This document shows, piece by piece, positions 1-51,205 of a stretch of DNA of 51,205 nucleotides. This DNA comes from a virus, in the IMG/VR virus record IMGVR_UViG_3300010403_000009, positions 1 through 51,205 of that record. The stretch is one strand, 5' to 3'. How positions within the stretch are numbered: position 1 is the stretch's first letter; each line of letters opens with the position of its first letter. The translations under genes and the position numbers were made by a program. A model generated the notes under the pieces. The model saw nothing but the letters and a program-made list of their open reading frames with translations. It made no database searches and was not told where the DNA came from.

Positions 1-123
1 ACCCCACGACAGAGAAGCCATGATCAATCCAATGCTGTGTTACGTGCCCGAGATGCATCTCGAAGGCTTCTGGCGCGTGAAGTTCGCTGACGTCTGCCTA
101 CTGATGCCGGATGCGGAATTCAT
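1..123. repeat. Direct terminal repeat, left copy
   Basis: These 123 bases are identical to the last 123 bases of the window. The simplest reading is an overlap left by assembling a circular or circularly permuted molecule, giving a 51,082-bp genome. The repeat lies inside an ordinary gene, so it is not a packaged terminal repeat with its own features. Confidence 0.95.
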
Positions 124-226
124 CGAGTTTGCCGATCGGATCAAGTATGACGAGGTGGAATACGAGGCCGAGTATGTGCAGCGGACCCGCGAGTACTATG
201 ATTCGCGGCCTGAAGCCAACATATGA
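20..226 (+). CDS. Hypothetical acidic 68-aa early protein
   Basis: Not recognised. An acidic, Tyr-rich small protein with no membrane segment. Its start overlaps the stop of the upstream methyltransferase on the circular map, which supports the ATG and places it in the early + operon. About 100 bases without a clear gene follow. Confidence 0.7.
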   Translation: MINPMLCYVPEMHLEGFWRVKFADVCLLMPDAEFIEFADRIKYDEVEYEAEYVQRTREYYDSRPEANI

Positions 227-325
227 AAGTTCAAGGAACCGCGCGGGTGATGAGATCCAGGCATAGCCTGTGGGCGCACATCCCGGCCCCGTGCGGTTTC
301 GTCCTAACTCAACGGGAGATGCAAA

Positions 326-502
326 GTGAAAGAGCAAGAATTGTCGGAACTCGCCACTGAGGCAGCGAAGAAGCAGGCCCGCAGCGTCTTTGAGAAGCGC
401 GCCCAGAAGGGCTATGAGACTACGATCACCCTGCGTGAGGATGAGCTGACCGCATTGCTTGCACGGGCGTTCGATGCCGGCCAGAAGGCCGAGAAGCGCT
501 GA
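326..502 (+). CDS. Small Lys/Glu/Ala-rich helical protein, 58 aa
   Basis: GTG start with a GGGAG ribosome site about 8 bases upstream. The protein (VKEQELSEL...) is almost entirely predicted helix with alternating charges. Its TGA shares a base with the ATG of the next gene. Function unknown. Confidence 0.7.
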   Translation: MKEQELSELATEAAKKQARSVFEKRAQKGYETTITLREDELTALLARAFDAGQKAEKR

Positions 503-711
503 TGACCGGGTTCGACCGCTACGTGCCCGAACTCGATCCTGCCAATCAGGAACGCAATTACACATGCCTGAAAGCGAATGGCTCAGGCTGCATCATGGAG
601 CCACACGAAGCAGCAGCACTGATGGCGGAATCTCCGGGAGAGTACACGGCGCATACGGTTCGCATGACGCCTGCGCAGTTCGAGAAGCTGCCTGACTTTG
701 GGGGATGGTGA
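502..711 (+). CDS. Hypothetical 69-aa early protein
   Basis: Coupled to both neighbours by one-base overlaps (TGATG). It contains two Cys and a Glu/Pro-rich middle. It resembles no family I know; the coupling is the main support for it being real. Confidence 0.65.
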   Translation: MTGFDRYVPELDPANQERNYTCLKANGSGCIMEPHEAAALMAESPGEYTAHTVRMTPAQFEKLPDFGGW

Positions 712-1049
712 TGACAAAACAGTGCCTCCATTCTGAACTGCGCCGCGTGCGCAACGAAGAGGATGATGGCTACATGGACCTATGGGTCTGCGTAGAACCC
801 GCCTGTCCTTTTGAGATCGACCAGCGCGCAGTCGAACCGTCATCGGACCCTGTGATTCCCGTGCCCGAGCTAGTGTGGAACTCATGCGGGCCGGGTAACG
901 GCGGACTGTGGGATTGCCCTGACAGCATCCACTGCGCCGGCTACTGCTCGCCACCGTGGACCTTTGAGAAGGCCACGCAACAGCACCAGCAACGTCATCG
1001 TGAGTGGGTAGCGGAAGAAATCAAGCAGCGCGCTGTGAACCGGACTTAG
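711..1049 (+). CDS. Cys-rich hypothetical protein, 112 aa
   Basis: The second ATG is chosen because GGGGG lies 6-7 bases upstream and it overlaps the previous stop; the ATG two codons earlier sits directly on that ribosome site. Cys and His occur in small groups (H-S-E-L near the start, then C-V-E-P-A-C, C-P-D-S-I-H-C, C-S-P-P-W), suggesting metal binding. The C-terminus is basic and helical. Function unknown. Confidence 0.65.
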   Translation: MTKQCLHSELRRVRNEEDDGYMDLWVCVEPACPFEIDQRAVEPSSDPVIPVPELVWNSCGPGNGGLWDCPDSIHCAGYCSPPWTFEKATQQHQQRHREWVAEEIKQRAVNRT

Positions 1050-1055
1050 AACCCT

Positions 1056-1301
1056 ATGGTCCCCGGCCTCATCATCAGCATAGATACGGGAACGCTCCCA
1101 TCCTCAATCGTCGCGGCGCTGCGCGAGCACGGCGTGACCGTCCTTGTAGGAGAGTCCATTGAATCACAAACGACGGCGCCCCAAGACCTCGCGGGCTGGG
1201 TGTCTCATGTGCAAGCCCAACAAAATGGGCAAGGGCTTAGAAAAGAAGCTCGGCCACCGTGGATTCGGAAAGCTACGCGCCGAGCACCACGCAAACTCTG
1301 A
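1056..1301 (+). CDS. Doubtful reading frame, up to 81 aa
   Basis: The first 35-40 residues look protein-like (a hydrophobic beta-rich start, then an AALREHG helix), but the second half lies in the shadow of the better-supported TTG gene that starts inside it. No ribosome site is visible. It may be a short real protein or chance. Confidence 0.3.
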   Translation: MVPGLIISIDTGTLPSSIVAALREHGVTVLVGESIESQTTAPQDLAGWVSHVQAQQNGQGLRKEARPPWIRKATRRAPRKL

Positions 1302-1320
1302 TCTCAAAGAGGCCGAGTGA
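1159..1320 (+). CDS. Small basic protein with RRRPKTSRAGCLMCKP motif, 53 aa
   Basis: TTG start with an AGGAG site 6-8 bases upstream. The protein opens with a strongly basic stretch followed by A-G-C-L-M-C-K-P, a CxxC motif I recall from many short proteobacterial and phage proteins of unknown function. The rest is basic and helical (GKGLEKKLG). It is probably a nucleic-acid or metal-binding protein; that is inference from composition. Confidence 0.6.
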   Translation: MNHKRRRPKTSRAGCLMCKPNKMGKGLEKKLGHRGFGKLRAEHHANSDLKEAE

Positions 1321-1339
1321 GAACCACTCCGGAGCCTCA

Positions 1340-1663
1340 ATGAGCCTCTTCCAATGCCAAAACTGTGGATGCTGCGAGAACACCGCTCTCGCTGGGCAAG
1401 GGTGTAACGGATACGCAGAAACCTTTTACGATTGGACCGGCATCGAAGATCGCAAGGGCAAGAAGCTGTGCAGTGCGTGCGCTCCAACGCAATACGCTGG
1501 GGGAGAGGGACCGACAGAGTTTGGCAAGTGGCACGGGGAGTTTGAGCGTGTGTTCCTGCCGATGGGAATGTTCCGCACGGCGCGTGACGGCAACCTTGAG
1601 CACATCGAGTCCGGCAGCACGGACTTCAGACGATACGACCTGCGTCGAGGGACCGATGAGTGA
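1340..1663 (+). CDS. Zinc-ribbon-like hypothetical protein, 107 aa
   Basis: ATG with GGAG about 6 bases upstream. The N-terminus reads CQNCGCCENTALAGQGC, followed later by CSACAP, so two knuckles about 40 residues apart could form a rubredoxin-like zinc site. The C-terminal half is mixed charged and unremarkable. Its stop overlaps the next gene. Confidence 0.75.
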   Translation: MSLFQCQNCGCCENTALAGQGCNGYAETFYDWTGIEDRKGKKLCSACAPTQYAGGEGPTEFGKWHGEFERVFLPMGMFRTARDGNLEHIESGSTDFRRYDLRRGTDE

Positions 1664-1874
1664 GGTGGCGTGGGGCAGCGTCGAGCAGGCCCGGACAATG
1701 AAGCCGCTCCCGCGAGGATACGGGAAGAACCGGAAGTGCCCGTGCGGCTGCAAACAGAAGATCACGCACACGGGCTTCGGTGGTCACGTGGCCCTAACGA
1801 ATGGTTGCGAGCTTTATATCCGGCGCTGGGTGCGCGATGGCTCACAAGTGCGTCGATCTCCGGAGCAGACATGA
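1656..1874 (+). CDS. Small basic CxCxC protein, 72 aa
   Basis: Starts 8 bases before the end of the previous gene and ends overlapping the Thg1-like start. The middle contains K-C-P-C-G-C-K followed by HTGFGGH, a compact possible metal site. Unknown function; placed in the same early operon. Confidence 0.65.
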   Translation: MSEVAWGSVEQARTMKPLPRGYGKNRKCPCGCKQKITHTGFGGHVALTNGCELYIRRWVRDGSQVRRSPEQT

Positions 1875-2680
1875 GCGACGAACTAGGCGACCGCATGAAG
1901 CTGTACGAGATGGCCGAGGCCGGCCGTCGCTTCATGCCGCTGCTGCCAATCCTTGCGCGTGTCGATGGCCGCGCGTTCCATTCATTCACGCGAGGGATGG
2001 AACGCCCCTATAGCGAGGCCATGACCCAGTGCATGATCTACACGGCTGAGAGGCTCGCATTCGAAACTAACGCCTGCATGGCCTACACGCAGAGCGATGA
2101 GATCACGCTCGCGTGGCATTCGCTGGACCCCAAGAGTCAGGTCTGGTTTGACGGCCGCATCTGCAAGATGACTAGCCAACTCGGCGCGCTCGCGACTTTG
2201 CACTTCTATCGGGTGGCTGGCATCCACTTGGGCGAGAAGTACACACAACTTCTGCCGACCTTCGATGCTCGTGTCTGGCAGGTTCCAAACCGCACAGAGG
2301 GGGCGAACGTCTTTCTGTGGCGAGAGTGGGACTGTACTAAGAACAGCCTCACCATGGCCGCCTCAGCACTCTATAGCCACAATGAACTACACGAGGTAAA
2401 TGGCCAGCAGAAGCACGACATGCTGATGGCGAAGGGCGTCAACTGGAACGACTATCCGCCGTCATTCAAGCGCGGAACATTCGTGCAACGACGCCGAGTC
2501 GTTCGGCCATTCACGACGGAAGAGCTGGAGCAGTTGCCACCGAAACATGAGGCTCGCGCGAATCCAGCTCTTACGGTAGAGCGGTGGAAGATTGCGCCTG
2601 TCGCCATGCCGCCGTTCGGCACGGTCACCAATCGCGAAGCGGTGATCTTCGAAGGCGCCGAACCGAAACAAGATAGCTGA
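1871..2680 (+). CDS. Thg1-like 3'-5' polymerase (tRNA-His guanylyltransferase family)
   Basis: This 269-aa protein has the Thg1 family signatures. ARVDGRAFHSFT (D32, G33) and QSDEITL (D76, E77) carry the two metal-binding carboxylates, and a later NVFLWREWDCTKNS...LYSHNEL stretch matches the conserved region of Thg1-like proteins (TLPs). The family adds nucleotides to RNA 5' ends in the reverse, 3'-5' direction; bacterial and archaeal TLPs repair truncated tRNA 5' ends, whereas eukaryotic Thg1 adds G-1 to tRNA-His. All catalytic residues are present, so activity is likely. The start is chosen from the ATGA overlap with the previous stop; the frame stays open further upstream but lies in the shadow of that gene. 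It sits just before xis and int. Confidence 0.88.
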   Translation: MSDELGDRMKLYEMAEAGRRFMPLLPILARVDGRAFHSFTRGMERPYSEAMTQCMIYTAERLAFETNACMAYTQSDEITLAWHSLDPKSQVWFDGRICKMTSQLGALATLHFYRVAGIHLGEKYTQLLPTFDARVWQVPNRTEGANVFLWREWDCTKNSLTMAASALYSHNELHEVNGQQKHDMLMAKGVNWNDYPPSFKRGTFVQRRRVVRPFTTEELEQLPPKHEARANPALTVERWKIAPVAMPPFGTVTNREAVIFEGAEPKQDS

Positions 2681-2687
2681 ACTTCAA

Positions 2688-3062
2688 ATGGCAGAACTCG
2701 CAGGCAAAGACTATTTCACCGTCGAGGAGGCGGCGGTCTACGCTGGTATTTCATACAGTCACTGGCGTGCCAATGTGCAACCTGAGTTCCCACCGGGGCT
2801 GTTCAAGGGCAAACTCCTCTACCGCCGGGCCGATGTGGCGCGCTTCATCGAAAACAACACGACGTGGCCACGATCTATCCTCGAGGAACGTGCTGGTACC
2901 TCAACTGGTCGGAGAACGGGAACCAACGCCGGAAATCGCTCGGGGAGATCAGCGAGCATGAAGCCGACACTCAGCGTCGTGCGAAAGAACTCGAACTCAG
3001 GACAGGAAAACGGATCTTCATCGCCTCACGCGTCTTCGATGAGCACAGGAAGACCTACCTAG
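2688..3062 (+). CDS. xis: Excisionase-like / MerR-type HTH protein
   Basis: Residues 9-58 form a winged helix-turn-helix (YFTVEEAAVYAGIS...LLYRRADVARFIE) of the kind used by AlpA and phage excisionases. It lies directly upstream of integrase 1, as expected for Xis. From about residue 60 the frame runs 199 bases into the integrase gene and becomes Ser/Arg/Gly-rich low complexity, which may be a disordered tail or a frame that stayed open by chance. No clear ribosome site is seen. Confidence 0.7.
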   Translation: MAELAGKDYFTVEEAAVYAGISYSHWRANVQPEFPPGLFKGKLLYRRADVARFIENNTTWPRSILEERAGTSTGRRTGTNAGNRSGRSASMKPTLSVVRKNSNSGQENGSSSPHASSMSTGRPT

Positions 3063-3847
3063 CCTGGCACCGCAGCGAGTTTCCCGACTCGCACTACCGT
3101 GTCGAGCAGATCGCCAGCCAGCACTTCGGCGCATTCGAAGGCAAGCCCCTCTCCCAGATCCAGAACACCGACATCGAGCTCTGGAAGGCAGCACGCGTCC
3201 AGGTGGTGAGCCGCGAGAGCGTCGGCAAGGAGTTCCGCACCCTGAAGGCCCTCTTGCAGAAGGCAGTTGAGTGGGGCGAGATCGAAAAGAACCCGGCAGA
3301 ATATGTCGAAGAGCCGCGATCGCTCGAGTCGGCGCCCATCCACTGGTACACGAAGCCTCAGCTCGCGAAGCTCTATGAGCGCCATCACGGCCAGACGTGG
3401 AAGTTTCTCGCGAATACCGGCCTGCGCCGGACGGAAGCGAAGCAACTGCGAGTCGATCGGGTCGACTTCAAGCGCAAGGTGGTGACGATCGTCTCTACTG
3501 CAGGCGCCCGCACGAAATCGGGGAAATGGCGCGAGATCCCGCTCTCGGACAATGCCATCGCGGCCGCCCAAGCGCTCATTGCGGAGCACGGCAAGACCGG
3601 CTTTGTTCTGCCCCGGATCGCAAGCGAGAGCCTGTCGAGGGCCTTCCTGAAGGACGTAGCGCGGCTGGGGCTGGGCGGAAGTCTCCACAGCCTGCGCCAC
3701 AGCTATGGGGCACATCTCGTCATGGCGGGCGTCCCCTTGCGTTCCCTGCAGGTTCTGATGGGGCATGCGAGCTTCAGAACCACAGAGAGGTACGCCCATG
3801 TGGGCAAGGATCATCTGCGCGCGAAAGCCCGGCGGATCAACCTGTGA
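2864..3847 (+). CDS. int: Tyrosine integrase 1 (with arm-binding domain)
   Basis: 327 aa. The N-terminus (GTCWYLNWSENGNQRRKSLG) resembles the small beta-sheet arm-binding domain of lambda-type integrases, followed by a core-binding domain (about 58-150) and the catalytic domain. All active-site residues are visible: R188 in TGLRRTE, K218 in TKSGK, H275/R278 in SLHSLRHS, H301 in LMGHAS and Y310 in TTERYAHV. It should recombine attP with the host tRNA-Glu gene. The attP core begins 88 bases after its stop, the usual place for a phage integrase. The overlapping upstream gene is the likely excisionase. Confidence 0.93.
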   Translation: MATIYPRGTCWYLNWSENGNQRRKSLGEISEHEADTQRRAKELELRTGKRIFIASRVFDEHRKTYLAWHRSEFPDSHYRVEQIASQHFGAFEGKPLSQIQNTDIELWKAARVQVVSRESVGKEFRTLKALLQKAVEWGEIEKNPAEYVEEPRSLESAPIHWYTKPQLAKLYERHHGQTWKFLANTGLRRTEAKQLRVDRVDFKRKVVTIVSTAGARTKSGKWREIPLSDNAIAAAQALIAEHGKTGFVLPRIASESLSRAFLKDVARLGLGGSLHSLRHSYGAHLVMAGVPLRSLQVLMGHASFRTTERYAHVGKDHLRAKARRINL

Positions 3848-3848
3848 T

Positions 3849-3861
3849 GGTGTGCTGTTTT
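3849..3861 (+). repeat. Direct repeat GGTGTGCTGTTTT, left of attP core
   Basis: Matches GGTGTGCTGCTTTT at 4020-4033 apart from one base/insertion. The two copies lie on either side of the tRNA-derived core, so they are candidates for integrase or excisionase arm sites. Inference from position only. Confidence 0.4.
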
Positions 3862-3864
3862 CCC

Positions 3865-3884
3865 AGCACTCTATAGCACTCTAT
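3865..3884 (+). repeat. Tandem 10-bp repeat AGCACTCTAT x2
   Basis: Two perfect head-to-tail copies of AGCACTCTAT between the end of integrase 1 and the attP core. Tandem direct repeats of about 10 bp beside a core are the usual form of arm-type integrase sites. Not proven. Confidence 0.5.
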
Positions 3885-3934
3885 GGCAGTGATCTCTGTC
3901 CGCTACGTGATATCGCCTCTCCTGCAGCCTCTAA

Positions 3935-3982
3935 TGGCGTCCCCAAGGGGATTCGAACCCCTGTTACCGCCGTGAAAGGGCG
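3935..3982 (-). other. attP: attP core: 3' half of tRNA-Glu(UUC)
   Basis: On the - strand this 48-bp stretch reads as a tRNA-Glu 3' half: CGCCCTTTCACGGCGG (anticodon stem-loop, anticodon TTC), variable loop, T arm GGGGTTCGAATCCCC, acceptor GGGGACG and encoded CCA. No matching 5' half (GTCCCC) occurs next to it, so it is not a working tRNA. It is the identity segment that restores the host tRNA after integration. Identity stops just past the anticodon stem, consistent with crossover in the anticodon loop. Confidence 0.9.
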
Positions 3983-3986
3983 CCGT

Positions 3987-4002
3987 AGTTTCACGTGAAA
4001 CC
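3987..4002. promoter_or_regulatory. parS-like palindrome GTTTCACGTGAAAC
   Basis: AGTTTCACGTGAAACC differs from the chromosomal ParB site consensus TGTTTCACGTGAAACA only at the outermost base of each arm, keeping the full 14-bp inner palindrome. It lies 5 bases beyond the attP core. No ParA or ParB gene is recognised in this genome, so if functional it would bind host ParB. It could instead be an integrase site, since it repeats the CGTGAAA found in the tRNA anticodon loop. Confidence 0.5.
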
Positions 4003-4019
4003 AAAGACTTGCAGTGCAG

Positions 4020-4033
4020 GGTGTGCTGCTTTT
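4020..4033 (+). repeat. Direct repeat GGTGTGCTGCTTTT, right of attP core
   Basis: Partner of the similar sequence left of the core. It is followed at once by the near-palindrome TTGAGCT-AA-AGCTCAA (4032-4047). Confidence 0.4.
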
Positions 4034-4045
4034 GAGCTAAAGCTC

Positions 4046-4076
4046 AACCAGTAGTCCCGCGAGACGATCACTGGTT
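4046..4076. repeat. Inverted repeat AACCAGT-17-ACTGGTT upstream of integrase 2
   Basis: Perfect 7-bp arms 17 bases apart, ending 35 bases before the GTG of integrase 2. It may be a binding site for integrase 2 or an operator controlling it. No promoter-like hexamers stand out around it. Confidence 0.4.
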
Positions 4077-4111
4077 TTACAAGTGACGTTTCGTGTGAAG
4101 AATGGCGAGTC

Positions 4112-4945
4112 GTGAACAACAACGACACGGTTACGGTCAGCCAAATCATCGACCGATACGAGGCGGAATGCCTCCACGAGCTCGCGCTCAGCACCCAACG
4201 CTCCTACCGCCGACACTTCGTCTACCTGCACCGCGCGTTCGGCCACCTTCTGGTGAACGAATTGAAGCCGAGGGACTTCGGTCCGTTTCTTCAGATCCCG
4301 CCCGGGAAGAAGGGCCGCGTCCAGCGAGTGCGGCAGCTCGCCGTACTTTCGGCTGCCTTCACACAGGCCGTCAGCTTCTGGTACAGCATGGAAAGGAATC
4401 CGCTCAGGGATGTGAAGCGGCCGAAGTTCAAGCCGCGCACGCGATACGTTGAGGACTGGGAGTACGACGGTGTGCGGGCGATGGCGGCGCAGCGCGTAAG
4501 ACTGGCGATGGAGATCGCCTACCTGTCCGGCCAGCGCCAGGGTGATGTGATCGGACTGAAGTGGGCGGACATCGACGACCGCATTCACTTCGTTCAGGGG
4601 AAGACCGGAAAACGGATCGGCATGAAGATCGGGCCGAAGCTCGAGGCTGTGCTGGATGAATGCTGGGGATTGCCGAGCGGCGGTAAGGATGGCGGGGCTT
4701 ATGTGATCTCGAGGAAGGTTGGCGGGCGCTATACGAGTGAGGGCTTCAGGGCGCAGTGGCAAAAAACGATCAACAAGTGGGTGCGCTCAGGGCAAACGCG
4801 CTGGAATTTTCATGACCTCAGGGCGAAATGCGTATCCGACTCTGGCTCACTGCAAGAAGCCAGTGACAGGGCCGGTCATCTGGACCAGCAAATGACAAAA
4901 AGGGTCTACGATCGCAATGAACGGCAGGTTGACTCGCTTGCCTGA
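4112..4945 (+). CDS. Tyrosine recombinase 2 (no arm-binding domain)
   Basis: 277 aa from a GTG start; no other start lies upstream in frame. The protein begins straight with a core-binding domain (helical, about 8-100) and lacks the arm-binding domain of integrase 1, as in XerC/D-like or simple integrases. The catalytic set is complete: R142 in LSGQRQGD, K164 in VQGKTGK, H234/R237 in NFHDLRAK, H256 in RAGHLD and Y266 in TKRVYDR. It starts 130 bases after the tRNA-type core, on the opposite side from integrase 1. After integration the two would sit at opposite prophage ends. Its role is unknown: a second specificity, dimer resolution or excision are possible. Confidence 0.88.
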   Translation: MNNNDTVTVSQIIDRYEAECLHELALSTQRSYRRHFVYLHRAFGHLLVNELKPRDFGPFLQIPPGKKGRVQRVRQLAVLSAAFTQAVSFWYSMERNPLRDVKRPKFKPRTRYVEDWEYDGVRAMAAQRVRLAMEIAYLSGQRQGDVIGLKWADIDDRIHFVQGKTGKRIGMKIGPKLEAVLDECWGLPSGGKDGGAYVISRKVGGRYTSEGFRAQWQKTINKWVRSGQTRWNFHDLRAKCVSDSGSLQEASDRAGHLDQQMTKRVYDRNERQVDSLA

Positions 4946-5007
4946 TAGAGGGGAATGGACGGCCACTCGTCTATAGGTTCAGGTATCAACGGCACAGAGA
5001 GGCCGAG

Positions 5008-5145
5008 ATGGACAGGGAATTGAAGAGGGATCTGTGGAGGATATTCTGGGGGCTGCTCTTAATGGCAGTAATGCTGGGGGGAATCGGGTACTTCGCGATG
5101 AAAGTACCCATGCTGAAAGAAGGCGGCGAGACTAATCAGCGCTGA
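5008..5145 (+). CDS. Small single-span membrane protein, 45 aa
   Basis: ATG with a GAGAGG-type site upstream. A charged N-terminus (MDRELKRDL) precedes one hydrophobic segment (WGLLLMAVMLGGIGYFAM) and a polar tail. It is the last + gene and overlaps the end of the first - gene by 10 bases, so this is where the early and late transcripts converge. Function unknown. Confidence 0.6.
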   Translation: MDRELKRDLWRIFWGLLLMAVMLGGIGYFAMKVPMLKEGGETNQR

Positions 5146-5300
5146 AGAAAGAACCCCCAGCCGAGCACGACGAAGAACAGTCCGGCGCAAAGCCAGTCGA
5201 TCTTGTTGGCAAACCCCTTACCCTCTGCGCCGATGTTCTTGAGCGCTCCAATGGCGAAGCACACAAGCGCGAGGATGTAGACGATTTCGTGGCCTGTCAT
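5136..5300 (-). CDS. Small two-span membrane protein, 54 aa
   Basis: ATG with AGGAG upstream. Two hydrophobic segments (IVYILALVCFAIGAL and LCAGLFFVVLGWGFF) are separated by a short basic loop. Last gene of the late cluster, directly after Rz. It could be a lysis accessory (antiholin-like) protein; that is inference from topology and place. Confidence 0.65.
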   Translation of the reverse strand: MTGHEIVYILALVCFAIGALKNIGAEGKGFANKIDWLCAGLFFVVLGWGFFLQR

Positions 5301-5308
5301 GGCAGCTC

Positions 5309-5791
5309 CTAAAGCTGTGGGGTGATTTCGGCTATTAACGCGGCGAGTCTGGCGCTGTTCCTGCGGCATTCTCCAACGGCGGCAGCAACTGAATCAGTGA
5401 GTCCATCGCCTGATGCTCCGCTGGCTGGAGGAGTTCCGGGCTGATGCGTGGCTTCATGCACGGAATGACTTGGGGGATCTCGCGCACGGGCTGCTGCGAG
5501 CAGGCGACGAGCGATGCTGAGATCACCAACAGCATCGTCAACCTGATGATTGAGCCCGGCGATGATTTCAGCATTGCGTTTGTCCGTAGCGTTGGCGGTA
5601 TCAATCTGGGCCCGCATGGCGACTCTGGCGGCCTGTTCTGCCTTGGTCTGCACGATGAGCCATGGCGCGCGCTCGTCGGCTCTGCCGGTGGCATAGCGCG
5701 TTTCACCCCACTTGTGGATAGCGAACCAGACCGCGCCGGCTGCTACGACAATGAGCAAGGGTTTCCACGTCAGCCTCAGGAACTCGATCAT
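5309..5791 (-). CDS. Rz: Rz-like i-spanin
   Basis: 160 aa: a short cytoplasmic start, one transmembrane segment (PLLIVVAAGAVWFAIH, about 11-26) and a long periplasmic helical region rich in Ala/Arg/Gln ending with a Cys and a coiled coil. Spanins join the inner and outer membranes and fuse them in the last step of lysis. Another reading frame nested in it encodes the lipoprotein partner, which is diagnostic for the pair. Its start overlaps the stop of the holin candidate. Confidence 0.82.
   Translation of the reverse strand: MIEFLRLTWKPLLIVVAAGAVWFAIHKWGETRYATGRADERAPWLIVQTKAEQAARVAMRAQIDTANATDKRNAEIIAGLNHQVDDAVGDLSIARRLLAAARARDPPSHSVHEATHQPGTPPASGASGDGLTDSVAAAVGECRRNSARLAALIAEITPQL
5335..5574 (-). 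CDS. Rz1: Rz1-like o-spanin lipoprotein, nested in Rz
   Basis: 79 aa in a different frame, wholly inside Rz. A hydrophobic signal (IIRLTMLLVISASLVAC) ends in a lipobox with Cys25, followed by a Pro-rich periplasmic part (REIPQVIP...PPLEN). This is the standard o-spanin pattern. A start at the internal Met (MLLVISA) is also possible. Confidence 0.8.
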   Translation of the reverse strand: MLKSSPGSIIRLTMLLVISASLVACSQQPVREIPQVIPCMKPRISPELLQPAEHQAMDSLIQLLPPLENAAGTAPDSPR

Positions 5792-6102
5792 GGCGGCGTC
5801 ACTACCGTGGAGGAAGTGCTTGCGGTTGTGGTGGTAGTTGACACCGGCGCATCCCACGTGCGGCCGTTGGTGACGTAGCTGTCGAACACGAGCTTCATGA
5901 ATCCGAAGATGGCAAGCACGACGACGCTGGCAAAGCCTGAAGCTTCGAGGCTGCGATCTTCTTTCGGAAGTGCCGTGTACCAGTGGAGCAGAAAGTTCGC
6001 GACCCAGATGGTCCACCACAGACAGCCGAACAGGAACAGACGCGGAAACAGGCGATAGGAATCGATCAGTTCTGCCGCATCGAGCCAGCGCGCCTTGTTC
6101 AA
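5788..6102 (-). CDS. Holin candidate, two membrane spans, 104 aa
   Basis: Two hydrophobic segments, about 22-45 (FLFGCLWWTIWVANFLLHWY) and 58-73 (FASVVVLAIFGFMKLVF), with a Thr/Ser-rich tail. It lies between endolysin and Rz and overlaps both by 4 bases, the normal holin position. Family not recognised; assigned by topology and context. In this family of phages the same type of protein is often left unnamed. Confidence 0.65.
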   Translation of the reverse strand: MNKARWLDAAELIDSYRLFPRLFLFGCLWWTIWVANFLLHWYTALPKEDRSLEASGFASVVVLAIFGFMKLVFDSYVTNGRTWDAPVSTTTTTASTSSTVVTPP

Positions 6103-6440
6103 CCCCGCACTCCATCGGGCGAGACTGAATAGTGGTTAAAGTCTTTTTTCTGGAAATCCCCGCCCCAGCGATACTTCGGACCGAACGCTTTCCACCAGGC
6201 TCCGAGTTCTCGATGACCTGTGTCGTCCGTGATATAGACGCCGTTCGTGAACAGGTTGAGATCGATGGCGAGGCGCTCACAGTGCAGACTTCGAGAGATG
6301 CCTGACCCTGCGGCAGCATTTGCAGCGGCCTGCTCGGGCGAACGGTAGGCATCGCCGAAGGTCACTCCGTAACCCAGCTCTGCGGCCTTCTGAATGAGCC
6401 TTGCTGCAGACTGCGCGAACTCTTCCTGCAGGATACTCAT
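6099..6440 (-). CDS. Endolysin, M15-type L-alanyl-D-glutamate peptidase
   Basis: 113 aa, close to the usual length of T5-type/M15 endolysins. SLHCERLAIDLNLF supplies zinc ligands H53 and D60 in the SxHxxRxAxD signature, and DFNHYS gives the third ligand H103 with D100 nearby as likely catalytic acid. It cuts the peptide stem of peptidoglycan. No signal peptide, so release needs a holin. Next to the holin candidate and spanins. Confidence 0.88.
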   Translation of the reverse strand: MSILQEEFAQSAARLIQKAAELGYGVTFGDAYRSPEQAAANAAAGSGISRSLHCERLAIDLNLFTNGVYITDDTGHRELGAWWKAFGPKYRWGGDFQKKDFNHYSVSPDGVRG

Positions 6441-6679
6441 GGATGTTTCACCGCTGCGTAAATGAGAGCGATAGCCCCCGGAACAGCTCCCGCTATAAAG
6501 CCCCAGACGCCCGCCTGAAACTTCAGCACCGCGATCTCTGCCTTGATGTCGGCGATATCGGCGGTGCTGAGTACGCTGATCTGCCCTTTGACTTCGCTGA
6601 TACCATCGGACAGACGGGTAAGTTCAGCGAGAATCAATCTCCTGTACTCGCCCCAGTCGCCTTCACTTTCCGGAGCCAT
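6437..6679 (-). CDS. Coiled-coil protein with C-terminal membrane anchor (XhlA-like)
   Basis: 80 aa: a heptad-rich helix (about 12-50, LILAELTRLSDGISEVKGQ) followed by a hydrophobic tail (GVWGFIAGAVPGAIALIYAAV). This is the layout of XhlA-type holin-associated proteins. It overlaps the endolysin start by 4 bases and the PAS gene by 17 bases. Probably a lysis accessory protein. Confidence 0.65.
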   Translation of the reverse strand: MAPESEGDWGEYRRLILAELTRLSDGISEVKGQISVLSTADIADIKAEIAVLKFQAGVWGFIAGAVPGAIALIYAAVKHP

Positions 6680-7094
6680 CAGAGATTCTGCGAACGACGG
6701 CAAGAGCGAGAACGCCTTGCGTGGAGACGAGTGGCCCGAGGATGATCTGGACATGAACCGTACGCCCATTGCGATGCTGGCCAGCAAGCGTCTGCGCAAG
6801 ATGCATTGGACGCACCGTTGGATTCGCGAAGTAGCGATCAATATGATTCGCGTGGCGCTCCCTCAAGCTCTCAGGCAGGAGCATATGCACCGGCTGGCCC
6901 AGTAGCAGCGAGCGCGGATAGCCGAACAGCAACTCAATCTGTTCGTTGCAGAGCTGAATCAGTCCCTGCTCGTTGATGACCAGAAGGCCATCGGGCAGCG
7001 AATCGACGAGCTGCTCGAGCATCGCCGGATCGACGACGACGCGATCCGACAGACGCTCGTTCATCTCCTTCAGCTTGTCGATGATCTCAGTCAT
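6663..7094 (-). CDS. PAS-domain protein
   Basis: 143 aa, made almost entirely of one PAS domain (about 20-138) after a short heptad-like helix (EIIDKLKEMNERLSD). PAS hallmarks are clear: SLPDGLLVINEQGLIQLCNEQIELLFGYP, then LLGQPVHMLLPESLRERH, then a G-R-T-V-H-V-Q-I strand and a final strand. PAS domains sense ligands, redox state or protein partners, and no output domain (kinase, GGDEF, HTH) is attached. It lies between two membrane/coiled-coil genes and the endolysin, translated in the same string. It could regulate lysis or interfere with a host sensor kinase; both are guesses. Confidence 0.85.
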   Translation of the reverse strand: MTEIIDKLKEMNERLSDRVVVDPAMLEQLVDSLPDGLLVINEQGLIQLCNEQIELLFGYPRSLLLGQPVHMLLPESLRERHANHIDRYFANPTVRPMHLAQTLAGQHRNGRTVHVQIILGPLVSTQGVLALAVVRRISDGSGK

Positions 7095-7100
7095 TGCCAA

Positions 7101-7301
7101 TCACGACATGCAGTCGAAGGCTTCCGCCTGACAACGCATCAGAAACTGAGTCTCATGCGGACTTTGCGTGTCATCAGGTCGCGCGAGGATGGCATCCATC
7201 TTCACGCGCCTCGGTCCCGTGATCCATCCGGAGACGGATGGATCTTCGAGAGACTTGCGCAGATTCTGACGAATGATAACTGGACCTGTATTTCCACCCA
7301 T
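7101..7301 (-). CDS. Hypothetical 66-aa late protein
   Basis: ATG overlapping the previous stop, with GGAG about 8 bases upstream (a GTG one codon earlier is also possible). Mixed charged protein with no motif I recognise. Part of the run of small genes between tail spike and lysis cassette. Confidence 0.6.
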
Positions 7302-7756
7302 CACTTCTTCTCCTTCGGTTTCATACGTTGCATATTGCCCGTCGCGCCGAACTCGGAGTCGGACGGGAGTTTGTCGCCGTGAATGATATCGAGCGCTTCC
7401 TTATCCATTAGGCGCCGTTCGACAAGCCACATCTGAGTTTTCGTGGCCTTGAACTCATCCATCGCCTGCGCGTGCTGTGAATTCCAGCTCGCTGCTGTTC
7501 GCTCGTGCTCCGCGGTCCACATACGCTGCGTTTGCTCAAGAGCCGACGCGTTGGCATCGGCGCGAATCCACGCCCCAACACCGGCGACTGCGCCGGCGAC
7601 GCCACCGACAAACGCGAAACATAGCGCGATAATCGCCATCGTCTTGCTGCCATGGTCATTGATCTCTGAGCGAGAATTGGCGCCGCCGCCCTCAGACTTC
7701 TGAGACTTGTCCGGCGAATCGTGCCGGCGATCCATGCGCGGACTATCGTCGATCAT
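7301..7756 (-). CDS. Membrane-anchored helical protein, 151 aa
   Basis: A hydrophilic Ser/Asp/Arg-rich N-terminus (about 1-38), one Gly/Ala-rich membrane span ([26 protein letters not shown], about 39-64, given here by its ends) and a long helical part with coiled-coil character. The start is chosen for its 14-base overlap with the previous gene. No family recognised. It sits beside a similar protein upstream. Confidence 0.7.
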
Positions 7757-8225
7757 GCGGAATCTGCTGGAGTTGCTGCTCAATTCGGGTAGTCCGTTCA
7801 TCCTGTTCTTTTTGATGCTCACGGATGCCCGCGATCTGCGTGGCCTGACTCGAGAACTGCGAGGTAATCTGAAGTGACAGGAGCCATGCCGAACCCACCG
7901 CGGGAACCGCGACCCCGAGCACGGCAAGCACGAGATGCCAGCGTTTGATGACACCCTCTTCATCTCCATTGGTCATCTTGGGCGCCATCCGGCGCCCATG
8001 CCGGACGCCACGCTCGTAGGCCCTCTCTTCCTGTTCATATGCTGCATCCGGATCGTGACCCCGCATGCCAACTGTTTTCATTGCAAGGTCGATGGCTGTC
8101 TCGGCCTTTCGAAGAATCTTGTGAGAGAGACTATCTTCGTCCCACTTCGCGAGGATTTCCTCGGGTGCGCGCTCCATTGCGGATATGAATGGCACTTCCT
8201 CGGAACTCTGTGCGCTCGTCGTCAA
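7743..8225 (-). CDS. Membrane-anchored coiled-coil protein, about 160 aa
   Basis: TTG start chosen because AGGAG lies 7 bases upstream; a TTG eight codons earlier lacks such a site. A charged N-terminal half (EEILAKWDEDSLSHKILRK) is followed by one membrane span (LVLAVLGVAVPAVGSAWLL) and a C-terminal coiled coil (IAGIREHQKEQDERTTRIEQ). Same architecture as the next gene, so possibly related. First gene after the tail spike. Confidence 0.7.
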   Translation of the reverse strand: MTTSAQSSEEVPFISAMERAPEEILAKWDEDSLSHKILRKAETAIDLAMKTVGMRGHDPDAAYEQEERAYERGVRHGRRMAPKMTNGDEEGVIKRWHLVLAVLGVAVPAVGSAWLLSLQITSQFSSQATQIAGIREHQKEQDERTTRIEQQLQQIPHDRR

Positions 8226-8250
8226 CTCCGCTCTCCTCTTCGCGCTCAAT

Positions 8251-10446
8251 TCAAAGCGTTCCGTATCCCGTCAGAAACCATGTTGAGCCATCAAACGAGA
8301 CATCCACAAATGCGGCCGTAGCACTGGGAATAGTCTTCAGCCCGCCCACATCGAGCGTAAATGAGCCAAGGCCAGTGCGGACAATGCGGAATTTAGATCC
8401 TGCAACCGCATTGGTCGTGCTAAGTGTTACGGTCCGATTGGCAGTAAGCGTTCCTGCCCAACGCTGGATTTCATAGTCTGAACCCACCGTCAGTGTCTGG
8501 CTGGTATCACCTCGTGATGGTGATGGGCTCTTGAGCTGGTGAAGCCATGCGCTATTGTTGGTGGTGATCACGCCACTGGCGTTCTCCACCGTGCATCCAT
8601 TCGCCGCAGTGGAGGAAGCATTGTAGTACGCGTAGCTGCCGGCAAATACCCCACCTACATGATTTCCCCGACATACGACGTTCTTGGCTCCCGTGCCGAG
8701 CTGTATCCCGTTGCCCTGCGTGCCTTCGGCTGCGCCATCAAAGGCGGCTTCCTTGCCGATTCGACAACCCTCGATACGGAAGTTCGCGCACTTGTCGAGC
8801 ACGATACCCGCGAAGGACCCTGCCACACTGGTGCTGTTCCCTGAGATATTGCAATTGCGGATGAATCCGGTCTTTTCCCGAGCCGGACTCCAGATCGCAG
8901 ACCCGCCATTCAGATCGATACCGATCTGCGCGCAGTTGAAGATCTTCAGATGCTCAATGTTGATGCGCACCCATTCATCGGTTCCGAAGATGCCATGCTC
9001 GAAGCCATTGATGTGCCCGTTGCGAATATCGGCACACCCCGCAGAACATAGAATCCCGAAGCCATTGGCCGTGCCATCAATGGCAAACCCATCGAGCACG
9101 AAATCGCCGAGGTCGGTCTGCACCTGGTAGTCGGAGGGATGGCCGAGGGCTGCGACCACAGCTGCTAGGTACCCGCCGCTTGCGAGCTGGGCGCCGGATA
9201 GGGTGATCGCGGTACCGGAGATGGTGCGGCCCGTGATGTTGTGCAGACGTACGTTACGCTTTACGCCGATCTCATCCGAGCCCACCCACGGGCGATAGAA
9301 CAGGGATTCTCCGGTCGTAACGACGAGTACCGCCGCAGCGGAACGCACATAGAGATTTTCGACGTTGTAATTGTATGCTCCGGCGATCGTGAGCCCCGCA
9401 GAGGTCGTGGTATTGAGATAGCGGATATCAATGTTGCGGAACGTGAGATTGTGCGCGTGAGAAGTCTGGCGCTGATCCCCCGTGCCCGAGGTTGCCCAGC
9501 CAAACTCATAGTCGATGCCATCGCCGACGCTACCGCCGTCAGCATCGATGTTCTCGATCAGAACATTACGCAAGCCTCCGGTGAGCTGGATGAGAAGCCC
9601 GTTGGGATTACCAGTCGAGATAATCTTCAGATTTCTGAGGTAACAGTTTCCCTGCGGAGAGCTGAGCGCGCTGTCATATGTGTTCGGGAAATATTTCCCG
9701 GCACCGCATTCACTTGCGCGGGCACCGATCTGAATGGCAGAGATATTGGTGCCGCTGCCGGAATAGTTGAGCACGATCGTGCCGTTCTCCACGGAGAAAT
9801 CACGGATGCCCATAAGGACACCGGCGAGCACGTCATACGGCGATGAGAGGCTTTTGGTGAGGTTCAGCGTGCATCCCATCAGGTTCAGATGCACGCCATC
9901 CCGGCATGGAATCCAGTCATTGATGTAACAGGTGTCCGTGCCGGTGAGCGGCGGAAGATAGAAGGTCCCCGTCGGGCCTGTTTTGGTGGGGTCGAAGAGT
10001 GCCTGCAAATTGGCAGTGTTAGCCGTCGCGGAACTTGCATCGTTGAGCACAACATATCGCAGCAGGTTCTCCGGACCGCGGGAGCTGTCGATAATCGTGA
10101 CCCCGGTACTATTTTCGGCCTCAGTTTCCGGGTTCAGGATGCCGCCGATTTCCGCCTGCGTGATCACGAAAGGCGATGCAGGGTCGATCGTTAGCGATGG
10201 CGTCAAACCCGAGGGGTCACTCAGGACTATCTTCAGTTCAAAGTTGGCACCCGAGTAGATGGCCGGGAAATAGCCTTCATTGGTAGCCGTGATCGGATTC
10301 GCATGCGGATTTTGCAATAGAAAATCCTGATACGTCACGACAGGCGTGGAAGTCTGCGAGACGTAGGTGGTGCACTTCGCGCCACTCACGGGCTTGCCGT
10401 CCCTGTCCTGCAGAAACAGAAGCGGTTGAGGAATTAATCTCGACAC
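8251..10446 (-). CDS. Tail spike, right-handed beta-helix (pectate-lyase fold)
   Basis: 731 aa from a GTG with GAGGG 6 bases upstream (an ATG overlapping it is out of frame and stops at once). The first about 90 residues (SRLIPQPLLFLQDRDGKPVSG...) form a small particle-binding domain common to many podoviral spikes. Then a long run of Asn/Gly/Ile-rich short strands (NLTFRNIDI, CNISGN, GCRIGKE) reads as a parallel beta-helix, and a C-terminal beta domain (TLTANRTVTLSTTNAVAGSKFRIVR) probably trimerises. Such spikes bind and often cut surface polysaccharide. Substrate not predictable. Confidence 0.85.
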   Translation of the reverse strand: MSRLIPQPLLFLQDRDGKPVSGAKCTTYVSQTSTPVVTYQDFLLQNPHANPITATNEGYFPAIYSGANFELKIVLSDPSGLTPSLTIDPASPFVITQAEIGGILNPETEAENSTGVTIIDSSRGPENLLRYVVLNDASSATANTANLQALFDPTKTGPTGTFYLPPLTGTDTCYINDWIPCRDGVHLNLMGCTLNLTKSLSSPYDVLAGVLMGIRDFSVENGTIVLNYSGSGTNISAIQIGARASECGAGKYFPNTYDSALSSPQGNCYLRNLKIISTGNPNGLLIQLTGGLRNVLIENIDADGGSVGDGIDYEFGWATSGTGDQRQTSHAHNLTFRNIDIRYLNTTTSAGLTIAGAYNYNVENLYVRSAAAVLVVTTGESLFYRPWVGSDEIGVKRNVRLHNITGRTISGTAITLSGAQLASGGYLAAVVAALGHPSDYQVQTDLGDFVLDGFAIDGTANGFGILCSAGCADIRNGHINGFEHGIFGTDEWVRINIEHLKIFNCAQIGIDLNGGSAIWSPAREKTGFIRNCNISGNSTSVAGSFAGIVLDKCANFRIEGCRIGKEAAFDGAAEGTQGNGIQLGTGAKNVVCRGNHVGGVFAGSYAYYNASSTAANGCTVENASGVITTNNSAWLHQLKSPSPSRGDTSQTLTVGSDYEIQRWAGTLTANRTVTLSTTNAVAGSKFRIVRTGLGSFTLDVGGLKTIPSATAAFVDVSFDGSTWFLTGYGTL

Positions 10447-10467
10447 ATGAAACCCTCAAAAACTAAA

Positions 10468-10488
10468 AAACCCGCGCGAGGCGGGTTT
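10468..10488 (-). terminator. Intrinsic terminator before the tail spike
   Basis: On the - strand AAACCCGC-CTCGC-GCGGGTTT followed by a T run. It lies between the ejection-protein gene and the tail-spike gene, so spike and lysis genes are expressed behind a partial stop. Confidence 0.8.
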
Positions 10489-10510
10489 CGGGTGAAGCGT
10501 GCGAGTGCAG

Positions 10511-12517
10511 CTATTGCTGCATCAGTTCTCCCAGCTCCTGAATGTCAGGGTCTGGGGATTGCTGGGCCTGATTGATGAGCGCGGGCAAAGCACTTTGAGA
10601 TGCTCTCGTGGTCTTCGCGAGCCAGCGCACCGCATTCGGATTCGTCATGAAGCGCGCGGCGAGATTGGCGCTGCCGACACCACCGGCCACCGTCACGGCT
10701 CCTGCAACATGTCCGGTAAAGAGCGCGCCGAGGAATGCCGTCGCGGCAGCGGTCTGACTCACCGCCTGCCCCGTTCCGGATGGGTTGCGAAACACCTTCG
10801 AGCCCGTTCTGAGATTCGAGGCGACGGTTGCAATGCTGTCCATGTTCTGACGGAAGTCCGGGCCATAGCGATCAAACAGCACATTCTTCGCCTGCGGTGA
10901 CATCGTGTTCCAGTTGGTGAGAAACGTCTCCGTGCTGAAAACATCGCCCGTATCATCCTGAACGCCCGCCTTCGCGCGACCGAGCCGGCGCAAAACGGTT
11001 GCCGTCACCGTCTTCTGTTCCTGCGAAGGGAGAGACTGCATCACGGCCCGAAGGGTGGAGGCGCCTTCGCGTGTTCCAGAAGTCGCCGCCTTGAATACCG
11101 CCTCCGGGCCGCCGTTCTTGTCGATCACGGACTGAAGGAGATCCAGTCGTTTCGACCCTGCTGCGTAATACGCATTGGCACGGCTGAAGGCGCGCTGAGC
11201 ATCGGGACCCGCGGTCTGTGCGGCCCCCTGCATGTCGGCCGATAGCGAGGCATAGAGGCGCCTCCACTGGGCAATGGGCACATCACTCTGAAGCGGCGCA
11301 TCGGCGAGCTTCTGGCCCACCAGAGTCCGAAGCTGTTTCACCGCCTCGTATGGCATGACCCCGTTCGTTGCATCTTTCGCGAAGGCATCCGCGATTTGCG
11401 AGATCTGCGGTGTCATGAGATTCCTGGACGTGTTCTCGGCGCCCTTGATTGGCGTCGACAGATCCTTGAGCGCCGTCTGGGTGTTCGACACCTGCACTGG
11501 TTGGTCCGGCTTCACGTAGTTGTCGAGCTCGGAATACAGCTGGTCCGCGCGCGTCTTGAACCGGTCGAGAAAGCCGCCCCGATCAGAGATGCCACGGGTG
11601 ATCGCACGACCGGCCTGTTCGCCGCTGGCAGATGGAGCAAGGCTCGATGCCTGGCGCTCGAGGTTCGCCCCCAAGGCAGCCTGCTGCCTTTCTGCCGTGG
11701 CGGTCATTCGTCCCGCCGCCCCAGGTGTGCGCGACAGCAGCGATTCGGTCGCCTGCATGGTTCGCGATTGGGTCGCCTGTCCCATACTTGGGGTAGTGCC
11801 AGCCCGATCGAACGCGGCGATATTGTCAGCGACGTTCTGGGCTGAAGCTCCACCACGGGCGGCAATACGCAAGGCACTCTGCGGGGCGATGCGTGCAACA
11901 CTCGGGACCACAGCACCGAGGAAACCCGCAGCAGCCTGAACCTCGCGGCTGGCGCCTAATTCCGCGGCGGTCTGGCTTGCGAGCGCTCCGGTGACGCCGC
12001 TGACGGCTTTCGGAACACCCGCGCCACCAGGAAGCAGCACCGAACTCACACCTCCACCTGCGGCATAGAGCATGCGCGAGGCACGATCTTCGGGATGCGG
12101 GTTTTCCGCGGCTCTTCCGATCTTGTTCAACTGCGCGCGAAACCAGTCGCCGCTACCCACGACGTCGCTACGATCATCCGAGACTTCGAGTCCTTTCGGA
12201 ATGTTGTTGCCGGTGGCGGCGTGATAAGCCGTTCCCACCGCAGCCTTGCCGAGATCGATGATGTTCGCCATCGTGTCCACAGGAAGGCCGACGATTCCGG
12301 CAACCCCTGAATTGACGCCGGCGGCCAAGGCATTCGCGCGGTCGAGCGTGGACACGTCCGGCTTGCTGTGGGCATCGCTCTTACCCTGCGGCTCTTCAGC
12401 CGGCGCATCTTCCGGCGGCAGGCCCTGAATATAGGCTGCGAGTTTCTGAGCGCCTTCGTTGTCGCCGGCCGCATCCGCATTACGCAGGGCGGTATACAAC
12501 TCATCGCGCGAAGCCAT
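10511..12517 (-). CDS. Ejection (internal virion) protein, 668 aa
   Basis: Ala/Gly/Gln-rich, mostly helical, with an acidic/Pro N-terminal part, amphipathic low-complexity stretches (GVNSGVAGIVGLPVDTM, GGVSSVLLPGGAGVPKAV) and a glycine/alanine-rich hydrophobic C-terminal region near residue 600 (AATAFLGALFTGHVAGAVTVAGG). Together with the two neighbours it occupies the place of P22 gp7, gp20 and gp16, the proteins injected with the DNA to form a channel across the envelope. Assignment rests on order, size and composition. Confidence 0.7.
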   Translation of the reverse strand: MASRDELYTALRNADAAGDNEGAQKLAAYIQGLPPEDAPAEEPQGKSDAHSKPDVSTLDRANALAAGVNSGVAGIVGLPVDTMANIIDLGKAAVGTAYHAATGNNIPKGLEVSDDRSDVVGSGDWFRAQLNKIGRAAENPHPEDRASRMLYAAGGGVSSVLLPGGAGVPKAVSGVTGALASQTAAELGASREVQAAAGFLGAVVPSVARIAPQSALRIAARGGASAQNVADNIAAFDRAGTTPSMGQATQSRTMQATESLLSRTPGAAGRMTATAERQQAALGANLERQASSLAPSASGEQAGRAITRGISDRGGFLDRFKTRADQLYSELDNYVKPDQPVQVSNTQTALKDLSTPIKGAENTSRNLMTPQISQIADAFAKDATNGVMPYEAVKQLRTLVGQKLADAPLQSDVPIAQWRRLYASLSADMQGAAQTAGPDAQRAFSRANAYYAAGSKRLDLLQSVIDKNGGPEAVFKAATSGTREGASTLRAVMQSLPSQEQKTVTATVLRRLGRAKAGVQDDTGDVFSTETFLTNWNTMSPQAKNVLFDRYGPDFRQNMDSIATVASNLRTGSKVFRNPSGTGQAVSQTAAATAFLGALFTGHVAGAVTVAGGVGSANLAARFMTNPNAVRWLAKTTRASQSALPALINQAQQSPDPDIQELGELMQQ

Positions 12518-13626
12518 TACTTCTTGCCGTGCTTCTTCAGAAGCGCCGCAATGTCATCGGGCACACCAGAGTTGCCCGAAGGAATCGGTCGATACCCGGC
12601 TTCCGGTGAATACAGGCTCTCGGTCTCTTCGTTCATTGCGGCAAGATTTGCGCGCAGGTTTGTGAGCTTCGTCTTGATCGTTTTCGGGCTGTCGGTCGAC
12701 TGCGGAATGAATGGTTTGAGACGCGGAAACTCTGCGGCGGTTACCGCAGCGCCCGAACGGTCATGGATCAGCAGGCTTCCGATATCCGCGACCTTCGCGC
12801 GCGGATCGACGCCGCCCGAATATTCCTTGCCCGGCAGTCGCTGGGTCATGGCATCCGGCATATAGTTCTGCATGCCGAATGCATCGGGGTTGTCATCCAG
12901 CGCCTTCATGGCGCGGTCGATCTTCCCGAGCGAGGCGCGATTCGAGATGATGCCTTGCGCGGCGGCGGGCGGAATCTGGCGAAGGTTCTTCGTGTTTGCG
13001 GCCACCGCAGGATCAGCCGGCCCCCCGGGGATGAATTCGAGGCCGCTGCCGTCCCCTTTCCACTGGAAACCGGTGGGGGGTTTATCGCCCATCGAGGGCT
13101 TCGACTTCTCGAAATTCAGCTTGTCATTTTCGAGCTTCAGCTGCGCACGCTGATATGGCGTCATGTCGTCTGGCATTGGAGCCTCAGCGACTTTCTTGCC
13201 ATTCTGATAGCGCACCTCGCCGGGCTTCAGCGTGAAGTTCTCGCCCTGATCCGGCGTCATGCCGAGCTCTGCGGCCGCATGAGCGCCAATCCCCTGCGCC
13301 ATCTTGGTGATTGCGCCATTGTCGAATGAGGCCCAGTCGTGACCGTTGCTCGACATCTGTTTCACAAGGTCCGGAAAGTTCTCTTCGACGAACTGTTTTC
13401 GCCGCTCCTCAGGAACCGCCAGAACCTGCTGCATGCTGGCGTAAAGTTTTTTTGCCTTGACGGCGCCCAGCTGAACTTTCGCCTGCTCCATGTTGACGTC
13501 ATGCTCTTCCTGCGCACGCTGATTGCCGGCGACCCGCTCATCCTGAGCCAGTCGTAATGCACGACCCTGCATGAAAGAGGTGACCGGCTGGGCCAGTTGC
13601 TGCGCGGATGCGATATCGAATGGCAT
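12517..13626 (-). CDS. Ejection-type internal virion protein, 369 aa
   Basis: Gln/Ala-rich helical N-terminal half (AQQLAQPVTSFMQGRALRLAQ...) with coiled-coil character, then a Pro-rich linker and a basic, globular C-terminal part. Shares a base with the next gene's start. Position second of three in the ejection-protein trio. Confidence 0.65.
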   Translation of the reverse strand: MPFDIASAQQLAQPVTSFMQGRALRLAQDERVAGNQRAQEEHDVNMEQAKVQLGAVKAKKLYASMQQVLAVPEERRKQFVEENFPDLVKQMSSNGHDWASFDNGAITKMAQGIGAHAAAELGMTPDQGENFTLKPGEVRYQNGKKVAEAPMPDDMTPYQRAQLKLENDKLNFEKSKPSMGDKPPTGFQWKGDGSGLEFIPGGPADPAVAANTKNLRQIPPAAAQGIISNRASLGKIDRAMKALDDNPDAFGMQNYMPDAMTQRLPGKEYSGGVDPRAKVADIGSLLIHDRSGAAVTAAEFPRLKPFIPQSTDSPKTIKTKLTNLRANLAAMNEETESLYSPEAGYRPIPSGNSGVPDDIAALLKKHGKK

Positions 13627-13629
13627 ACG

Positions 13630-14553
13630 TTATCCCGGGAAGGCGTAGGGGCTGCTGCCTGAACTCGGACGGCCAAAGTAATTGCCACCCGCCATACCAA
13701 TCTGATTGATCGTGTTCGCCCAGCTGTTCCCTTGCGCGATATAACTGGAGGCCCGCGCATCGCCGGCATTCAGGATGGCGTTGCCGACGTTCGTGCCGCT
13801 GTTCTGGATCACGTTCGTGCTCGCATTGGTCGCCTGCTGACCGAAGCCTGCAATCGTCGCGATGCGGTTGTAGACGTTCTTGTATTCGTTCGAGGCATAG
13901 TCCTGCGCATAGCGCAGCGCGCCCTTGGCGCCCGCTCCGGACAATGCACCTCCACGTGAGACGAGGCTGTTCGTCAGCGCCTTGTTGCCTTCGTCGTACC
14001 GGAACTGATAGCCCGGATCTTCCTGAAAGTTGTACTTCGCATAGTTGCCCAGTTGGAGCGTAGCATTGAAATCCGAGACGTACTTCTGATAGCCCGCCTG
14101 CAAGGCAGGATTTGCCATCGTGCCATCGGAATGCCCCTTGGCCGCAGAGTAGATGGCGCCCGCCGGATCATAGCCCCCCTTCAGCATGTCTCCCGGCGTC
14201 GGCGCCAGAAGTCCGCCAATGATCCCGCCCCCGAACAGGCCGTGCTTTTTCTTCTTCTGGACCGGTGCGGTAATCGATGCCGGTTGCTGGGCGGACCAGT
14301 CTTCAAAGGAGAGTGGGCTCTGGGCCGCCCCTCGTGGAAGACCGGTAAGATCCATGAGCGCGGCCGTTGCCGCATAAGAGGCATCCCGATACGGCTTCTG
14401 CAGGCCGAGGGAGAGATCGCGTGATTCCCGCTCGTAATCAATCGCCGAGCTGGACGAGCTGGTCTGGGCATTCGCGGCTTTCTTCGCCGCCATATTGGAG
14501 GCGACGCCGCCCACCACCGCTCCACCGACGACCGCAGCAGCGACCCACGTCAT
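13630..14553 (-). CDS. Ejection protein, P22 gp7/gp20-like, 307 aa
   Basis: Begins with a glycine/alanine hydrophobic segment (WVAAAVVGGAVVGGVASNMAAKK) that looks like a membrane-insertion helix, then helical repeats rich in Ala/Tyr/Asn (LSLGLQKPYRDASYAATAAL). Such a start is typical of small podoviral DNA-transfer proteins. Overlaps the upstream gene by 4 bases. Confidence 0.7.
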   Translation of the reverse strand: MTWVAAAVVGGAVVGGVASNMAAKKAANAQTSSSSSAIDYERESRDLSLGLQKPYRDASYAATAALMDLTGLPRGAAQSPLSFEDWSAQQPASITAPVQKKKKHGLFGGGIIGGLLAPTPGDMLKGGYDPAGAIYSAAKGHSDGTMANPALQAGYQKYVSDFNATLQLGNYAKYNFQEDPGYQFRYDEGNKALTNSLVSRGGALSGAGAKGALRYAQDYASNEYKNVYNRIATIAGFGQQATNASTNVIQNSGTNVGNAILNAGDARASSYIAQGNSWANTINQIGMAGGNYFGRPSSGSSPYAFPG

Positions 14554-15038
14554 GGCAGCTCCTGAGCACTGAGCCAGTGTTGCGCCTGCATCTTCAATTC
14601 CTCGAGCTGGTCCAGCTCCTCATAGTCCGTGCAGATGATTTCATGCTCGATTTCTTCGAGGTCGGTCTTGTCGGTAACATGGACCGTGGTCCATATCGTG
14701 TCGGTATGGGTATAGACCGCACGCTTTGTCCCTGCAGTTGAGATCATCGAATAGGGCGCCTTGAAGTGCTGCAGCCCATCCTTAGTGAACACCGTGACCT
14801 CACCCTGGGTGAGATGGTTGTAGTGGGAATGACGATGAATCTTCCCCACCACAATGGTATCGGCCGGAATGAAGATCTCGCGGATGTAGCAGCCGTCGGC
14901 AAAGGAATGCCTTAGCGGACATTCCACCTGCTCATGCTGGCGCAAGACCGCTTCCAGACTTGCAAGCTTTTCGCGAACCAGCCGCTTCTCCGGAAGCGCG
15001 TCCACCCGATAGTTGAAGCTGACGAGGTTCACTTCCAT
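14550..15038 (-). CDS. Cupin-like beta-roll protein, 162 aa
   Basis: Residues about 45-125 show the cupin pattern: CYIREIFIPADTIVVGKIH then HRHSHYNHLTQGEVTVF and a later TIWTTVHVTD strand, giving several His that could bind a metal. An acidic helix follows. It lies among tail and ejection genes, so it may be structural rather than enzymatic. Similar short cupin-like proteins occur in other podoviral tail clusters. Confidence 0.6.
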   Translation of the reverse strand: MEVNLVSFNYRVDALPEKRLVREKLASLEAVLRQHEQVECPLRHSFADGCYIREIFIPADTIVVGKIHRHSHYNHLTQGEVTVFTKDGLQHFKAPYSMISTAGTKRAVYTHTDTIWTTVHVTDKTDLEEIEHEIICTDYEELDQLEELKMQAQHWLSAQELP

Positions 15039-15676
15039 ACCCGCGCGCGCAATGTTCCAGAAGAGATATCAAGCGTGCCGCCGGTCTTGTTGAAGAACGA
15101 CACGGTGACAGTATCGGCGGCAGTGACTTCGGCAGAAATCATGATTCCCTGAAGTGACAGGCTGAAACTTGAAAGCGCAAAATCACCGAGCGCGGCTCCG
15201 GTGCATGTGACCGTCGTCGTCGTTCCCGCGCCATCGACAAGACTCGGCGGATCGTAGGTTGTGGAGCCACTCAGGACATTCGAGAGCGCCACATAGCGCG
15301 CATCCGATTCAGACTGCGTCTGATAGACGGGATGCGGGTCGGTGTCAGCGACATGCGCGGCAAGGGCCGCTGCCGCAGAAGCCTCTGCCCCGCTTTGTGC
15401 GCCATTCGCAGCAGAAGACAGCGCGGTATCCGTGGCGTATTGAGGATGCGGATCAGGCGCTGCCTCATGCTGAGTGACCGCAGTACTGGCCGCCGTATCC
15501 GCCGTATCATTGATCTGCGTGACCGTGGTCGGCGCGAGATTGCCTGGGGCGACGGATGCAGGCTGAAGCTCATTCGAGCCCACACTGTTTGCGCTTGGCG
15601 TGACCTGCGTCGCTAAAAAGAACGTCGCCCACTCGCGTTCATTTTGCGGCGTGGTCTGAAAGGGACGAATGCCCAT
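15029..15676 (-). CDS. Head/tail fibre-type protein with DPHPQY repeats, 215 aa
   Basis: The start is the ATG overlapping the previous stop. Two copies of a trimerisation-type motif (DPHPQYATDTA and DPHPVYQTQSE) lie in an Ala-rich helical region, followed by a beta-rich C-terminal domain (ALGDFALSSFSLSLQGIMIS). This motif is common in phage fibre shafts. Probably a short decoration fibre on tail or head. Confidence 0.65.
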   Translation of the reverse strand: MGIRPFQTTPQNEREWATFFLATQVTPSANSVGSNELQPASVAPGNLAPTTVTQINDTADTAASTAVTQHEAAPDPHPQYATDTALSSAANGAQSGAEASAAAALAAHVADTDPHPVYQTQSESDARYVALSNVLSGSTTYDPPSLVDGAGTTTTVTCTGAALGDFALSSFSLSLQGIMISAEVTAADTVTVSFFNKTGGTLDISSGTLRARVWK

Positions 15677-17052
15677 CAGTTCGCCGTCTGTTCGGCATTC
15701 GCCGTCGCAAGAATCAGCGTACGTCTCACCGGATCTGAGATCGCGTACCGATACACCCGATCCCGCGACCAGCCGAGGCGATACCAGATCGTGCGCGTGC
15801 GATAGCGACCGATCTTGCCCATTGCACGCCAGTGCTCGCCGGACCATGTTCGGCCGCCATCATCCGACCAGTCGAGCATCACCTGGGGATCTGAGCCCTG
15901 CCCCTGGTTGATTCCGGTTCCCTGTTCGAAGATCAGTTCCAGCCGCGTATGCCGGATGCGCTGGTTGTCGTTCGAAAGAGCAGCGGAGGTGGCGGAGCAG
16001 CGGAGAATGTCGCCCCACTCGGTGAACACGTCCGGATCGAGAATCCCGAGACGGTTCGTGTAGAAGTCGCCTGCGAACCACTTGTCGTATGCCCGAATCA
16101 CGAACAGAGGGCGCCAACGATCGAAGCCAAGACTCTTGCGCTCATGCCATCGGCTGGTTGATGGATCGAACACCACCGTTCCGCTATCTGAAGACAATGA
16201 AAAGAGTTTGTGGCCGCCCTCAATGAATTCCATCGCAAAGCAGGTCTTGTCCGGCCAGTCCTCGATGATCTGTTCCACCCATGTGGTGGAGACGCGCTCA
16301 GGCTTGTACCCATTCAGACGATAGACGAGGCCATCGTGGCCCAGAAAATAGACCGTGTTGTCACACTGGGCCACGGCGAAGCGCGACATGAGCCCGACTT
16401 CAAAGAGGCCGTTGGCCACGGCTTCAATCGGGAAATCAGCGGCTCCCGTGTCTTCGAATACCTGCCCGGAACGTTTGCCGAAAATGATCAACTGCCCATG
16501 GTCAATGGTGGCCCCGACATTGTTGTCGGGATTTCGTTCGACGCTGGCAAAATCGAGCGCATCCCATGTGAGAGGATCTCGATTAGCGGAGATCGCAAAC
16601 TTCCCCGAGCTGGGCACCCCAACGATGAAGTAGCCATCAAGGAGATGTACCCATTCCGCACCCGGGAATCCTTCCGAGGTGATCTGCTGGACCGAGAGCC
16701 CGTCGTAGACATAGCCCAGAAGATGCGTAACGCACATGAGGTGCGTTTCATCTCCTGCCATATGCACATAACTGCTGCCTGGAATGTTTCCGAGGGGGAT
16801 CGCATCACCTACCTCTGGAATCCGGTACAGCACCTCCCCCATCACGACATAGGGGATTCCGTTGACCTCGATGCCGCCCCGCGTGAATCCTGCGCCGACC
16901 GTGAGATAATCGGCGATCCCGTAGCTCTCAACGATTGCCGCGAAAGTCTTGGCGCCTTCCGGAGCCGCTTCGATATAGCAGTTGATCATCCGCTGGGAGG
17001 CGAGCGGCTTAGAGCGGTGAAGATAGCTCTCCAGCCCGAAAGAAATCCTCAC
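15676..17052 (-). CDS. Tail hub / packaged-DNA stabilisation protein (P22 gp10-like)
   Basis: 458 aa, near the usual length of P22 gp10 (about 470). The opening (FGLESYLHRSKPLASQRMINCY) and repeated blade-like segments (HGQLIIFGKRSGQVFEDTG, CDNTVYFLGHDGLVYRLNGY, SDDGGRTWS) match the beta-propeller-like gp10 family. In P22 gp10 binds gp4 below the portal and carries the tailspikes. Encoded right after the gp4-like gene, as in P22. Confidence 0.85.
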   Translation of the reverse strand: MRISFGLESYLHRSKPLASQRMINCYIEAAPEGAKTFAAIVESYGIADYLTVGAGFTRGGIEVNGIPYVVMGEVLYRIPEVGDAIPLGNIPGSSYVHMAGDETHLMCVTHLLGYVYDGLSVQQITSEGFPGAEWVHLLDGYFIVGVPSSGKFAISANRDPLTWDALDFASVERNPDNNVGATIDHGQLIIFGKRSGQVFEDTGAADFPIEAVANGLFEVGLMSRFAVAQCDNTVYFLGHDGLVYRLNGYKPERVSTTWVEQIIEDWPDKTCFAMEFIEGGHKLFSLSSDSGTVVFDPSTSRWHERKSLGFDRWRPLFVIRAYDKWFAGDFYTNRLGILDPDVFTEWGDILRCSATSAALSNDNQRIRHTRLELIFEQGTGINQGQGSDPQVMLDWSDDGGRTWSGEHWRAMGKIGRYRTRTIWYRLGWSRDRVYRYAISDPVRRTLILATANAEQTAN

Positions 17053-17960
17053 CGCACATCCATCACAAAGGTGACCGAGGCGTTTTCCACATCGAAGTTG
17101 AGCGCATCCTCAAACATCATCGCGGCATCGGCGCGAAGCATGGCGAAGTCCTTCGCCGACAGAAGTCCGTAGTCCGGCGCGATCCGGACCGCGAGCCCGT
17201 AAATCATCGGTTCATACCACTCGCTCGAGCAGTCGGGCGTATCCGAAAGACCGATGATCGTGTCAGGCTCGTTCTGCACGATGAGCACGAGCTTTCCGCC
17301 ATCCGTGGGCCAGACTCTCAGAAGTCCGTTGGCCTGCTGACGCTGATACGAAATCTGATTGACGGGCCCGGTCGCGCCTTTCAATGAGAGGCGCTGATAT
17401 TCTCCGTCTCCGATCTGCGTGAGATCGATATCCCGGTCGCCGTCCCGCCGCATCGCATAGATGACCTTGAGCGGCTTGTGCGCTCTGGTCGTGTAGGTGT
17501 AGACCGCATTCCCCGAGTTAGCCGCAGAGACAAGGCCGGCACCGATCACTGATCCGGTGCTGTTGGTCGTCGTCCAGTGAATCGTGTTGTCATTGAGACG
17601 AATCCCGATGAAGTCGCCACTGGTAATTCCAGTGGTACTGGTGAGTGCCAGTGCCGTCGCGCCACTGTCCGCATCGGCGGCCAGCGTCGTCTCGAAATAG
17701 GTCGCGGTGGCGTGATCTCCGGCATCGCCGAGCAGATATGACTGCGTTCCTTTGGAAAGAAACACGGTGATCCTCTGGCGCCACTGGATATCGACGCCCT
17801 TGACTGGCCAACTCTTCAGCATGAGATTGAGCGAGGTTTTGCCATCGGCAATCTCATCGGGCTGCGCCGGCTCTCCGGCCTGATACACCCCGGCTTTCTT
17901 CAGCGCCGCCGCGATGATGTCATTCGCGGTCATCGAGAAGGCCTTGACTCCGGAGGACAT
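17049..17960 (-). CDS. Tail accessory / head completion protein (P22 gp4-like)
   Basis: 303 aa. The N-terminus (TANDIIAAALKKAGVYQAGE..PDEIADGKTSLNLMLKSW) is the family signature: a helical portal-binding start. The rest is beta-rich with the usual MRRDGDRDIDL and EPMIYGLAVRIAPDYG segments. It binds the portal first after packaging to hold DNA in. The middle (about 90-160) seems to carry an inserted Thr/Ala-rich beta segment. Confidence 0.85.
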   Translation of the reverse strand: MSSGVKAFSMTANDIIAAALKKAGVYQAGEPAQPDEIADGKTSLNLMLKSWPVKGVDIQWRQRITVFLSKGTQSYLLGDAGDHATATYFETTLAADADSGATALALTSTTGITSGDFIGIRLNDNTIHWTTTNSTGSVIGAGLVSAANSGNAVYTYTTRAHKPLKVIYAMRRDGDRDIDLTQIGDGEYQRLSLKGATGPVNQISYQRQQANGLLRVWPTDGGKLVLIVQNEPDTIIGLSDTPDCSSEWYEPMIYGLAVRIAPDYGLLSAKDFAMLRADAAMMFEDALNFDVENASVTFVMDVR

Positions 17961-18349
17961 TACGACCTTCGCACCTTCAGGATCATCGAGCCCTGCATGC
18001 CGTTGATGAATCCGGTCGTGGTGAGCATGATCTTCCCGGTGCCATCGAGGCCCGAGGCATCCGAGAGGCCGCCGAAGGGCTGAAAGTCAACGTAGTTGTT
18101 CGAGGAACTGCAGGTCCAGATGGGGCTGTCGATGAGATCATCGAACTCGAGGCGCACACTGAAACCGTTGATGTCGTACCAGATCTTCTCGATCACCAAA
18201 CCCTTGGGGTTCTTGCGATCGATGAGATCCACGAGCGGATCGATGATGATGCTGTCGGTCACCTCTCCTGAACCATCGTTCTTCAGATACACCTTGAAGA
18301 AACACACATGTCCGTCCAGAAGCTTCCGGACGGCGACCGTATTAGCCAT
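17960..18349 (-). CDS. Structural protein of unknown role, 129 aa
   Basis: Beta-rich protein (HVCFFKVYLKNDGSGEVTDS... IWTCSSSNNYVDFQPFGG). Lies between capsid-associated genes and the gp4-like gene, suggesting a head or head-tail role. No motif I can name. Confidence 0.65.
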   Translation of the reverse strand: MANTVAVRKLLDGHVCFFKVYLKNDGSGEVTDSIIIDPLVDLIDRKNPKGLVIEKIWYDINGFSVRLEFDDLIDSPIWTCSSSNNYVDFQPFGGLSDASGLDGTGKIMLTTTGFINGMQGSMILKVRRS

Positions 18350-18362
18350 TGCACTCTCCGAA

Positions 18363-18382
18363 AAGGGGCCTTGCGGCCCCTT
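18363..18382 (-). terminator. Intrinsic terminator between head genes
   Basis: On the - strand AAGGGGCC-GCAA-GGCCCCTT followed by TTC. GNRA-type loop and strong GC stem, directly after the stop of the 174-aa head gene. Confidence 0.8.
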
Positions 18383-18386
18383 CGGG

Positions 18387-18911
18387 TTAGACCGGGACTT
18401 CCACCCAGCTCATATCCGCAATACCTACGGGTGCCGTCGTGATGTAGCTCAACTGCACATAGGTTCCAGGGATCAGAATCAGATCGCCCTCTCCGTAGTA
18501 GCGCGCGGTGAGTCCGGCCGCAGTCGCAGGGGTCGTCGGGGAATACCCCAGAATCTTCGTATAGACCGGAAGATTGGGAGTCGTGGAGGCGCTGTAGGCG
18601 CGGGCCGCGCAGGTGGTGACCAGTCCCGACCCGTCCCCCGCATAGATCCCGATAGTCGTCGTGGTGGCATGCGGCACCGGGCTTACGGCCACACTCTGTG
18701 CGAGGAAGAGAATGGCTGTGGCCGTCGGAACCGTGGTGTAGGCGAAAGCCGCCGAGACCACAACCAGCTTCTTTCCCGACCCATAGGGATTCGAGAGGAT
18801 GAAGCCGGTCGCCGTTGAGGTGTTGATCAGGGTGACGGTAGCCGCGGCCTGATTGCAGGCGGTGAACAGCTGCCCTGAACGGTTGTAATCGAGTGTTGCG
18901 ATATTCGACAT
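18387..18911 (-). CDS. Beta-rich virion protein, 174 aa
   Basis: Thr/Ala/Ser-rich with regular strands (ATVTLINTSTATGFILSN, KKLVVVSAAFAYT, GTYVQLSYITT), low in charge, followed by its own terminator. This composition is typical of capsid decoration or fibre-base proteins. Not recognised further. Confidence 0.65.
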   Translation of the reverse strand: MSNIATLDYNRSGQLFTACNQAAATVTLINTSTATGFILSNPYGSGKKLVVVSAAFAYTTVPTATAILFLAQSVAVSPVPHATTTTIGIYAGDGSGLVTTCAARAYSASTTPNLPVYTKILGYSPTTPATAAGLTARYYGEGDLILIPGTYVQLSYITTAPVGIADMSWVEVPV

Positions 18912-18929
18912 GAAAATCTCCGAAGGGTT

Positions 18930-19895
18930 TTAGCTGTCCACAGCAGGAATGACGAAGCCGGTCGCGCCAACCACGCCTGAGACACGATTCTCGAAAGCCG
19001 CAAGGCCGACGGTGGTCGTGAACAGCAGGTCGGTTGCGGTCGTGAGGGTCTGCACGTAGTTACGGGCGACGACACCGGTTGAGGTCGTGCCGCCTACGTT
19101 GATGAGCGAGCCGCCTGCCGTCGTCGTATTCGGCCGGTAGCAGAGGTTGTCCGTGCACACGAGGTTCGTGAGCACCCCTGCGGTCACAATGGCGAGGATC
19201 GCCTTGTCGTTCTGCACGGCCCACTTCAGATAGTTGTTCTGGGCGGTCAGCCGGTCGATGTCATTGGCCGTGAGGATCGTCGTGTTGTTAGAGGTCACTC
19301 CAAGATTCACGACGGTGTTGTTGTTGAAGGTGAGACCGTCGACCGTGTTGGCAATACCCGTCGATTTCACGATGTTGAGGAAATTCAGGACCGAGGAGGT
19401 GTCCTTGAAATAGCACCCCTGCACCGTGAATTCCTGTGCAGTCGTCAGCGTGAAACACGCCGCAATCGAGAGGAAATTCGCGACGAAGATGCAGTTCTGC
19501 ACCGAGATGTTGTTGGCGCTGACCGTGATGGTCGAGGTGTTGGCGGTGTCGAGTGTGAAGGTCGGGCGATTACTCCCGAGGCCAAGCCCCACAATAGCCA
19601 CCCCGGCAATGTTCCATGCCGCCGCAGTGGCCGTGGAGATCGCCTCCGCGTGGCCGGGCTTCACGAAGATGATGTCGCCGCGATTGGCCACACACTGGGT
19701 GATCGCATAGGCAAGGGTTGCGAAGGGGGCATCGAAGGTGCCGCGATTGCCGTCCGAGCTGTTGTGATGGCCCAGCAGCACCGTCGCGGAGGAGCTCGAC
19801 ACCCAGAATGTCTTGCCCGGGTGGGTCTGCATGAGCGGCACGCCGCGCACGTTGACGCCGGCCGGGAAGCCGTTGGGAAAATTAGAGACAGGCAT
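18930..19895 (-). CDS. Beta-helix virion protein next to the capsid gene, 321 aa
   Basis: After a short N-terminal segment ending HPGKTFWVSSSS, the protein follows the pectate-lyase-like pattern (FATLAYAITQCVANRGDIIFVKPGH, GVAIVGLG, NNISVQNCIFVANF, LTFNNNTVVNL, LTAQNNYLK), a right-handed parallel beta-helix. It is flanked by terminators and lies directly after the major capsid gene, so it is probably a capsid-surface protein made in quantity. Confidence 0.7.
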   Translation of the reverse strand: MPVSNFPNGFPAGVNVRGVPLMQTHPGKTFWVSSSSATVLLGHHNSSDGNRGTFDAPFATLAYAITQCVANRGDIIFVKPGHAEAISTATAAAWNIAGVAIVGLGLGSNRPTFTLDTANTSTITVSANNISVQNCIFVANFLSIAACFTLTTAQEFTVQGCYFKDTSSVLNFLNIVKSTGIANTVDGLTFNNNTVVNLGVTSNNTTILTANDIDRLTAQNNYLKWAVQNDKAILAIVTAGVLTNLVCTDNLCYRPNTTTAGGSLINVGGTTSTGVVARNYVQTLTTATDLLFTTTVGLAAFENRVSGVVGATGFVIPAVDS

Positions 19896-19953
19896 AACTC
19901 TCCTGTGAACCCCGGTGGGGTCCGTGTGGAAATCTCACAGTTCGAAAAGGAAA

Positions 19954-19972
19954 GGGCCCCGAAAAGGGGCCC
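19954..19972 (-). terminator. Intrinsic terminator after the major capsid gene
   Basis: GGGCCCC-loop-GGGGCCC with a T-rich run on the - strand, 6 bases past the capsid stop codon. Confidence 0.85.
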
Positions 19973-19978
19973 TCAGGA

Positions 19979-20893
19979 TCAAGCCCCGGGAGTTCCGTAC
20001 ATCCCGCGCGGATCACCCCAGCCGCAGCTGAAGCGGCGATAGAGTTTCGCTTTCGCGTTGTCCGTATCGAAGTCCATGTCCTGCTTGAACTCGGTGGCCT
20101 CACGATCGAACCACGTCATCCCACGCGGCGCATTCGTCTTCACGAAGAAGGCATCCGCATCGGTCAGGTAGTGATTGATCGCAACCTCGGGGATGATCCC
20201 CTTGGCCTTCAGGGCATTGATGGCGTTGTTGACGGTGTCATTCTGCAATTGCGACTGCAGAACCCGTTCTGCTTCGAAGTACAGCTGCGGCGGCAGAATC
20301 AGCCGCTTGGGCATGATGGAGACCTTCATGCCACGCGGATTGACCGCCGTCATGATCTGCACGGCCAGATCTTCCATCGAGGCTTCTGAGAAATCCGAAG
20401 CCGTCGCAAGGGCATTCGACCACGTGCCGCCCAGCGCGAGCGGATGGTCTGTGACGCACAGCGCCTTGCCATCGCCGCCCGTATACGCGGTGTTGAACGC
20501 CCGGTTGGCCACGTTCGCGGCCACGTTCTCTTCGGTCTGCCGCAGGGAGAAGGCGAGATCTTCCGCGCCACTCATCGAGACTTCCGAATAGAGATTGTCC
20601 GCCAGTGCCTCGCGGGTGACGATGTATCCCATCGAATACGCCAGGTGCGTAAAGCGCGTGGTGTAGCCCTGCGCCTTGGAGTCGTACTTGGTGCTCTCGC
20701 CTTCGGTCTTTACCGGCACCAGTCCGTATCCGGTCTGCGAGACGATCTCTTCGTAGTTGCGCTGTGAGGCCTCGCGCACATCGAAGATCTGCGTGTACTC
20801 GATGGGGTGTTCTGCGTACTTGGCTCCGAACCAGGCATGTACGCCGGGCCAGAGTGCTTTGGGGTGATTGCCAGTAGTGATTACGCCAGCCAT
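19979..20893 (-). CDS. Major capsid protein (HK97-like, Mu gpT-related)
   Basis: 304 aa. The start (NHPKALWPGVHAWFGAKYAEHP) and RGMKVSIMPKRLILPP, then a final DFDTDNAKAKLYRRFSCGW...GMYG stretch, fit the gpT-like branch of HK97-fold capsid proteins. Encoded after the scaffold and decoration genes and followed by a strong terminator, as expected for the most abundant virion protein. Confidence 0.88.
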   Translation of the reverse strand: MAGVITTGNHPKALWPGVHAWFGAKYAEHPIEYTQIFDVREASQRNYEEIVSQTGYGLVPVKTEGESTKYDSKAQGYTTRFTHLAYSMGYIVTREALADNLYSEVSMSGAEDLAFSLRQTEENVAANVANRAFNTAYTGGDGKALCVTDHPLALGGTWSNALATASDFSEASMEDLAVQIMTAVNPRGMKVSIMPKRLILPPQLYFEAERVLQSQLQNDTVNNAINALKAKGIIPEVAINHYLTDADAFFVKTNAPRGMTWFDREATEFKQDMDFDTDNAKAKLYRRFSCGWGDPRGMYGTPGA

Positions 20894-20904
20894 GTTGTAG
20901 CTCC

Positions 20905-21486
20905 TTACGCCTTACCGACAACCTGGTTGGCGAACTGATGACGATTGATCCGGACGTACCACTTCGCGTTCTCGCCAATGGCGTTATCCGCGCGATTGAC
21001 GAAACCGGTGAGCAGGAGGTCCAGCGTATTGGTGGCCGCTTCCGTGGCGTTGTTGATTTCAACGCCAGACATGCCGTTGGCGGTGGAACCCGAACCGACC
21101 ACGAAATTGGCATTCAGGCCCATATCGTTCGCGGTGAAGGCGGTGCCCCCTGCGGATTCCTGAATCTCGAAGAGGAGATTCGGATCATCCGCAATGAACA
21201 GCAGCCGCTGTGTGGAGGCGGCGCGATAGATGAGCGAGTCTCCCGTTACCGGCAGAACCGCCACACACACACCGACGATGATGTCGCCGGTAGCCGCCTG
21301 TTTGACATCCGCATAGATGTTGCCGTTGATCGTCTGAGAGGTGCCGATATAGGTCACCGGATCGCCCAGAAAAATCGCCGTGCCATCCCCCGTGGGGGTC
21401 GAATACGTGTTGGCGGCGCCGTTGTACGGCGCGCCGCTCAGATACCGCACGGGCCGCAGCCCGAACTTGGTATTTGCATTGGCCAT
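20905..21486 (-). CDS. Capsid decoration/stabilisation protein, 193 aa
   Basis: Begins MANANTKFGLRPVRYLSGAPYNG, a pattern I associate with small capsid-cementing proteins encoded just before the capsid gene. Beta-rich throughout (IFLGDPVTYIGTSQTI, DLLLTGFVNRADNAIG). Between its own upstream terminator and the capsid gene. Confidence 0.75.
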   Translation of the reverse strand: MANANTKFGLRPVRYLSGAPYNGAANTYSTPTGDGTAIFLGDPVTYIGTSQTINGNIYADVKQAATGDIIVGVCVAVLPVTGDSLIYRAASTQRLLFIADDPNLLFEIQESAGGTAFTANDMGLNANFVVGSGSTANGMSGVEINNATEAATNTLDLLLTGFVNRADNAIGENAKWYVRINRHQFANQVVGKA

Positions 21487-21510
21487 TTACCCATCTCCAA
21501 AAATGAAAAA

Positions 21511-21524
21511 GCCCCCGAAGGGGC
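21511..21524 (-). terminator. Intrinsic terminator before decoration and capsid genes
   Basis: On the - strand GCCCC-TTCG-GGGGC followed by TTTTTC. UUCG tetraloop with a short GC stem; lies between the 142-aa gene and the decoration gene. Confidence 0.8.
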
Positions 21525-21551
21525 GATGTAAGCGAATGGCCATCACAGATC

Positions 21552-21980
21552 TCATGCGGGAAGTTCCTTGCGTTCGAGGTCCACTTCGCCGTACTGATTC
21601 TTGATGGACGCACCGCCAGCCTTGCCGGCACGAATCGCATCATCGACCATCCGGTTCGTTGCCTCTTTCTTCGCCTGATCTTCCTGATAGAAGGCTTCAG
21701 GGATTTCCATGAGGTACGCGCGGATGGGTTGGGATTGCGCTGTGCGCCCGACGACCGTTGAGGTCCGGGAATTGATATCTGTGTTGCCGCGGCCGACTTC
21801 TTTGTCGCCCACCGGGGTTTCACCTTTTCTGACGAAGGCGTATCCCGCGGCTTCCGCGCGCGCGATACGATCGTCCTGATCGTTGAACCAACGTCGAACG
21901 AAACCCTTTCTCTGTATCGTCTCCAGTCGCTTCCGATTCGCCGAAAACGGCGTTCGCTCTCTTCGTGTTGCGTCAGTCAT
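21552..21980 (-). CDS. Head-associated hypothetical protein, 142 aa
   Basis: Basic N-terminal half (TDATRRERTPFSANRKRLETIQRKGF) and acidic/helical C-terminal half with a short YLMEIPEAFYQED core. Starts inside the scaffold stop. Place between scaffold and capsid suggests an assembly role. Unknown family. Confidence 0.65.
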   Translation of the reverse strand: MTDATRRERTPFSANRKRLETIQRKGFVRRWFNDQDDRIARAEAAGYAFVRKGETPVGDKEVGRGNTDINSRTSTVVGRTAQSQPIRAYLMEIPEAFYQEDQAKKEATNRMVDDAIRAGKAGGASIKNQYGEVDLERKELPA

Positions 21981-22747
21981 TACTCACTCCAGTCGTAATT
22001 GGAGAGATATTTATCCTTGGTGAAGCCGGGAATGGTGCGCTCGAAGCGGGCACATGCATTCTTGGCCTCCTCAGGAAGATTCTCGAATGTCTTCGCCTTG
22101 CTGTTCTGGACCTTCTTCGGTTCGTGTCCCTCCGTGATGTGTTCCTCACGGCGGCTATTCTTGAACTTGTGGGGTACTTCGGCCTGCACACGCTCGGTCA
22201 GCCTGTCGAGAAAGGCCCGTCCCTTGAGACCGGGGTTTTCGCGGGCGATGAGGTCCGAGAGGCCATCGGCTATGGACTTCAGAACAGGGTCTGTCTGATA
22301 CCAGCCGTTCTCGTTGAGCCATGCCTGAGTGGCCGGGGGAATCTGTTCGGCTCTGGGGGGCTCTGCCTGCATCTCGCGAATCTGCCGGTCCTTGAGCGTG
22401 AACGCCTGTCCGTCACCATCGGTGATGGCTTTGGCGCGTTCGGCTTCGAGCTGGGCAATCGCGGCATCGCGTTCGCGGCGCTCTTTGGACACCGTCTTCT
22501 CGTGGAATTCATTGAAGAGGCGGTTGCCTTCCTTGAGCTCCCCGACTTCGCCTTTCAGATTCTCGACCGTTTTCAGGAGGTCGCGATTCTTCGCCTGTAC
22601 GTAGGAGAAGATCTGCTCGCCCCTTTCGACGAACGTCTTCGCATCGGCCCAGCGTTCCGGCGGGCCTTTCCACGCGGCCTGCTCCTGCCAGCCGTGGGCG
22701 CGCGCTTCGGCTTCGTAGTCACGTACTTCGCCTTCATTTGTGGACAT
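21980..22747 (-). CDS. Scaffolding protein
   Basis: 255 aa, highly charged and helical. YEAEARAHGWQEQAAWKGPPERW opens the protein and is followed by a long coiled coil (LLKTVENLKGEVGELKEGNR...). This opening (GWQ/GW-x-P-E-x-W) and the coiled coil are typical of podoviral scaffolds that guide capsid assembly and then leave. Next to the portal and capsid genes. Confidence 0.75.
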   Translation of the reverse strand: MSTNEGEVRDYEAEARAHGWQEQAAWKGPPERWADAKTFVERGEQIFSYVQAKNRDLLKTVENLKGEVGELKEGNRLFNEFHEKTVSKERRERDAAIAQLEAERAKAITDGDGQAFTLKDRQIREMQAEPPRAEQIPPATQAWLNENGWYQTDPVLKSIADGLSDLIARENPGLKGRAFLDRLTERVQAEVPHKFKNSRREEHITEGHEPKKVQNSKAKTFENLPEEAKNACARFERTIPGFTKDKYLSNYDWSE

Positions 22748-23132
22748 GGAATGCCTTCCTGCTTTGCAGATCAGTGAAACTCACGCCTTCTTCGACAATC
22801 GCGGTCACATCGACATCGTTCATCAGCCGGTAGGACCGGCCGTCTTTCCCGGTCACCTGAAGACCACCATATTTCGCAAAGGCCACCCGTTCGCCAGGTT
22901 GCGCGAAGGGACGGGAGAAGCCCTGGGTGGTCGTCTGACCACCGGTCTTGCTGATGTGATCGAGATACGCATCGGGGCCGGAGGCCACGAAGGTCCCGAT
23001 GGACTGCGCCATCTGATGCAGCTCGCCCACGGTTCCGGGAATGATGATGCCGCCGTCGGTCACCTTCTCGATGTCATCCGGCAGGATCAGGACGCGGTCG
23101 CCGCAGGGGTGAATGCCTGACTCGTTCTTCAT
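22734..23132 (-). CDS. GroES-like co-chaperonin
   Basis: 132 aa. CGDRVLILPDDIEKVTDGGIIIP matches the first strands of GroES (xxDRVxVxxxxxExxxxGGIxLP), a loop follows, and then GTFVASGPDA, PGERVAFAKYGG and DVTAIVEEG correspond to the later GroES strands. It is about 35 residues longer than bacterial GroES, with insertions in the mobile-loop and central regions. Phage GroES analogues (T4 gp31 is the classic case) cap GroEL to fold capsid protein; position beside scaffold and portal fits. Overlaps both neighbours. Confidence 0.82.
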   Translation of the reverse strand: MKNESGIHPCGDRVLILPDDIEKVTDGGIIIPGTVGELHQMAQSIGTFVASGPDAYLDHISKTGGQTTTQGFSRPFAQPGERVAFAKYGGLQVTGKDGRSYRLMNDVDVTAIVEEGVSFTDLQSRKAFHVHK

Positions 23133-23391
23133 CGGTCTGTAAATCCTCTATGAGTGATAAATCCTTGCTCTCGAATGCCTCGATGATGTCCTGCAGGGTG
23201 CCTTCCTCTGCCAGCAGCCACAGCTTGCCTTCCTGGGTTTTCTGCGGCTCGCAGGGGAAGAAGATTTCCGCGCGATCCTTAAAAGTCCGGTCCAGCCGCA
23301 TCCGGATCAACGCGAGAAAGTAGCGGGTAGTCTCCCCTTCCAGCCATTCCTCAATCTGCTCTTGAGGCGGGCTGTTTGGATTTGCGGTCAT
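23074..23391 (-). CDS. Hypothetical acidic protein, 105 aa
   Basis: A helical acidic protein (EEWLEGETTRYFLALIRMRLD...). Overlaps the end of the portal gene by 41 bases and the GroES-like start by 59 bases; the last 20 residues (SPLRRPRPDPAG) lie in that overlap. Probably an assembly factor. Not recognised. Confidence 0.6.
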   Translation of the reverse strand: MTANPNSPPQEQIEEWLEGETTRYFLALIRMRLDRTFKDRAEIFFPCEPQKTQEGKLWLLAEEGTLQDIIEAFESKDLSLIEDLQTDEERVRHSPLRRPRPDPAG

Positions 23392-25522
23392 CTGCGATCG
23401 CCTTGATACGTTTGCTGTTGGAGTCGATTCGAGCGGTGATCGCTTCGAACTGCGCGATATACACCTGCGCGTCGTCCTGCATCATTTCGTGCTGCAGTTT
23501 CAGAATATTCGCCTCGTTCACGGCAATATTCGAATCCGCGAGCGCCGCATCGATCTCCATGCGTGAGTGAGCTTCCAGAGTCCGTCTCTGTTCTTCGGCG
23601 GCCTTGAGGGCCAGTTCCGGGTTCTGCGGCGCCGGAATCGTGGGCTGACCCTTGTCATCGCGCGGATAGATTTCCTGTGTGTCGGGAATATCCATCGCTT
23701 CATGAAGACGTCGTTCGACCGCTGCGGGATCGTAGCCGGGGATGGTTGCGGCCCGCTGGGCGAGAAACTGCGCCTTCACCATATTCTCCTGAGAAGAGAA
23801 TGCATTGGGATCGGCGGCCGGCATGATATCGGTCGGATCACCGCTGTAGTCATTCTGGAGAACCGAGAAACGTCCCTCCATCGTCTCGTAGTACTCGACC
23901 GGATTGAGATAAATCCGGTTCAGCGTGTAGAGCTTGCGCAGCTCCTTGCGGAAACTCCGGTACAGACGCTTGAAGATGCCGTTGAACACCTGCAGGCCCT
24001 GTTCGAGCATTGCCTGCATGTTGTAGGCAGGAGTGTTCTGGCCCGGATTGTTGCCGGTCATTGCATCATTGACGGAGGAGACTTTTTCGCCGTACGAGAT
24101 CAGCAATGAGAGCAACTGAAACAGGACTGTCGAAGGCGCAGGAACCGGCAACGGCACGATGGAGTCTCGCAAGGTCTGGCCGGCGACATTGACCCGCTTC
24201 CATTCGCGCGGACGAAACCGCAGTTCACCCCCCTGAAGTCGGGCTCCCTTGCCGATGAAGCCCGAGGCCCCGTTCTGCAGGGTCCCCGAATCGATCAGCT
24301 GGTTGATCAGCGTGTTGACCGAATCGTTGATCGGACCGAGCAAAGCGCCCAGACCCAGATCATAGAATCCTCCATCGGGACTCGGAATGAAGCCGTACTT
24401 GGTGTAACACTCCATCGCCTCGATTCTGAGGACCTGAGGCTCTGCCTCATCAGATTTCTGGAGCTGCGCCATCTGCTGATCGAGCGCCGCCATCTGCGCC
24501 TGGCCGGCCTGCACGATCTGTGCGACCTGATTTGCCGCCGCGACATGCTGGTCAGTTTCCTGACCGGTCGGCGGAGGCAGCGACTGCACGGCTTCCTGCA
24601 ATTGAGCCGCAATGCCCTTCTTCTGGTCGCCGAGCGCCTTGATCTGAAGCGACTGCTGGGTGACCACCTCGCCGAAGCGGTGAACGATCCTCAATACCTT
24701 GCGGGTCGAGCGGTCGACAATGACCACATAGGGCTCGGGATAGGCATCGCCATCGAGATCGAGATAGCAATGCTGCTCGAGCAGCTCTCTTGAGGTGCTC
24801 GAGCTGACCGGAGGCGCCTGCAGGCCCTGCCGTGCATCGGAGAGTTTGGGTGTCTGGATCTGGGGCTGGCCGAGAGCCTTCGTGGAATACAGGCCCGAGA
24901 GCTGCTTTTCCCGGATCTCGCGGTCCGAGAGCTCGAAGACCTCAGTTTTACGCTCGCACTTCTCGAGGGTGCGCGTGTAGTAGTGAACGATCAGGTTCTG
25001 GGGCAGAACGAGCTTCGAGCAGTTGCGTTCGGTCTGCGCATCCCAGTAGGTCTTCTTGAACGCGCAGCCGATGATGGGAACGACGATGAACTTGCGGTCG
25101 GTATCCTCTTCCCAGTCAACATCCTGATCGAGGAGCTGGAAGGACATATGCCTTCCGATTCTTCCGGCACGGGCGGCTTTCTGGCCGTCGGTGTCCTCTC
25201 CCATGACCCGGTATTTCACAAGGTCCGGGGCTTTCACGAGGTTCGGATAGGCGCGCGCGGCAAACTGGAGAGCGGCAATCGTCACCAGCGGAAACTTCAC
25301 ATTCGCCGCATCCGGCCACGGCGTGTTTTTCGGCTCGACCATCTGAAGGGCGAGTTTTATCGCATTGTCGGTGCGCTTCTCCCACTCCTGACGCGACTGC
25401 CTGTCTTCGTCGTAGCCCTTGACGACCTCGCTGCCAATGGCGTTGCTCTGTTCTTCAGACAGCAATGCATCGACGTTGCGCGACGTCTGGATATCGCGCA
25501 GAGGGAGTGAAATGGGGTCCAT
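23351..25522 (-). CDS. Portal protein (P22 gp1-like)
   Basis: 723 aa, the usual size of P22-type portals (725). The ATG shares its first base with the terminase stop. Features: acidic/helical start, WPDAANVKFPLVTIAALQFAARAYP, a KKGIAAQL... coiled region, ALLGPINDSVNTLINQLID (the wing/stem region) and a long Gln/Glu-rich C-terminal helix (barrel). Forms the dodecameric DNA channel at one capsid vertex and docks the terminase and gp4. Confidence 0.9.
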   Translation of the reverse strand: MDPISLPLRDIQTSRNVDALLSEEQSNAIGSEVVKGYDEDRQSRQEWEKRTDNAIKLALQMVEPKNTPWPDAANVKFPLVTIAALQFAARAYPNLVKAPDLVKYRVMGEDTDGQKAARAGRIGRHMSFQLLDQDVDWEEDTDRKFIVVPIIGCAFKKTYWDAQTERNCSKLVLPQNLIVHYYTRTLEKCERKTEVFELSDREIREKQLSGLYSTKALGQPQIQTPKLSDARQGLQAPPVSSSTSRELLEQHCYLDLDGDAYPEPYVVIVDRSTRKVLRIVHRFGEVVTQQSLQIKALGDQKKGIAAQLQEAVQSLPPPTGQETDQHVAAANQVAQIVQAGQAQMAALDQQMAQLQKSDEAEPQVLRIEAMECYTKYGFIPSPDGGFYDLGLGALLGPINDSVNTLINQLIDSGTLQNGASGFIGKGARLQGGELRFRPREWKRVNVAGQTLRDSIVPLPVPAPSTVLFQLLSLLISYGEKVSSVNDAMTGNNPGQNTPAYNMQAMLEQGLQVFNGIFKRLYRSFRKELRKLYTLNRIYLNPVEYYETMEGRFSVLQNDYSGDPTDIMPAADPNAFSSQENMVKAQFLAQRAATIPGYDPAAVERRLHEAMDIPDTQEIYPRDDKGQPTIPAPQNPELALKAAEEQRRTLEAHSRMEIDAALADSNIAVNEANILKLQHEMMQDDAQVYIAQFEAITARIDSNSKRIKAIADDRKSKQPASRAD

Positions 25523-27312
25523 CAATATCCGGTAGTTACACAGCGGCCCTGGGGAACGTGAGCCTCGTAGGCCTCACGGTATTCGTCGTCCTCAATTTCT
25601 TTGTCGGTCTCGGGCTCGACCATCTCTTCGAGCATCAGACCGAGCCAGGCAAAGGCATCGAACTGATCCTTGTAGGCAAACTTCGGGTATTTCAGCAGTT
25701 CCTCTTCGAAGGCCGGATACCACTCAGAGTTCTTGTCGAAGCGCACCTTTCCGGCTCTCATGCGGGCCCGGATGGATTGCCCGCGCTTGTCCTTGTCCTT
25801 GGTCGGCGCCCTGTCATCGATGTTGATGAACTTGCGGGTCTCGGTCATCTTCGTGTTCAGAAACGGACCAATCGCTTTCGAGATGTTCTCGGACTCGACC
25901 CGGAAGATCTCCGGTTCCCAGCGGTCGTGGATCGAAAACATCTCCTCGACGATGCGTTCACCATCGAGGCGCTCGCGCCTGACATCCACGATATTGAGAA
26001 AGCCTTCAGAGTCGAGCCCTCCGACGACCATCGCGGTATAGGCATTCCTTTCGGTTTCCCCGATCGCAAGGTCTGCCCCCGCGTAGTAAGACTTGCGGGT
26101 CTCGAAGTGCATCGGCTCCATCGGCAGGAAGTCCTGCAAACGGAAGTAGGCGGTGGACGGATCAACCGGATCGTTCAGATACTCCGTCCCGTACACATCC
26201 AGCTGCCCGCGCCCGGCATAATCCGCACGCTTGCGGCGCAGGAACTCCGCGGGCCACTGCTCGGGCCAGAGCACCGATGAGAAATCCGGGTTGTGGGCGC
26301 GGTACTTGACCGAGGCCCACGAAGAAGGCTCGGGGTGGTATTCCCGCAGCTCCTCGATCACCGTTCGCTTGTCCTTGGTCGAGGGCATCATCCGGTCGAG
26401 AAGCGAGTCGTAGCCGACGATCGTCCCCACTACCCGGATCTTCCCCGAAGCCCGAAGGATCGGCCGTACCGTGCCGTAGAACCAGCGGCGAAACTTTTCC
26501 CGCCGCGAGTCATTCAGGACCATCTCGTCATCTTCCATGTCATCCGAGACACAGGTATCGGGACGCTTGCGCTCCCACTTGAGACCGCGCATCCGCTGCC
26601 CGGCACCCTTCACGATGACCCGGAACTTCTCCTCATCCCGGAACGAGCCAACGATGTCGGTCTCGGAAGTCTTCAGAAACTCCGCCAGCTTGTAGTCCCG
26701 AACCAGGTCCTCGTTCTCTTCAATCTCCACCCGCAGGTCATGGAGAAAGGCCGCCGCAAGCTCCTCGTTCGAACCCAGCAGCAGCAGATGCCGCATCCGC
26801 CGCGTACACAACCCGTGCAGTACATACGACCCCGTGATCGCGGTTGACTTCGCATGCCCCCGGGGAGCGGCCAGTGCCACCTGTTCGTAATCCGACCCGC
26901 ACAAGGCCCACCATTCCCAGTGAACCGCCGCAATCGGCTTGGGCTCGTCATAGCGTCCCTGCAGATAGACGCTCGTGAACCCCCACACCTCATCCGCAAA
27001 ATCCCAGTCGGCCTGAGACAGAAACGGCAGCGACGGAATAATCCCCCGCGCCTCCCGCTCGAGCCTCCCCACCTCCCTCAGATGCTCCGAAAGCTCATCC
27101 GAAGTCCGCTCTACCGGACGGGGACGGCCCTCGATATCCGCCTGCGCATCGGCGGTGTACCGGGCCCACTCCTCCGGGTGACGCGACTTCCATGCGTAGA
27201 TGACGTCTTCGCTTAACTCACACGCCCGCGCCGCCGCCCGAACACTCCCCTCCTCAATCACCGCCCTCGCCGCCCGGCGCCGGTCCTCTACCGAGTGCTG
27301 AAAATGGGCCAT
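25522..27312 (-). CDS. terL: Terminase large subunit with N-terminal HTH domain
   Basis: 596 aa. ATPase: Walker A-like APRGHAKS (149-156, a deviant form common in this family) and Walker B CVSDDMEDDE (254-263). Nuclease (RNase H fold): D414 in AGADLA, E473 in RVES and D549/D552 in YKDQFDAFAW. The first about 60 residues (RRRAARAVIEEGSVRAAARA..) form a helix-turn-helix like that of small terminase subunits. No separate small-subunit gene is found upstream; an HNH gene is there instead. Translocates DNA into the head and cuts it. Confidence 0.92.
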   Translation of the reverse strand: MAHFQHSVEDRRRAARAVIEEGSVRAAARACELSEDVIYAWKSRHPEEWARYTADAQADIEGRPRPVERTSDELSEHLREVGRLEREARGIIPSLPFLSQADWDFADEVWGFTSVYLQGRYDEPKPIAAVHWEWWALCGSDYEQVALAAPRGHAKSTAITGSYVLHGLCTRRMRHLLLLGSNEELAAAFLHDLRVEIEENEDLVRDYKLAEFLKTSETDIVGSFRDEEKFRVIVKGAGQRMRGLKWERKRPDTCVSDDMEDDEMVLNDSRREKFRRWFYGTVRPILRASGKIRVVGTIVGYDSLLDRMMPSTKDKRTVIEELREYHPEPSSWASVKYRAHNPDFSSVLWPEQWPAEFLRRKRADYAGRGQLDVYGTEYLNDPVDPSTAYFRLQDFLPMEPMHFETRKSYYAGADLAIGETERNAYTAMVVGGLDSEGFLNIVDVRRERLDGERIVEEMFSIHDRWEPEIFRVESENISKAIGPFLNTKMTETRKFINIDDRAPTKDKDKRGQSIRARMRAGKVRFDKNSEWYPAFEEELLKYPKFAYKDQFDAFAWLGLMLEEMVEPETDKEIEDDEYREAYEAHVPQGRCVTTGY

Positions 27313-27543
27313 CTGGTTATTTCATTGCGCAAATCAGGCTCCACGTGAAACAAACGTTGCTCTCAGGGGCGCAGCTGTGCGTGAGAACGTTGCGTGGACT
27401 AGTGATTCTGTGACACAGGCCGTGCACTTCATCCCTGCATTGGGGCGGATAGCGTCTCTGACGAGCAGTCCAACAGGGGTGATGCACAAATTCACATCTA
27501 CGAATTTGCCCCTGCCGGCACCCCTGGAAGGGACCCAACCGAC
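27313..27543. other. Intergenic region upstream of terL
   Basis: About 230 bases between the HNH gene and terL. An open frame spans it on the - strand, but its Cys/Arg/Pro-rich composition looks accidental. It holds a partial parS-like sequence. It might include the packaging (pac) site, since P22-type phages often place pac near terminase genes; no test of that is possible here. Confidence 0.4.
27337..27352. promoter_or_regulatory. Weaker parS-like sequence
   Basis: Reads TGTTTCACGTGGAGCC on the - strand, 13 of 16 matches to the parS consensus with one arm perfect. Only 25 bases upstream of terL. Could be a degenerate ParB site or chance. Confidence 0.3.
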
Positions 27544-28023
27544 TCAGCGTCGCTCAAGATAGCGGGCCGCAGCCCGCAGCAATGAGGGATCATCGCGGTA
27601 TGCGCCAAGGCCTGTGTTGCATCTTGCGCATAACAATCCGCGTACACATCGTGAGCAGCTCTTCGTGCCTGGGCAGCATGTATGGTCATGATCTAGCTGA
27701 GCGCCTTGCGGCTTCGGTCCACGGCCCACGCCTCGTGCCAGCGGGTCAAAGCCTTTGATTATCGGGTCATGGCAGATCGCGCAGCACCCTCTCTGTGAGG
27801 TGTATAGGCGCTCATATTCGTCGAGGGAGATGCCACGGGTCGCCTTCAAGTTAGTGGCGACCACTCCACGCCTGCCAACCGCAGTCGCACGCCTCAGGCG
27901 CTGGTAATCCCGCATATAGGTTGGACTCCGCGGGTCCAGCCCTGTCGCGACCTTCAGTGCGCGCGGAAGTGGTCCGATGAACTCCGCAGCGATCTCGGCA
28001 AGGCGCCGTTCCACGTACCGCAT
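27544..28023 (-). CDS. HNH / endonuclease VII-like protein
   Basis: 159 aa. A C-terminal domain with CCAICHDPI, LDHDH, CVRGLLCARCNTGLGAYRD matches the recombination endonuclease VII type HNH fold: zinc Cys pairs plus the DH catalytic step. The N-terminal part is basic and helical. HNH proteins beside terminase are frequent and in several phages help packaging termination; it could also be a homing nuclease. About 160 bases without a gene lie upstream. Confidence 0.82.
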   Translation of the reverse strand: MRYVERRLAEIAAEFIGPLPRALKVATGLDPRSPTYMRDYQRLRRATAVGRRGVVATNLKATRGISLDEYERLYTSQRGCCAICHDPIIKGFDPLARGVGRGPKPQGAQLDHDHTCCPGTKSCSRCVRGLLCARCNTGLGAYRDDPSLLRAAARYLERR

Positions 28024-28187
28024 GTGACACGACCAATCAATGGTTTACACAGGCAGTTAATGTAACATGCCTCGAAACCATATGAAAATCAGCAGCATCG
28101 CATTTGTCATAAGCATGATTATGCGAAGTAGTTGCTCGTCTCAGGCCGTCATCCTGACGCTGCACATGTGCGGATACCCACTGCGCT
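28024..28187. other. Intergenic region upstream of HNH gene
   Basis: AT-richer than its neighbours, with an inverted repeat CATAA-GCATGA-TTATG near 28110. It probably holds a promoter or terminator for the HNH gene, but no clear hexamers stand out. Confidence 0.35.
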
Positions 28188-28484
28188 CTAGATCATCCTC
28201 GATATCACGCTGAATCGATGTCCCTGCAGCACCCAGCTAGTCGGTGTCAGTAGCGCTGAGCCGGGCAGTGTCCAGTACGACACACCGCGCCAGTGATCCC
28301 ACAACCATGCGATGAACTCACGCGAGATGCCCTCTTCGGCTGCACAAAGGGTCTGCGGCTGGTCATCCTTATCCTTCAGCATCTGGGCTGCCCACTTGAA
28401 CGACTCCTGACTGAGGTCCGCCGGCGTGGGCAGTTCAAGCACGGCGCGTATGCGTGGCTCTGGGATGTCCTCAACGCGTGTCAT
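28188..28484 (-). CDS. Hypothetical 98-aa protein
   Basis: A helical N-terminal half with acidic residues and a Trp-rich C-terminal half (AWLWDHWRGVSYWTLPGS). Overlaps the fibre gene before it by 4 bases. Last gene of the fibre array. Could be a fibre-assembly helper; no motif. Confidence 0.6.
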   Translation of the reverse strand: MTRVEDIPEPRIRAVLELPTPADLSQESFKWAAQMLKDKDDQPQTLCAAEEGISREFIAWLWDHWRGVSYWTLPGSALLTPTSWVLQGHRFSVISRMI

Positions 28485-29725
28485 AGCTCATCCGTCGTTA
28501 CTGTCTCGGTGATGAATCGATCTGCCTGTTCAGGTCGTGTGCTTGACCTTGCGTGCTCTGGCCGGCCTCTCACGAAGTCCTGTGGATGGCGATATTCGAA
28601 TGAGCGGGGCCGGACCTTCAGGCCATCCCATTGCATCACCAGTTCTCCGGGCTTCACCCGGAAGCCTGTGCGGTCACAGATCTCATAGTTGACCGGGACA
28701 TCGGACGTGGCATTCGGGTTCTGCGGACCATCGGTGACGGCATCCCGGATGAGAGGCGGGGGCGCAATGCCGAAGGCGCTGACATTCGAGCTGGCAAGGC
28801 CGGTGAAGCTCGCTGTGGCGATCAACAGGCCATTGACAGTCACCGTAATCGAAGCTGAGCCTGCCCCTGAGACAGGGACGATGCTTGAGCCATCGCCGAT
28901 GACCTGGATGAGCGCTGTTCCGGGGGCGGCAGCCGTCGAGCTCCCCATGCCGCTTGCGATGACCGTGCAGGGCGCATCGCCCGTGCCACTGGCTCTTGAG
29001 GTCGTCGTGCCCTGAACGGTGGCCGTGATCGTCGCACTGCCCACACCATTGCTGAACAGGAAGCCTGCGGTGGCGCCCTGCCCGTCGACGATGGCGCCTG
29101 CGGTTGCAGCACCTGCCGCACTCGTGGTGATGACATTCGCACCGCTGCCACTGGCGGTGACGGTGATCGTCGCCACACCCGGGATGGCGTGGATGTTGGT
29201 GGTGGCCCCGAGTGCGGTGACCGTGACATTCGAGGCGCCAACTCCGCCCCCCACATAGGCCGTGGCATTGAGAGCAATCCCCAGTTGCTCGGTGAGCCGG
29301 AAACTGAAATTCGTGAAGTCCGAGAGATTGAGGGCGAGCCCCAGCGTCTCACCCACGCCCCAGAAGCGATTGATGATGGCGGTCTTGTCGGCCGGTGCCT
29401 GGTATCGGGCCGGACCCACAAATCCCAGTCGCGTCCTGCGGACCAGCTGGAAGGTAGTTGCTGTGACCGTAATCGTGGCGGAGCCGGCCGCGCCATTCGT
29501 CGAGCCCCCCGCCCCGGCAATGTTCGACTGGGCGAGCGCAAAGCCTGCGCTTCTCGCGATCGAAGCGCCCACCCCCGCAACTGTCGCACTGGCCGTGGCC
29601 GTGCCCGCCGTCTGCGAACTGCCGGCGACCGCAATGACCGTGATTGCGGCCGCGCCTGCTGCCGAGCGAATGATCCCCTGATAGGGGGCGGGCCCAATGA
29701 AGCCAAGACGGGTCTTACGGGCCAT
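28481..29725 (-). CDS. Ala/Gly/Thr-rich fibre-like protein with internal repeats, 414 aa
   Basis: Two copies of a unit beginning RKTRLGFIGPAPYQ and RRTRLGFVGPARYQ, about 92 residues apart, then many short Gly-Ala beta repeats (GSATITVTA, GVATITVTASG). The C-terminal about 80 residues are different and charged (VPVNYEICDRTGFRVKPGELVMQWDG), perhaps a globular tip. The low-charge, repeated strands resemble adhesin or fibre shafts. Family not certain. Confidence 0.65.
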   Translation of the reverse strand: MARKTRLGFIGPAPYQGIIRSAAGAAAITVIAVAGSSQTAGTATASATVAGVGASIARSAGFALAQSNIAGAGGSTNGAAGSATITVTATTFQLVRRTRLGFVGPARYQAPADKTAIINRFWGVGETLGLALNLSDFTNFSFRLTEQLGIALNATAYVGGGVGASNVTVTALGATTNIHAIPGVATITVTASGSGANVITTSAAGAATAGAIVDGQGATAGFLFSNGVGSATITATVQGTTTSRASGTGDAPCTVIASGMGSSTAAAPGTALIQVIGDGSSIVPVSGAGSASITVTVNGLLIATASFTGLASSNVSAFGIAPPPLIRDAVTDGPQNPNATSDVPVNYEICDRTGFRVKPGELVMQWDGLKVRPRSFEYRHPQDFVRGRPEHARSSTRPEQADRFITETVTTDEL

Positions 29726-29846
29726 TCAGATCACGCAGCGCGTCTTTGCGAATCCTCCCCTTGCCGACGGCTGAGGCTATCCCCTGGGCATCCGGAACCG
29801 CCGTGCGCCGGAAGAATCCGCAGAGCCATCCCATGAACCGCTTCAT
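29715..29846 (-). CDS. Small basic protein, 43 aa
   Basis: MKRFMGWLCGFFRRTA at the start, then a helical basic tail (GKGRIRKDALRDLNGP). Overlaps the fibre gene start by 11 bases. Short proteins of this shape occur within podoviral fibre clusters; role unknown. Confidence 0.55.
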   Translation of the reverse strand: MKRFMGWLCGFFRRTAVPDAQGIASAVGKGRIRKDALRDLNGP

Positions 29847-29847
29847 A

Positions 29848-30276
29848 TCAGTCGAAGGTGATCGTCGTCGACGTCGTCAGACGTGGCGTGACTCCAGAGC
29901 TCACACTGATGTTCGGCGTGAGCGTGCCGGAGACCAGCACTTTACCCGTACCGCTCGAGGCCGTCCCCACCGCGAAATGAGTCAGTGTCGCGCTGCCGCC
30001 GGTACATTGTGGGGCATCCACATTCGCAACGGGGCTTACGACATTCGAGCTTACCGTCCAGCCGCCTGAAGTTCGGGCGACCGCGGTACGCGCATAGCTC
30101 GTATAGCTCGTCTCATTCGTGGTCTGCGTGCCCGAGTCCCCCGGATCTGAGGTGTGAAAGCTCACATACAGACTCGTGAGCGGCGAGCTTGCCGCGTTGT
30201 CTGCAATGTTCGCAATCGCGGTCGCCTGAAAGATCAACTTTGCGAGATCGTTTTCGAAGGTGTCGCCCAGACTCAT
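29848..30276 (-). CDS. Tail fibre-type protein, 142 aa
   Basis: SLGDTFENDLAKLIFQATAIANIADN then LTSLYVSFHTSDPGDSG and NETSYTSYARTAVART: the last two match a conserved virion protein of many temperate phages. The rest is beta-rich and low in charge. Downstream of a terminator. Confidence 0.7.
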   Translation of the reverse strand: MSLGDTFENDLAKLIFQATAIANIADNAASSPLTSLYVSFHTSDPGDSGTQTTNETSYTSYARTAVARTSGGWTVSSNVVSPVANVDAPQCTGGSATLTHFAVGTASSGTGKVLVSGTLTPNISVSSGVTPRLTTSTTITFD

Positions 30277-30299
30277 TTCACGGTCCTCAGAAACGAAAA

Positions 30300-30318
30300 A
30301 ACCGGCATAAGGCCGGTT
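30300..30318 (-). terminator. Intrinsic terminator within the fibre array
   Basis: AACCGGC-loop-GCCGGTT followed on the - strand by TTTTTCG. Lies between the 126-aa and 142-aa fibre genes. Confidence 0.8.
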
Positions 30319-30340
30319 GATTCAGAAGTGGTTGGAAGGA

Positions 30341-30721
30341 TCAGGCAGCAGTGGCTACAGCGGTAACCGTGACGGTCCATTGCTCGGAAGAGGTCTTCAG
30401 AGGTAAGGCAATGACTTTGCGGGTGGCCATGTAGTCCCCGCTGCCTGAATTGAATAGCGCAATCTCGAGCCACGTATAATTCGCCTCGGCGGTGGTGAAC
30501 GTCGAGGTGTAATCAATCGAGTTCGAGGTGCGCAGGGGCGCAGAATCCAGCGCCTTTCTCAACTTGTTCGTACTCGCCTGCAGATCCGTCTGGCTCGCCG
30601 CGAAGACCGCGCTGCTGTCACCCACCCCGATCCGGGCATTCGTGAGATTGAATGGCGCGACCAGTCCATCGCCACAGAATAGAGAGGCGATTGCAATCGC
30701 GCCCTTATCGGTCGTTGCCAT
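30341..30721 (-). CDS. Tail fibre-type protein, 126 aa
   Basis: Begins TDKGAIAIASLFCGDGLVAPFN, with IGVGDSSAVFAASQTDL and a final beta strand set (SEQWTVTVTAVATA). This type of small beta protein is common in phage tail-fibre clusters. Overlaps the preceding small gene. Confidence 0.65.
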   Translation of the reverse strand: MATTDKGAIAIASLFCGDGLVAPFNLTNARIGVGDSSAVFAASQTDLQASTNKLRKALDSAPLRTSNSIDYTSTFTTAEANYTWLEIALFNSGSGDYMATRKVIALPLKTSSEQWTVTVTAVATAA

Positions 30722-30857
30722 CGTGCTCTTCGGTGAAGTCGTATATGCGCTCTTCGATCAACTCGCCTTCTGCGGTACGACGCACGAGTTTCACGCGCGT
30801 GATCTCGGTCTTGAGCTCCCCAGCGGGGGCCTCAGACGACGATGCCGGTGTCTGCAT
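30705..30857 (-). CDS. Small charged protein, about 50 aa
   Basis: MQTPASSSEAPAGELKTEITRV... then RRTAEGELIEERIYDFTEEHD: a beta-rich acidic protein. Overlaps both neighbours. The start is uncertain; a longer form begins at 30905, fully inside the upstream gene. Confidence 0.5.
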   Translation of the reverse strand: MQTPASSSEAPAGELKTEITRVKLVRRTAEGELIEERIYDFTEEHDGNDR

Positions 30858-31890
30858 TGGAGGGCGCCGAGGTTTGTGTGCTGATGGTGAATCGGCCGCG
30901 ACCACTCACGAGGCTGTAGGCCGAGATCGAGCCACGCTGACCGGTCAGAGTGCCGGTCGTCCAGTACCACTCCCGGCCCAGATAATGATCGGCCGCCGCA
31001 GTCGTGATATCGCTGCATTCAAACTGTGTGGTCGTGGGCGTCAGGCCCGCAGTGGTGACTGTGCCGGGGATAAACTCATTCGCGGCCAGAGCCTGTCTCA
31101 CGGCCGCCGCTGAGCTGCTATTGATCTGCTTGACATTGGCCGGGGCATCACCCGAGACCAATGCATTGGGCGCGACACGCAGCCAGGCTTCGAGTGTTAC
31201 CCCCGCAGGCAGAGTTGCAAATACAGTGTCGGAAGATGGATTCGTGACCCACGCCGGGACCACTGTCGCCACCTTGGTAGTGCCATTGTAGGCCGTGACG
31301 ATACGGCCATTCTGGCCTGCGCCAGTGCCTGCAAGAGTCGCAACACTGCTGCCAACAAAGAAATCAGTCGTCGCACTGGCGCTCGCATCGAACGTGATGC
31401 TGTTGGCACCTCCAGCCTGTGCCGTGTTGATACGGCCATAGCCACGCGCATCGACGACGGGAACACCTGCAGTGTTGACTGTGGCGGCTGCCGTTCCTTT
31501 CCAGTTCACGACATTCACGCCAAGTTGCGCCGTCGTCGTATCGACCGTCGTGCCCGCGACGGACTGCAGGTCCACCTTGATATCGCCCGATTCCTGCGGA
31601 TAGATCAAAAGGCTGCGGGTCACTGCGTTCGTGGTCGAACTTTTGATCTGCACCACCACTGAGTCTGCATTCATTTCCGTCGAGGTGAGATCCAGATAGT
31701 AGTGGCCTGAACTCGTCGCAATCTCTGTCGCCTCATTAGTGCAGTCTGCCATCGTGCCGGCGTCCTTCGATACTTCTGAGTCGAGCCCAGCGGCGCCCGT
31801 ATTCAGCGCGCCCGTGTTCAGGCGCAAATCGAAATAGGCACGAAATGCCGTATTCTTGATCGGGACGGGCTTGGCGTCTGTGCTAGCCAT
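30832..31890 (-). CDS. Fibre/adhesin-type virion protein, 352 aa
   Basis: An N-terminal beta domain (PIKNTAFRAYFDLRLNTGALNTG...YYLDLTSTEMNADSVVVQI) resembles the attachment domain repeated in many phage fibre-array proteins. Then a Thr/Val/Ala repeat region and a C-terminal helical segment (ANVKQINSSSAAAVRQAL) with a last beta part. Probably a surface fibre; host target unknown. Confidence 0.65.
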   Translation of the reverse strand: MASTDAKPVPIKNTAFRAYFDLRLNTGALNTGAAGLDSEVSKDAGTMADCTNEATEIATSSGHYYLDLTSTEMNADSVVVQIKSSTTNAVTRSLLIYPQESGDIKVDLQSVAGTTVDTTTAQLGVNVVNWKGTAAATVNTAGVPVVDARGYGRINTAQAGGANSITFDASASATTDFFVGSSVATLAGTGAGQNGRIVTAYNGTTKVATVVPAWVTNPSSDTVFATLPAGVTLEAWLRVAPNALVSGDAPANVKQINSSSAAAVRQALAANEFIPGTVTTAGLTPTTTQFECSDITTAAADHYLGREWYWTTGTLTGQRGSISAYSLVSGRGRFTISTQTSAPSNADTGIVV

Positions 31891-31908
31891 GAAATAGTTG
31901 CTCCGGGA

Positions 31909-32586
31909 TCAGCCAAAACTGAAGAATGGATTGCCCAGCACGGTTGCCTGCTGATTGAGTACACCTGGATCGACGGAGGCTCCCGCAGTAACGTTGCCCG
32001 CTTCCCAGTCGTCCCCGCGAAGCAATGCAGATGCAATGAGTCCGCAGATGCCGGGCTTGCCGGTCGTCAGGATCGACGAACTATCACTGCGAGTTCCGAG
32101 TGATACGCCGTTCTTGTAGATCGTGAACGTGACCGTCGTACTGACCGTGGTCGCTTCACATTCGAGCGTGTCACCACTGGCAAAGGTGGTATTGAGCTGC
32201 GCACCGATCGCCGTCACCGTCCCGTTGACGATCTTCTCGACCACGATGCCGGCAGTCCCGGTGCTGTCGAAAAAGTAGATCCGGTAGGCAGAGAACGAGC
32301 CGAATGCGCCACCATTATTGAGCAGTGAACCGCCAATCTTGTCGTTCGAACTGAACGAGCCAAGAATCTTGAGGCTGAAATACTGATCGACGGTGAAAGA
32401 GCCGGCGCCCTTCCATGAACAGTCGGCCATATTTCCGAATGCGTTCTGAAACCCATTCGTCGCGATGCGCAGCTGGCCGTTGCTGGCGTTCTGCTCGACC
32501 CAGTCTCCACTCGAATTGAGCACACTAACGTTCGTGCCGTCTGCCGCAGTGAATGGATAGGCAGAGACGACGACGGTGCGGGTCAT
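31909..32586 (-). CDS. Concanavalin/LamG-like fibre protein, 225 aa
   Basis: A jelly-roll-like order of strands: FTVDQYFSLKILGSFSSND, YRIYFFDSTGTAGIVVEKI, LECEATTVSTTVTFTIYKNGVSLGTRSD, KPGICGLIASALL, ending WEAGNV. This matches concanavalin/laminin-G type sugar-binding folds. Likely a carbohydrate-binding virion protein. Confidence 0.65.
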   Translation of the reverse strand: MTRTVVVSAYPFTAADGTNVSVLNSSGDWVEQNASNGQLRIATNGFQNAFGNMADCSWKGAGSFTVDQYFSLKILGSFSSNDKIGGSLLNNGGAFGSFSAYRIYFFDSTGTAGIVVEKIVNGTVTAIGAQLNTTFASGDTLECEATTVSTTVTFTIYKNGVSLGTRSDSSSILTTGKPGICGLIASALLRGDDWEAGNVTAGASVDPGVLNQQATVLGNPFFSFG

Positions 32587-32590
32587 GATT

Positions 32591-33667
32591 TCAGAACACG
32601 GTTAGTGGAGGCTTGAACACAGAAGCGGTACAAGAGCCATCAGCAGAGGTCTGGCGCCACATCGCATAGCAGTCGTAGTCAGAGACATATCCGACGAAGA
32701 TCGTATTGATCGATGGCGAGCCGGCCGCCGGAGCGGTTACGCCGAGCGAGGCCCATGAATCGGCCGCGCTGTTGTAAGTCCACATGCCGCCACCGGGAAC
32801 AATCAGCAGAGGTCGGCGGATCAATCCATTCGTGTCCGAACGCGTGGAGACATCGGCATCAACGACAATGCCGCCGGTTGCGCTCGAGGTCGGAATCTGA
32901 ACCTGCGCGGGCAGGTTGTTCTTGTTGACCACACTGCCGGTCGCGGGAATCTGCACCAGCGCCAACGCACTGAAGTTATTGCCACCACACATGTAGGAAT
33001 TGGTGGAGGCAATGTCATAGAAGCCGTTCGAGAAGTCGGCAACCTGAATGCCGCCCGAGCCGAATCCGGGCCAGCGCGTTGACCATGAATTCGCAGCCAC
33101 ATCCCACTGCGTGATGCCATACGTGCTGCCGCTGAGAACTACCCCCTGCGTGCCCACTGTCGGGTTGAAGGCCATGCCCGGGAGCTGCGCGTGCCCGCCC
33201 TGCGGGTCATCGCCACTGACGAGAGACCATGCCTTGGTAGCGGCAGGCCGGTAGTACAGCCTGAACGAGGAGCCATTGCCGTAGGGCTCGTGAAAAAAGA
33301 GCTTGCCGCGTGCCGGATCATGCGTTTGCAGACTGAACTGATGCATGTCGCTCAGGCCCGCCGCGATCGGCACCGCATCCGTATTGCGCCATGCGTTCGA
33401 ACTGTCGCTGAAGTTCAGCATCAGGCTCTGACGGCCGTTATGGCCGTGGCCGTAGTAAGCGATCTCCCTGTTGATCTTGTCCCACGCGAACTTGATGCCG
33501 TTCGAGGTGACGGGATCAAGACCCGCAGGATTGCAGACGCTGCCCGGCAGAAAGCCGCCGGCCCAGTCCTGCCAGGTGTTCACAGACATCGTCGCCACCC
33601 GCGTGGCGAGTGACGAGGTTGGCGCGGCAGCCACCGTGAACGTGATTGCCCTGTCTGCGTACTGCAT
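32591..33667 (-). CDS. Propeller-like fibre protein, 358 aa
   Basis: Repeated W-containing blades (WDKINREIAYYGHGHN, DPARGKLFFHEPYGNG, WSTRWPGFGSGGIQVA, LIVPGGGMWTYNSAADSWASLG) look like a six- or seven-bladed Kelch-type propeller. The N-terminus is beta-rich. Such domains bind surface glycans. Lies between the LamG-like and FnIII genes. Confidence 0.65.
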   Translation of the reverse strand: MQYADRAITFTVAAAPTSSLATRVATMSVNTWQDWAGGFLPGSVCNPAGLDPVTSNGIKFAWDKINREIAYYGHGHNGRQSLMLNFSDSSNAWRNTDAVPIAAGLSDMHQFSLQTHDPARGKLFFHEPYGNGSSFRLYYRPAATKAWSLVSGDDPQGGHAQLPGMAFNPTVGTQGVVLSGSTYGITQWDVAANSWSTRWPGFGSGGIQVADFSNGFYDIASTNSYMCGGNNFSALALVQIPATGSVVNKNNLPAQVQIPTSSATGGIVVDADVSTRSDTNGLIRRPLLIVPGGGMWTYNSAADSWASLGVTAPAAGSPSINTIFVGYVSDYDCYAMWRQTSADGSCTASVFKPPLTVF

Positions 33668-35496
33668 CAGCCGGGCGTCACTGTGAAGCCACCCGGGAAC
33701 GGAATCGGCTGTGTTCCCGTCAGCACTTCGTCATAACAGGTGAACGTGTCATAGCCAACGCCGGGAGACTTTCCGGTCTGATATGGCAGAAGCCAGATCG
33801 CATTGTGGCCACCATTTGCAGTTCCCAGCTTGATGTTGCCGATGTAGCTGTGCATCTTTTTGGGCGCCTGCCCAGAGACAGCGCACCATGACTCGTAGGT
33901 GCTGCTGGCCGTTCCCAGCGTTCCGATCTTGTTGCGGACCATGAACGTCATGTAGACGTCCGGGACGTACTTGGCGCCTCCGTTCTGGGCGTGAGGCGTG
34001 CCGGTGTAAGTCGGCATCGAATACATCGGGCCCCAACGGGCCCACGCAGTGGGACAGTTCGTAACTGCTCCACCGTTGTCGATCGCATTCTGAAATCGGA
34101 AGTCTGAGCTGTTGCAGGCGCTTGACCATGCCTGCGAGAACTGCACGAAGCTTGAGCCATCCTGGTAGTACGCCAGAGGACAGCCCATCTGAAAGCTGTT
34201 CTCCATGACAACTTCGTTGTTCTGATTGCTCGCACTGAAGTGGGAGCAGATCAGCTGCTTGAATCCGTTCGAATGAATGCCGTCGCCGATGCCGGGCGTT
34301 CCCGGAAAGAGACCATTGCAGAACGCCGCAGGCAGATACTGCGACCACTGAACGTAGTATTCGCTGTTATTGCCAAACAGCGTCTGCGCAGGACTGATGT
34401 AGAGACGTATCCCGCCAGAGGACGTGCTATCCGCATTCAGAATGTTGAATCGTGCGGAACCCACACCACTGCGTCGGATGTTCGGCTCGAATACAACATG
34501 ATTCGCCTGAGCATCCTGCAGTGTATTCGCCTGAACATCTGCAAGGCTCGTGAATCGGACTGCGCGCAGAATTCCGGCAGAAGCCGAACGCGCTTCGAAA
34601 TCCACCTCGTTCGCGAGCTGCTCGGCATCGAAGATGCGAATCGTTGGCGAAGTCGTTGTGCCCGGTGCGCTTGCGGTGGTGCCGATCACATGCAAAGCTG
34701 ACAACGAATGACCGCTCAGAAGTGCACCGGATACCACCCGCGCACCTGCTGCACCCGTGGTCAGCGAGGCCAGATTCAGGTCGTAAGCAACGTTCTGCTG
34801 AGGGGACTGGGTTGGCGTACTTGCGCCATTCCATGCCACTGCCCCGGCGGCCCCGGAGGTCGACAACGACTGTGAGGGGCTATAGTTACCGAGGTTACCG
34901 GCGTTGTCCTTCGCGCGAACCCGATATGAATAACTGGTCGATGAGATCAGGCCCGTATCGGCGTAGCTGATCGTCGCAACGTCCTGCGCAATGATCTGCC
35001 CGTTGCGCTCTACATCATAGCCCTTCAGTCCCGAGCCACCGGTGTCCGTTGAGGCCGTCCACGTCAGCGTGATGCTGGTGGTCGTCGCAGACACCAGCGT
35101 CGGGGTTCCGGGAACGCCCGGCGCGGTCTGGTCAGGAGTCGTTGCGCTCGCCGAAGAACTTAACGCACTTGGATTTCCGGCGCCATCGATAGCCAGTACC
35201 TTGTAGAACCATGTCTGGCTCCCCGCAACCGTCGTGTCATCGAATTGCGGCAGCAGGGATGAACTCAGAAATGTATAACTGCCGCCGCTTGTCGCTGAGC
35301 GATAGATGGCGTAACTGCCGATGCCCGACTGCGAATCAGACGAAGCTGACCACACCAGCCGGATCGTGCTCTGGGAAAATCCGCTCGCAACGAGATTGAC
35401 CGGGATCGAGGGCGCCGTGACATCCGGGGTAAAGATCGTGCGCGCCAGCGTGCTCACCTGCAGGTCCCACGGGGCCAGAGGCTGCGCCACATTCAA
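33667..35496 (-). CDS. Two-FnIII-domain fibre protein with lyase-like C-terminal part, 609 aa
   Basis: Residues about 28-115 and 118-212 are fibronectin III domains (APSIPVNLVASGFSQSTIRLVW..., APGVPGTPTLVSATTTSITLTW...). From about 215 on, the protein resembles a large beta-sandwich (ARFNILNADSTSSGGIRLYISP, YYVQWSQYLP, PDVYMTFMVRN) like polysaccharide lyases. The only possible start is a TTG, because a TAA lies three codons upstream in frame; its ribosome site is weak. Confidence 0.7.
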   Translation of the reverse strand: MNVAQPLAPWDLQVSTLARTIFTPDVTAPSIPVNLVASGFSQSTIRLVWSASSDSQSGIGSYAIYRSATSGGSYTFLSSSLLPQFDDTTVAGSQTWFYKVLAIDGAGNPSALSSSASATTPDQTAPGVPGTPTLVSATTTSITLTWTASTDTGGSGLKGYDVERNGQIIAQDVATISYADTGLISSTSYSYRVRAKDNAGNLGNYSPSQSLSTSGAAGAVAWNGASTPTQSPQQNVAYDLNLASLTTGAAGARVVSGALLSGHSLSALHVIGTTASAPGTTTSPTIRIFDAEQLANEVDFEARSASAGILRAVRFTSLADVQANTLQDAQANHVVFEPNIRRSGVGSARFNILNADSTSSGGIRLYISPAQTLFGNNSEYYVQWSQYLPAAFCNGLFPGTPGIGDGIHSNGFKQLICSHFSASNQNNEVVMENSFQMGCPLAYYQDGSSFVQFSQAWSSACNSSDFRFQNAIDNGGAVTNCPTAWARWGPMYSMPTYTGTPHAQNGGAKYVPDVYMTFMVRNKIGTLGTASSTYESWCAVSGQAPKKMHSYIGNIKLGTANGGHNAIWLLPYQTGKSPGVGYDTFTCYDEVLTGTQPIPFPGGFTVTPG

Positions 35497-35542
35497 TGCC
35501 GCTTACAGATGCCGAGTTTCGGAAAGCGACGGCAGAGCCACT

Positions 35543-35863
35543 TCAGGATACCGTCAGGCCAAAAGGGTCGGCAGGGACCCTCGCATCCACATCGAAGGCA
35601 GGGCCCGTTACGAGACCCGATTTCGTGCCGTTGCTTGCCGCTACTCTCACCGCCCATGTATGGGTGGTATTCGAAAGCGTGCCGAGTGTTGCGACCGGGA
35701 AGTTGTACTGCCCGTTCTGCGCCCACGCGACCGGAATTGATACCGCCGCCTTGCCGTCGAGCGACAATTCTGTTCCGATGTACTGAGCCGCGCCAAGCGC
35801 GCTGCCGTCGGTGAACTTGTTGGCGTGCTGCCAACTCAGGGTCGTCGGATTCATCACATTCAT
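35543..35863 (-). CDS. FnIII-like fibre protein, 106 aa
   Basis: Short beta protein (LDGKAAVSIPVAWAQNGQYNFPVAT, THTWAVRVAASNG, DPFGLTVS) that reads like a single Ig/FnIII module. Starts directly after the large IPT/PASTA gene. Perhaps a linker subunit in the same fibre. Confidence 0.6.
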   Translation of the reverse strand: MNVMNPTTLSWQHANKFTDGSALGAAQYIGTELSLDGKAAVSIPVAWAQNGQYNFPVATLGTLSNTTHTWAVRVAASNGTKSGLVTGPAFDVDARVPADPFGLTVS

Positions 35864-35865
35864 GT

Positions 35866-37926
35866 CTATACTTCCAGGAAGCGGCGGAGGGTTATTGACC
35901 GGCGGTGGGTTTCCACCGCCGGCGGGGGGACGAAAGGGGGGGGCGGCTCGGCCTCCAGGCCGAGCGAGAGCGAAAGACTGATCGCACTTCCAACCGTCAC
36001 AATCGAACCTGCCACGGGTGTCTGCGCAAACACGAGCCCGAGTGTCAAGGCATTCGCAAGACTGCTCGTTGCGCCCAGCGCAAAACCTGCCGCGAGCAGC
36101 TCTGCAGTCGCCTCCTCCAACGTTTCGCCCACGACATCCGGCACCGTTGCGGTAGGCGTAGGGTCGATCTGGACAAAAACATCGAAGCTGAAAAGATTGC
36201 TGCTCGCTGAGCCGAATGAATTCGTGCCGATGATTGCGAGTGAGCCATAGACTGCGCTGGCCGTCGGCGTTCCGGTCACGACCCCGGTGGATGGATCGAT
36301 GCCAATGCCCGGTGGTGCGCCGTTCAGTGTGTATGTGGTGACAAACTGGAACAGCGGCGAGGCATCATAGGGCACCATCGCGACATTGATCTCATTCGAG
36401 AAGTCGCTGATCAGCCCTGCAAAGGTCGGGGCGTTCGGCGGATCTTCAACGATGATGATGAACGGATCAGACTCGTCATACGAGTTCTCGGAGTCGGTTC
36501 TCCGGATCGTATACGGGCCGTAGGTGCCAGAGGTATCCGGCGTGCCTGTCATCGCGCCCGTCCCACTATCGAGCGCAAGGCCTGACGGGATCGTCGGGCT
36601 GATCGTGTAGGTGCCGCTACCCGAATCCTGATCGACGAACAGCGCCCCGTAACTCTGGGTCGCAATCGCCACGTTCCGCACAAACGTCACATCGGCAATG
36701 TTGGGGCCGATGAAATCCGGGAACAGACCGCGAAGGTCCCATGTGTACCACGAGGACCAAACGCTGCCGTTGTGCCAGCGCCATTGCATCGTGGTGGCGG
36801 TGTCATCCCAGCTCAATCGTCCATCAGCATCAACCGTAATCGTTCCAGATCCAGCCGTACGCTTGTATTCAATCTGGACCGCGCCGGTGATATCCGGGGA
36901 ACTGTAGAGTCGTGTTGGCCTGTTGCGCGAGTCGAAGGTGAGTGCACGAAGGCCCCCAATATCGACGTAGGAGGTTCCAGAGGGTGGCGTGAAGGTCACC
37001 GTCTTGATGGCCGCGGCCCCTGTTCCGGTCGTCACCTGAACCGTCTTGCTGCCGTTACGGATGTTTCCCTGAGTGATGTCGACCTGTATCGAGGTCGCCG
37101 CCCACGAGTCGACCGACAGACTCTGCGTCAGCAGGCCATCGATGAGCAGGACGCCACCGGTTCCCTGTGCAGCACCAAAGGTCGTGCCGGTGATGACGAC
37201 ATTCGCCTGAGTGGAGGTGATGACGTTGTCGCCATCGACATCCGTGATTGCCGGGGCGGTTGACGTCGAGCTCTTGAGCGCAATCAGCACGCCCTGACAG
37301 TTGCCCGAATTATCCGCAATGCTGATCGTTTGTGAGCTGATCGCAATCGCTGTGTGGGCGGTCTGCTGCTGATAGCCGGCCCAGACAGCAAGCGTGGTCC
37401 CCGCTCCAACGAGCGAACCCAACGCCGTGAATCCGGACAATGCGGCAATCGTTGCGCCATTCGACAGCGCGGTCTTGCGATGCATGCCGAAGGCCAAGAC
37501 CCACGCGTTGTCCAGTGAAGGCGTGAGCGAGGGATACGGAATCTGATTCGTGTTGCTGGAAGCTCGAGACCGCGCCTCCCCGCTGACCACGAGCGTTGCA
37601 TCCGTCGTATAGACATCACCCTGAAGCAGGATGACGACGGCGTAACAGTCGACACCCCACACTATGGTGGGCGGAACGGTATCGCCGGCAGCCACGATCT
37701 TGGTGTAGACCGCGATATTGGGTGCGGAGACGTTGTCGTCGATCTCGGTCCAGCCCGCAGGCACCGAAGGTCGGCTCGAGCCGCCATAGCTCGTCGTTGC
37801 ATATACGGCGCGGGTCGTCGTCGACGCCATCGAACTCGAGACCCAGCCGGCAGGCCATGACGGGGAGATCGTTCCACCCGAGGCGTGAGCCACCGTACCG
37901 ACGCCGTAGATCGTGTAGGCGCCCAT
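35866..37926 (-). CDS. Large adhesin: IPT/TIG, two putative Ig and PASTA domains, 686 aa
   Basis: N-terminal about 220 residues resemble a lectin-like beta domain. An IPT/TIG-like part follows (PAITDVDGDNVITSTQANVVITGTTFG, shown here by ends). Then two He_PIG-type Ig repeats end with GLALDSGTGAMTGTPDTSG and GIGIDPSTGVVTGTPTAS. Next comes a PASTA domain (PTATVPDVVGETLEEATAEL, then FAQTPVAGSIVTVGSAI) and a Pro-rich basic tail. PASTA domains bind peptidoglycan-like material in kinases and PBPs. The protein is probably a tail adhesin. Confidence 0.75.
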   Translation of the reverse strand: MGAYTIYGVGTVAHASGGTISPSWPAGWVSSSMASTTTRAVYATTSYGGSSRPSVPAGWTEIDDNVSAPNIAVYTKIVAAGDTVPPTIVWGVDCYAVVILLQGDVYTTDATLVVSGEARSRASSNTNQIPYPSLTPSLDNAWVLAFGMHRKTALSNGATIAALSGFTALGSLVGAGTTLAVWAGYQQQTAHTAIAISSQTISIADNSGNCQGVLIALKSSTSTAPAITDVDGDNVITSTQANVVITGTTFGAAQGTGGVLLIDGLLTQSLSVDSWAATSIQVDITQGNIRNGSKTVQVTTGTGAAAIKTVTFTPPSGTSYVDIGGLRALTFDSRNRPTRLYSSPDITGAVQIEYKRTAGSGTITVDADGRLSWDDTATTMQWRWHNGSVWSSWYTWDLRGLFPDFIGPNIADVTFVRNVAIATQSYGALFVDQDSGSGTYTISPTIPSGLALDSGTGAMTGTPDTSGTYGPYTIRRTDSENSYDESDPFIIIVEDPPNAPTFAGLISDFSNEINVAMVPYDASPLFQFVTTYTLNGAPPGIGIDPSTGVVTGTPTASAVYGSLAIIGTNSFGSASSNLFSFDVFVQIDPTPTATVPDVVGETLEEATAELLAAGFALGATSSLANALTLGLVFAQTPVAGSIVTVGSAISLSLSLGLEAEPPPPFVPPPAVETHRRSITLRRFLEV

Positions 37927-39101
37927 CAGGCTGTAGTCCAGCTGCCTTCAGACGGGGTGCCGGTGTTCGTCGCTCCTGCCACCGCATGAATCGCCGCACG
38001 TTGCGCGGTCCACCGATGGGGATCGGATGAATTCGCGCCCGAGGGCAGATAGTCGTTGTACAGGTGCACGATGTGCCAGGCATGCATCGTCGTTCGTTCG
38101 TAGGCGATGTAGCCCGCCGGCAGCATCGTTCCGCAGCTGCCCTGAATCTCGGAACACCACGGCATGCGGTTACGAAGATCGGTGTACTTCACCTGCGTGG
38201 TGACGGCATCGACCTTGTTCAGACCGCGGAAGACGAGCGCCGTCGTGATCGTCTTTACGTTCGTCGGATAGTTCGAGGGCAAAGGTGTCGGCACCGCAGA
38301 GCCATCGTTCATGATCTCCGGATCTGGCCCCCCGACTGCCACCGCTCCGGTCGTACGCGCATGGTTCAGCAGGTCCGACATGTTGTCGTAGGTGCCAAGA
38401 AAGTTCGCCATGAAGCGCTGCATCGTCGTCGGCCATGCCGTGCGTGTGGCGGTCAGCAAGCGCTTGTACTGCGTGATCAGGCCCGAGACCGAAAGACCTG
38501 CCGAACCGGTCGTGGTCTCGCCCATTGGCGACCACATCTCGAACAGCGGATGGCTGTCGAACTTCGCCCCATATGCCTGTGAGAGCGCAATGAAGCGATC
38601 CATCACCGGCGCCGTGTCGAGCAGCGGGATCGAGGTCAGCGAGCCGGACCACGCAGATCCTGCTGGCGCCACCTTGATGTAGCCGTTACTGACCCAGTAC
38701 GAGGGATAGACATTCCCCGGAACGTTCCCGGTCGCTGTACCGAACGTCCGGTCGTAGTTGCAGAGGATCAGCCGCTTTGGAAATGTGAGCGAGGCGCACT
38801 TGTCGAGAATCGTCTGAACGATCTTGAAGCCGCCAGTGAAATCCCCCTGCGCTCCTTCCAGGTACCAGGGATACAGCATGATCTGTACGCCCTTGACCTC
38901 ATCATCCCCGCCGATCGAGTCGAGGATGGCAAAGGCTTTGGCCTGAAACGTCGCATCCCAGCGAGCGACCGACAGCGAGGGGTGGACGTAGTGCCCGGCG
39001 TGGAACTTGACCGCTGTGCTGACCCCGCCTGCGGGACAGGTTTCGCGTTGACCGGATACAGACAAGGCCTGAATGGCGTTCTGGCCGGTTCTGTCGGTCA
39101 T
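37926..39101 (-). CDS. TIM-barrel glycosidase-like virion protein, 391 aa
   Basis: Ordered strand-helix units (FHAGHYVHPSLSVARWDATF, VKGVQIMLYPWYLEGAQGDFTG, KRLILCNYDRTFG, SHPLFEMWSPMGETTTG, FMANFLGTYDNM) look like a beta/alpha barrel of the cellulase/glycosidase kind, with E and D residues at strand ends (e.g. LFEMW). First gene of the late/fibre cluster, 16 bases after a terminator. The substrate is not predictable; loss of activity is possible. Confidence 0.6.
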   Translation of the reverse strand: MTDRTGQNAIQALSVSGQRETCPAGGVSTAVKFHAGHYVHPSLSVARWDATFQAKAFAILDSIGGDDEVKGVQIMLYPWYLEGAQGDFTGGFKIVQTILDKCASLTFPKRLILCNYDRTFGTATGNVPGNVYPSYWVSNGYIKVAPAGSAWSGSLTSIPLLDTAPVMDRFIALSQAYGAKFDSHPLFEMWSPMGETTTGSAGLSVSGLITQYKRLLTATRTAWPTTMQRFMANFLGTYDNMSDLLNHARTTGAVAVGGPDPEIMNDGSAVPTPLPSNYPTNVKTITTALVFRGLNKVDAVTTQVKYTDLRNRMPWCSEIQGSCGTMLPAGYIAYERTTMHAWHIVHLYNDYLPSGANSSDPHRWTAQRAAIHAVAGATNTGTPSEGSWTTA

Positions 39102-39116
39102 GAAGCTCCAATAAAA

Positions 39117-39137
39117 AAGCCCGCACGAGGCGGGCTT
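39117..39137 (-). terminator. Intrinsic terminator between Q-like gene and late genes (tR'-like)
   Basis: On the - strand AAGCCCGC-CTCGT-GCGGGCTT followed by TTTTT. In lambda the Q protein lets polymerase read through just such a terminator into the late genes; here it lies between the Q-like regulator and the first late gene, so the same logic is likely. Confidence 0.85.
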
Positions 39138-39250
39138 GAGGATGATCGCGGGTGTCTAGCGATCGATGAGATCAATCCGCAGACCGAAACCTGCGGAGGA
39201 ATTTCGGGCGCAACTTGTCCGGCGCAGTTAACTACCAACTGAAAATAGCT

Positions 39251-39730
39251 TCAAACTTTCCGCTCAGCTTTCACGAGTTCCGAATACCAGACATCGATCA
39301 GCAGACGCGAGCGATGCAGGTGGGCTTTCATGCTGGCAACTGACATATGCTCATCCTTCGCCATGACCTCCATCGGCGCCCAGTTCGTGTAGTAGCGTTT
39401 GATGCAGCGCTGGCCTTTCTTCCAGAGCTTCAGCCAGCAGGCCTCGATATGCTCGGACTGCAATGACAGGCTGACCGGCGGGCGCCCTGCCTGGATCGCA
39501 CCCGAAGGCCCCTGCTCGATCACACGACCCAGCAACGTATTGGGCGGCAGCGAGCCCGCATCCCGCTCCCTGACCTCCTTTCCCCATTGCTCAAGCAGTG
39601 AGTGGATGAACTTCGTGGCCGGGTCCATGCGGTTCATGGCGCGCGGATCACGTTCGACCACAGTATTGCCGCTTGGGAAGCGCGGGACAGGAATGGACAG
39701 GATGTCACCAGCGACAGGCAGTGCGTTCAA
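39251..39730 (-). CDS. Q-like late regulator (antitermination/sigma-like)
   Basis: 159 aa. The C-terminal half (HIEACWLKLWKKGQRCIKRYYTN.. then MSVASMKAHLHRSRLLID, given in two parts) resembles phage antitermination Q proteins with a sigma region 4-like helix-turn-helix. It is the last gene of the pR-like operon and is followed by a terminator and all late genes, exactly the place of Q. The N-terminus is Pro-rich and flexible. Family call from pattern and position. Confidence 0.7.
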   Translation of the reverse strand: MNALPVAGDILSIPVPRFPSGNTVVERDPRAMNRMDPATKFIHSLLEQWGKEVRERDAGSLPPNTLLGRVIEQGPSGAIQAGRPPVSLSLQSEHIEACWLKLWKKGQRCIKRYYTNWAPMEVMAKDEHMSVASMKAHLHRSRLLIDVWYSELVKAERKV

Positions 39731-39794
39731 GATGGACTCCCCGGATGTGCTTCATTAATTGGTTGAGGCGTAAAGCAAATAGTGATGAAACTGG

Positions 39795-40127
39795 TCACGG
39801 CAAAGTGACCTTGAAATACTGCATATCGCTGAATGTACCCGGCGGACTGAAACCTGCGATCGGTACGATGGCTCCAATCGCGCGCAGCGCTTCATCAGGC
39901 GTCTTGCAGAGCTTCACGCCCCAGATCCTGAAGTTCTCGAGCTGAGCGGGATCACGCTTGCGGTTCTTCGTCACACCATCGCAATCGATCAGGAAGTACT
40001 TTTCTCCGAAACGAACGAGCAGATCGCAGGGGCGGCCGATGGGCCAGACATCCGCCCCTCGTGCCCGGAGAGCTTTGACGATGGCATCTGATGTACCGTC
40101 CTTGCGGTGGGTGCGGTGGCGGCTCAC
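39795..40127 (-). CDS. PDDEXK nuclease-like protein with altered active site
   Basis: 110 aa, GTG start overlapping the upstream stop. Opening THRKDGTSDAIVKALRARGADVWPIG is the start of a small phage nuclease family that usually continues with DLLV and an E-x-K core. Here DLLVRFGEKYFLIDCDGV has D where E is expected and no Lys in the usual place, so it may be inactive or use other residues. Related genes lie in nin-like regions before Q. Confidence 0.65.
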   Translation of the reverse strand: MSRHRTHRKDGTSDAIVKALRARGADVWPIGRPCDLLVRFGEKYFLIDCDGVTKNRKRDPAQLENFRIWGVKLCKTPDEALRAIGAIVPIAGFSPPGTFSDMQYFKVTLP

Positions 40128-40453
40128 CGGTTCGCCTCAATCAGCATCTCAGCCTCCGCTCTCGTCGCCACGCACCCTAGGTTCGTCGGCGGGTCGCCTC
40201 GCTTCCACGCGGTGTAACTCACCGAGTTCTCCGAGGCGTCTTTGGAGATCGAGTAAGCCCCACACGCTGTTAGAACGTACCCACTTCGTTTCCCAGTCTT
40301 CACGGGCTCCAGCCACTGAAGAGGCGGGAGTTCTGCCTTCGGCGTCGCCACTGCTACGGACGGTTTTGAGTGTCTGGCTAACTTTTCCCACATCGTCTCC
40401 TGACTGACGTATTTCTCAGCCTTTCGCATCGGGCTGTATGGCGCCTGAGTCAT
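40124..40453 (-). CDS. Hypothetical 109-aa protein
   Basis: N-terminal Pro/Lys stretch, then a beta-rich half containing LPPLQWLEPVKTGKRSGYV, TACGAYSI and YTAWKRG, ending ATRAEAEMLIEANR, a pattern typical of small phage proteins that may bind DNA. Shares bases with the nuclease-like gene. A start four codons earlier (TTG) is possible. Confidence 0.6.
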   Translation of the reverse strand: MTQAPYSPMRKAEKYVSQETMWEKLARHSKPSVAVATPKAELPPLQWLEPVKTGKRSGYVLTACGAYSISKDASENSVSYTAWKRGDPPTNLGCVATRAEAEMLIEANR

Positions 40454-40501
40454 CTTATGGCACAATGCTTGCGATGTTAACGAACGCCATGTACCACCTG
40501 T

Positions 40502-40729
40502 TCACACTGCTGGCTCTGAATCCGGCGCTCGTGGAGCGATACCGCGGCCATCTGCCGTGCTCGTTTCTGGCAGCGCTGGGACTGGAAGACGATCAGTGCC
40601 GCGAATCCGAACCTCATGGATTTCCTCGGCTGGCGAACTAGCTCGCAACCAATACGGCGGATCGCAGCGGCACCCGAGTTGATGCTGGCAACCTGGCTGG
40701 ACTCGTTGAGGCTTGCGGTAAGCGTTCAT
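40502..40729 (-). CDS. Doubtful 75-aa Pro/Arg-rich protein
   Basis: Its ATG overlaps the previous stop (ATGA), supporting it, but composition is Pro/Arg-rich and a second frame (40477-40617, starting MRFGFAALIVFQ) competes. One of the two may be real. Confidence 0.35.
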   Translation of the reverse strand: MNAYRKPQRVQPGCQHQLGCRCDPPYWLRASSPAEEIHEVRIRGTDRLPVPALPETSTADGRGIAPRAPDSEPAV

Positions 40730-41310
40730 CGGCTAACCCCTCGCATCCGTCCCAGCACCTCGGTACGTCCGCCTCCCATCGCACCCTCGGGCATGACTGG
40801 CGCGTTCGGATGCGTCAGTACGCGGTCGATCGGGACCGGCCCTCGGAGCCGCGTGATATCCGCGTCGAGTTCGTGGTGGACCTTCGAGTAGGCGCTCGCG
40901 AACTGCCCCCAGAAGTAGACCGAGGCAGCCGCATCAGCTCTCACGCTGGCCAGTTCGTCCTCAAGACGTTTGATCTCGGCGTGCAGAATCTCAGTTGGCG
41001 TGTCCACAGATATCTCCGGGCATAACTCGGCCCCTTTCCCCCATGGATAGCCATTGAGGTACTCAGCTCCCCTGTGCTTTACGCACTCCCTCCACGAGGG
41101 ATTCCACATACGACCGGGGTGCAATTGGGACAGCAGAGCCCGGAATTCAGCCTGACCGCCTGAGGTTTCGACTGACTGCGTGTCGTGACACAGTGGCACC
41201 GCTACCTTTCCGGGGAACGACCCCTTGAAGTCCGAGCGAACTTGTTTCACAATTGAAACGTACTGCGACGTTCCCTGCGATCCCAAGACGGCCCGATGGA
41301 CTTCCACCAC
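40726..41310 (-). CDS. Hypothetical protein, up to 194 aa
   Basis: The C-terminal 93 residues are well supported: a GTG at 41007 has GGAG six bases upstream and begins a coiled coil (LHAEIKRLEDELASVRADAAA). The frame stays open upstream to a GTG at 41310 through a Trp/Arg-rich part (MWNPSWRECVKHR). Which start is used is unclear; the upper part may be leader. Position in the pR-like operon between a winged-helix gene and Q corresponds to lambda O/P or nin genes. Confidence 0.55.
   Translation of the reverse strand: MVEVHRAVLGSQGTSQYVSIVKQVRSDFKGSFPGKVAVPLCHDTQSVETSGGQAEFRALLSQLHPGRMWNPSWRECVKHRGAEYLNGYPWGKGAELCPEISVDTPTEILHAEIKRLEDELASVRADAAASVYFWGQFASAYSKVHHELDADITRLRGPVPIDRVLTHPNAPVMPEGAMGGGRTEVLGRMRGVSR
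41244..41259. repeat. Inverted repeat GTTTCA-CAAT-TGAAAC
   Basis: Perfect 6-bp arms with 4 bases between, within the 5' part of the 194-aa gene. The arms equal those of the parS-like palindrome near attP, but the centre differs (CAAT in place of CG). May be a regulatory site for the same binding protein. Confidence 0.35.
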
Positions 41311-41317
41311 GGGCCGT
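41288..41317. repeat. Hairpin ACGGCCC-16-GGGCCGT
   Basis: Perfect 7-bp stem with TTTT only on the + strand side. It overlaps the first codons of the 194-aa frame and lies just past the winged-helix gene's stop. It may be a weak + strand terminator or a translation-blocking structure for the - gene. Confidence 0.4.
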
Positions 41318-41324
41318 TTTCATT

Positions 41325-41600
41325 TCAGAGCTGCGCGAAATCAATACTCGTCTGTGACGTCACGGCGCTCGATACGCCGTAAACCAGCAGGTAGCGCGCA
41401 ACCCTCTTCCCGTCTCCGACATCCACCATTCGCGATCGGATGTCGTGCCCCGCCTTCTTCAGATCCCAGATACGAGCTCCCAGCCGGAAGCAGCCGAACA
41501 TGTCGAGCGCTTCAAGAGGCGTGAGGGTTCGTCCTGACCTGAGGTAAGCCAGGATCTGATTGCACTGAGTCGCGGCATTCGATGACGCGTCAGTGCTCAT
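41325..41600 (-). CDS. Winged-helix DNA-binding protein, 91 aa
   Basis: CNQILAYLRSGRTLTPLEAL then FGCFRLGARIWDLKKAGHDI is a clear winged helix-turn-helix found in many phage proteins (helix, LTPLEAL turn, recognition helix, wing VDVGDGKRVARYLL). The start is an ATG overlapping the stop of the upstream frame. In the lambda-like order it takes the place of CII or O; which one is not decided. Confidence 0.75.
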   Translation of the reverse strand: MSTDASSNAATQCNQILAYLRSGRTLTPLEALDMFGCFRLGARIWDLKKAGHDIRSRMVDVGDGKRVARYLLVYGVSSAVTSQTSIDFAQL

Positions 41601-41830
41601 CGAGAGAGCGATCCGGACGCCCATGAGGTTGGTGCGTCGCTGTGATACAGCAGCTCGGACGGATCGAAATTCGCCGGTCCACGTTTGTATGCGCGGGTCT
41701 GGTACGGAATCTTGCGCACTAATTCGCCCTCGCCTTCGGAAACAGCGAACGCGAGAATGTGTCGCGTCTCGACCCGTTCAGTACCTTCGCTTCGAGCAGA
41801 CGATTTAACGGAAGACGGGACTTCGCCGTC
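41597..41830 (-). pseudogene. Protein-like frame lacking a start codon, 77 residues
   Basis: The frame TERVETRHILAFAVSEGEG... then RKIPYQTRAYKRGPANFDPS reads as a genuine conserved small phage protein, and its TGA overlaps the next gene's ATG. But no ATG, GTG or TTG precedes that core; the frame opens after a TAA. A good ATG exists upstream in another frame (next entry), so either a frameshift joins the two or the gene is damaged. Confidence 0.5.
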
Positions 41831-41880
41831 TTATGACGGGTCTCGTGCAGCATTTCGGTTTTCTCTGGCACAGTGCGCAT
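41719..41880 (-). CDS. Small basic protein, 53 aa (possible N-terminal half of a frameshifted gene)
   Basis: MRTVPEKTEMLHETRHKTAKS then basic Arg/Lys/Leu sequence. Overlaps the start-less frame by 112 bases. If the joining shift occurs near GAAGCGAAGGTAC, the product would combine this N-terminus with the conserved C-terminal part. Confidence 0.45.
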   Translation of the reverse strand: MRTVPEKTEMLHETRHKTAKSRLPLNRLLEAKVLNGSRRDTFSRSLFPKARAN

Positions 41881-41892
41881 AAGAAAAACGAA

Positions 41893-42114
41893 TTAGGCGG
41901 AGAGCGCTGAATCGCGCTTCGCAAATCCGCGCTTCTTGATCGGTAGCTTGGAAGCCTTGAACTTCCCTTTGCTCAGAACCTCGATCTGGAACGCCCGGTT
42001 TTCAGGGATCAGTCCGTCATCCCACTGCGAGATTGCCTGGGTGGTGCACTCGAGTGCCGCCGCCAGACCGGAGATGCCACCGAAGTGTTTAATGACGTCG
42101 CTGAGCTGATGCAT
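41893..42114 (-). CDS. cro: Cro-like / YdaS-like repressor, 73 aa
   Basis: LSDVIKHFGGISGLAAALECT then AISQWDDGLIPENRAFQIEVLSKGKF is the Cro/YdaS helix-turn-helix. A basic tail (KASKLPIKKRGF) follows. The ATG is one base from the predicted transcription start of the - promoter, so the message may be leaderless. It begins the pR-like operon leading to the Q-like gene, as cro does in lambda. Upstream in-frame starts would lie inside the promoter. Confidence 0.78.
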   Translation of the reverse strand: MHQLSDVIKHFGGISGLAAALECTTQAISQWDDGLIPENRAFQIEVLSKGKFKASKLPIKKRGFAKRDSALSA

Positions 42115-42121
42115 GCCCCCG

Positions 42122-42150
42122 AGCGTAAATCTACTTACTATTTTCGTCAA
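42122..42150 (-). promoter_or_regulatory. Early promoter pR (- strand)
   Basis: On the - strand TTGACG (42145-42150), a 17-bp spacer and TACGCT (42122-42127). The + early promoter 600 bp away has the same hexamers and spacing. Two operators overlap it. Start of transcription would be at about 42115, next to the Cro ATG. Confidence 0.75.
42125..42138 (-). promoter_or_regulatory. Operator OR1 (on -10 of pR)
   Basis: GTAAGTAGATTTAC on the - strand, an inverted repeat (GTAA..TTAC) that covers the spacer end and the first bases of the -10 box. Confidence 0.7.
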
Positions 42151-42160
42151 GTCGCCTTAC
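42147..42160 (-). promoter_or_regulatory. Operator OR2 (on -35 of pR)
   Basis: GTAAGGCGACTTGA on the - strand, its last bases being the start of the -35 box. Centre lies 22 bp from OR1, two helical turns. Confidence 0.7.
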
Positions 42161-42178
42161 TCACACCCGCCCGCAAGC

Positions 42179-42192
42179 GTAAGTACACTTAC
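42179..42192 (+). promoter_or_regulatory. Operator OR3 (next to repressor start)
   Basis: GTAAGTACACTTAC, the most symmetrical of the five operators (GTAAGT-AC-ACTTAC). It overlaps a possible -10 (TAAGTA, 42180-42185) for the repressor gene, whose GTG follows 5 bases later. Binding here should switch the repressor gene off, as OR3 does in lambda. Confidence 0.7.
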
Positions 42193-42196
42193 AAAT

Positions 42197-42643
42197 GTGA
42201 CAGTAAAGAAAAAACGTGAGCGCGATCCCCGTGCGATCATTCGCGGGATCAAGATCAGGGAAGCCCGCATGGAGCGCGACCTATCGCAGGAAGCTGTTGC
42301 CAAGGCGTTGGCCCTAAAAAGTCGCGAGGCTGTCTCGCAATGGGAACGTGGCGACGTAGGCGAGCTCGAGCGAACCAACCGGCTCGGGCTATGCAAACTG
42401 CTTGGTTTTGAGGAACGCGAGCTACTATTGGACCCGGACAGCGCTCCCCCGGAGTTCGAAATGCCACTCAGTCGTGAGGCGAAGAGCGTTGCTTACAGGT
42501 GGGACGACCTGCCCGAGACTCTGCGCGGATGGCTCAAGCAACGGATGTCAGAAGCCGAAACAATGCAGCGCAAGTCACCAGGGCTCGCGAAGCATGTTTT
42601 CCCTGAATTAGACGACCCGCCGAAGCCAAAGAAAAAGCCCTAG
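42197..42643 (+). CDS. cI: CI-like prophage repressor without peptidase domain, 148 aa
   Basis: GTG start 5 bases after OR3, so probably leaderless or nearly so. XRE-type helix-turn-helix at about 18-72 (IKIREARMERDLSQEAVAKA then REAVSQWERGDVG). The last about 75 residues (EFEMPLSREAKSVAYRWDDLP...) are short and charged and contain no S24/LexA-type Ser-Lys cleavage domain. Operators flank the gene on both sides as in lambda. Without self-cleavage, induction must act some other way. It could in principle be a Cro, but its place between the operator sets favours CI. Confidence 0.75.
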   Translation: MTVKKKRERDPRAIIRGIKIREARMERDLSQEAVAKALALKSREAVSQWERGDVGELERTNRLGLCKLLGFEERELLLDPDSAPPEFEMPLSREAKSVAYRWDDLPETLRGWLKQRMSEAETMQRKSPGLAKHVFPELDDPPKPKKKP

Positions 42644-42689
42644 TGCACCGCGTCATAGGGAACGGTTTCACCTTTTTGCGCCATCGAAC

Positions 42690-42703
42690 GTAAGCGCACT
42701 TGA
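42690..42703 (+). promoter_or_regulatory. Operator OL at -35 of pL
   Basis: GTAAGCGCACTTGA, ending in the -35 box. Matches OR2 in pattern (GTAAGnnnACTTGA). Confidence 0.7.
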
Positions 42704-42728
42704 CATCCGGCGTAAGCCGATTTACGCT
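42700..42728 (+). promoter_or_regulatory. Early promoter pL (+ strand)
   Basis: TTGACA (42700-42705), 17-bp spacer, TACGCT (42723-42728). Drives the long + early operon; first gene starts 41 bases downstream of the -10. Confidence 0.75.
42712..42725 (+). promoter_or_regulatory. Operator OL at -10 of pL
   Basis: GTAAGCCGATTTAC, 12 of 14 identical to OR1 in the same relation to the promoter. Centre 22 bp from the upstream operator. Confidence 0.7.
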
Positions 42729-42768
42729 TCATCTCACTCGCTGGATCACCCAGCGCAGGAGACGCGAA

Positions 42769-42873
42769 GTGCCCTCACTCAAACAGGACCTGCTCTGGAT
42801 CGCCCTCGGCGCCGTTGAGATCAGCGTGGGTTTCGCTATCGTCGCGCTGGCCGTGCAGGCGGTGCTCTCGTGA
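42769..42873 (+). CDS. 34-aa single-span membrane protein
   Basis: GTG with AGGAG upstream. Short polar start (PSLKQDLLW) then a hydrophobic segment to the end (IALGAVEISVGFAIVALAV). First gene from pL. Very small membrane proteins in this place may act in exclusion or host inhibition; no evidence here. Confidence 0.6.
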   Translation: MPSLKQDLLWIALGAVEISVGFAIVALAVQAVLS

Positions 42874-42989
42874 GCTACTGGTTCACCACAGACCCCGTTC
42901 CCGCCCTCGTGCGTTCGGTCAGCCCCGTATTCGAGTGCGACGACCGGGAGATTCTGGCGCGCTCGATTGAAATCGAGGTGGCGTCGTGA
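42870..42989 (+). CDS. Hypothetical 39-aa protein
   Basis: GTG sharing GTGA with the previous stop and itself ending in GTGA with the next gene. Acidic (FECDDREILARSIEIEVAS). Support is the coupling alone. Confidence 0.5.
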   Translation: MSYWFTTDPVPALVRSVSPVFECDDREILARSIEIEVAS

Positions 42990-43171
42990 GTATCCGCTCA
43001 CAAGAAAGGACCGCCTCTGAATCGCTCGCGATTGAACGCAAGGCACGCCGTCTCGCGCTGGAGATCGCGAAGCTCGAATCGAGCCCATTGATGCGCGACT
43101 ACGTGCCGACCCATATCCAACAACTCGCGAAGGACTTGCTAGCCGTTGTCGGCCCGCACGAAGAGCCATGA
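42986..43171 (+). CDS. Helical charged protein, 61 aa
   Basis: GTG in a GTGA overlap. A long amphipathic helix (SLAIERKARRLALEIAKLES). Ends in ATGA with the next gene. Unknown. Confidence 0.6.
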   Translation: MSIRSQERTASESLAIERKARRLALEIAKLESSPLMRDYVPTHIQQLAKDLLAVVGPHEEP

Positions 43172-43392
43172 GCATTCAGAGAGTAGAAGGGATCGAACCC
43201 ACCGGACTGCCCGATGCAGAGACCGACTATCTGGATGCGCTCCAGCTCATCCAGTCGGCCGTCGAAGCAATGGCACGACTACGCACGAAGCTCACCGGCT
43301 CCGGCGCTGAAGCGGCCCGCTCGATCTCCATCGCCATCACGCAGGTTGAAGGCGGCGAGCTCTGGCTGAAAAAGGGATGGGCGCAGAAGTGA
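43168..43392 (+). CDS. Hypothetical 74-aa helical protein
   Basis: Helical (DYLDALQLIQSAVEAMARLRTKL then GAEAARSISIAITQVEGGELWL). Both ends coupled. The closing SIAITQVEGGELWL is reminiscent of small phage Acb/Arc-like helpers but is not a firm match. Confidence 0.55.
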   Translation: MSIQRVEGIEPTGLPDAETDYLDALQLIQSAVEAMARLRTKLTGSGAEAARSISIAITQVEGGELWLKKGWAQK

Positions 43393-43694
43393 CTACTTCC
43401 CACACCGTCAGTGCCTCTTGCGCAGAGAACTGTGCTTCTCACCGGACCAATCCATACGGAGCGGTGTACGCATGCGATTGCCCGGCCGGCGTGGGCAAGC
43501 CGCGCTTCAAAGTGACCGCGATCATCAAGTACCACATTGAGGTGGGAACCTTCGCCGCAGGTTCGTCCGATGAAGCGCAGCGATTGGCCGAAGACACTGA
43601 CCGCTGGCACGCGATTTCAAACAACTCTCGCGGCGGTATCTATGACACGCAGGTAGAGGCGGAGTCGGATGATCTCCAAGGTAAACAACTATGA
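43389..43694 (+). CDS. Hypothetical 101-aa protein
   Basis: GTG in a GTGA overlap preferred over an ATG four codons upstream that lacks room for a ribosome site. A Cys-rich start (CAENCASH...YACDCPAG) then a small alpha/beta part (FKVTAIIKYHIEVGTFAAGS...DEAQRLAEDTD). The second half resembles the next gene's product in strand-helix order, suggesting an old duplication. Confidence 0.55.
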   Translation: MTTSHTVSASCAENCASHRTNPYGAVYACDCPAGVGKPRFKVTAIIKYHIEVGTFAAGSSDEAQRLAEDTDRWHAISNNSRGGIYDTQVEAESDDLQGKQL

Positions 43695-43900
43695 GCAAAG
43701 CAAAAGCATCCGGTCATGTCTTCGTTGTGGCGCGCAAGTACATCGTACAAGTCCAGCATGAGGTCACCGCGAATTCTCTGGCCGAGGCTGTCGGCAAACT
43801 CGCGCAACTCAAGTACGACGACTTCAGCGAATACGGCGAGCAGATCGAAACGGTCGATGAAACCGCATGGCTTCGCGACGCAATCGAGAACAAGCCGTGA
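43691..43900 (+). CDS. Hypothetical 69-aa alpha/beta protein
   Basis: HVFVVARKYIVQVQHEVTANSLAEAVGKL: strand, strand, helix, and an acidic end. Similar order to the C-terminal half of the preceding protein. Coupled to both neighbours. Confidence 0.6.
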   Translation: MSKAKASGHVFVVARKYIVQVQHEVTANSLAEAVGKLAQLKYDDFSEYGEQIETVDETAWLRDAIENKP

Positions 43901-44193
43901 AATTCCCCATCGGTCCCGATGACAGGATTCCGCGCGCGTGGCTCAAAGGAAAGGCAATGGACATCAACAAGGCCGCTGAAATCGTCTATGCCGGCGCACC
44001 CGGCAATCTGGAGGCACCTGTGCTCACACCACTACCGACTGCCGAAGTGCTCCACCTGCGCGTGGAGAACAAGCAGCGCACGCTGGCTCGTCTCGCTCGG
44101 GAGATCGCCGAGAAGGAACAGCGCGTCTCGGATCTGGCCCACGAGATCTGGCTGCTCAAGCTGGAACGCGAGGGAGTGCAGAGTCATGGCTGA
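43897..44193 (+). CDS. Coiled-coil protein, 98 aa (or 78 aa)
   Basis: The GTG is coupled to the previous stop, but an internal ATG at 43957 has a better ribosome site (AGGAAAGG). The C-terminal half is a strong coiled coil (LARLAREIAEKEQRVSDLAHE). Unknown role. Confidence 0.6.
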   Translation: MKFPIGPDDRIPRAWLKGKAMDINKAAEIVYAGAPGNLEAPVLTPLPTAEVLHLRVENKQRTLARLAREIAEKEQRVSDLAHEIWLLKLEREGVQSHG

Positions 44194-44404
44194 TTGCGCA
44201 GATGCCAACATCGCATCGATCCGCGAGCTTGCGAAGACGGCTGACGCCGAGACGCTGCGCGAGATTGTGAACCTCCTGTGCGACCGTATCGAGACTGCGC
44301 AGCGCCTGAACGAGAAGGTTCAGCGCGGCCTCGCTGCACAGAAAACCCACATCGAGGAAGCGCAGCGCGAGATTCGTCGTTTGTCGGAGGTGCGCCGTGG
44401 CTGA
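44186..44404 (+). CDS. Coiled-coil protein, 72 aa
   Basis: Helical throughout (ASIRELAKTADAETLREIVN then EKVQRGLAAQKTHIEEAQRE). Directly follows another coiled-coil protein, so the two might pair. Function unknown. Confidence 0.6.
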   Translation: MADCADANIASIRELAKTADAETLREIVNLLCDRIETAQRLNEKVQRGLAAQKTHIEEAQREIRRLSEVRRG

Positions 44405-44789
44405 CTTTTTCGACATGCTACCGAAGCGCGACCCAAAGATGGATGCGCGCATTCTGGACTCGCTTTACCCGAGCGACTTCTTTCCGAAGAAGGGCGAGTA
44501 CTTCCGCGTTCGGGCTTGCACGATCGCGGATCGCAGCTACATGGGCGACATCTGGCTCTGTATCGAATCTCAGCAACACTGCGCGGTTGGCAAGCGAGTG
44601 CTGAGTTCGTATTCAGGGCTTGACCCGAGGCCCAGCATCATCGGCGGATTGGGTGAGGTGAAGTCCTTCGTTGCTGGCGACGTGATCTTCTACGACTGCA
44701 CGCAGATTTGGGCGGCTGTTGAAGAGGATCGTGGCGCGCCAGTCGAACTCCCCGCCAAACCATCGTCTGATGAAACGGTGCAGTCGTGA
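44397..44789 (+). CDS. Hypothetical 130-aa beta-rich protein
   Basis: GTG start. GEYFRVRACTIADRSYMGDIWLC and KSFVAGDVIFYDCTQIW suggest a small beta-barrel. No recognised motif. Confidence 0.6.
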   Translation: MADFFDMLPKRDPKMDARILDSLYPSDFFPKKGEYFRVRACTIADRSYMGDIWLCIESQQHCAVGKRVLSSYSGLDPRPSIIGGLGEVKSFVAGDVIFYDCTQIWAAVEEDRGAPVELPAKPSSDETVQS

Positions 44790-44823
44790 GTCCGCTCCCT
44801 GACGATCACCAAGGTAGGAAGCC

Positions 44824-45135
44824 ATGAGCACATCGCGATACACCGTCGAGATTCTCGCTTCCGGCCAGCCGCGAGCTTATGCGGATTCGAGATCTCATGT
44901 GCGCGTGACCATCGAATACTTCTTCGCATGGCTCGGCGATCCGAAAGATCCGCGCTCAGCATGGAAGGTGAACGAGTCGTGGACCGAAGAGAAGATCCGC
45001 GCGCTGCTCCCGCATCTGCGCTGCGGGTTTACCGAGAACACCGAGTGGAAACTTGGCAGCGCGAAGCTCGACTGGCTCAAGCAAGTGAGCCCCGGCGTAT
45101 GGGAATTCCACACAAGCGAGCCCTTCAATGACTGA
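44824..45135 (+). CDS. Hypothetical 103-aa protein
   Basis: ATG with AGGAAG upstream; begins after a 34-base gap, one of the few breaks in this operon. SHVRVTIEYFFAWLGDPKDP and EWKLGSAKLDWLKQVSPGVWEF. Unknown. Overlaps the next gene by 8 bases. Confidence 0.6.
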   Translation: MSTSRYTVEILASGQPRAYADSRSHVRVTIEYFFAWLGDPKDPRSAWKVNESWTEEKIRALLPHLRCGFTENTEWKLGSAKLDWLKQVSPGVWEFHTSEPFND

Positions 45136-45487
45136 TCCGCTCACCAATGAACAACAGGTGCATGCGCGCCCGCTGCCGGTGACAGATGTCGATCTCGCAT
45201 TCGGCGGGAAGATGGACAAGCTGCTACCGCTCTATCGGAGTCTTCCCGAAGAGTTCCAGCACGAGCACGATCAATTCTCGCCGCTCGTCAATCGCTGGTT
45301 CTTCAGCGGGCTCGACAAGACGTTGCTCAAAGCGAAAGACGGCATCGACGAGAAGATGGCATGGCGACACCTCGCCGCGATCATGCGGAGTTTTGAGCCG
45401 AAACACGAGCACAAGGTCGCCGGTGTCGCATGGCTCATGTCTCAGTGGTTTGAGCCGGTGACCGCACTCCAGCGGAGCACCCCATGA
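45128..45487 (+). CDS. Hypothetical 119-aa protein upstream of recombination genes
   Basis: GGKMDKLLPLYRSLPEEF... then RWFFSGLDKTLLKAKDGID and AAIMRSFEPKHEHKVAGVAW look like a conserved helical phage protein, though I cannot name a family. It is coupled to the following membrane protein and probably belongs to the recombination module. Confidence 0.65.
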   Translation: MTDPLTNEQQVHARPLPVTDVDLAFGGKMDKLLPLYRSLPEEFQHEHDQFSPLVNRWFFSGLDKTLLKAKDGIDEKMAWRHLAAIMRSFEPKHEHKVAGVAWLMSQWFEPVTALQRSTP

Positions 45488-45648
45488 AGCCCGAGACGGC
45501 AGGAATGATCGTCTGCGGCGTCTTCATCCTGATCGCCATCGTGTGCGCGGTCGCAGATTTCGAAGCCCGCAAGCCCAAGAAGAACATTCGGCTCCCGCGC
45601 CATGTTGCATGGGACCGCGCAGCCAAATATTACGGAGATACGGAATGA
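45484..45648 (+). CDS. Small single-span membrane protein, 54 aa
   Basis: One hydrophobic segment (AGMIVCGVFILIAIVCAVA) followed by a basic tail (EARKPKKNIRLPRHVAWDR). Coupled with the ERF gene by ATGA. Confidence 0.6.
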   Translation: MKPETAGMIVCGVFILIAIVCAVADFEARKPKKNIRLPRHVAWDRAAKYYGDTE

Positions 45649-46400
45649 GCGTCATTGTGAAACAGGACGGCACGCTGGCCACGCGCGATCAGGCGCCGGT
45701 TGCGAGCTTGCTCGAAGTGATCAGCCGGGCAGCATCCGACCCGTCCGTGGACATCGAGAAGATGGAGCGGCTGATGGCCATGCACGAGCGCATCACCGCG
45801 CGCCAGGCTGAGGCTGCGTTCAGCGCCGCCATGTCGGCCGCGCAGGCGGAGATGAAGCGGGTATCGGCCGATGCCACCAATCCCCAGACACGCAGCGACT
45901 ACGCCTCCTACGGCAAGCTGGATAGCGTTCTGCGGCCAATCTATACCCGCCACGGGTTCTCGCTGACGTTCAGCGATGGCGAGACCGCGAAGCCGGAACA
46001 CGTCCGCGTGGTGTGCTTGGTGCGCCACACGGCTGGCCACAAAGAGACGCACTGGAAGGACATGCCCGCCGATGGCAAGGGCGCCAAGGGCGGCGACGTG
46101 ATGACGAAGACCCACGCGGCCGGCGCGGCCCAGCAGTACGGCATGCGTTACCTGCTCAAGGGCATCTTCAACGTCGCTATCGGTGAGAACGACAACGACG
46201 GGAACGCGGCTGACGAGACGATCACCGAGCAGCAGGCCGCTGACCTTGAGGCGCTCTGCACCGAGGTGGGCGCGCGCCCCGACAAGTTCCGCGAGCTGTT
46301 CTGCAAGGTCGAGACCTTCGACCAGATCCCCGCCAAGAATTACGACGCCTGTGTGGCCGAGTTGCGGCGCTATGGCAAGAACCGGAGCGCTGGCAAGTGA
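45645..46400 (+). CDS. erf: ERF-family single-strand annealing protein
   Basis: 251 aa. EKMERLMAMHERITARQAEAAF, then FSAAMSAAQAEM..VSADATNPQTRSDYASYGKLD and IYTRHGFSLTFSD match the ERF superfamily of P22-like recombinases. These pair and anneal single strands during phage recombination and circularisation. The C-terminal part holds DGNAADETITEQQAADLEAL, an acidic tail common to many. The next gene is an exonuclease, the usual partner. Confidence 0.85.
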   Translation: MSVIVKQDGTLATRDQAPVASLLEVISRAASDPSVDIEKMERLMAMHERITARQAEAAFSAAMSAAQAEMKRVSADATNPQTRSDYASYGKLDSVLRPIYTRHGFSLTFSDGETAKPEHVRVVCLVRHTAGHKETHWKDMPADGKGAKGGDVMTKTHAAGAAQQYGMRYLLKGIFNVAIGENDNDGNAADETITEQQAADLEALCTEVGARPDKFRELFCKVETFDQIPAKNYDACVAELRRYGKNRSAGK

Positions 46401-47008
46401 TCGAGATATTCGACTGCGAGCAGAACAGCGATGCCTGGTACGCCGCGCGGCTCGGGCTGCCGACAGCCAGCGAGTTCAAGTCGATCCTCGCCAAGGGCGA
46501 AGGAAAGATGCGCCGGAGCTACATGCTGAAGCTCATAGGCGAGGTTCTGACGGGCGAGCGCGAGGACAGCTACTCGAACGACCATATGGAGCGCGGGCAC
46601 GCCCACGAGCCTGACGCTCGCAATCTCTACATGTTTCAGCGTGACGTAGAGATTCAGCGCGTCGGATTCATCAAGAACGGGCCGAAGGGGTGCAGCCCCG
46701 ATGGGCTGGTGGGCAAGAACGGGATGATGGAGACAAAGTCGAAGATGTCTCACCTACATCTCGATGTGCTCCTCCGCAACCGCCTGCCGCCTGAGCATAC
46801 CGCGCAGTGCCAAGGTGCGTTGTGGGTGGCTGAGCGCGAGTGGATCGACTTCTGCTCGTACCGCCCAAAGTTGCCGCTAGTCGTCATCCGCGTGTTCCGG
46901 GACGAGATCTACATCAAGAATCTCGCCTCCGAGGTAGACGCATTCCTCGCGGAAATGAACGAGCTGATGGCTCGCGTCAGCGAGTACAGGATTTCGGAGG
47001 CCGCGTAA
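46397..47008 (+). CDS. YqaJ-type recombination exonuclease (lambda exo-like)
   Basis: 203 aa from a GTG in a GTGA overlap. NSDAWYAARLGLPTASEFKSI and ERGHAHEPDAR match the YqaJ viral recombinase family. Catalytic residues are SPDG (D102) and ETK (E112, K114). It degrades one strand from DNA ends to make a substrate for the ERF protein. Operon order erf-exo is the typical pair. Confidence 0.88.
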   Translation: MIEIFDCEQNSDAWYAARLGLPTASEFKSILAKGEGKMRRSYMLKLIGEVLTGEREDSYSNDHMERGHAHEPDARNLYMFQRDVEIQRVGFIKNGPKGCSPDGLVGKNGMMETKSKMSHLHLDVLLRNRLPPEHTAQCQGALWVAEREWIDFCSYRPKLPLVVIRVFRDEIYIKNLASEVDAFLAEMNELMARVSEYRISEAA

Positions 47009-47433
47009 TGGCTGAGATCTTCCAGAAGCGCACTCTCTCCGGCTGGATACCGGCCGATGAGCCGAGCCAGGCGGAATGGCGCAAGCAGAAGTTGGGCGAG
47101 GTGTACCGCGGGAAGTTCGCGAAGCCGCGCAACTACAAGCACCACTGCCAGTTCATGGCCCTGCTGGAGCTGACCTTCAACAATCAGGAGCAATACGACA
47201 ACGAGCGCATGTTCCGCCGCGCCGTGGCGCTGGAGGCTGGCTTCGTCGATACGATCATCACGCTCGACGGCGAGGTGCATCTGATTCCGAAGTCCTACAG
47301 CTACGACGAGCTGCCGGACGAAGACGATTTCACCAAAGAGTTCGGGGCGGCCATGACTGTGTGCGCGAGAATCCTGCGCATGGCCGCCCCCGAGCTCGAG
47401 CACGAAGTCTCGAAGTACGCGGTGGCCGCGTGA
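47008..47433 (+). CDS. DUF1367-family protein, 141 aa
   Basis: AEIFQKRTLSGWIPADEPSQAEW then GEVYRGKFAKPRNYKHHCQFMALLELTF matches the DUF1367 phage family. The family is commonly next to recombination genes and its role is unknown. The rest has VDTIITLDGEVHLIPKS. Overlaps the exonuclease by one base. Confidence 0.8.
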   Translation: MAEIFQKRTLSGWIPADEPSQAEWRKQKLGEVYRGKFAKPRNYKHHCQFMALLELTFNNQEQYDNERMFRRAVALEAGFVDTIITLDGEVHLIPKSYSYDELPDEDDFTKEFGAAMTVCARILRMAAPELEHEVSKYAVAA

Positions 47434-47780
47434 CCTTCCGTAGCTCACCAATTCTTCGGATGTCGAAAGGCGAGACCTGCGTTCGCTGCAATCGCCGGCA
47501 TGAGAGCGTGGTGGGCGCGCACTACACAGGCGTACGTCGCGGCTCGTACGGTGGCGGCTTGGGGATCAAGGTGCACGACTGCCTCGTGGCGGACCTCTGC
47601 CAGGAATGCCACGCCTACATCGATACCCTCTCGCGCGACAAAGAGGGCCGCTGGGGCCACAGCGAAGAATTCCTTCACTACATCGCACTGACCGTTGCCA
47701 AGCGCTTTGAGAGCGGCAAGTACCGCATCGGGCACGAGGCTCTGGTCCCCGAAGCTCTTGTTTCGAAAACCGGAGAATAA
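47430..47780 (+). CDS. Zinc-finger nuclease-like protein (DUF1364-like), 116 aa
   Basis: GTG in a GTGA overlap. CVRCNRRHESVVGAHYTG... then CLVADLCQECHAYID: two Cys pairs and a central H-Y and C-H-x-x-I-D resemble the DUF1364/Rap-like HNH nucleases near phage recombination genes. Family fit is moderate. Confidence 0.65.
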   Translation: MTFRSSPILRMSKGETCVRCNRRHESVVGAHYTGVRRGSYGGGLGIKVHDCLVADLCQECHAYIDTLSRDKEGRWGHSEEFLHYIALTVAKRFESGKYRIGHEALVPEALVSKTGE

Positions 47781-47782
47781 CT

Positions 47783-48178
47783 ATGAATCTTGCCGAGCGA
47801 GTTGAGAGCGTCCTGAAGGATTGTCTTTACAAGGATGGCGAGTTCGAAGGCGATACGCCTCCAGCCGATGCCGTGATCGCAGACGGCATCATATCGAAAT
47901 TCGCATTCCATCCTGAGCGACTCGCCTCTCACAAGGCAGACATCGCTGCCCTGTGCAATGAATTGCCTGACACCTTCCAGCGATCTGGTGGCGGTGGCTG
48001 GACGTTCTTGAATCTCTGTCAGACGAAGGACGGTGAATTATGGGGTGAGCACCGCAACTGCGAGCAACTCGTGGTGCTGGCCATCGCTAGCGGGCAAGGC
48101 GGCTATGCGATGCCGCGGGAAATGTGGTCAATGCTTCCTGGAAGTATGCCGTACGTGTACTTCGATACGAGACAGTAG
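47783..48178 (+). CDS. Hypothetical 131-aa protein
   Basis: Predicted mixed alpha/beta: ERVESVLKDCLYKDGEFEG..., then RSGGGGWTFLNLCQTKDGELWGEHR and VVLAIASGQGGYAMPREMW. No family recognised. Two bases after the previous stop. Confidence 0.65.
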   Translation: MNLAERVESVLKDCLYKDGEFEGDTPPADAVIADGIISKFAFHPERLASHKADIAALCNELPDTFQRSGGGGWTFLNLCQTKDGELWGEHRNCEQLVVLAIASGQGGYAMPREMWSMLPGSMPYVYFDTRQ

Positions 48179-48191
48179 ACCGCAACAAGTC

Positions 48192-48566
48192 ATGACCATG
48201 GCGGACTATTTCGGAAATCTATCGCCCGCTCGCCGCGCGGCCTACCTGCGGCGTGTTGGGCCGACGATAGCGATGTGCCAGTACCTGTCTTTCGAGCAGA
48301 TGAATCGATTCATCAACCAGCGAAGGAATGCTATGAACGTTTCAAGATTGCCGACGAAGCAGGAGCGATACGCGGCACGCATCGAGGCATGCGCTACCGC
48401 GCTCGATCCAGCGATAGCATCGTGCGCCAGCTCCTACGGCACATGGATACTCATCGCGGCTCTCACCCAGTCGTACGAGGATGTTCTGCACCACCTGTAT
48501 CTGACAGACCGCGCGCAGGCGCAGGCATTGCTGCACAAGGTGCGGCAGATCATGGAGGCCCGATGA
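48192..48566 (+). CDS. Hypothetical 124-aa helical protein
   Basis: YFGNLSPARRAAYLRRVGPTI then helices with LDPAIASCASSYGTWILIAALTQ. The first of two ATGs is taken. Unknown. Stop overlaps the next start. Confidence 0.6.
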   Translation: MTMADYFGNLSPARRAAYLRRVGPTIAMCQYLSFEQMNRFINQRRNAMNVSRLPTKQERYAARIEACATALDPAIASCASSYGTWILIAALTQSYEDVLHHLYLTDRAQAQALLHKVRQIMEAR

Positions 48567-48760
48567 GTCAAATGAAGTATCGGCAGCCTGGATATCTCCA
48601 CTGCAGGTCGAGAGCCGTAAGGGCCATGCAGGCTATGCAAGATTATGGAATGGAGAAGCCGTTGCATGGGAGGGATCACTACTTCGTGATCTTCACCATG
48701 GGGCTCGATATGTGCGCTAGATGCCGCAAGCCGCGCAGCGAACACCCGAGGGCGAAATGA
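48563..48760 (+). CDS. Small CxxC protein, 65 aa
   Basis: Ends DMCARCRKPRSEHP, a CxxC and a later His that might bind metal. The front is basic (YLHCRSRAVRAMQAMQD). Coupled at both ends. Confidence 0.6.
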   Translation: MSQMKYRQPGYLHCRSRAVRAMQAMQDYGMEKPLHGRDHYFVIFTMGLDMCARCRKPRSEHPRAK

Positions 48761-48921
48761 TCGCGCTCGCCTTTTTCGTACACTTCACGCCGCCCTGCGC
48801 GCCTCACGGCTCGTACGTCTATGCCGCAGGCCCGTCGAACAACTACCTGCAACAGCACTGCAGGCTGATCAGGCGGGATACGAATCTGTACTGGTGCCCG
48901 GCGCCGAAGGTGAAGCGATGA
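48757..48921 (+). CDS. Hypothetical 54-aa protein
   Basis: ATG in an ATGA overlap. Short hydrophobic start (IALAFFVHF) then Pro/Tyr-rich sequence. Not clearly a membrane protein. Confidence 0.5.
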   Translation: MIALAFFVHFTPPCAPHGSYVYAAGPSNNYLQQHCRLIRRDTNLYWCPAPKVKR

Positions 48922-49178
48922 GTGAGTTAGTCCCTGCAGATCAGCGGCTCAAGGCGATTCGAGAACGCGTCAAAGAGTCGCGCGGCGTGTTCTATGTTGG
49001 CGCTGCCCGGTTAGATCATCGGGAAGAACAGACGGCCAAAGAGGATCGGCAGTGGTTACTGGAGTATGCCGACAAACTGATGGAGTACGCCGAACACAAA
49101 CTCGGTTGCTCAACACTGAACACGCACCATTGTTCGTGTGGCCTCGTACAGTTGCTGCCGGATCGGAGAGTTTCATGA
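48918..49178 (+). CDS. Hypothetical 86-aa protein
   Basis: Helical (ADQRLKAIRERVKESRGVFY) with a C-terminal CSTLNTHHCSCG cluster that may bind zinc. Coupled. Confidence 0.6.
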   Translation: MSELVPADQRLKAIRERVKESRGVFYVGAARLDHREEQTAKEDRQWLLEYADKLMEYAEHKLGCSTLNTHHCSCGLVQLLPDRRVS

Positions 49179-49585
49179 CCTCAAACCTCCAAAGTGACCC
49201 GAATATCTGCGGCGAGGACGGGCCGATTACGGCCGAGCAATGCGCGCTGTGGCTGGACGCAAAGTATCGACGACACGGCGAGCTTGAAGACCGCGCGGCG
49301 GCGATGTGGCTGCGTAAGCTATCGGCGCGATCCGTTCCCGAGACGACTTGTTCTCTTCCGCATGATCACTTCGGCGCATGCGAGACACCCGCGAAGCCTT
49401 CGATGATCAAGTTGCTCGACCAAGTACGCGAGCGCTATCGCGAAGTTAACCCCGGCCAGTGTCGAATACTCAGCAACGACGATTGCCGGTGCTTTTTGTG
49501 CCTTACCGATTCAGCGATGGTCCTCGCGAGCCAAGCCGAACGAGGCGCAGTGAAAACAACACCGAATACATCAACAGGAGAATGA
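49175..49585 (+). CDS. Hypothetical 136-aa protein with HDHFGACETP motif
   Basis: GPITAEQCALWLDAKYRRHGEL resembles small early proteins of phages; CSLPHDHFGACETPAKPS and CRCFLCLTDS contain Cys/His groups, possibly metal binding. Coupled to both neighbours. Confidence 0.6.
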   Translation: MTSNLQSDPNICGEDGPITAEQCALWLDAKYRRHGELEDRAAAMWLRKLSARSVPETTCSLPHDHFGACETPAKPSMIKLLDQVRERYREVNPGQCRILSNDDCRCFLCLTDSAMVLASQAERGAVKTTPNTSTGE

Positions 49586-49653
49586 CGATGGGTATTGCGC
49601 GCCTGCCTTCTTCCTGCGTGATGGCGCCGCTATTCATGTCGCGACGCTTATGA
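49582..49653 (+). CDS. 23-aa possible mini-protein
   Basis: ATGA overlap with the previous stop and AGGAG upstream. Sequence MTMGIARLPSSCVMAPLFM.. with a hydrophobic middle. The good ribosome site is the best support; could be a leader. Confidence 0.4.
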   Translation: MTMGIARLPSSCVMAPLFMSRRL

Positions 49654-49697
49654 GCGCGAGATGGATCGTTGGTAGCCTGCTGTGAGCGAGTCCTGAA

Positions 49698-49844
49698 ATG
49701 CTAAATGCTTTGTATTTCGCAATCGGTTGCGTGCTGCTCGCCATTGGCATGGTCATCGCTACGCTCGTTATGACGATACGCGAGATTCGCCGTCTGCGGC
49801 GCGCTCTCAGATCAGGCGATACATCCACACCGGAGCGAACATGA
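49698..49844 (+). CDS. Single-span membrane protein, 48 aa
   Basis: LNALYFAIGCVLLAIGMVIA then TLVMTI forms one membrane span followed by a basic tail (RRLRRALRS). ATGA overlap with the following gene. Too short to assign. Confidence 0.6.
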   Translation: MLNALYFAIGCVLLAIGMVIATLVMTIREIRRLRRALRSGDTSTPERT

Positions 49845-50185
49845 ACGCATTGCCCGCGCAGATCACAATTGGCCAGAAGTATGGCCCGGCGATGGAGATC
49901 ACCGAACAGGCTCAGGCAACGGAATACTTCGAGCGCTGTGTTGAACACTGCATGAACTTCGGAAAGTCGCGGGACGAAGCCGAGGCCATCGAGCGCGCGA
50001 ACCTCGGTTACTACGCCGGCTATTACAACAACGAAACACGCATGCGCGTGGAGCGACTGTTCTCATGCGCGCATCCGATCTTCGGGAGCATCGCGGACAA
50101 AGGCATCCCGACGCCGGAGGAAGCCTTCGAAGCCGGACGCAAACTCGCGGCATCACAGGACAATGGACCTTCGGAGCCGAAATGA
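49841..50185 (+). CDS. Hypothetical 114-aa protein
   Basis: Helical, with TEYFERCVEHCMNFGKSRDEAE then RANLGYYAGYYNNETRMRVERLF, the kind of small early protein found in many proteobacterial phages. Coupled at both ends. Confidence 0.65.
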   Translation: MNALPAQITIGQKYGPAMEITEQAQATEYFERCVEHCMNFGKSRDEAEAIERANLGYYAGYYNNETRMRVERLFSCAHPIFGSIADKGIPTPEEAFEAGRKLAASQDNGPSEPK

Positions 50186-50382
50186 ATCTCACGGGCAGGC
50201 TATTCGATATAGGCACGCTTGAAGACGAGAAGGTCGGTTTCTCAATGCGCCTTGGTACTAGCCGCATCATCACCGTGACCGGCCTTGAGCGCGACGAGGT
50301 GAAGGCACTGGCGCCGCTATTCGGTAAGTCGGTCACTCTCGTCATCGGGTCACCTCTCAGCGCATCACCGGAGGGCAAATGA
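50182..50382 (+). CDS. Hypothetical 66-aa beta protein
   Basis: LTGRLFDIGTLEDEKVGFSM, TSRIITVTGL, KSVTLVIGS: a small beta fold. Similar small proteins lie upstream of nucleotide-handling genes in phages, but I cannot name this one. Confidence 0.55.
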   Translation: MNLTGRLFDIGTLEDEKVGFSMRLGTSRIITVTGLERDEVKALAPLFGKSVTLVIGSPLSASPEGK

Positions 50383-50564
50383 AAAAGCGCAAGCGTAAGT
50401 GTCGTGACTGCAATGGTGTAGGCAAGGTGTCTCTCGCCTCTCGGACGCATGCTGTCATGCCGATGGTCACTTGCCCTCGCTGTGATGGCAGCGGCAAAGA
50501 AGGCGGAAGTCTTCCGAGCCACATATCGCCGGATCGTCTCGCTGACGGCCGGGACTCGCTGTAA
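50379..50564 (+). CDS. DnaJ-type zinc ribbon, 61 aa
   Basis: CRDCNGVGK and CPRCDGSGK are two CxxCxGxG repeats as in the DnaJ zinc domain. Highly basic. Probably protein or RNA binding. No J domain is present. Confidence 0.65.
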   Translation: MKKRKRKCRDCNGVGKVSLASRTHAVMPMVTCPRCDGSGKEGGSLPSHISPDRLADGRDSL

Positions 50565-50580
50565 CCGTGCCTCCGAAGCT

Positions 50581-51105
50581 ATGAACGCGCAACTCGTCTT
50601 CCCCCCTGTCTTGGATGCCTGCTGCGGGCCTCGCATGATGTGGTTCGACAGCCAGGATCGCCGCGCCTTGTTCATCGACAAGCGACAGGAGACTCATCCG
50701 ATGGCCGGTGTCAACGATCCAGGCCGTGCTCCGATAGTCGTAGCGCCAGATATCGTCGCTGACTTTCGCTCGATGCCGTTTCCTGACGAATCGTTCTACC
50801 TGGTGGTGTTCGATCCGCCTCACATCAAGGCCTCGCGCGCAGGCAAGCGCGGCCGCTTCAAGAAGATCTACGGAGTGCTCCCGCACGATTGGCGGGAAAT
50901 GCTTAGCGCTGGCTTCGCGGAGTGCTTCCGCGTGCTGAGGCCTCACGGGATGCTCATCTTCAAATGGTCGGAGCACTGCTACCCACTGAATGACGTGCTG
51001 GCGTTGACGCCGCACAAGCCGCTATTCGGGCATCGCACGACGCGCTCGACGCACTGGTACACCTTCATGAAGGGTTCCGCTCACCCCACGACAGAGAAGC
51101 CATGA
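50581..51105 (+). CDS. SAM-dependent methyltransferase-like protein, 174 aa
   Basis: A Rossmann-type methyltransferase with motif I LDACCGPRMMWFD (residues 11-23) and motif IV FDPPH (77-81), similar to the DPPY of adenine/cytosine N-methylases, then FRVLRPHGMLIFKW. The start at ATG 50581 is preferred; the frame is open upstream within the zinc-ribbon gene. No specificity domain, so it may modify DNA or a small molecule. Its stop overlaps the first gene across the circle junction. Confidence 0.75.
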   Translation: MNAQLVFPPVLDACCGPRMMWFDSQDRRALFIDKRQETHPMAGVNDPGRAPIVVAPDIVADFRSMPFPDESFYLVVFDPPHIKASRAGKRGRFKKIYGVLPHDWREMLSAGFAECFRVLRPHGMLIFKWSEHCYPLNDVLALTPHKPLFGHRTTRSTHWYTFMKGSAHPTTEKP

Positions 51106-51205
51106 TCAATCCAATGCTGTGTTACGTGCCCGAGATGCATCTCGAAGGCTTCTGGCGCGTGAAGTTCGCTGACGTCTGCCTACTGATGCCGGATGCGGAA
51201 TTCAT
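51083..51205. repeat. Direct terminal repeat, right copy
   Basis: Exact copy of the first 123 bases. It contains the end of the methyltransferase gene and a truncated second copy of the first small gene, which becomes complete when the circle is closed. Confidence 0.95.
51102..51205 (+). CDS. Partial second copy of the 68-aa first gene (assembly overlap)
   Basis: The same start (MINPML...) as the gene at the left end, cut off by the end of the window. Its ATG overlaps the TGA of the methyltransferase gene, so on the closed circle the two genes are translationally coupled. It is not an extra gene. Confidence 0.9.
   Translation, partial: MINPMLCYVPEMHLEGFWRVKFADVCLLMPDAEF

What the first reader, a model, noticed from the sequence alone, without database searches (positions are those of the whole stretch)
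6663..7094. Stand-alone PAS sensor domain inside the lysis module
A clean PAS domain without output domain is translated between coiled-coil membrane genes and the endolysin. PAS proteins are rare in phages. It could tie lysis timing to redox or energy state, or act as a decoy that binds a host PAS kinase. Its sequence looks recently acquired from a bacterial signalling protein.
Basis: partly seen in the sequence, partly recalled or inferred. Interest (0 to 1): 0.76.

Follow-up and report, generated by a model that had tools for sequence, protein, structure and literature searches.

The report
Phage heme-PAS protein in lysis cassette
This phage carries, next to the genes that burst its host, a small sensor protein whose nearest relatives of known structure all hold heme to sense oxygen or redox state; the same protein sits beside membrane genes in five other uncultured phages, so it may let phages time host lysis to the cell's energy state, although no function has been shown.

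Summary
Window 7094..6663, on the minus strand, encodes a 143-aa stand-alone PAS domain between membrane/coiled-coil genes and the endolysin. The interpretation changes in three ways. (1) It is not a recent bacterial acquisition: no bacterial match above about 44% identity was found, and it belongs to a phage family found in six distinct uncultured phages (90 to 26% identity), under strong purifying selection (dN/dS 0.05-0.09). (2) It is not a generic PAS: the nearest solved structures by sequence and fold are heme-PAS domains (FG214, FixL, DosP), and the heme-coordinating histidine of helix F (His81 here) is invariant in all six. The FixL distal arginine is replaced by glutamine, so FixL-type O2 binding is not supported. 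(3) A likely partner is visible: a coiled-coil protein with a C-terminal transmembrane helix starts 17 nt inside the PAS gene and follows it in four phages, while the endolysin behind them changes from M15 peptidase to GH24 lysozyme. Best reading: a heme-based redox/gas sensor subunit tied to a membrane coiled-coil partner that tunes lysis. Heme binding is likely but untested; the effect on lysis is inferred.

The parts
6663..7094 (-). Stand-alone PAS protein, 143 aa; N-terminal helix (residues 3-17) plus PAS core (about 25-137); no output domain
   Evidence: AlphaFold model of the six-member phage family, pLDDT 77.6, core blocks mostly 82-92
6852..6854 (-). Codon of His81 (CAC), the F-helix histidine that aligns with the proximal heme ligand of BjFixL (His200) and FG214 (His156)
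   Evidence: Alignments; invariant in all six phage members; lies in predicted helix 75-90
6801..6806 (-). Codons of Met97-His98 in the FG loop: Met97 aligns with FG214 Met172 (alternative distal ligand); His98 is two residues from the position of FG214 His175 (distal ligand)
   Evidence: His98 present in the three close phages and replaced by Gly in the distant ones. Role as a distal ligand is inferred
6437..6679 (-). 80-aa coiled-coil protein with one C-terminal TM helix; proposed partner. Start codon lies 17 nt inside the PAS gene
   Evidence: homologues directly after PAS in three other phages at about 72%, 72% and 49% identity
6099..6440 (-). Endolysin, M15 peptidase family; start overlaps the stop of the coiled-coil gene (ATGA)
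5788..6102 (-). 104-aa protein with two hydrophobic segments, candidate holin
   Evidence: One segment passes the hydropathy threshold, the second is by eye; PHROG 10198, function unknown. Holin role inferred
5309..5791 (-). Rz-like i-spanin candidate
   Evidence: G001 counterpart matches Rz-like spanin PHROGs; single N-terminal TM
5335..5574 (-). Rz1-like lipoprotein candidate embedded in the Rz gene
   Evidence: Lipobox LVAC; PHROG 456 Rz-like E = 0.036, weak
7101..7301 (-). 66-aa small gene directly before PAS; counterpart in the same place in G001 at 38% identity
7301..7735 (-). TM plus coiled-coil protein
   Evidence: weak homologue in G002 at 30%
7743..8249 (-). TM plus coiled-coil protein
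8251..10446 (-). Large protein beside the lysis region, probable tail fibre/spike (position marker)
   Evidence: no Pfam match; assigned from its size, position and sequence character, inference only

Best explanation
The gene encodes a phage-adapted, stand-alone heme-PAS domain of the FixL/DosP/FG214 kind. It works as a late-expressed sensor subunit of the lysis module. Proposed sequence: PAS, the C-terminally membrane-anchored coiled-coil protein and the endolysin are translated together from overlapping genes (the overlaps are shown). PAS binds heme b through His81 (inferred from homology and the model). Its redox or ligand state changes its dimerisation or its grip on the cytoplasmic coiled coil of the partner (inferred; in FG214 reduction releases the effector and frees a dimer interface). 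The partner then speeds or delays membrane lysis, so that lysis responds to the host's respiratory state (inferred). Because the FixL distal Arg is replaced by Gln and a Met-His pair sits near the distal side, a redox or CO/NO switch is more likely than FixL-like O2 binding.
For: Sequence: best PDB matches of the single protein are FixL heme domains (E 4e-13), and of the six-member phage profile FG214 (1e-23), FixL (1e-21) and DosP (7e-19). Fold: the first 16 Foldseek PDB hits are all heme-PAS domains, FG214 first. FG214 His156 is an experimentally shown heme ligand (PMC13060918); FixL His200 likewise (PMC10765370); this His is the main determinant of heme binding in PAS cluster 3 (PMC10468136). 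His81 is one of 16 invariant positions in six phage members that fall to 26% identity. Context: the PAS plus coiled-coil pair is the stretch of DNA homology shared by all three close phages; the pair recurs in G299 at 40% and 49% identity; PAS next to an overlapping membrane/coiled-coil gene also in G300 and G301. The endolysin type changes from M15 to GH24 while the pair stays. PAS is the most conserved lysis-region gene (91% against 79% endolysin, 71% coiled coil). No promoter or terminator above chance within the cassette.
Against: No heme-binding or lysis experiment exists. The FixL distal Arg220 is Gln101 here and other residues in the distant phages, and Arg206 is kept only in three phages, so the pocket is not FixL-like throughout. 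Helix-F His could persist in proteins that lost heme. The coiled-coil partner matches no known lysis family (XhlA not found, Pfam and PHROG negative). In G301 no endolysin was recognised nearby, and in G300 the coiled-coil gene with C-terminal TM precedes PAS instead of following it. Six genomes are few, all uncultured, and three of them are close relatives for this gene.
Confidence: 0.5

Rival explanations
1. The PAS works as a heme-free adapter: it dimerises or scaffolds the membrane coiled-coil lysis proteins, with no sensing of gas or redox state.
For: PAS domains commonly dimerise; the pocket residues besides His81 vary among the six members; tight coupling to the coiled-coil gene.
Against: His81 is invariant among few invariant residues, though a scaffold would not need it; the closest structures all bind heme.
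Confidence: 0.22
2. Decoy: the PAS binds or heterodimerises with host PAS kinases (FixL-like or diguanylate cyclases) and blunts host signalling late in infection.
For: The domain stops right after the PAS core, without output helix; host FixL-type PAS proteins are common in bacteria.
Against: Identity to any bacterial PAS found is at most about 44% while identity to the two close phages is 84-90%; co-conservation is with a phage membrane gene, not with a host; host interference genes are usually early (general knowledge), and this one lies in the lysis operon.
Confidence: 0.1
3. Accessory gene (moron) serving the lysogen, for example redox signalling or heme storage, with no part in lysis.
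For: The phage encodes integrases and is probably temperate; PAS is an unusual cargo for a phage.
Against: No own promoter or terminator above chance, no deviation in GC, start and stop overlaps with lysis genes, and the same pair in front of different endolysins.
Confidence: 0.1

Closest known systems
FG214 heme-PAS one-component switch of Fimbriimonas ginsengisoli (PDB 10JX/10JY; PMC13060918)
   Same: Best sequence-profile and fold match; proximal His at the same position; Met at the alternative distal-ligand position in most members; PAS domain ends at the same strand
   Different: FG214 is fused to an HTH DNA-binding domain; the phage protein is a single domain encoded beside a membrane coiled-coil gene; the FG214 distal His175 position is Ala here
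FixL / DosP heme-PAS oxygen sensors
   Same: Second-best matches in sequence and fold; helix-F His kept; Arg206/Tyr207 equivalents kept in the three close phages
   Different: No kinase or phosphodiesterase output; distal Arg220 (Arg97 of DosP) is Gln101
VqmA of vibriophage VP882 (PMC12802170; PMC8284805)
   Same: A phage-encoded PAS receptor that feeds the lysis decision
   Different: VqmA is a DNA-binding transcription factor that senses the autoinducer DPO and acts on the lysis-lysogeny switch; here there is no DNA-binding domain and the gene lies in the lysis operon
Antiholins and lysis regulators (T4 RI/RIII, lambda S107, N4 gp62)
   Same: Small proteins encoded with the lysis genes that tune lysis time to a signal
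   Different: To my knowledge none contains a PAS domain or cofactor site; membership not claimed

Membership tests
PAS domain (Pfam PF00989 / PAS_9) | Significant profile match over the whole domain | tested here: met
   E = 9.9e-15, positions 2-112 of 113; all six phage members match PAS_9
PAS domain (Pfam PF00989 / PAS_9) | PAS fold | tested here: met
   AlphaFold core blocks mostly pLDDT 82-92; top 50 Foldseek PDB hits all PAS/LOV, target TM-score up to 0.89
FixL/DosP-type heme-PAS (cluster 3 of PMC10468136) | Histidine in helix F aligned with FixL His200 | tested here: met
   His81, invariant in six phages and in FixL and 11 bacterial/archaeal relatives
FixL/DosP-type heme-PAS (cluster 3 of PMC10468136) | Closest solved relatives are heme-PAS domains | tested here: met
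   Top PDB matches by sequence and fold
FixL/DosP-type heme-PAS (cluster 3 of PMC10468136) | Bound heme b | not testable with these tools
   Needs UV-visible/EPR spectroscopy of purified protein
FixL O2 sensor | Distal Arg220 that bonds to heme-bound O2 | tested here: not met
   Gln101 in three phages, other residues in the rest
FixL O2 sensor | C-terminal histidine kinase | tested here: not met
   ORF ends after the PAS core
XhlA/hemolysin lysis proteins (for the partner gene) | Match to PF10779 | tested here: not met
   No match at E <= 10 in window, G001, G002
Phage lysis cassette | Endolysin, candidate holin and spanin genes contiguous and on one strand with PAS | tested here: met
   M15 endolysin matched; the G001 counterpart matches Rz-like spanin families; candidate holin by hydropathy only

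The most novel reading that the evidence does not exclude
A family of uncultured tailed phages carries a mobile two-gene cassette, a stand-alone heme-PAS sensor plus a C-terminally membrane-anchored coiled coil, that makes host lysis respond to intracellular redox or gas state: a sensor-gated lysis regulator of a kind not described before.
Probability: 0.3. Interest if true: 0.87.

Novelty: new variant of a known kind. Interest (0 to 1): 0.7.

Why it matters
Lysis timing is the main life-history trait of a phage, and the signals known to alter it are few (superinfection, membrane potential collapse, quorum signals acting upstream). A heme cofactor inside the lysis operon would couple lysis directly to respiration or redox state and would be readily testable: one histidine, one partner, one cassette that can be expressed in a laboratory strain. 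It would also be a case of a heme-PAS working without a covalently attached output, passing its signal to a separate membrane protein.

Tried and rejected
Recent acquisition from bacteria: rejected; no close relative by the peptide scan of 84,980 species genomes, best about 44% in 296 genomes and about 43% in plasmids. XhlA identity for the coiled-coil partner: rejected by profile. First AlphaFold run with three sequences failed (pLDDT 46) and was not used; the run with six phage members gave 77.6. Relatives of a virus record cannot be drawn by the genome search, and plasmid loci cannot serve as its centre. The last viral pattern scan (HKDG..FPV) gave no further PAS beyond those known. A search for the cytochrome b family PF01292 in the six phages, to see whether a heme membrane partner is present, was negative. 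A codon comparison of the coiled-coil gene between the window and its relatives was out of register and was not used. Literature searches found no report of a PAS protein in a lysis cassette in the open library.

Full report
What is there. The ORF at 7094..6663 on the minus strand encodes 143 aa. Pfam PAS matches at E = 9.9e-15 over the full domain. The protein has a short N-terminal helix and then a PAS core; it ends directly after the last strand, where kinases continue with an output helix. The window is an IMG/VR virus record of 51,205 bases, with two integrases and an ERF recombinase and a protein that matches phage large terminases.

Gene neighbourhood. On the coding strand the order is: probable tail fibre (10446-8251), two TM/coiled-coil genes (8249-7743, 7735-7301), a 66-aa gene (7301-7101), PAS (7094-6663), an 80-aa coiled-coil protein with C-terminal TM helix (6679-6437), M15 endolysin (6440-6099), a small hydrophobic candidate holin (6102-5788), and Rz-like and Rz1-like spanin candidates. 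The start of the coiled-coil gene lies 17 nt inside PAS, and its stop overlaps the endolysin start (ATGA); the same overlaps are seen in G001 and G002. No promoter or terminator above chance occurs inside, and GC content does not change.

Relatives in phages. A peptide-pattern search found two IMG/VR contigs, G001 (91%) and G002 (83%). Comparison of the contigs shows that the window and G001 share DNA over 6150-7094 only, the window and G002 over 6498-7081 plus one 44-base stretch in another gene, and G001 and G002 over one stretch of 661 bases only; in each case this is PAS plus coiled coil (window-G001 also endolysin). In G002 the endolysin behind the pair is a GH24 lysozyme (PF00959 E = 1e-8) instead of M15. 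Between window and G001 the identity is 91% for PAS, 79% for endolysin, 71% for the coiled coil, 60% for the candidate holin and 38% for the small gene. PAS is under strong purifying selection, dN/dS 0.052-0.093; synonymous sites are near saturation, so the ratio is approximate.

Wider family. DNA patterns for the conserved PAS motif (DG.EFPVEI and KDG.EFPV), blind to context, and a search with the G299 PAS brought up three more viral contigs with strong matches. G299 (68.8 kb) has a 133-aa PAS at 40-41% identity followed with overlap by the same coiled-coil gene at 49%, with an M15 peptidase gene about 1.8 kb downstream. G301 (73 kb) has a 156-aa PAS overlapping a TM/coiled-coil gene; no endolysin was recognised. 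G300 (119 kb) has a PAS of about 142 aa between TM/coiled-coil genes, after a long tail-fibre-like gene and about 2.5 kb before a GH24 lysozyme (E = 2e-37). All six PAS proteins are single-domain. The only other, weak hits in these scans were longer ORFs; the one examined is a response regulator plus PAS. In 296 bacterial genomes of one phylum, strong matches lie in long ORFs. No phage record in a 50,697-record collection matched any of three members tried. Predicted structures of PAS proteins from uncultured tailed phages do exist in BFVD, at 8-16% identity.

What kind of PAS. Single-sequence search of the PDB gives FixL first (E 4e-13); the six-member profile gives FG214 (1e-23), FixL (1e-21) and DosP (7e-19), with a large drop to 5e-7 for the next kind. 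The AlphaFold model (pLDDT 77.6) finds FG214, FixL and EcDOS/DosP as its first 16 Foldseek PDB hits. FG214 holds heme through His156 with His175 or Met172 on the other side and switches dimerisation on reduction (PMC13060918). FixL holds heme through His200, with Arg220 bonding to O2 and Arg206 to a propionate (PMC10765370). [quoted passage not shown] In the phage proteins this His (81) is invariant, Met97 aligns with FG214 Met172 in five of six, His98 is added in the three close members, and Arg220 is replaced by Gln. So heme binding is likely (my estimate about 0.65), O2 sensing of the FixL type is not supported, and a redox or CO/NO response is the better guess.

How it may work. Shown: the gene, its fold family, its conservation, the overlapping order PAS, coiled coil, endolysin in three phages, and persistence of the pair when the endolysin changes. 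Inferred: heme, interaction with the coiled-coil protein, and a lysis effect. Holin triggering is known to respond to loss of membrane energy (general knowledge; CCCP triggering is used in PMC12642591), which makes respiratory state a sensible input for a lysis regulator.

Limits. Six genomes, all uncultured and possibly incomplete; no host known; the pattern searches see only exact codon patterns and so undercount; the bacterial sample is one phylum plus plasmids plus a peptide scan of species genomes. The link with lysis rests on gene order, which was not tested against shuffled gene order.

Verdict. The claims of recent acquisition and of a decoy role are not supported.

Noticed in passing
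window 1670-2680 (+): Phage-encoded tRNA-His guanylyltransferase (Thg1, PF04446 E = 2e-23); the ORF start is probably further in than listed.
   Followed up: partly
window 22734-23132 (-): GroES-like co-chaperonin (Cpn10, PF00166 E = 5e-10) between structural genes; no GroEL looked for.
   Followed up: partly
window 2864-3847 and 4112-4945 (+): Two different tyrosine integrases (PF00589) side by side in the same direction, no tRNA gene found in the window.
   Followed up: no
L003 1784-2203 against window 6099-6440: Endolysin swap: GH24 lysozyme in place of the M15 peptidase behind the same PAS/coiled-coil pair, with the same ATGA overlap.
   Followed up: yes
window 25522-27312 (-): Terminase large subunit with an N-terminal helix-turn-helix stretch (HTH_Tnp_1, E = 0.0099, below the curated cut-off), perhaps a fused small-terminase-like DNA-binding part.
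   Followed up: no
L043 9659-10618 (+): Viral contig with a response regulator receiver domain fused to a PAS domain.
   Followed up: no
window 50449-51105 (+): Methyltransferase-like gene (weak PF08241 match) with a 54% homologue in G002, the strongest other protein shared between the two phages.
   Followed up: no
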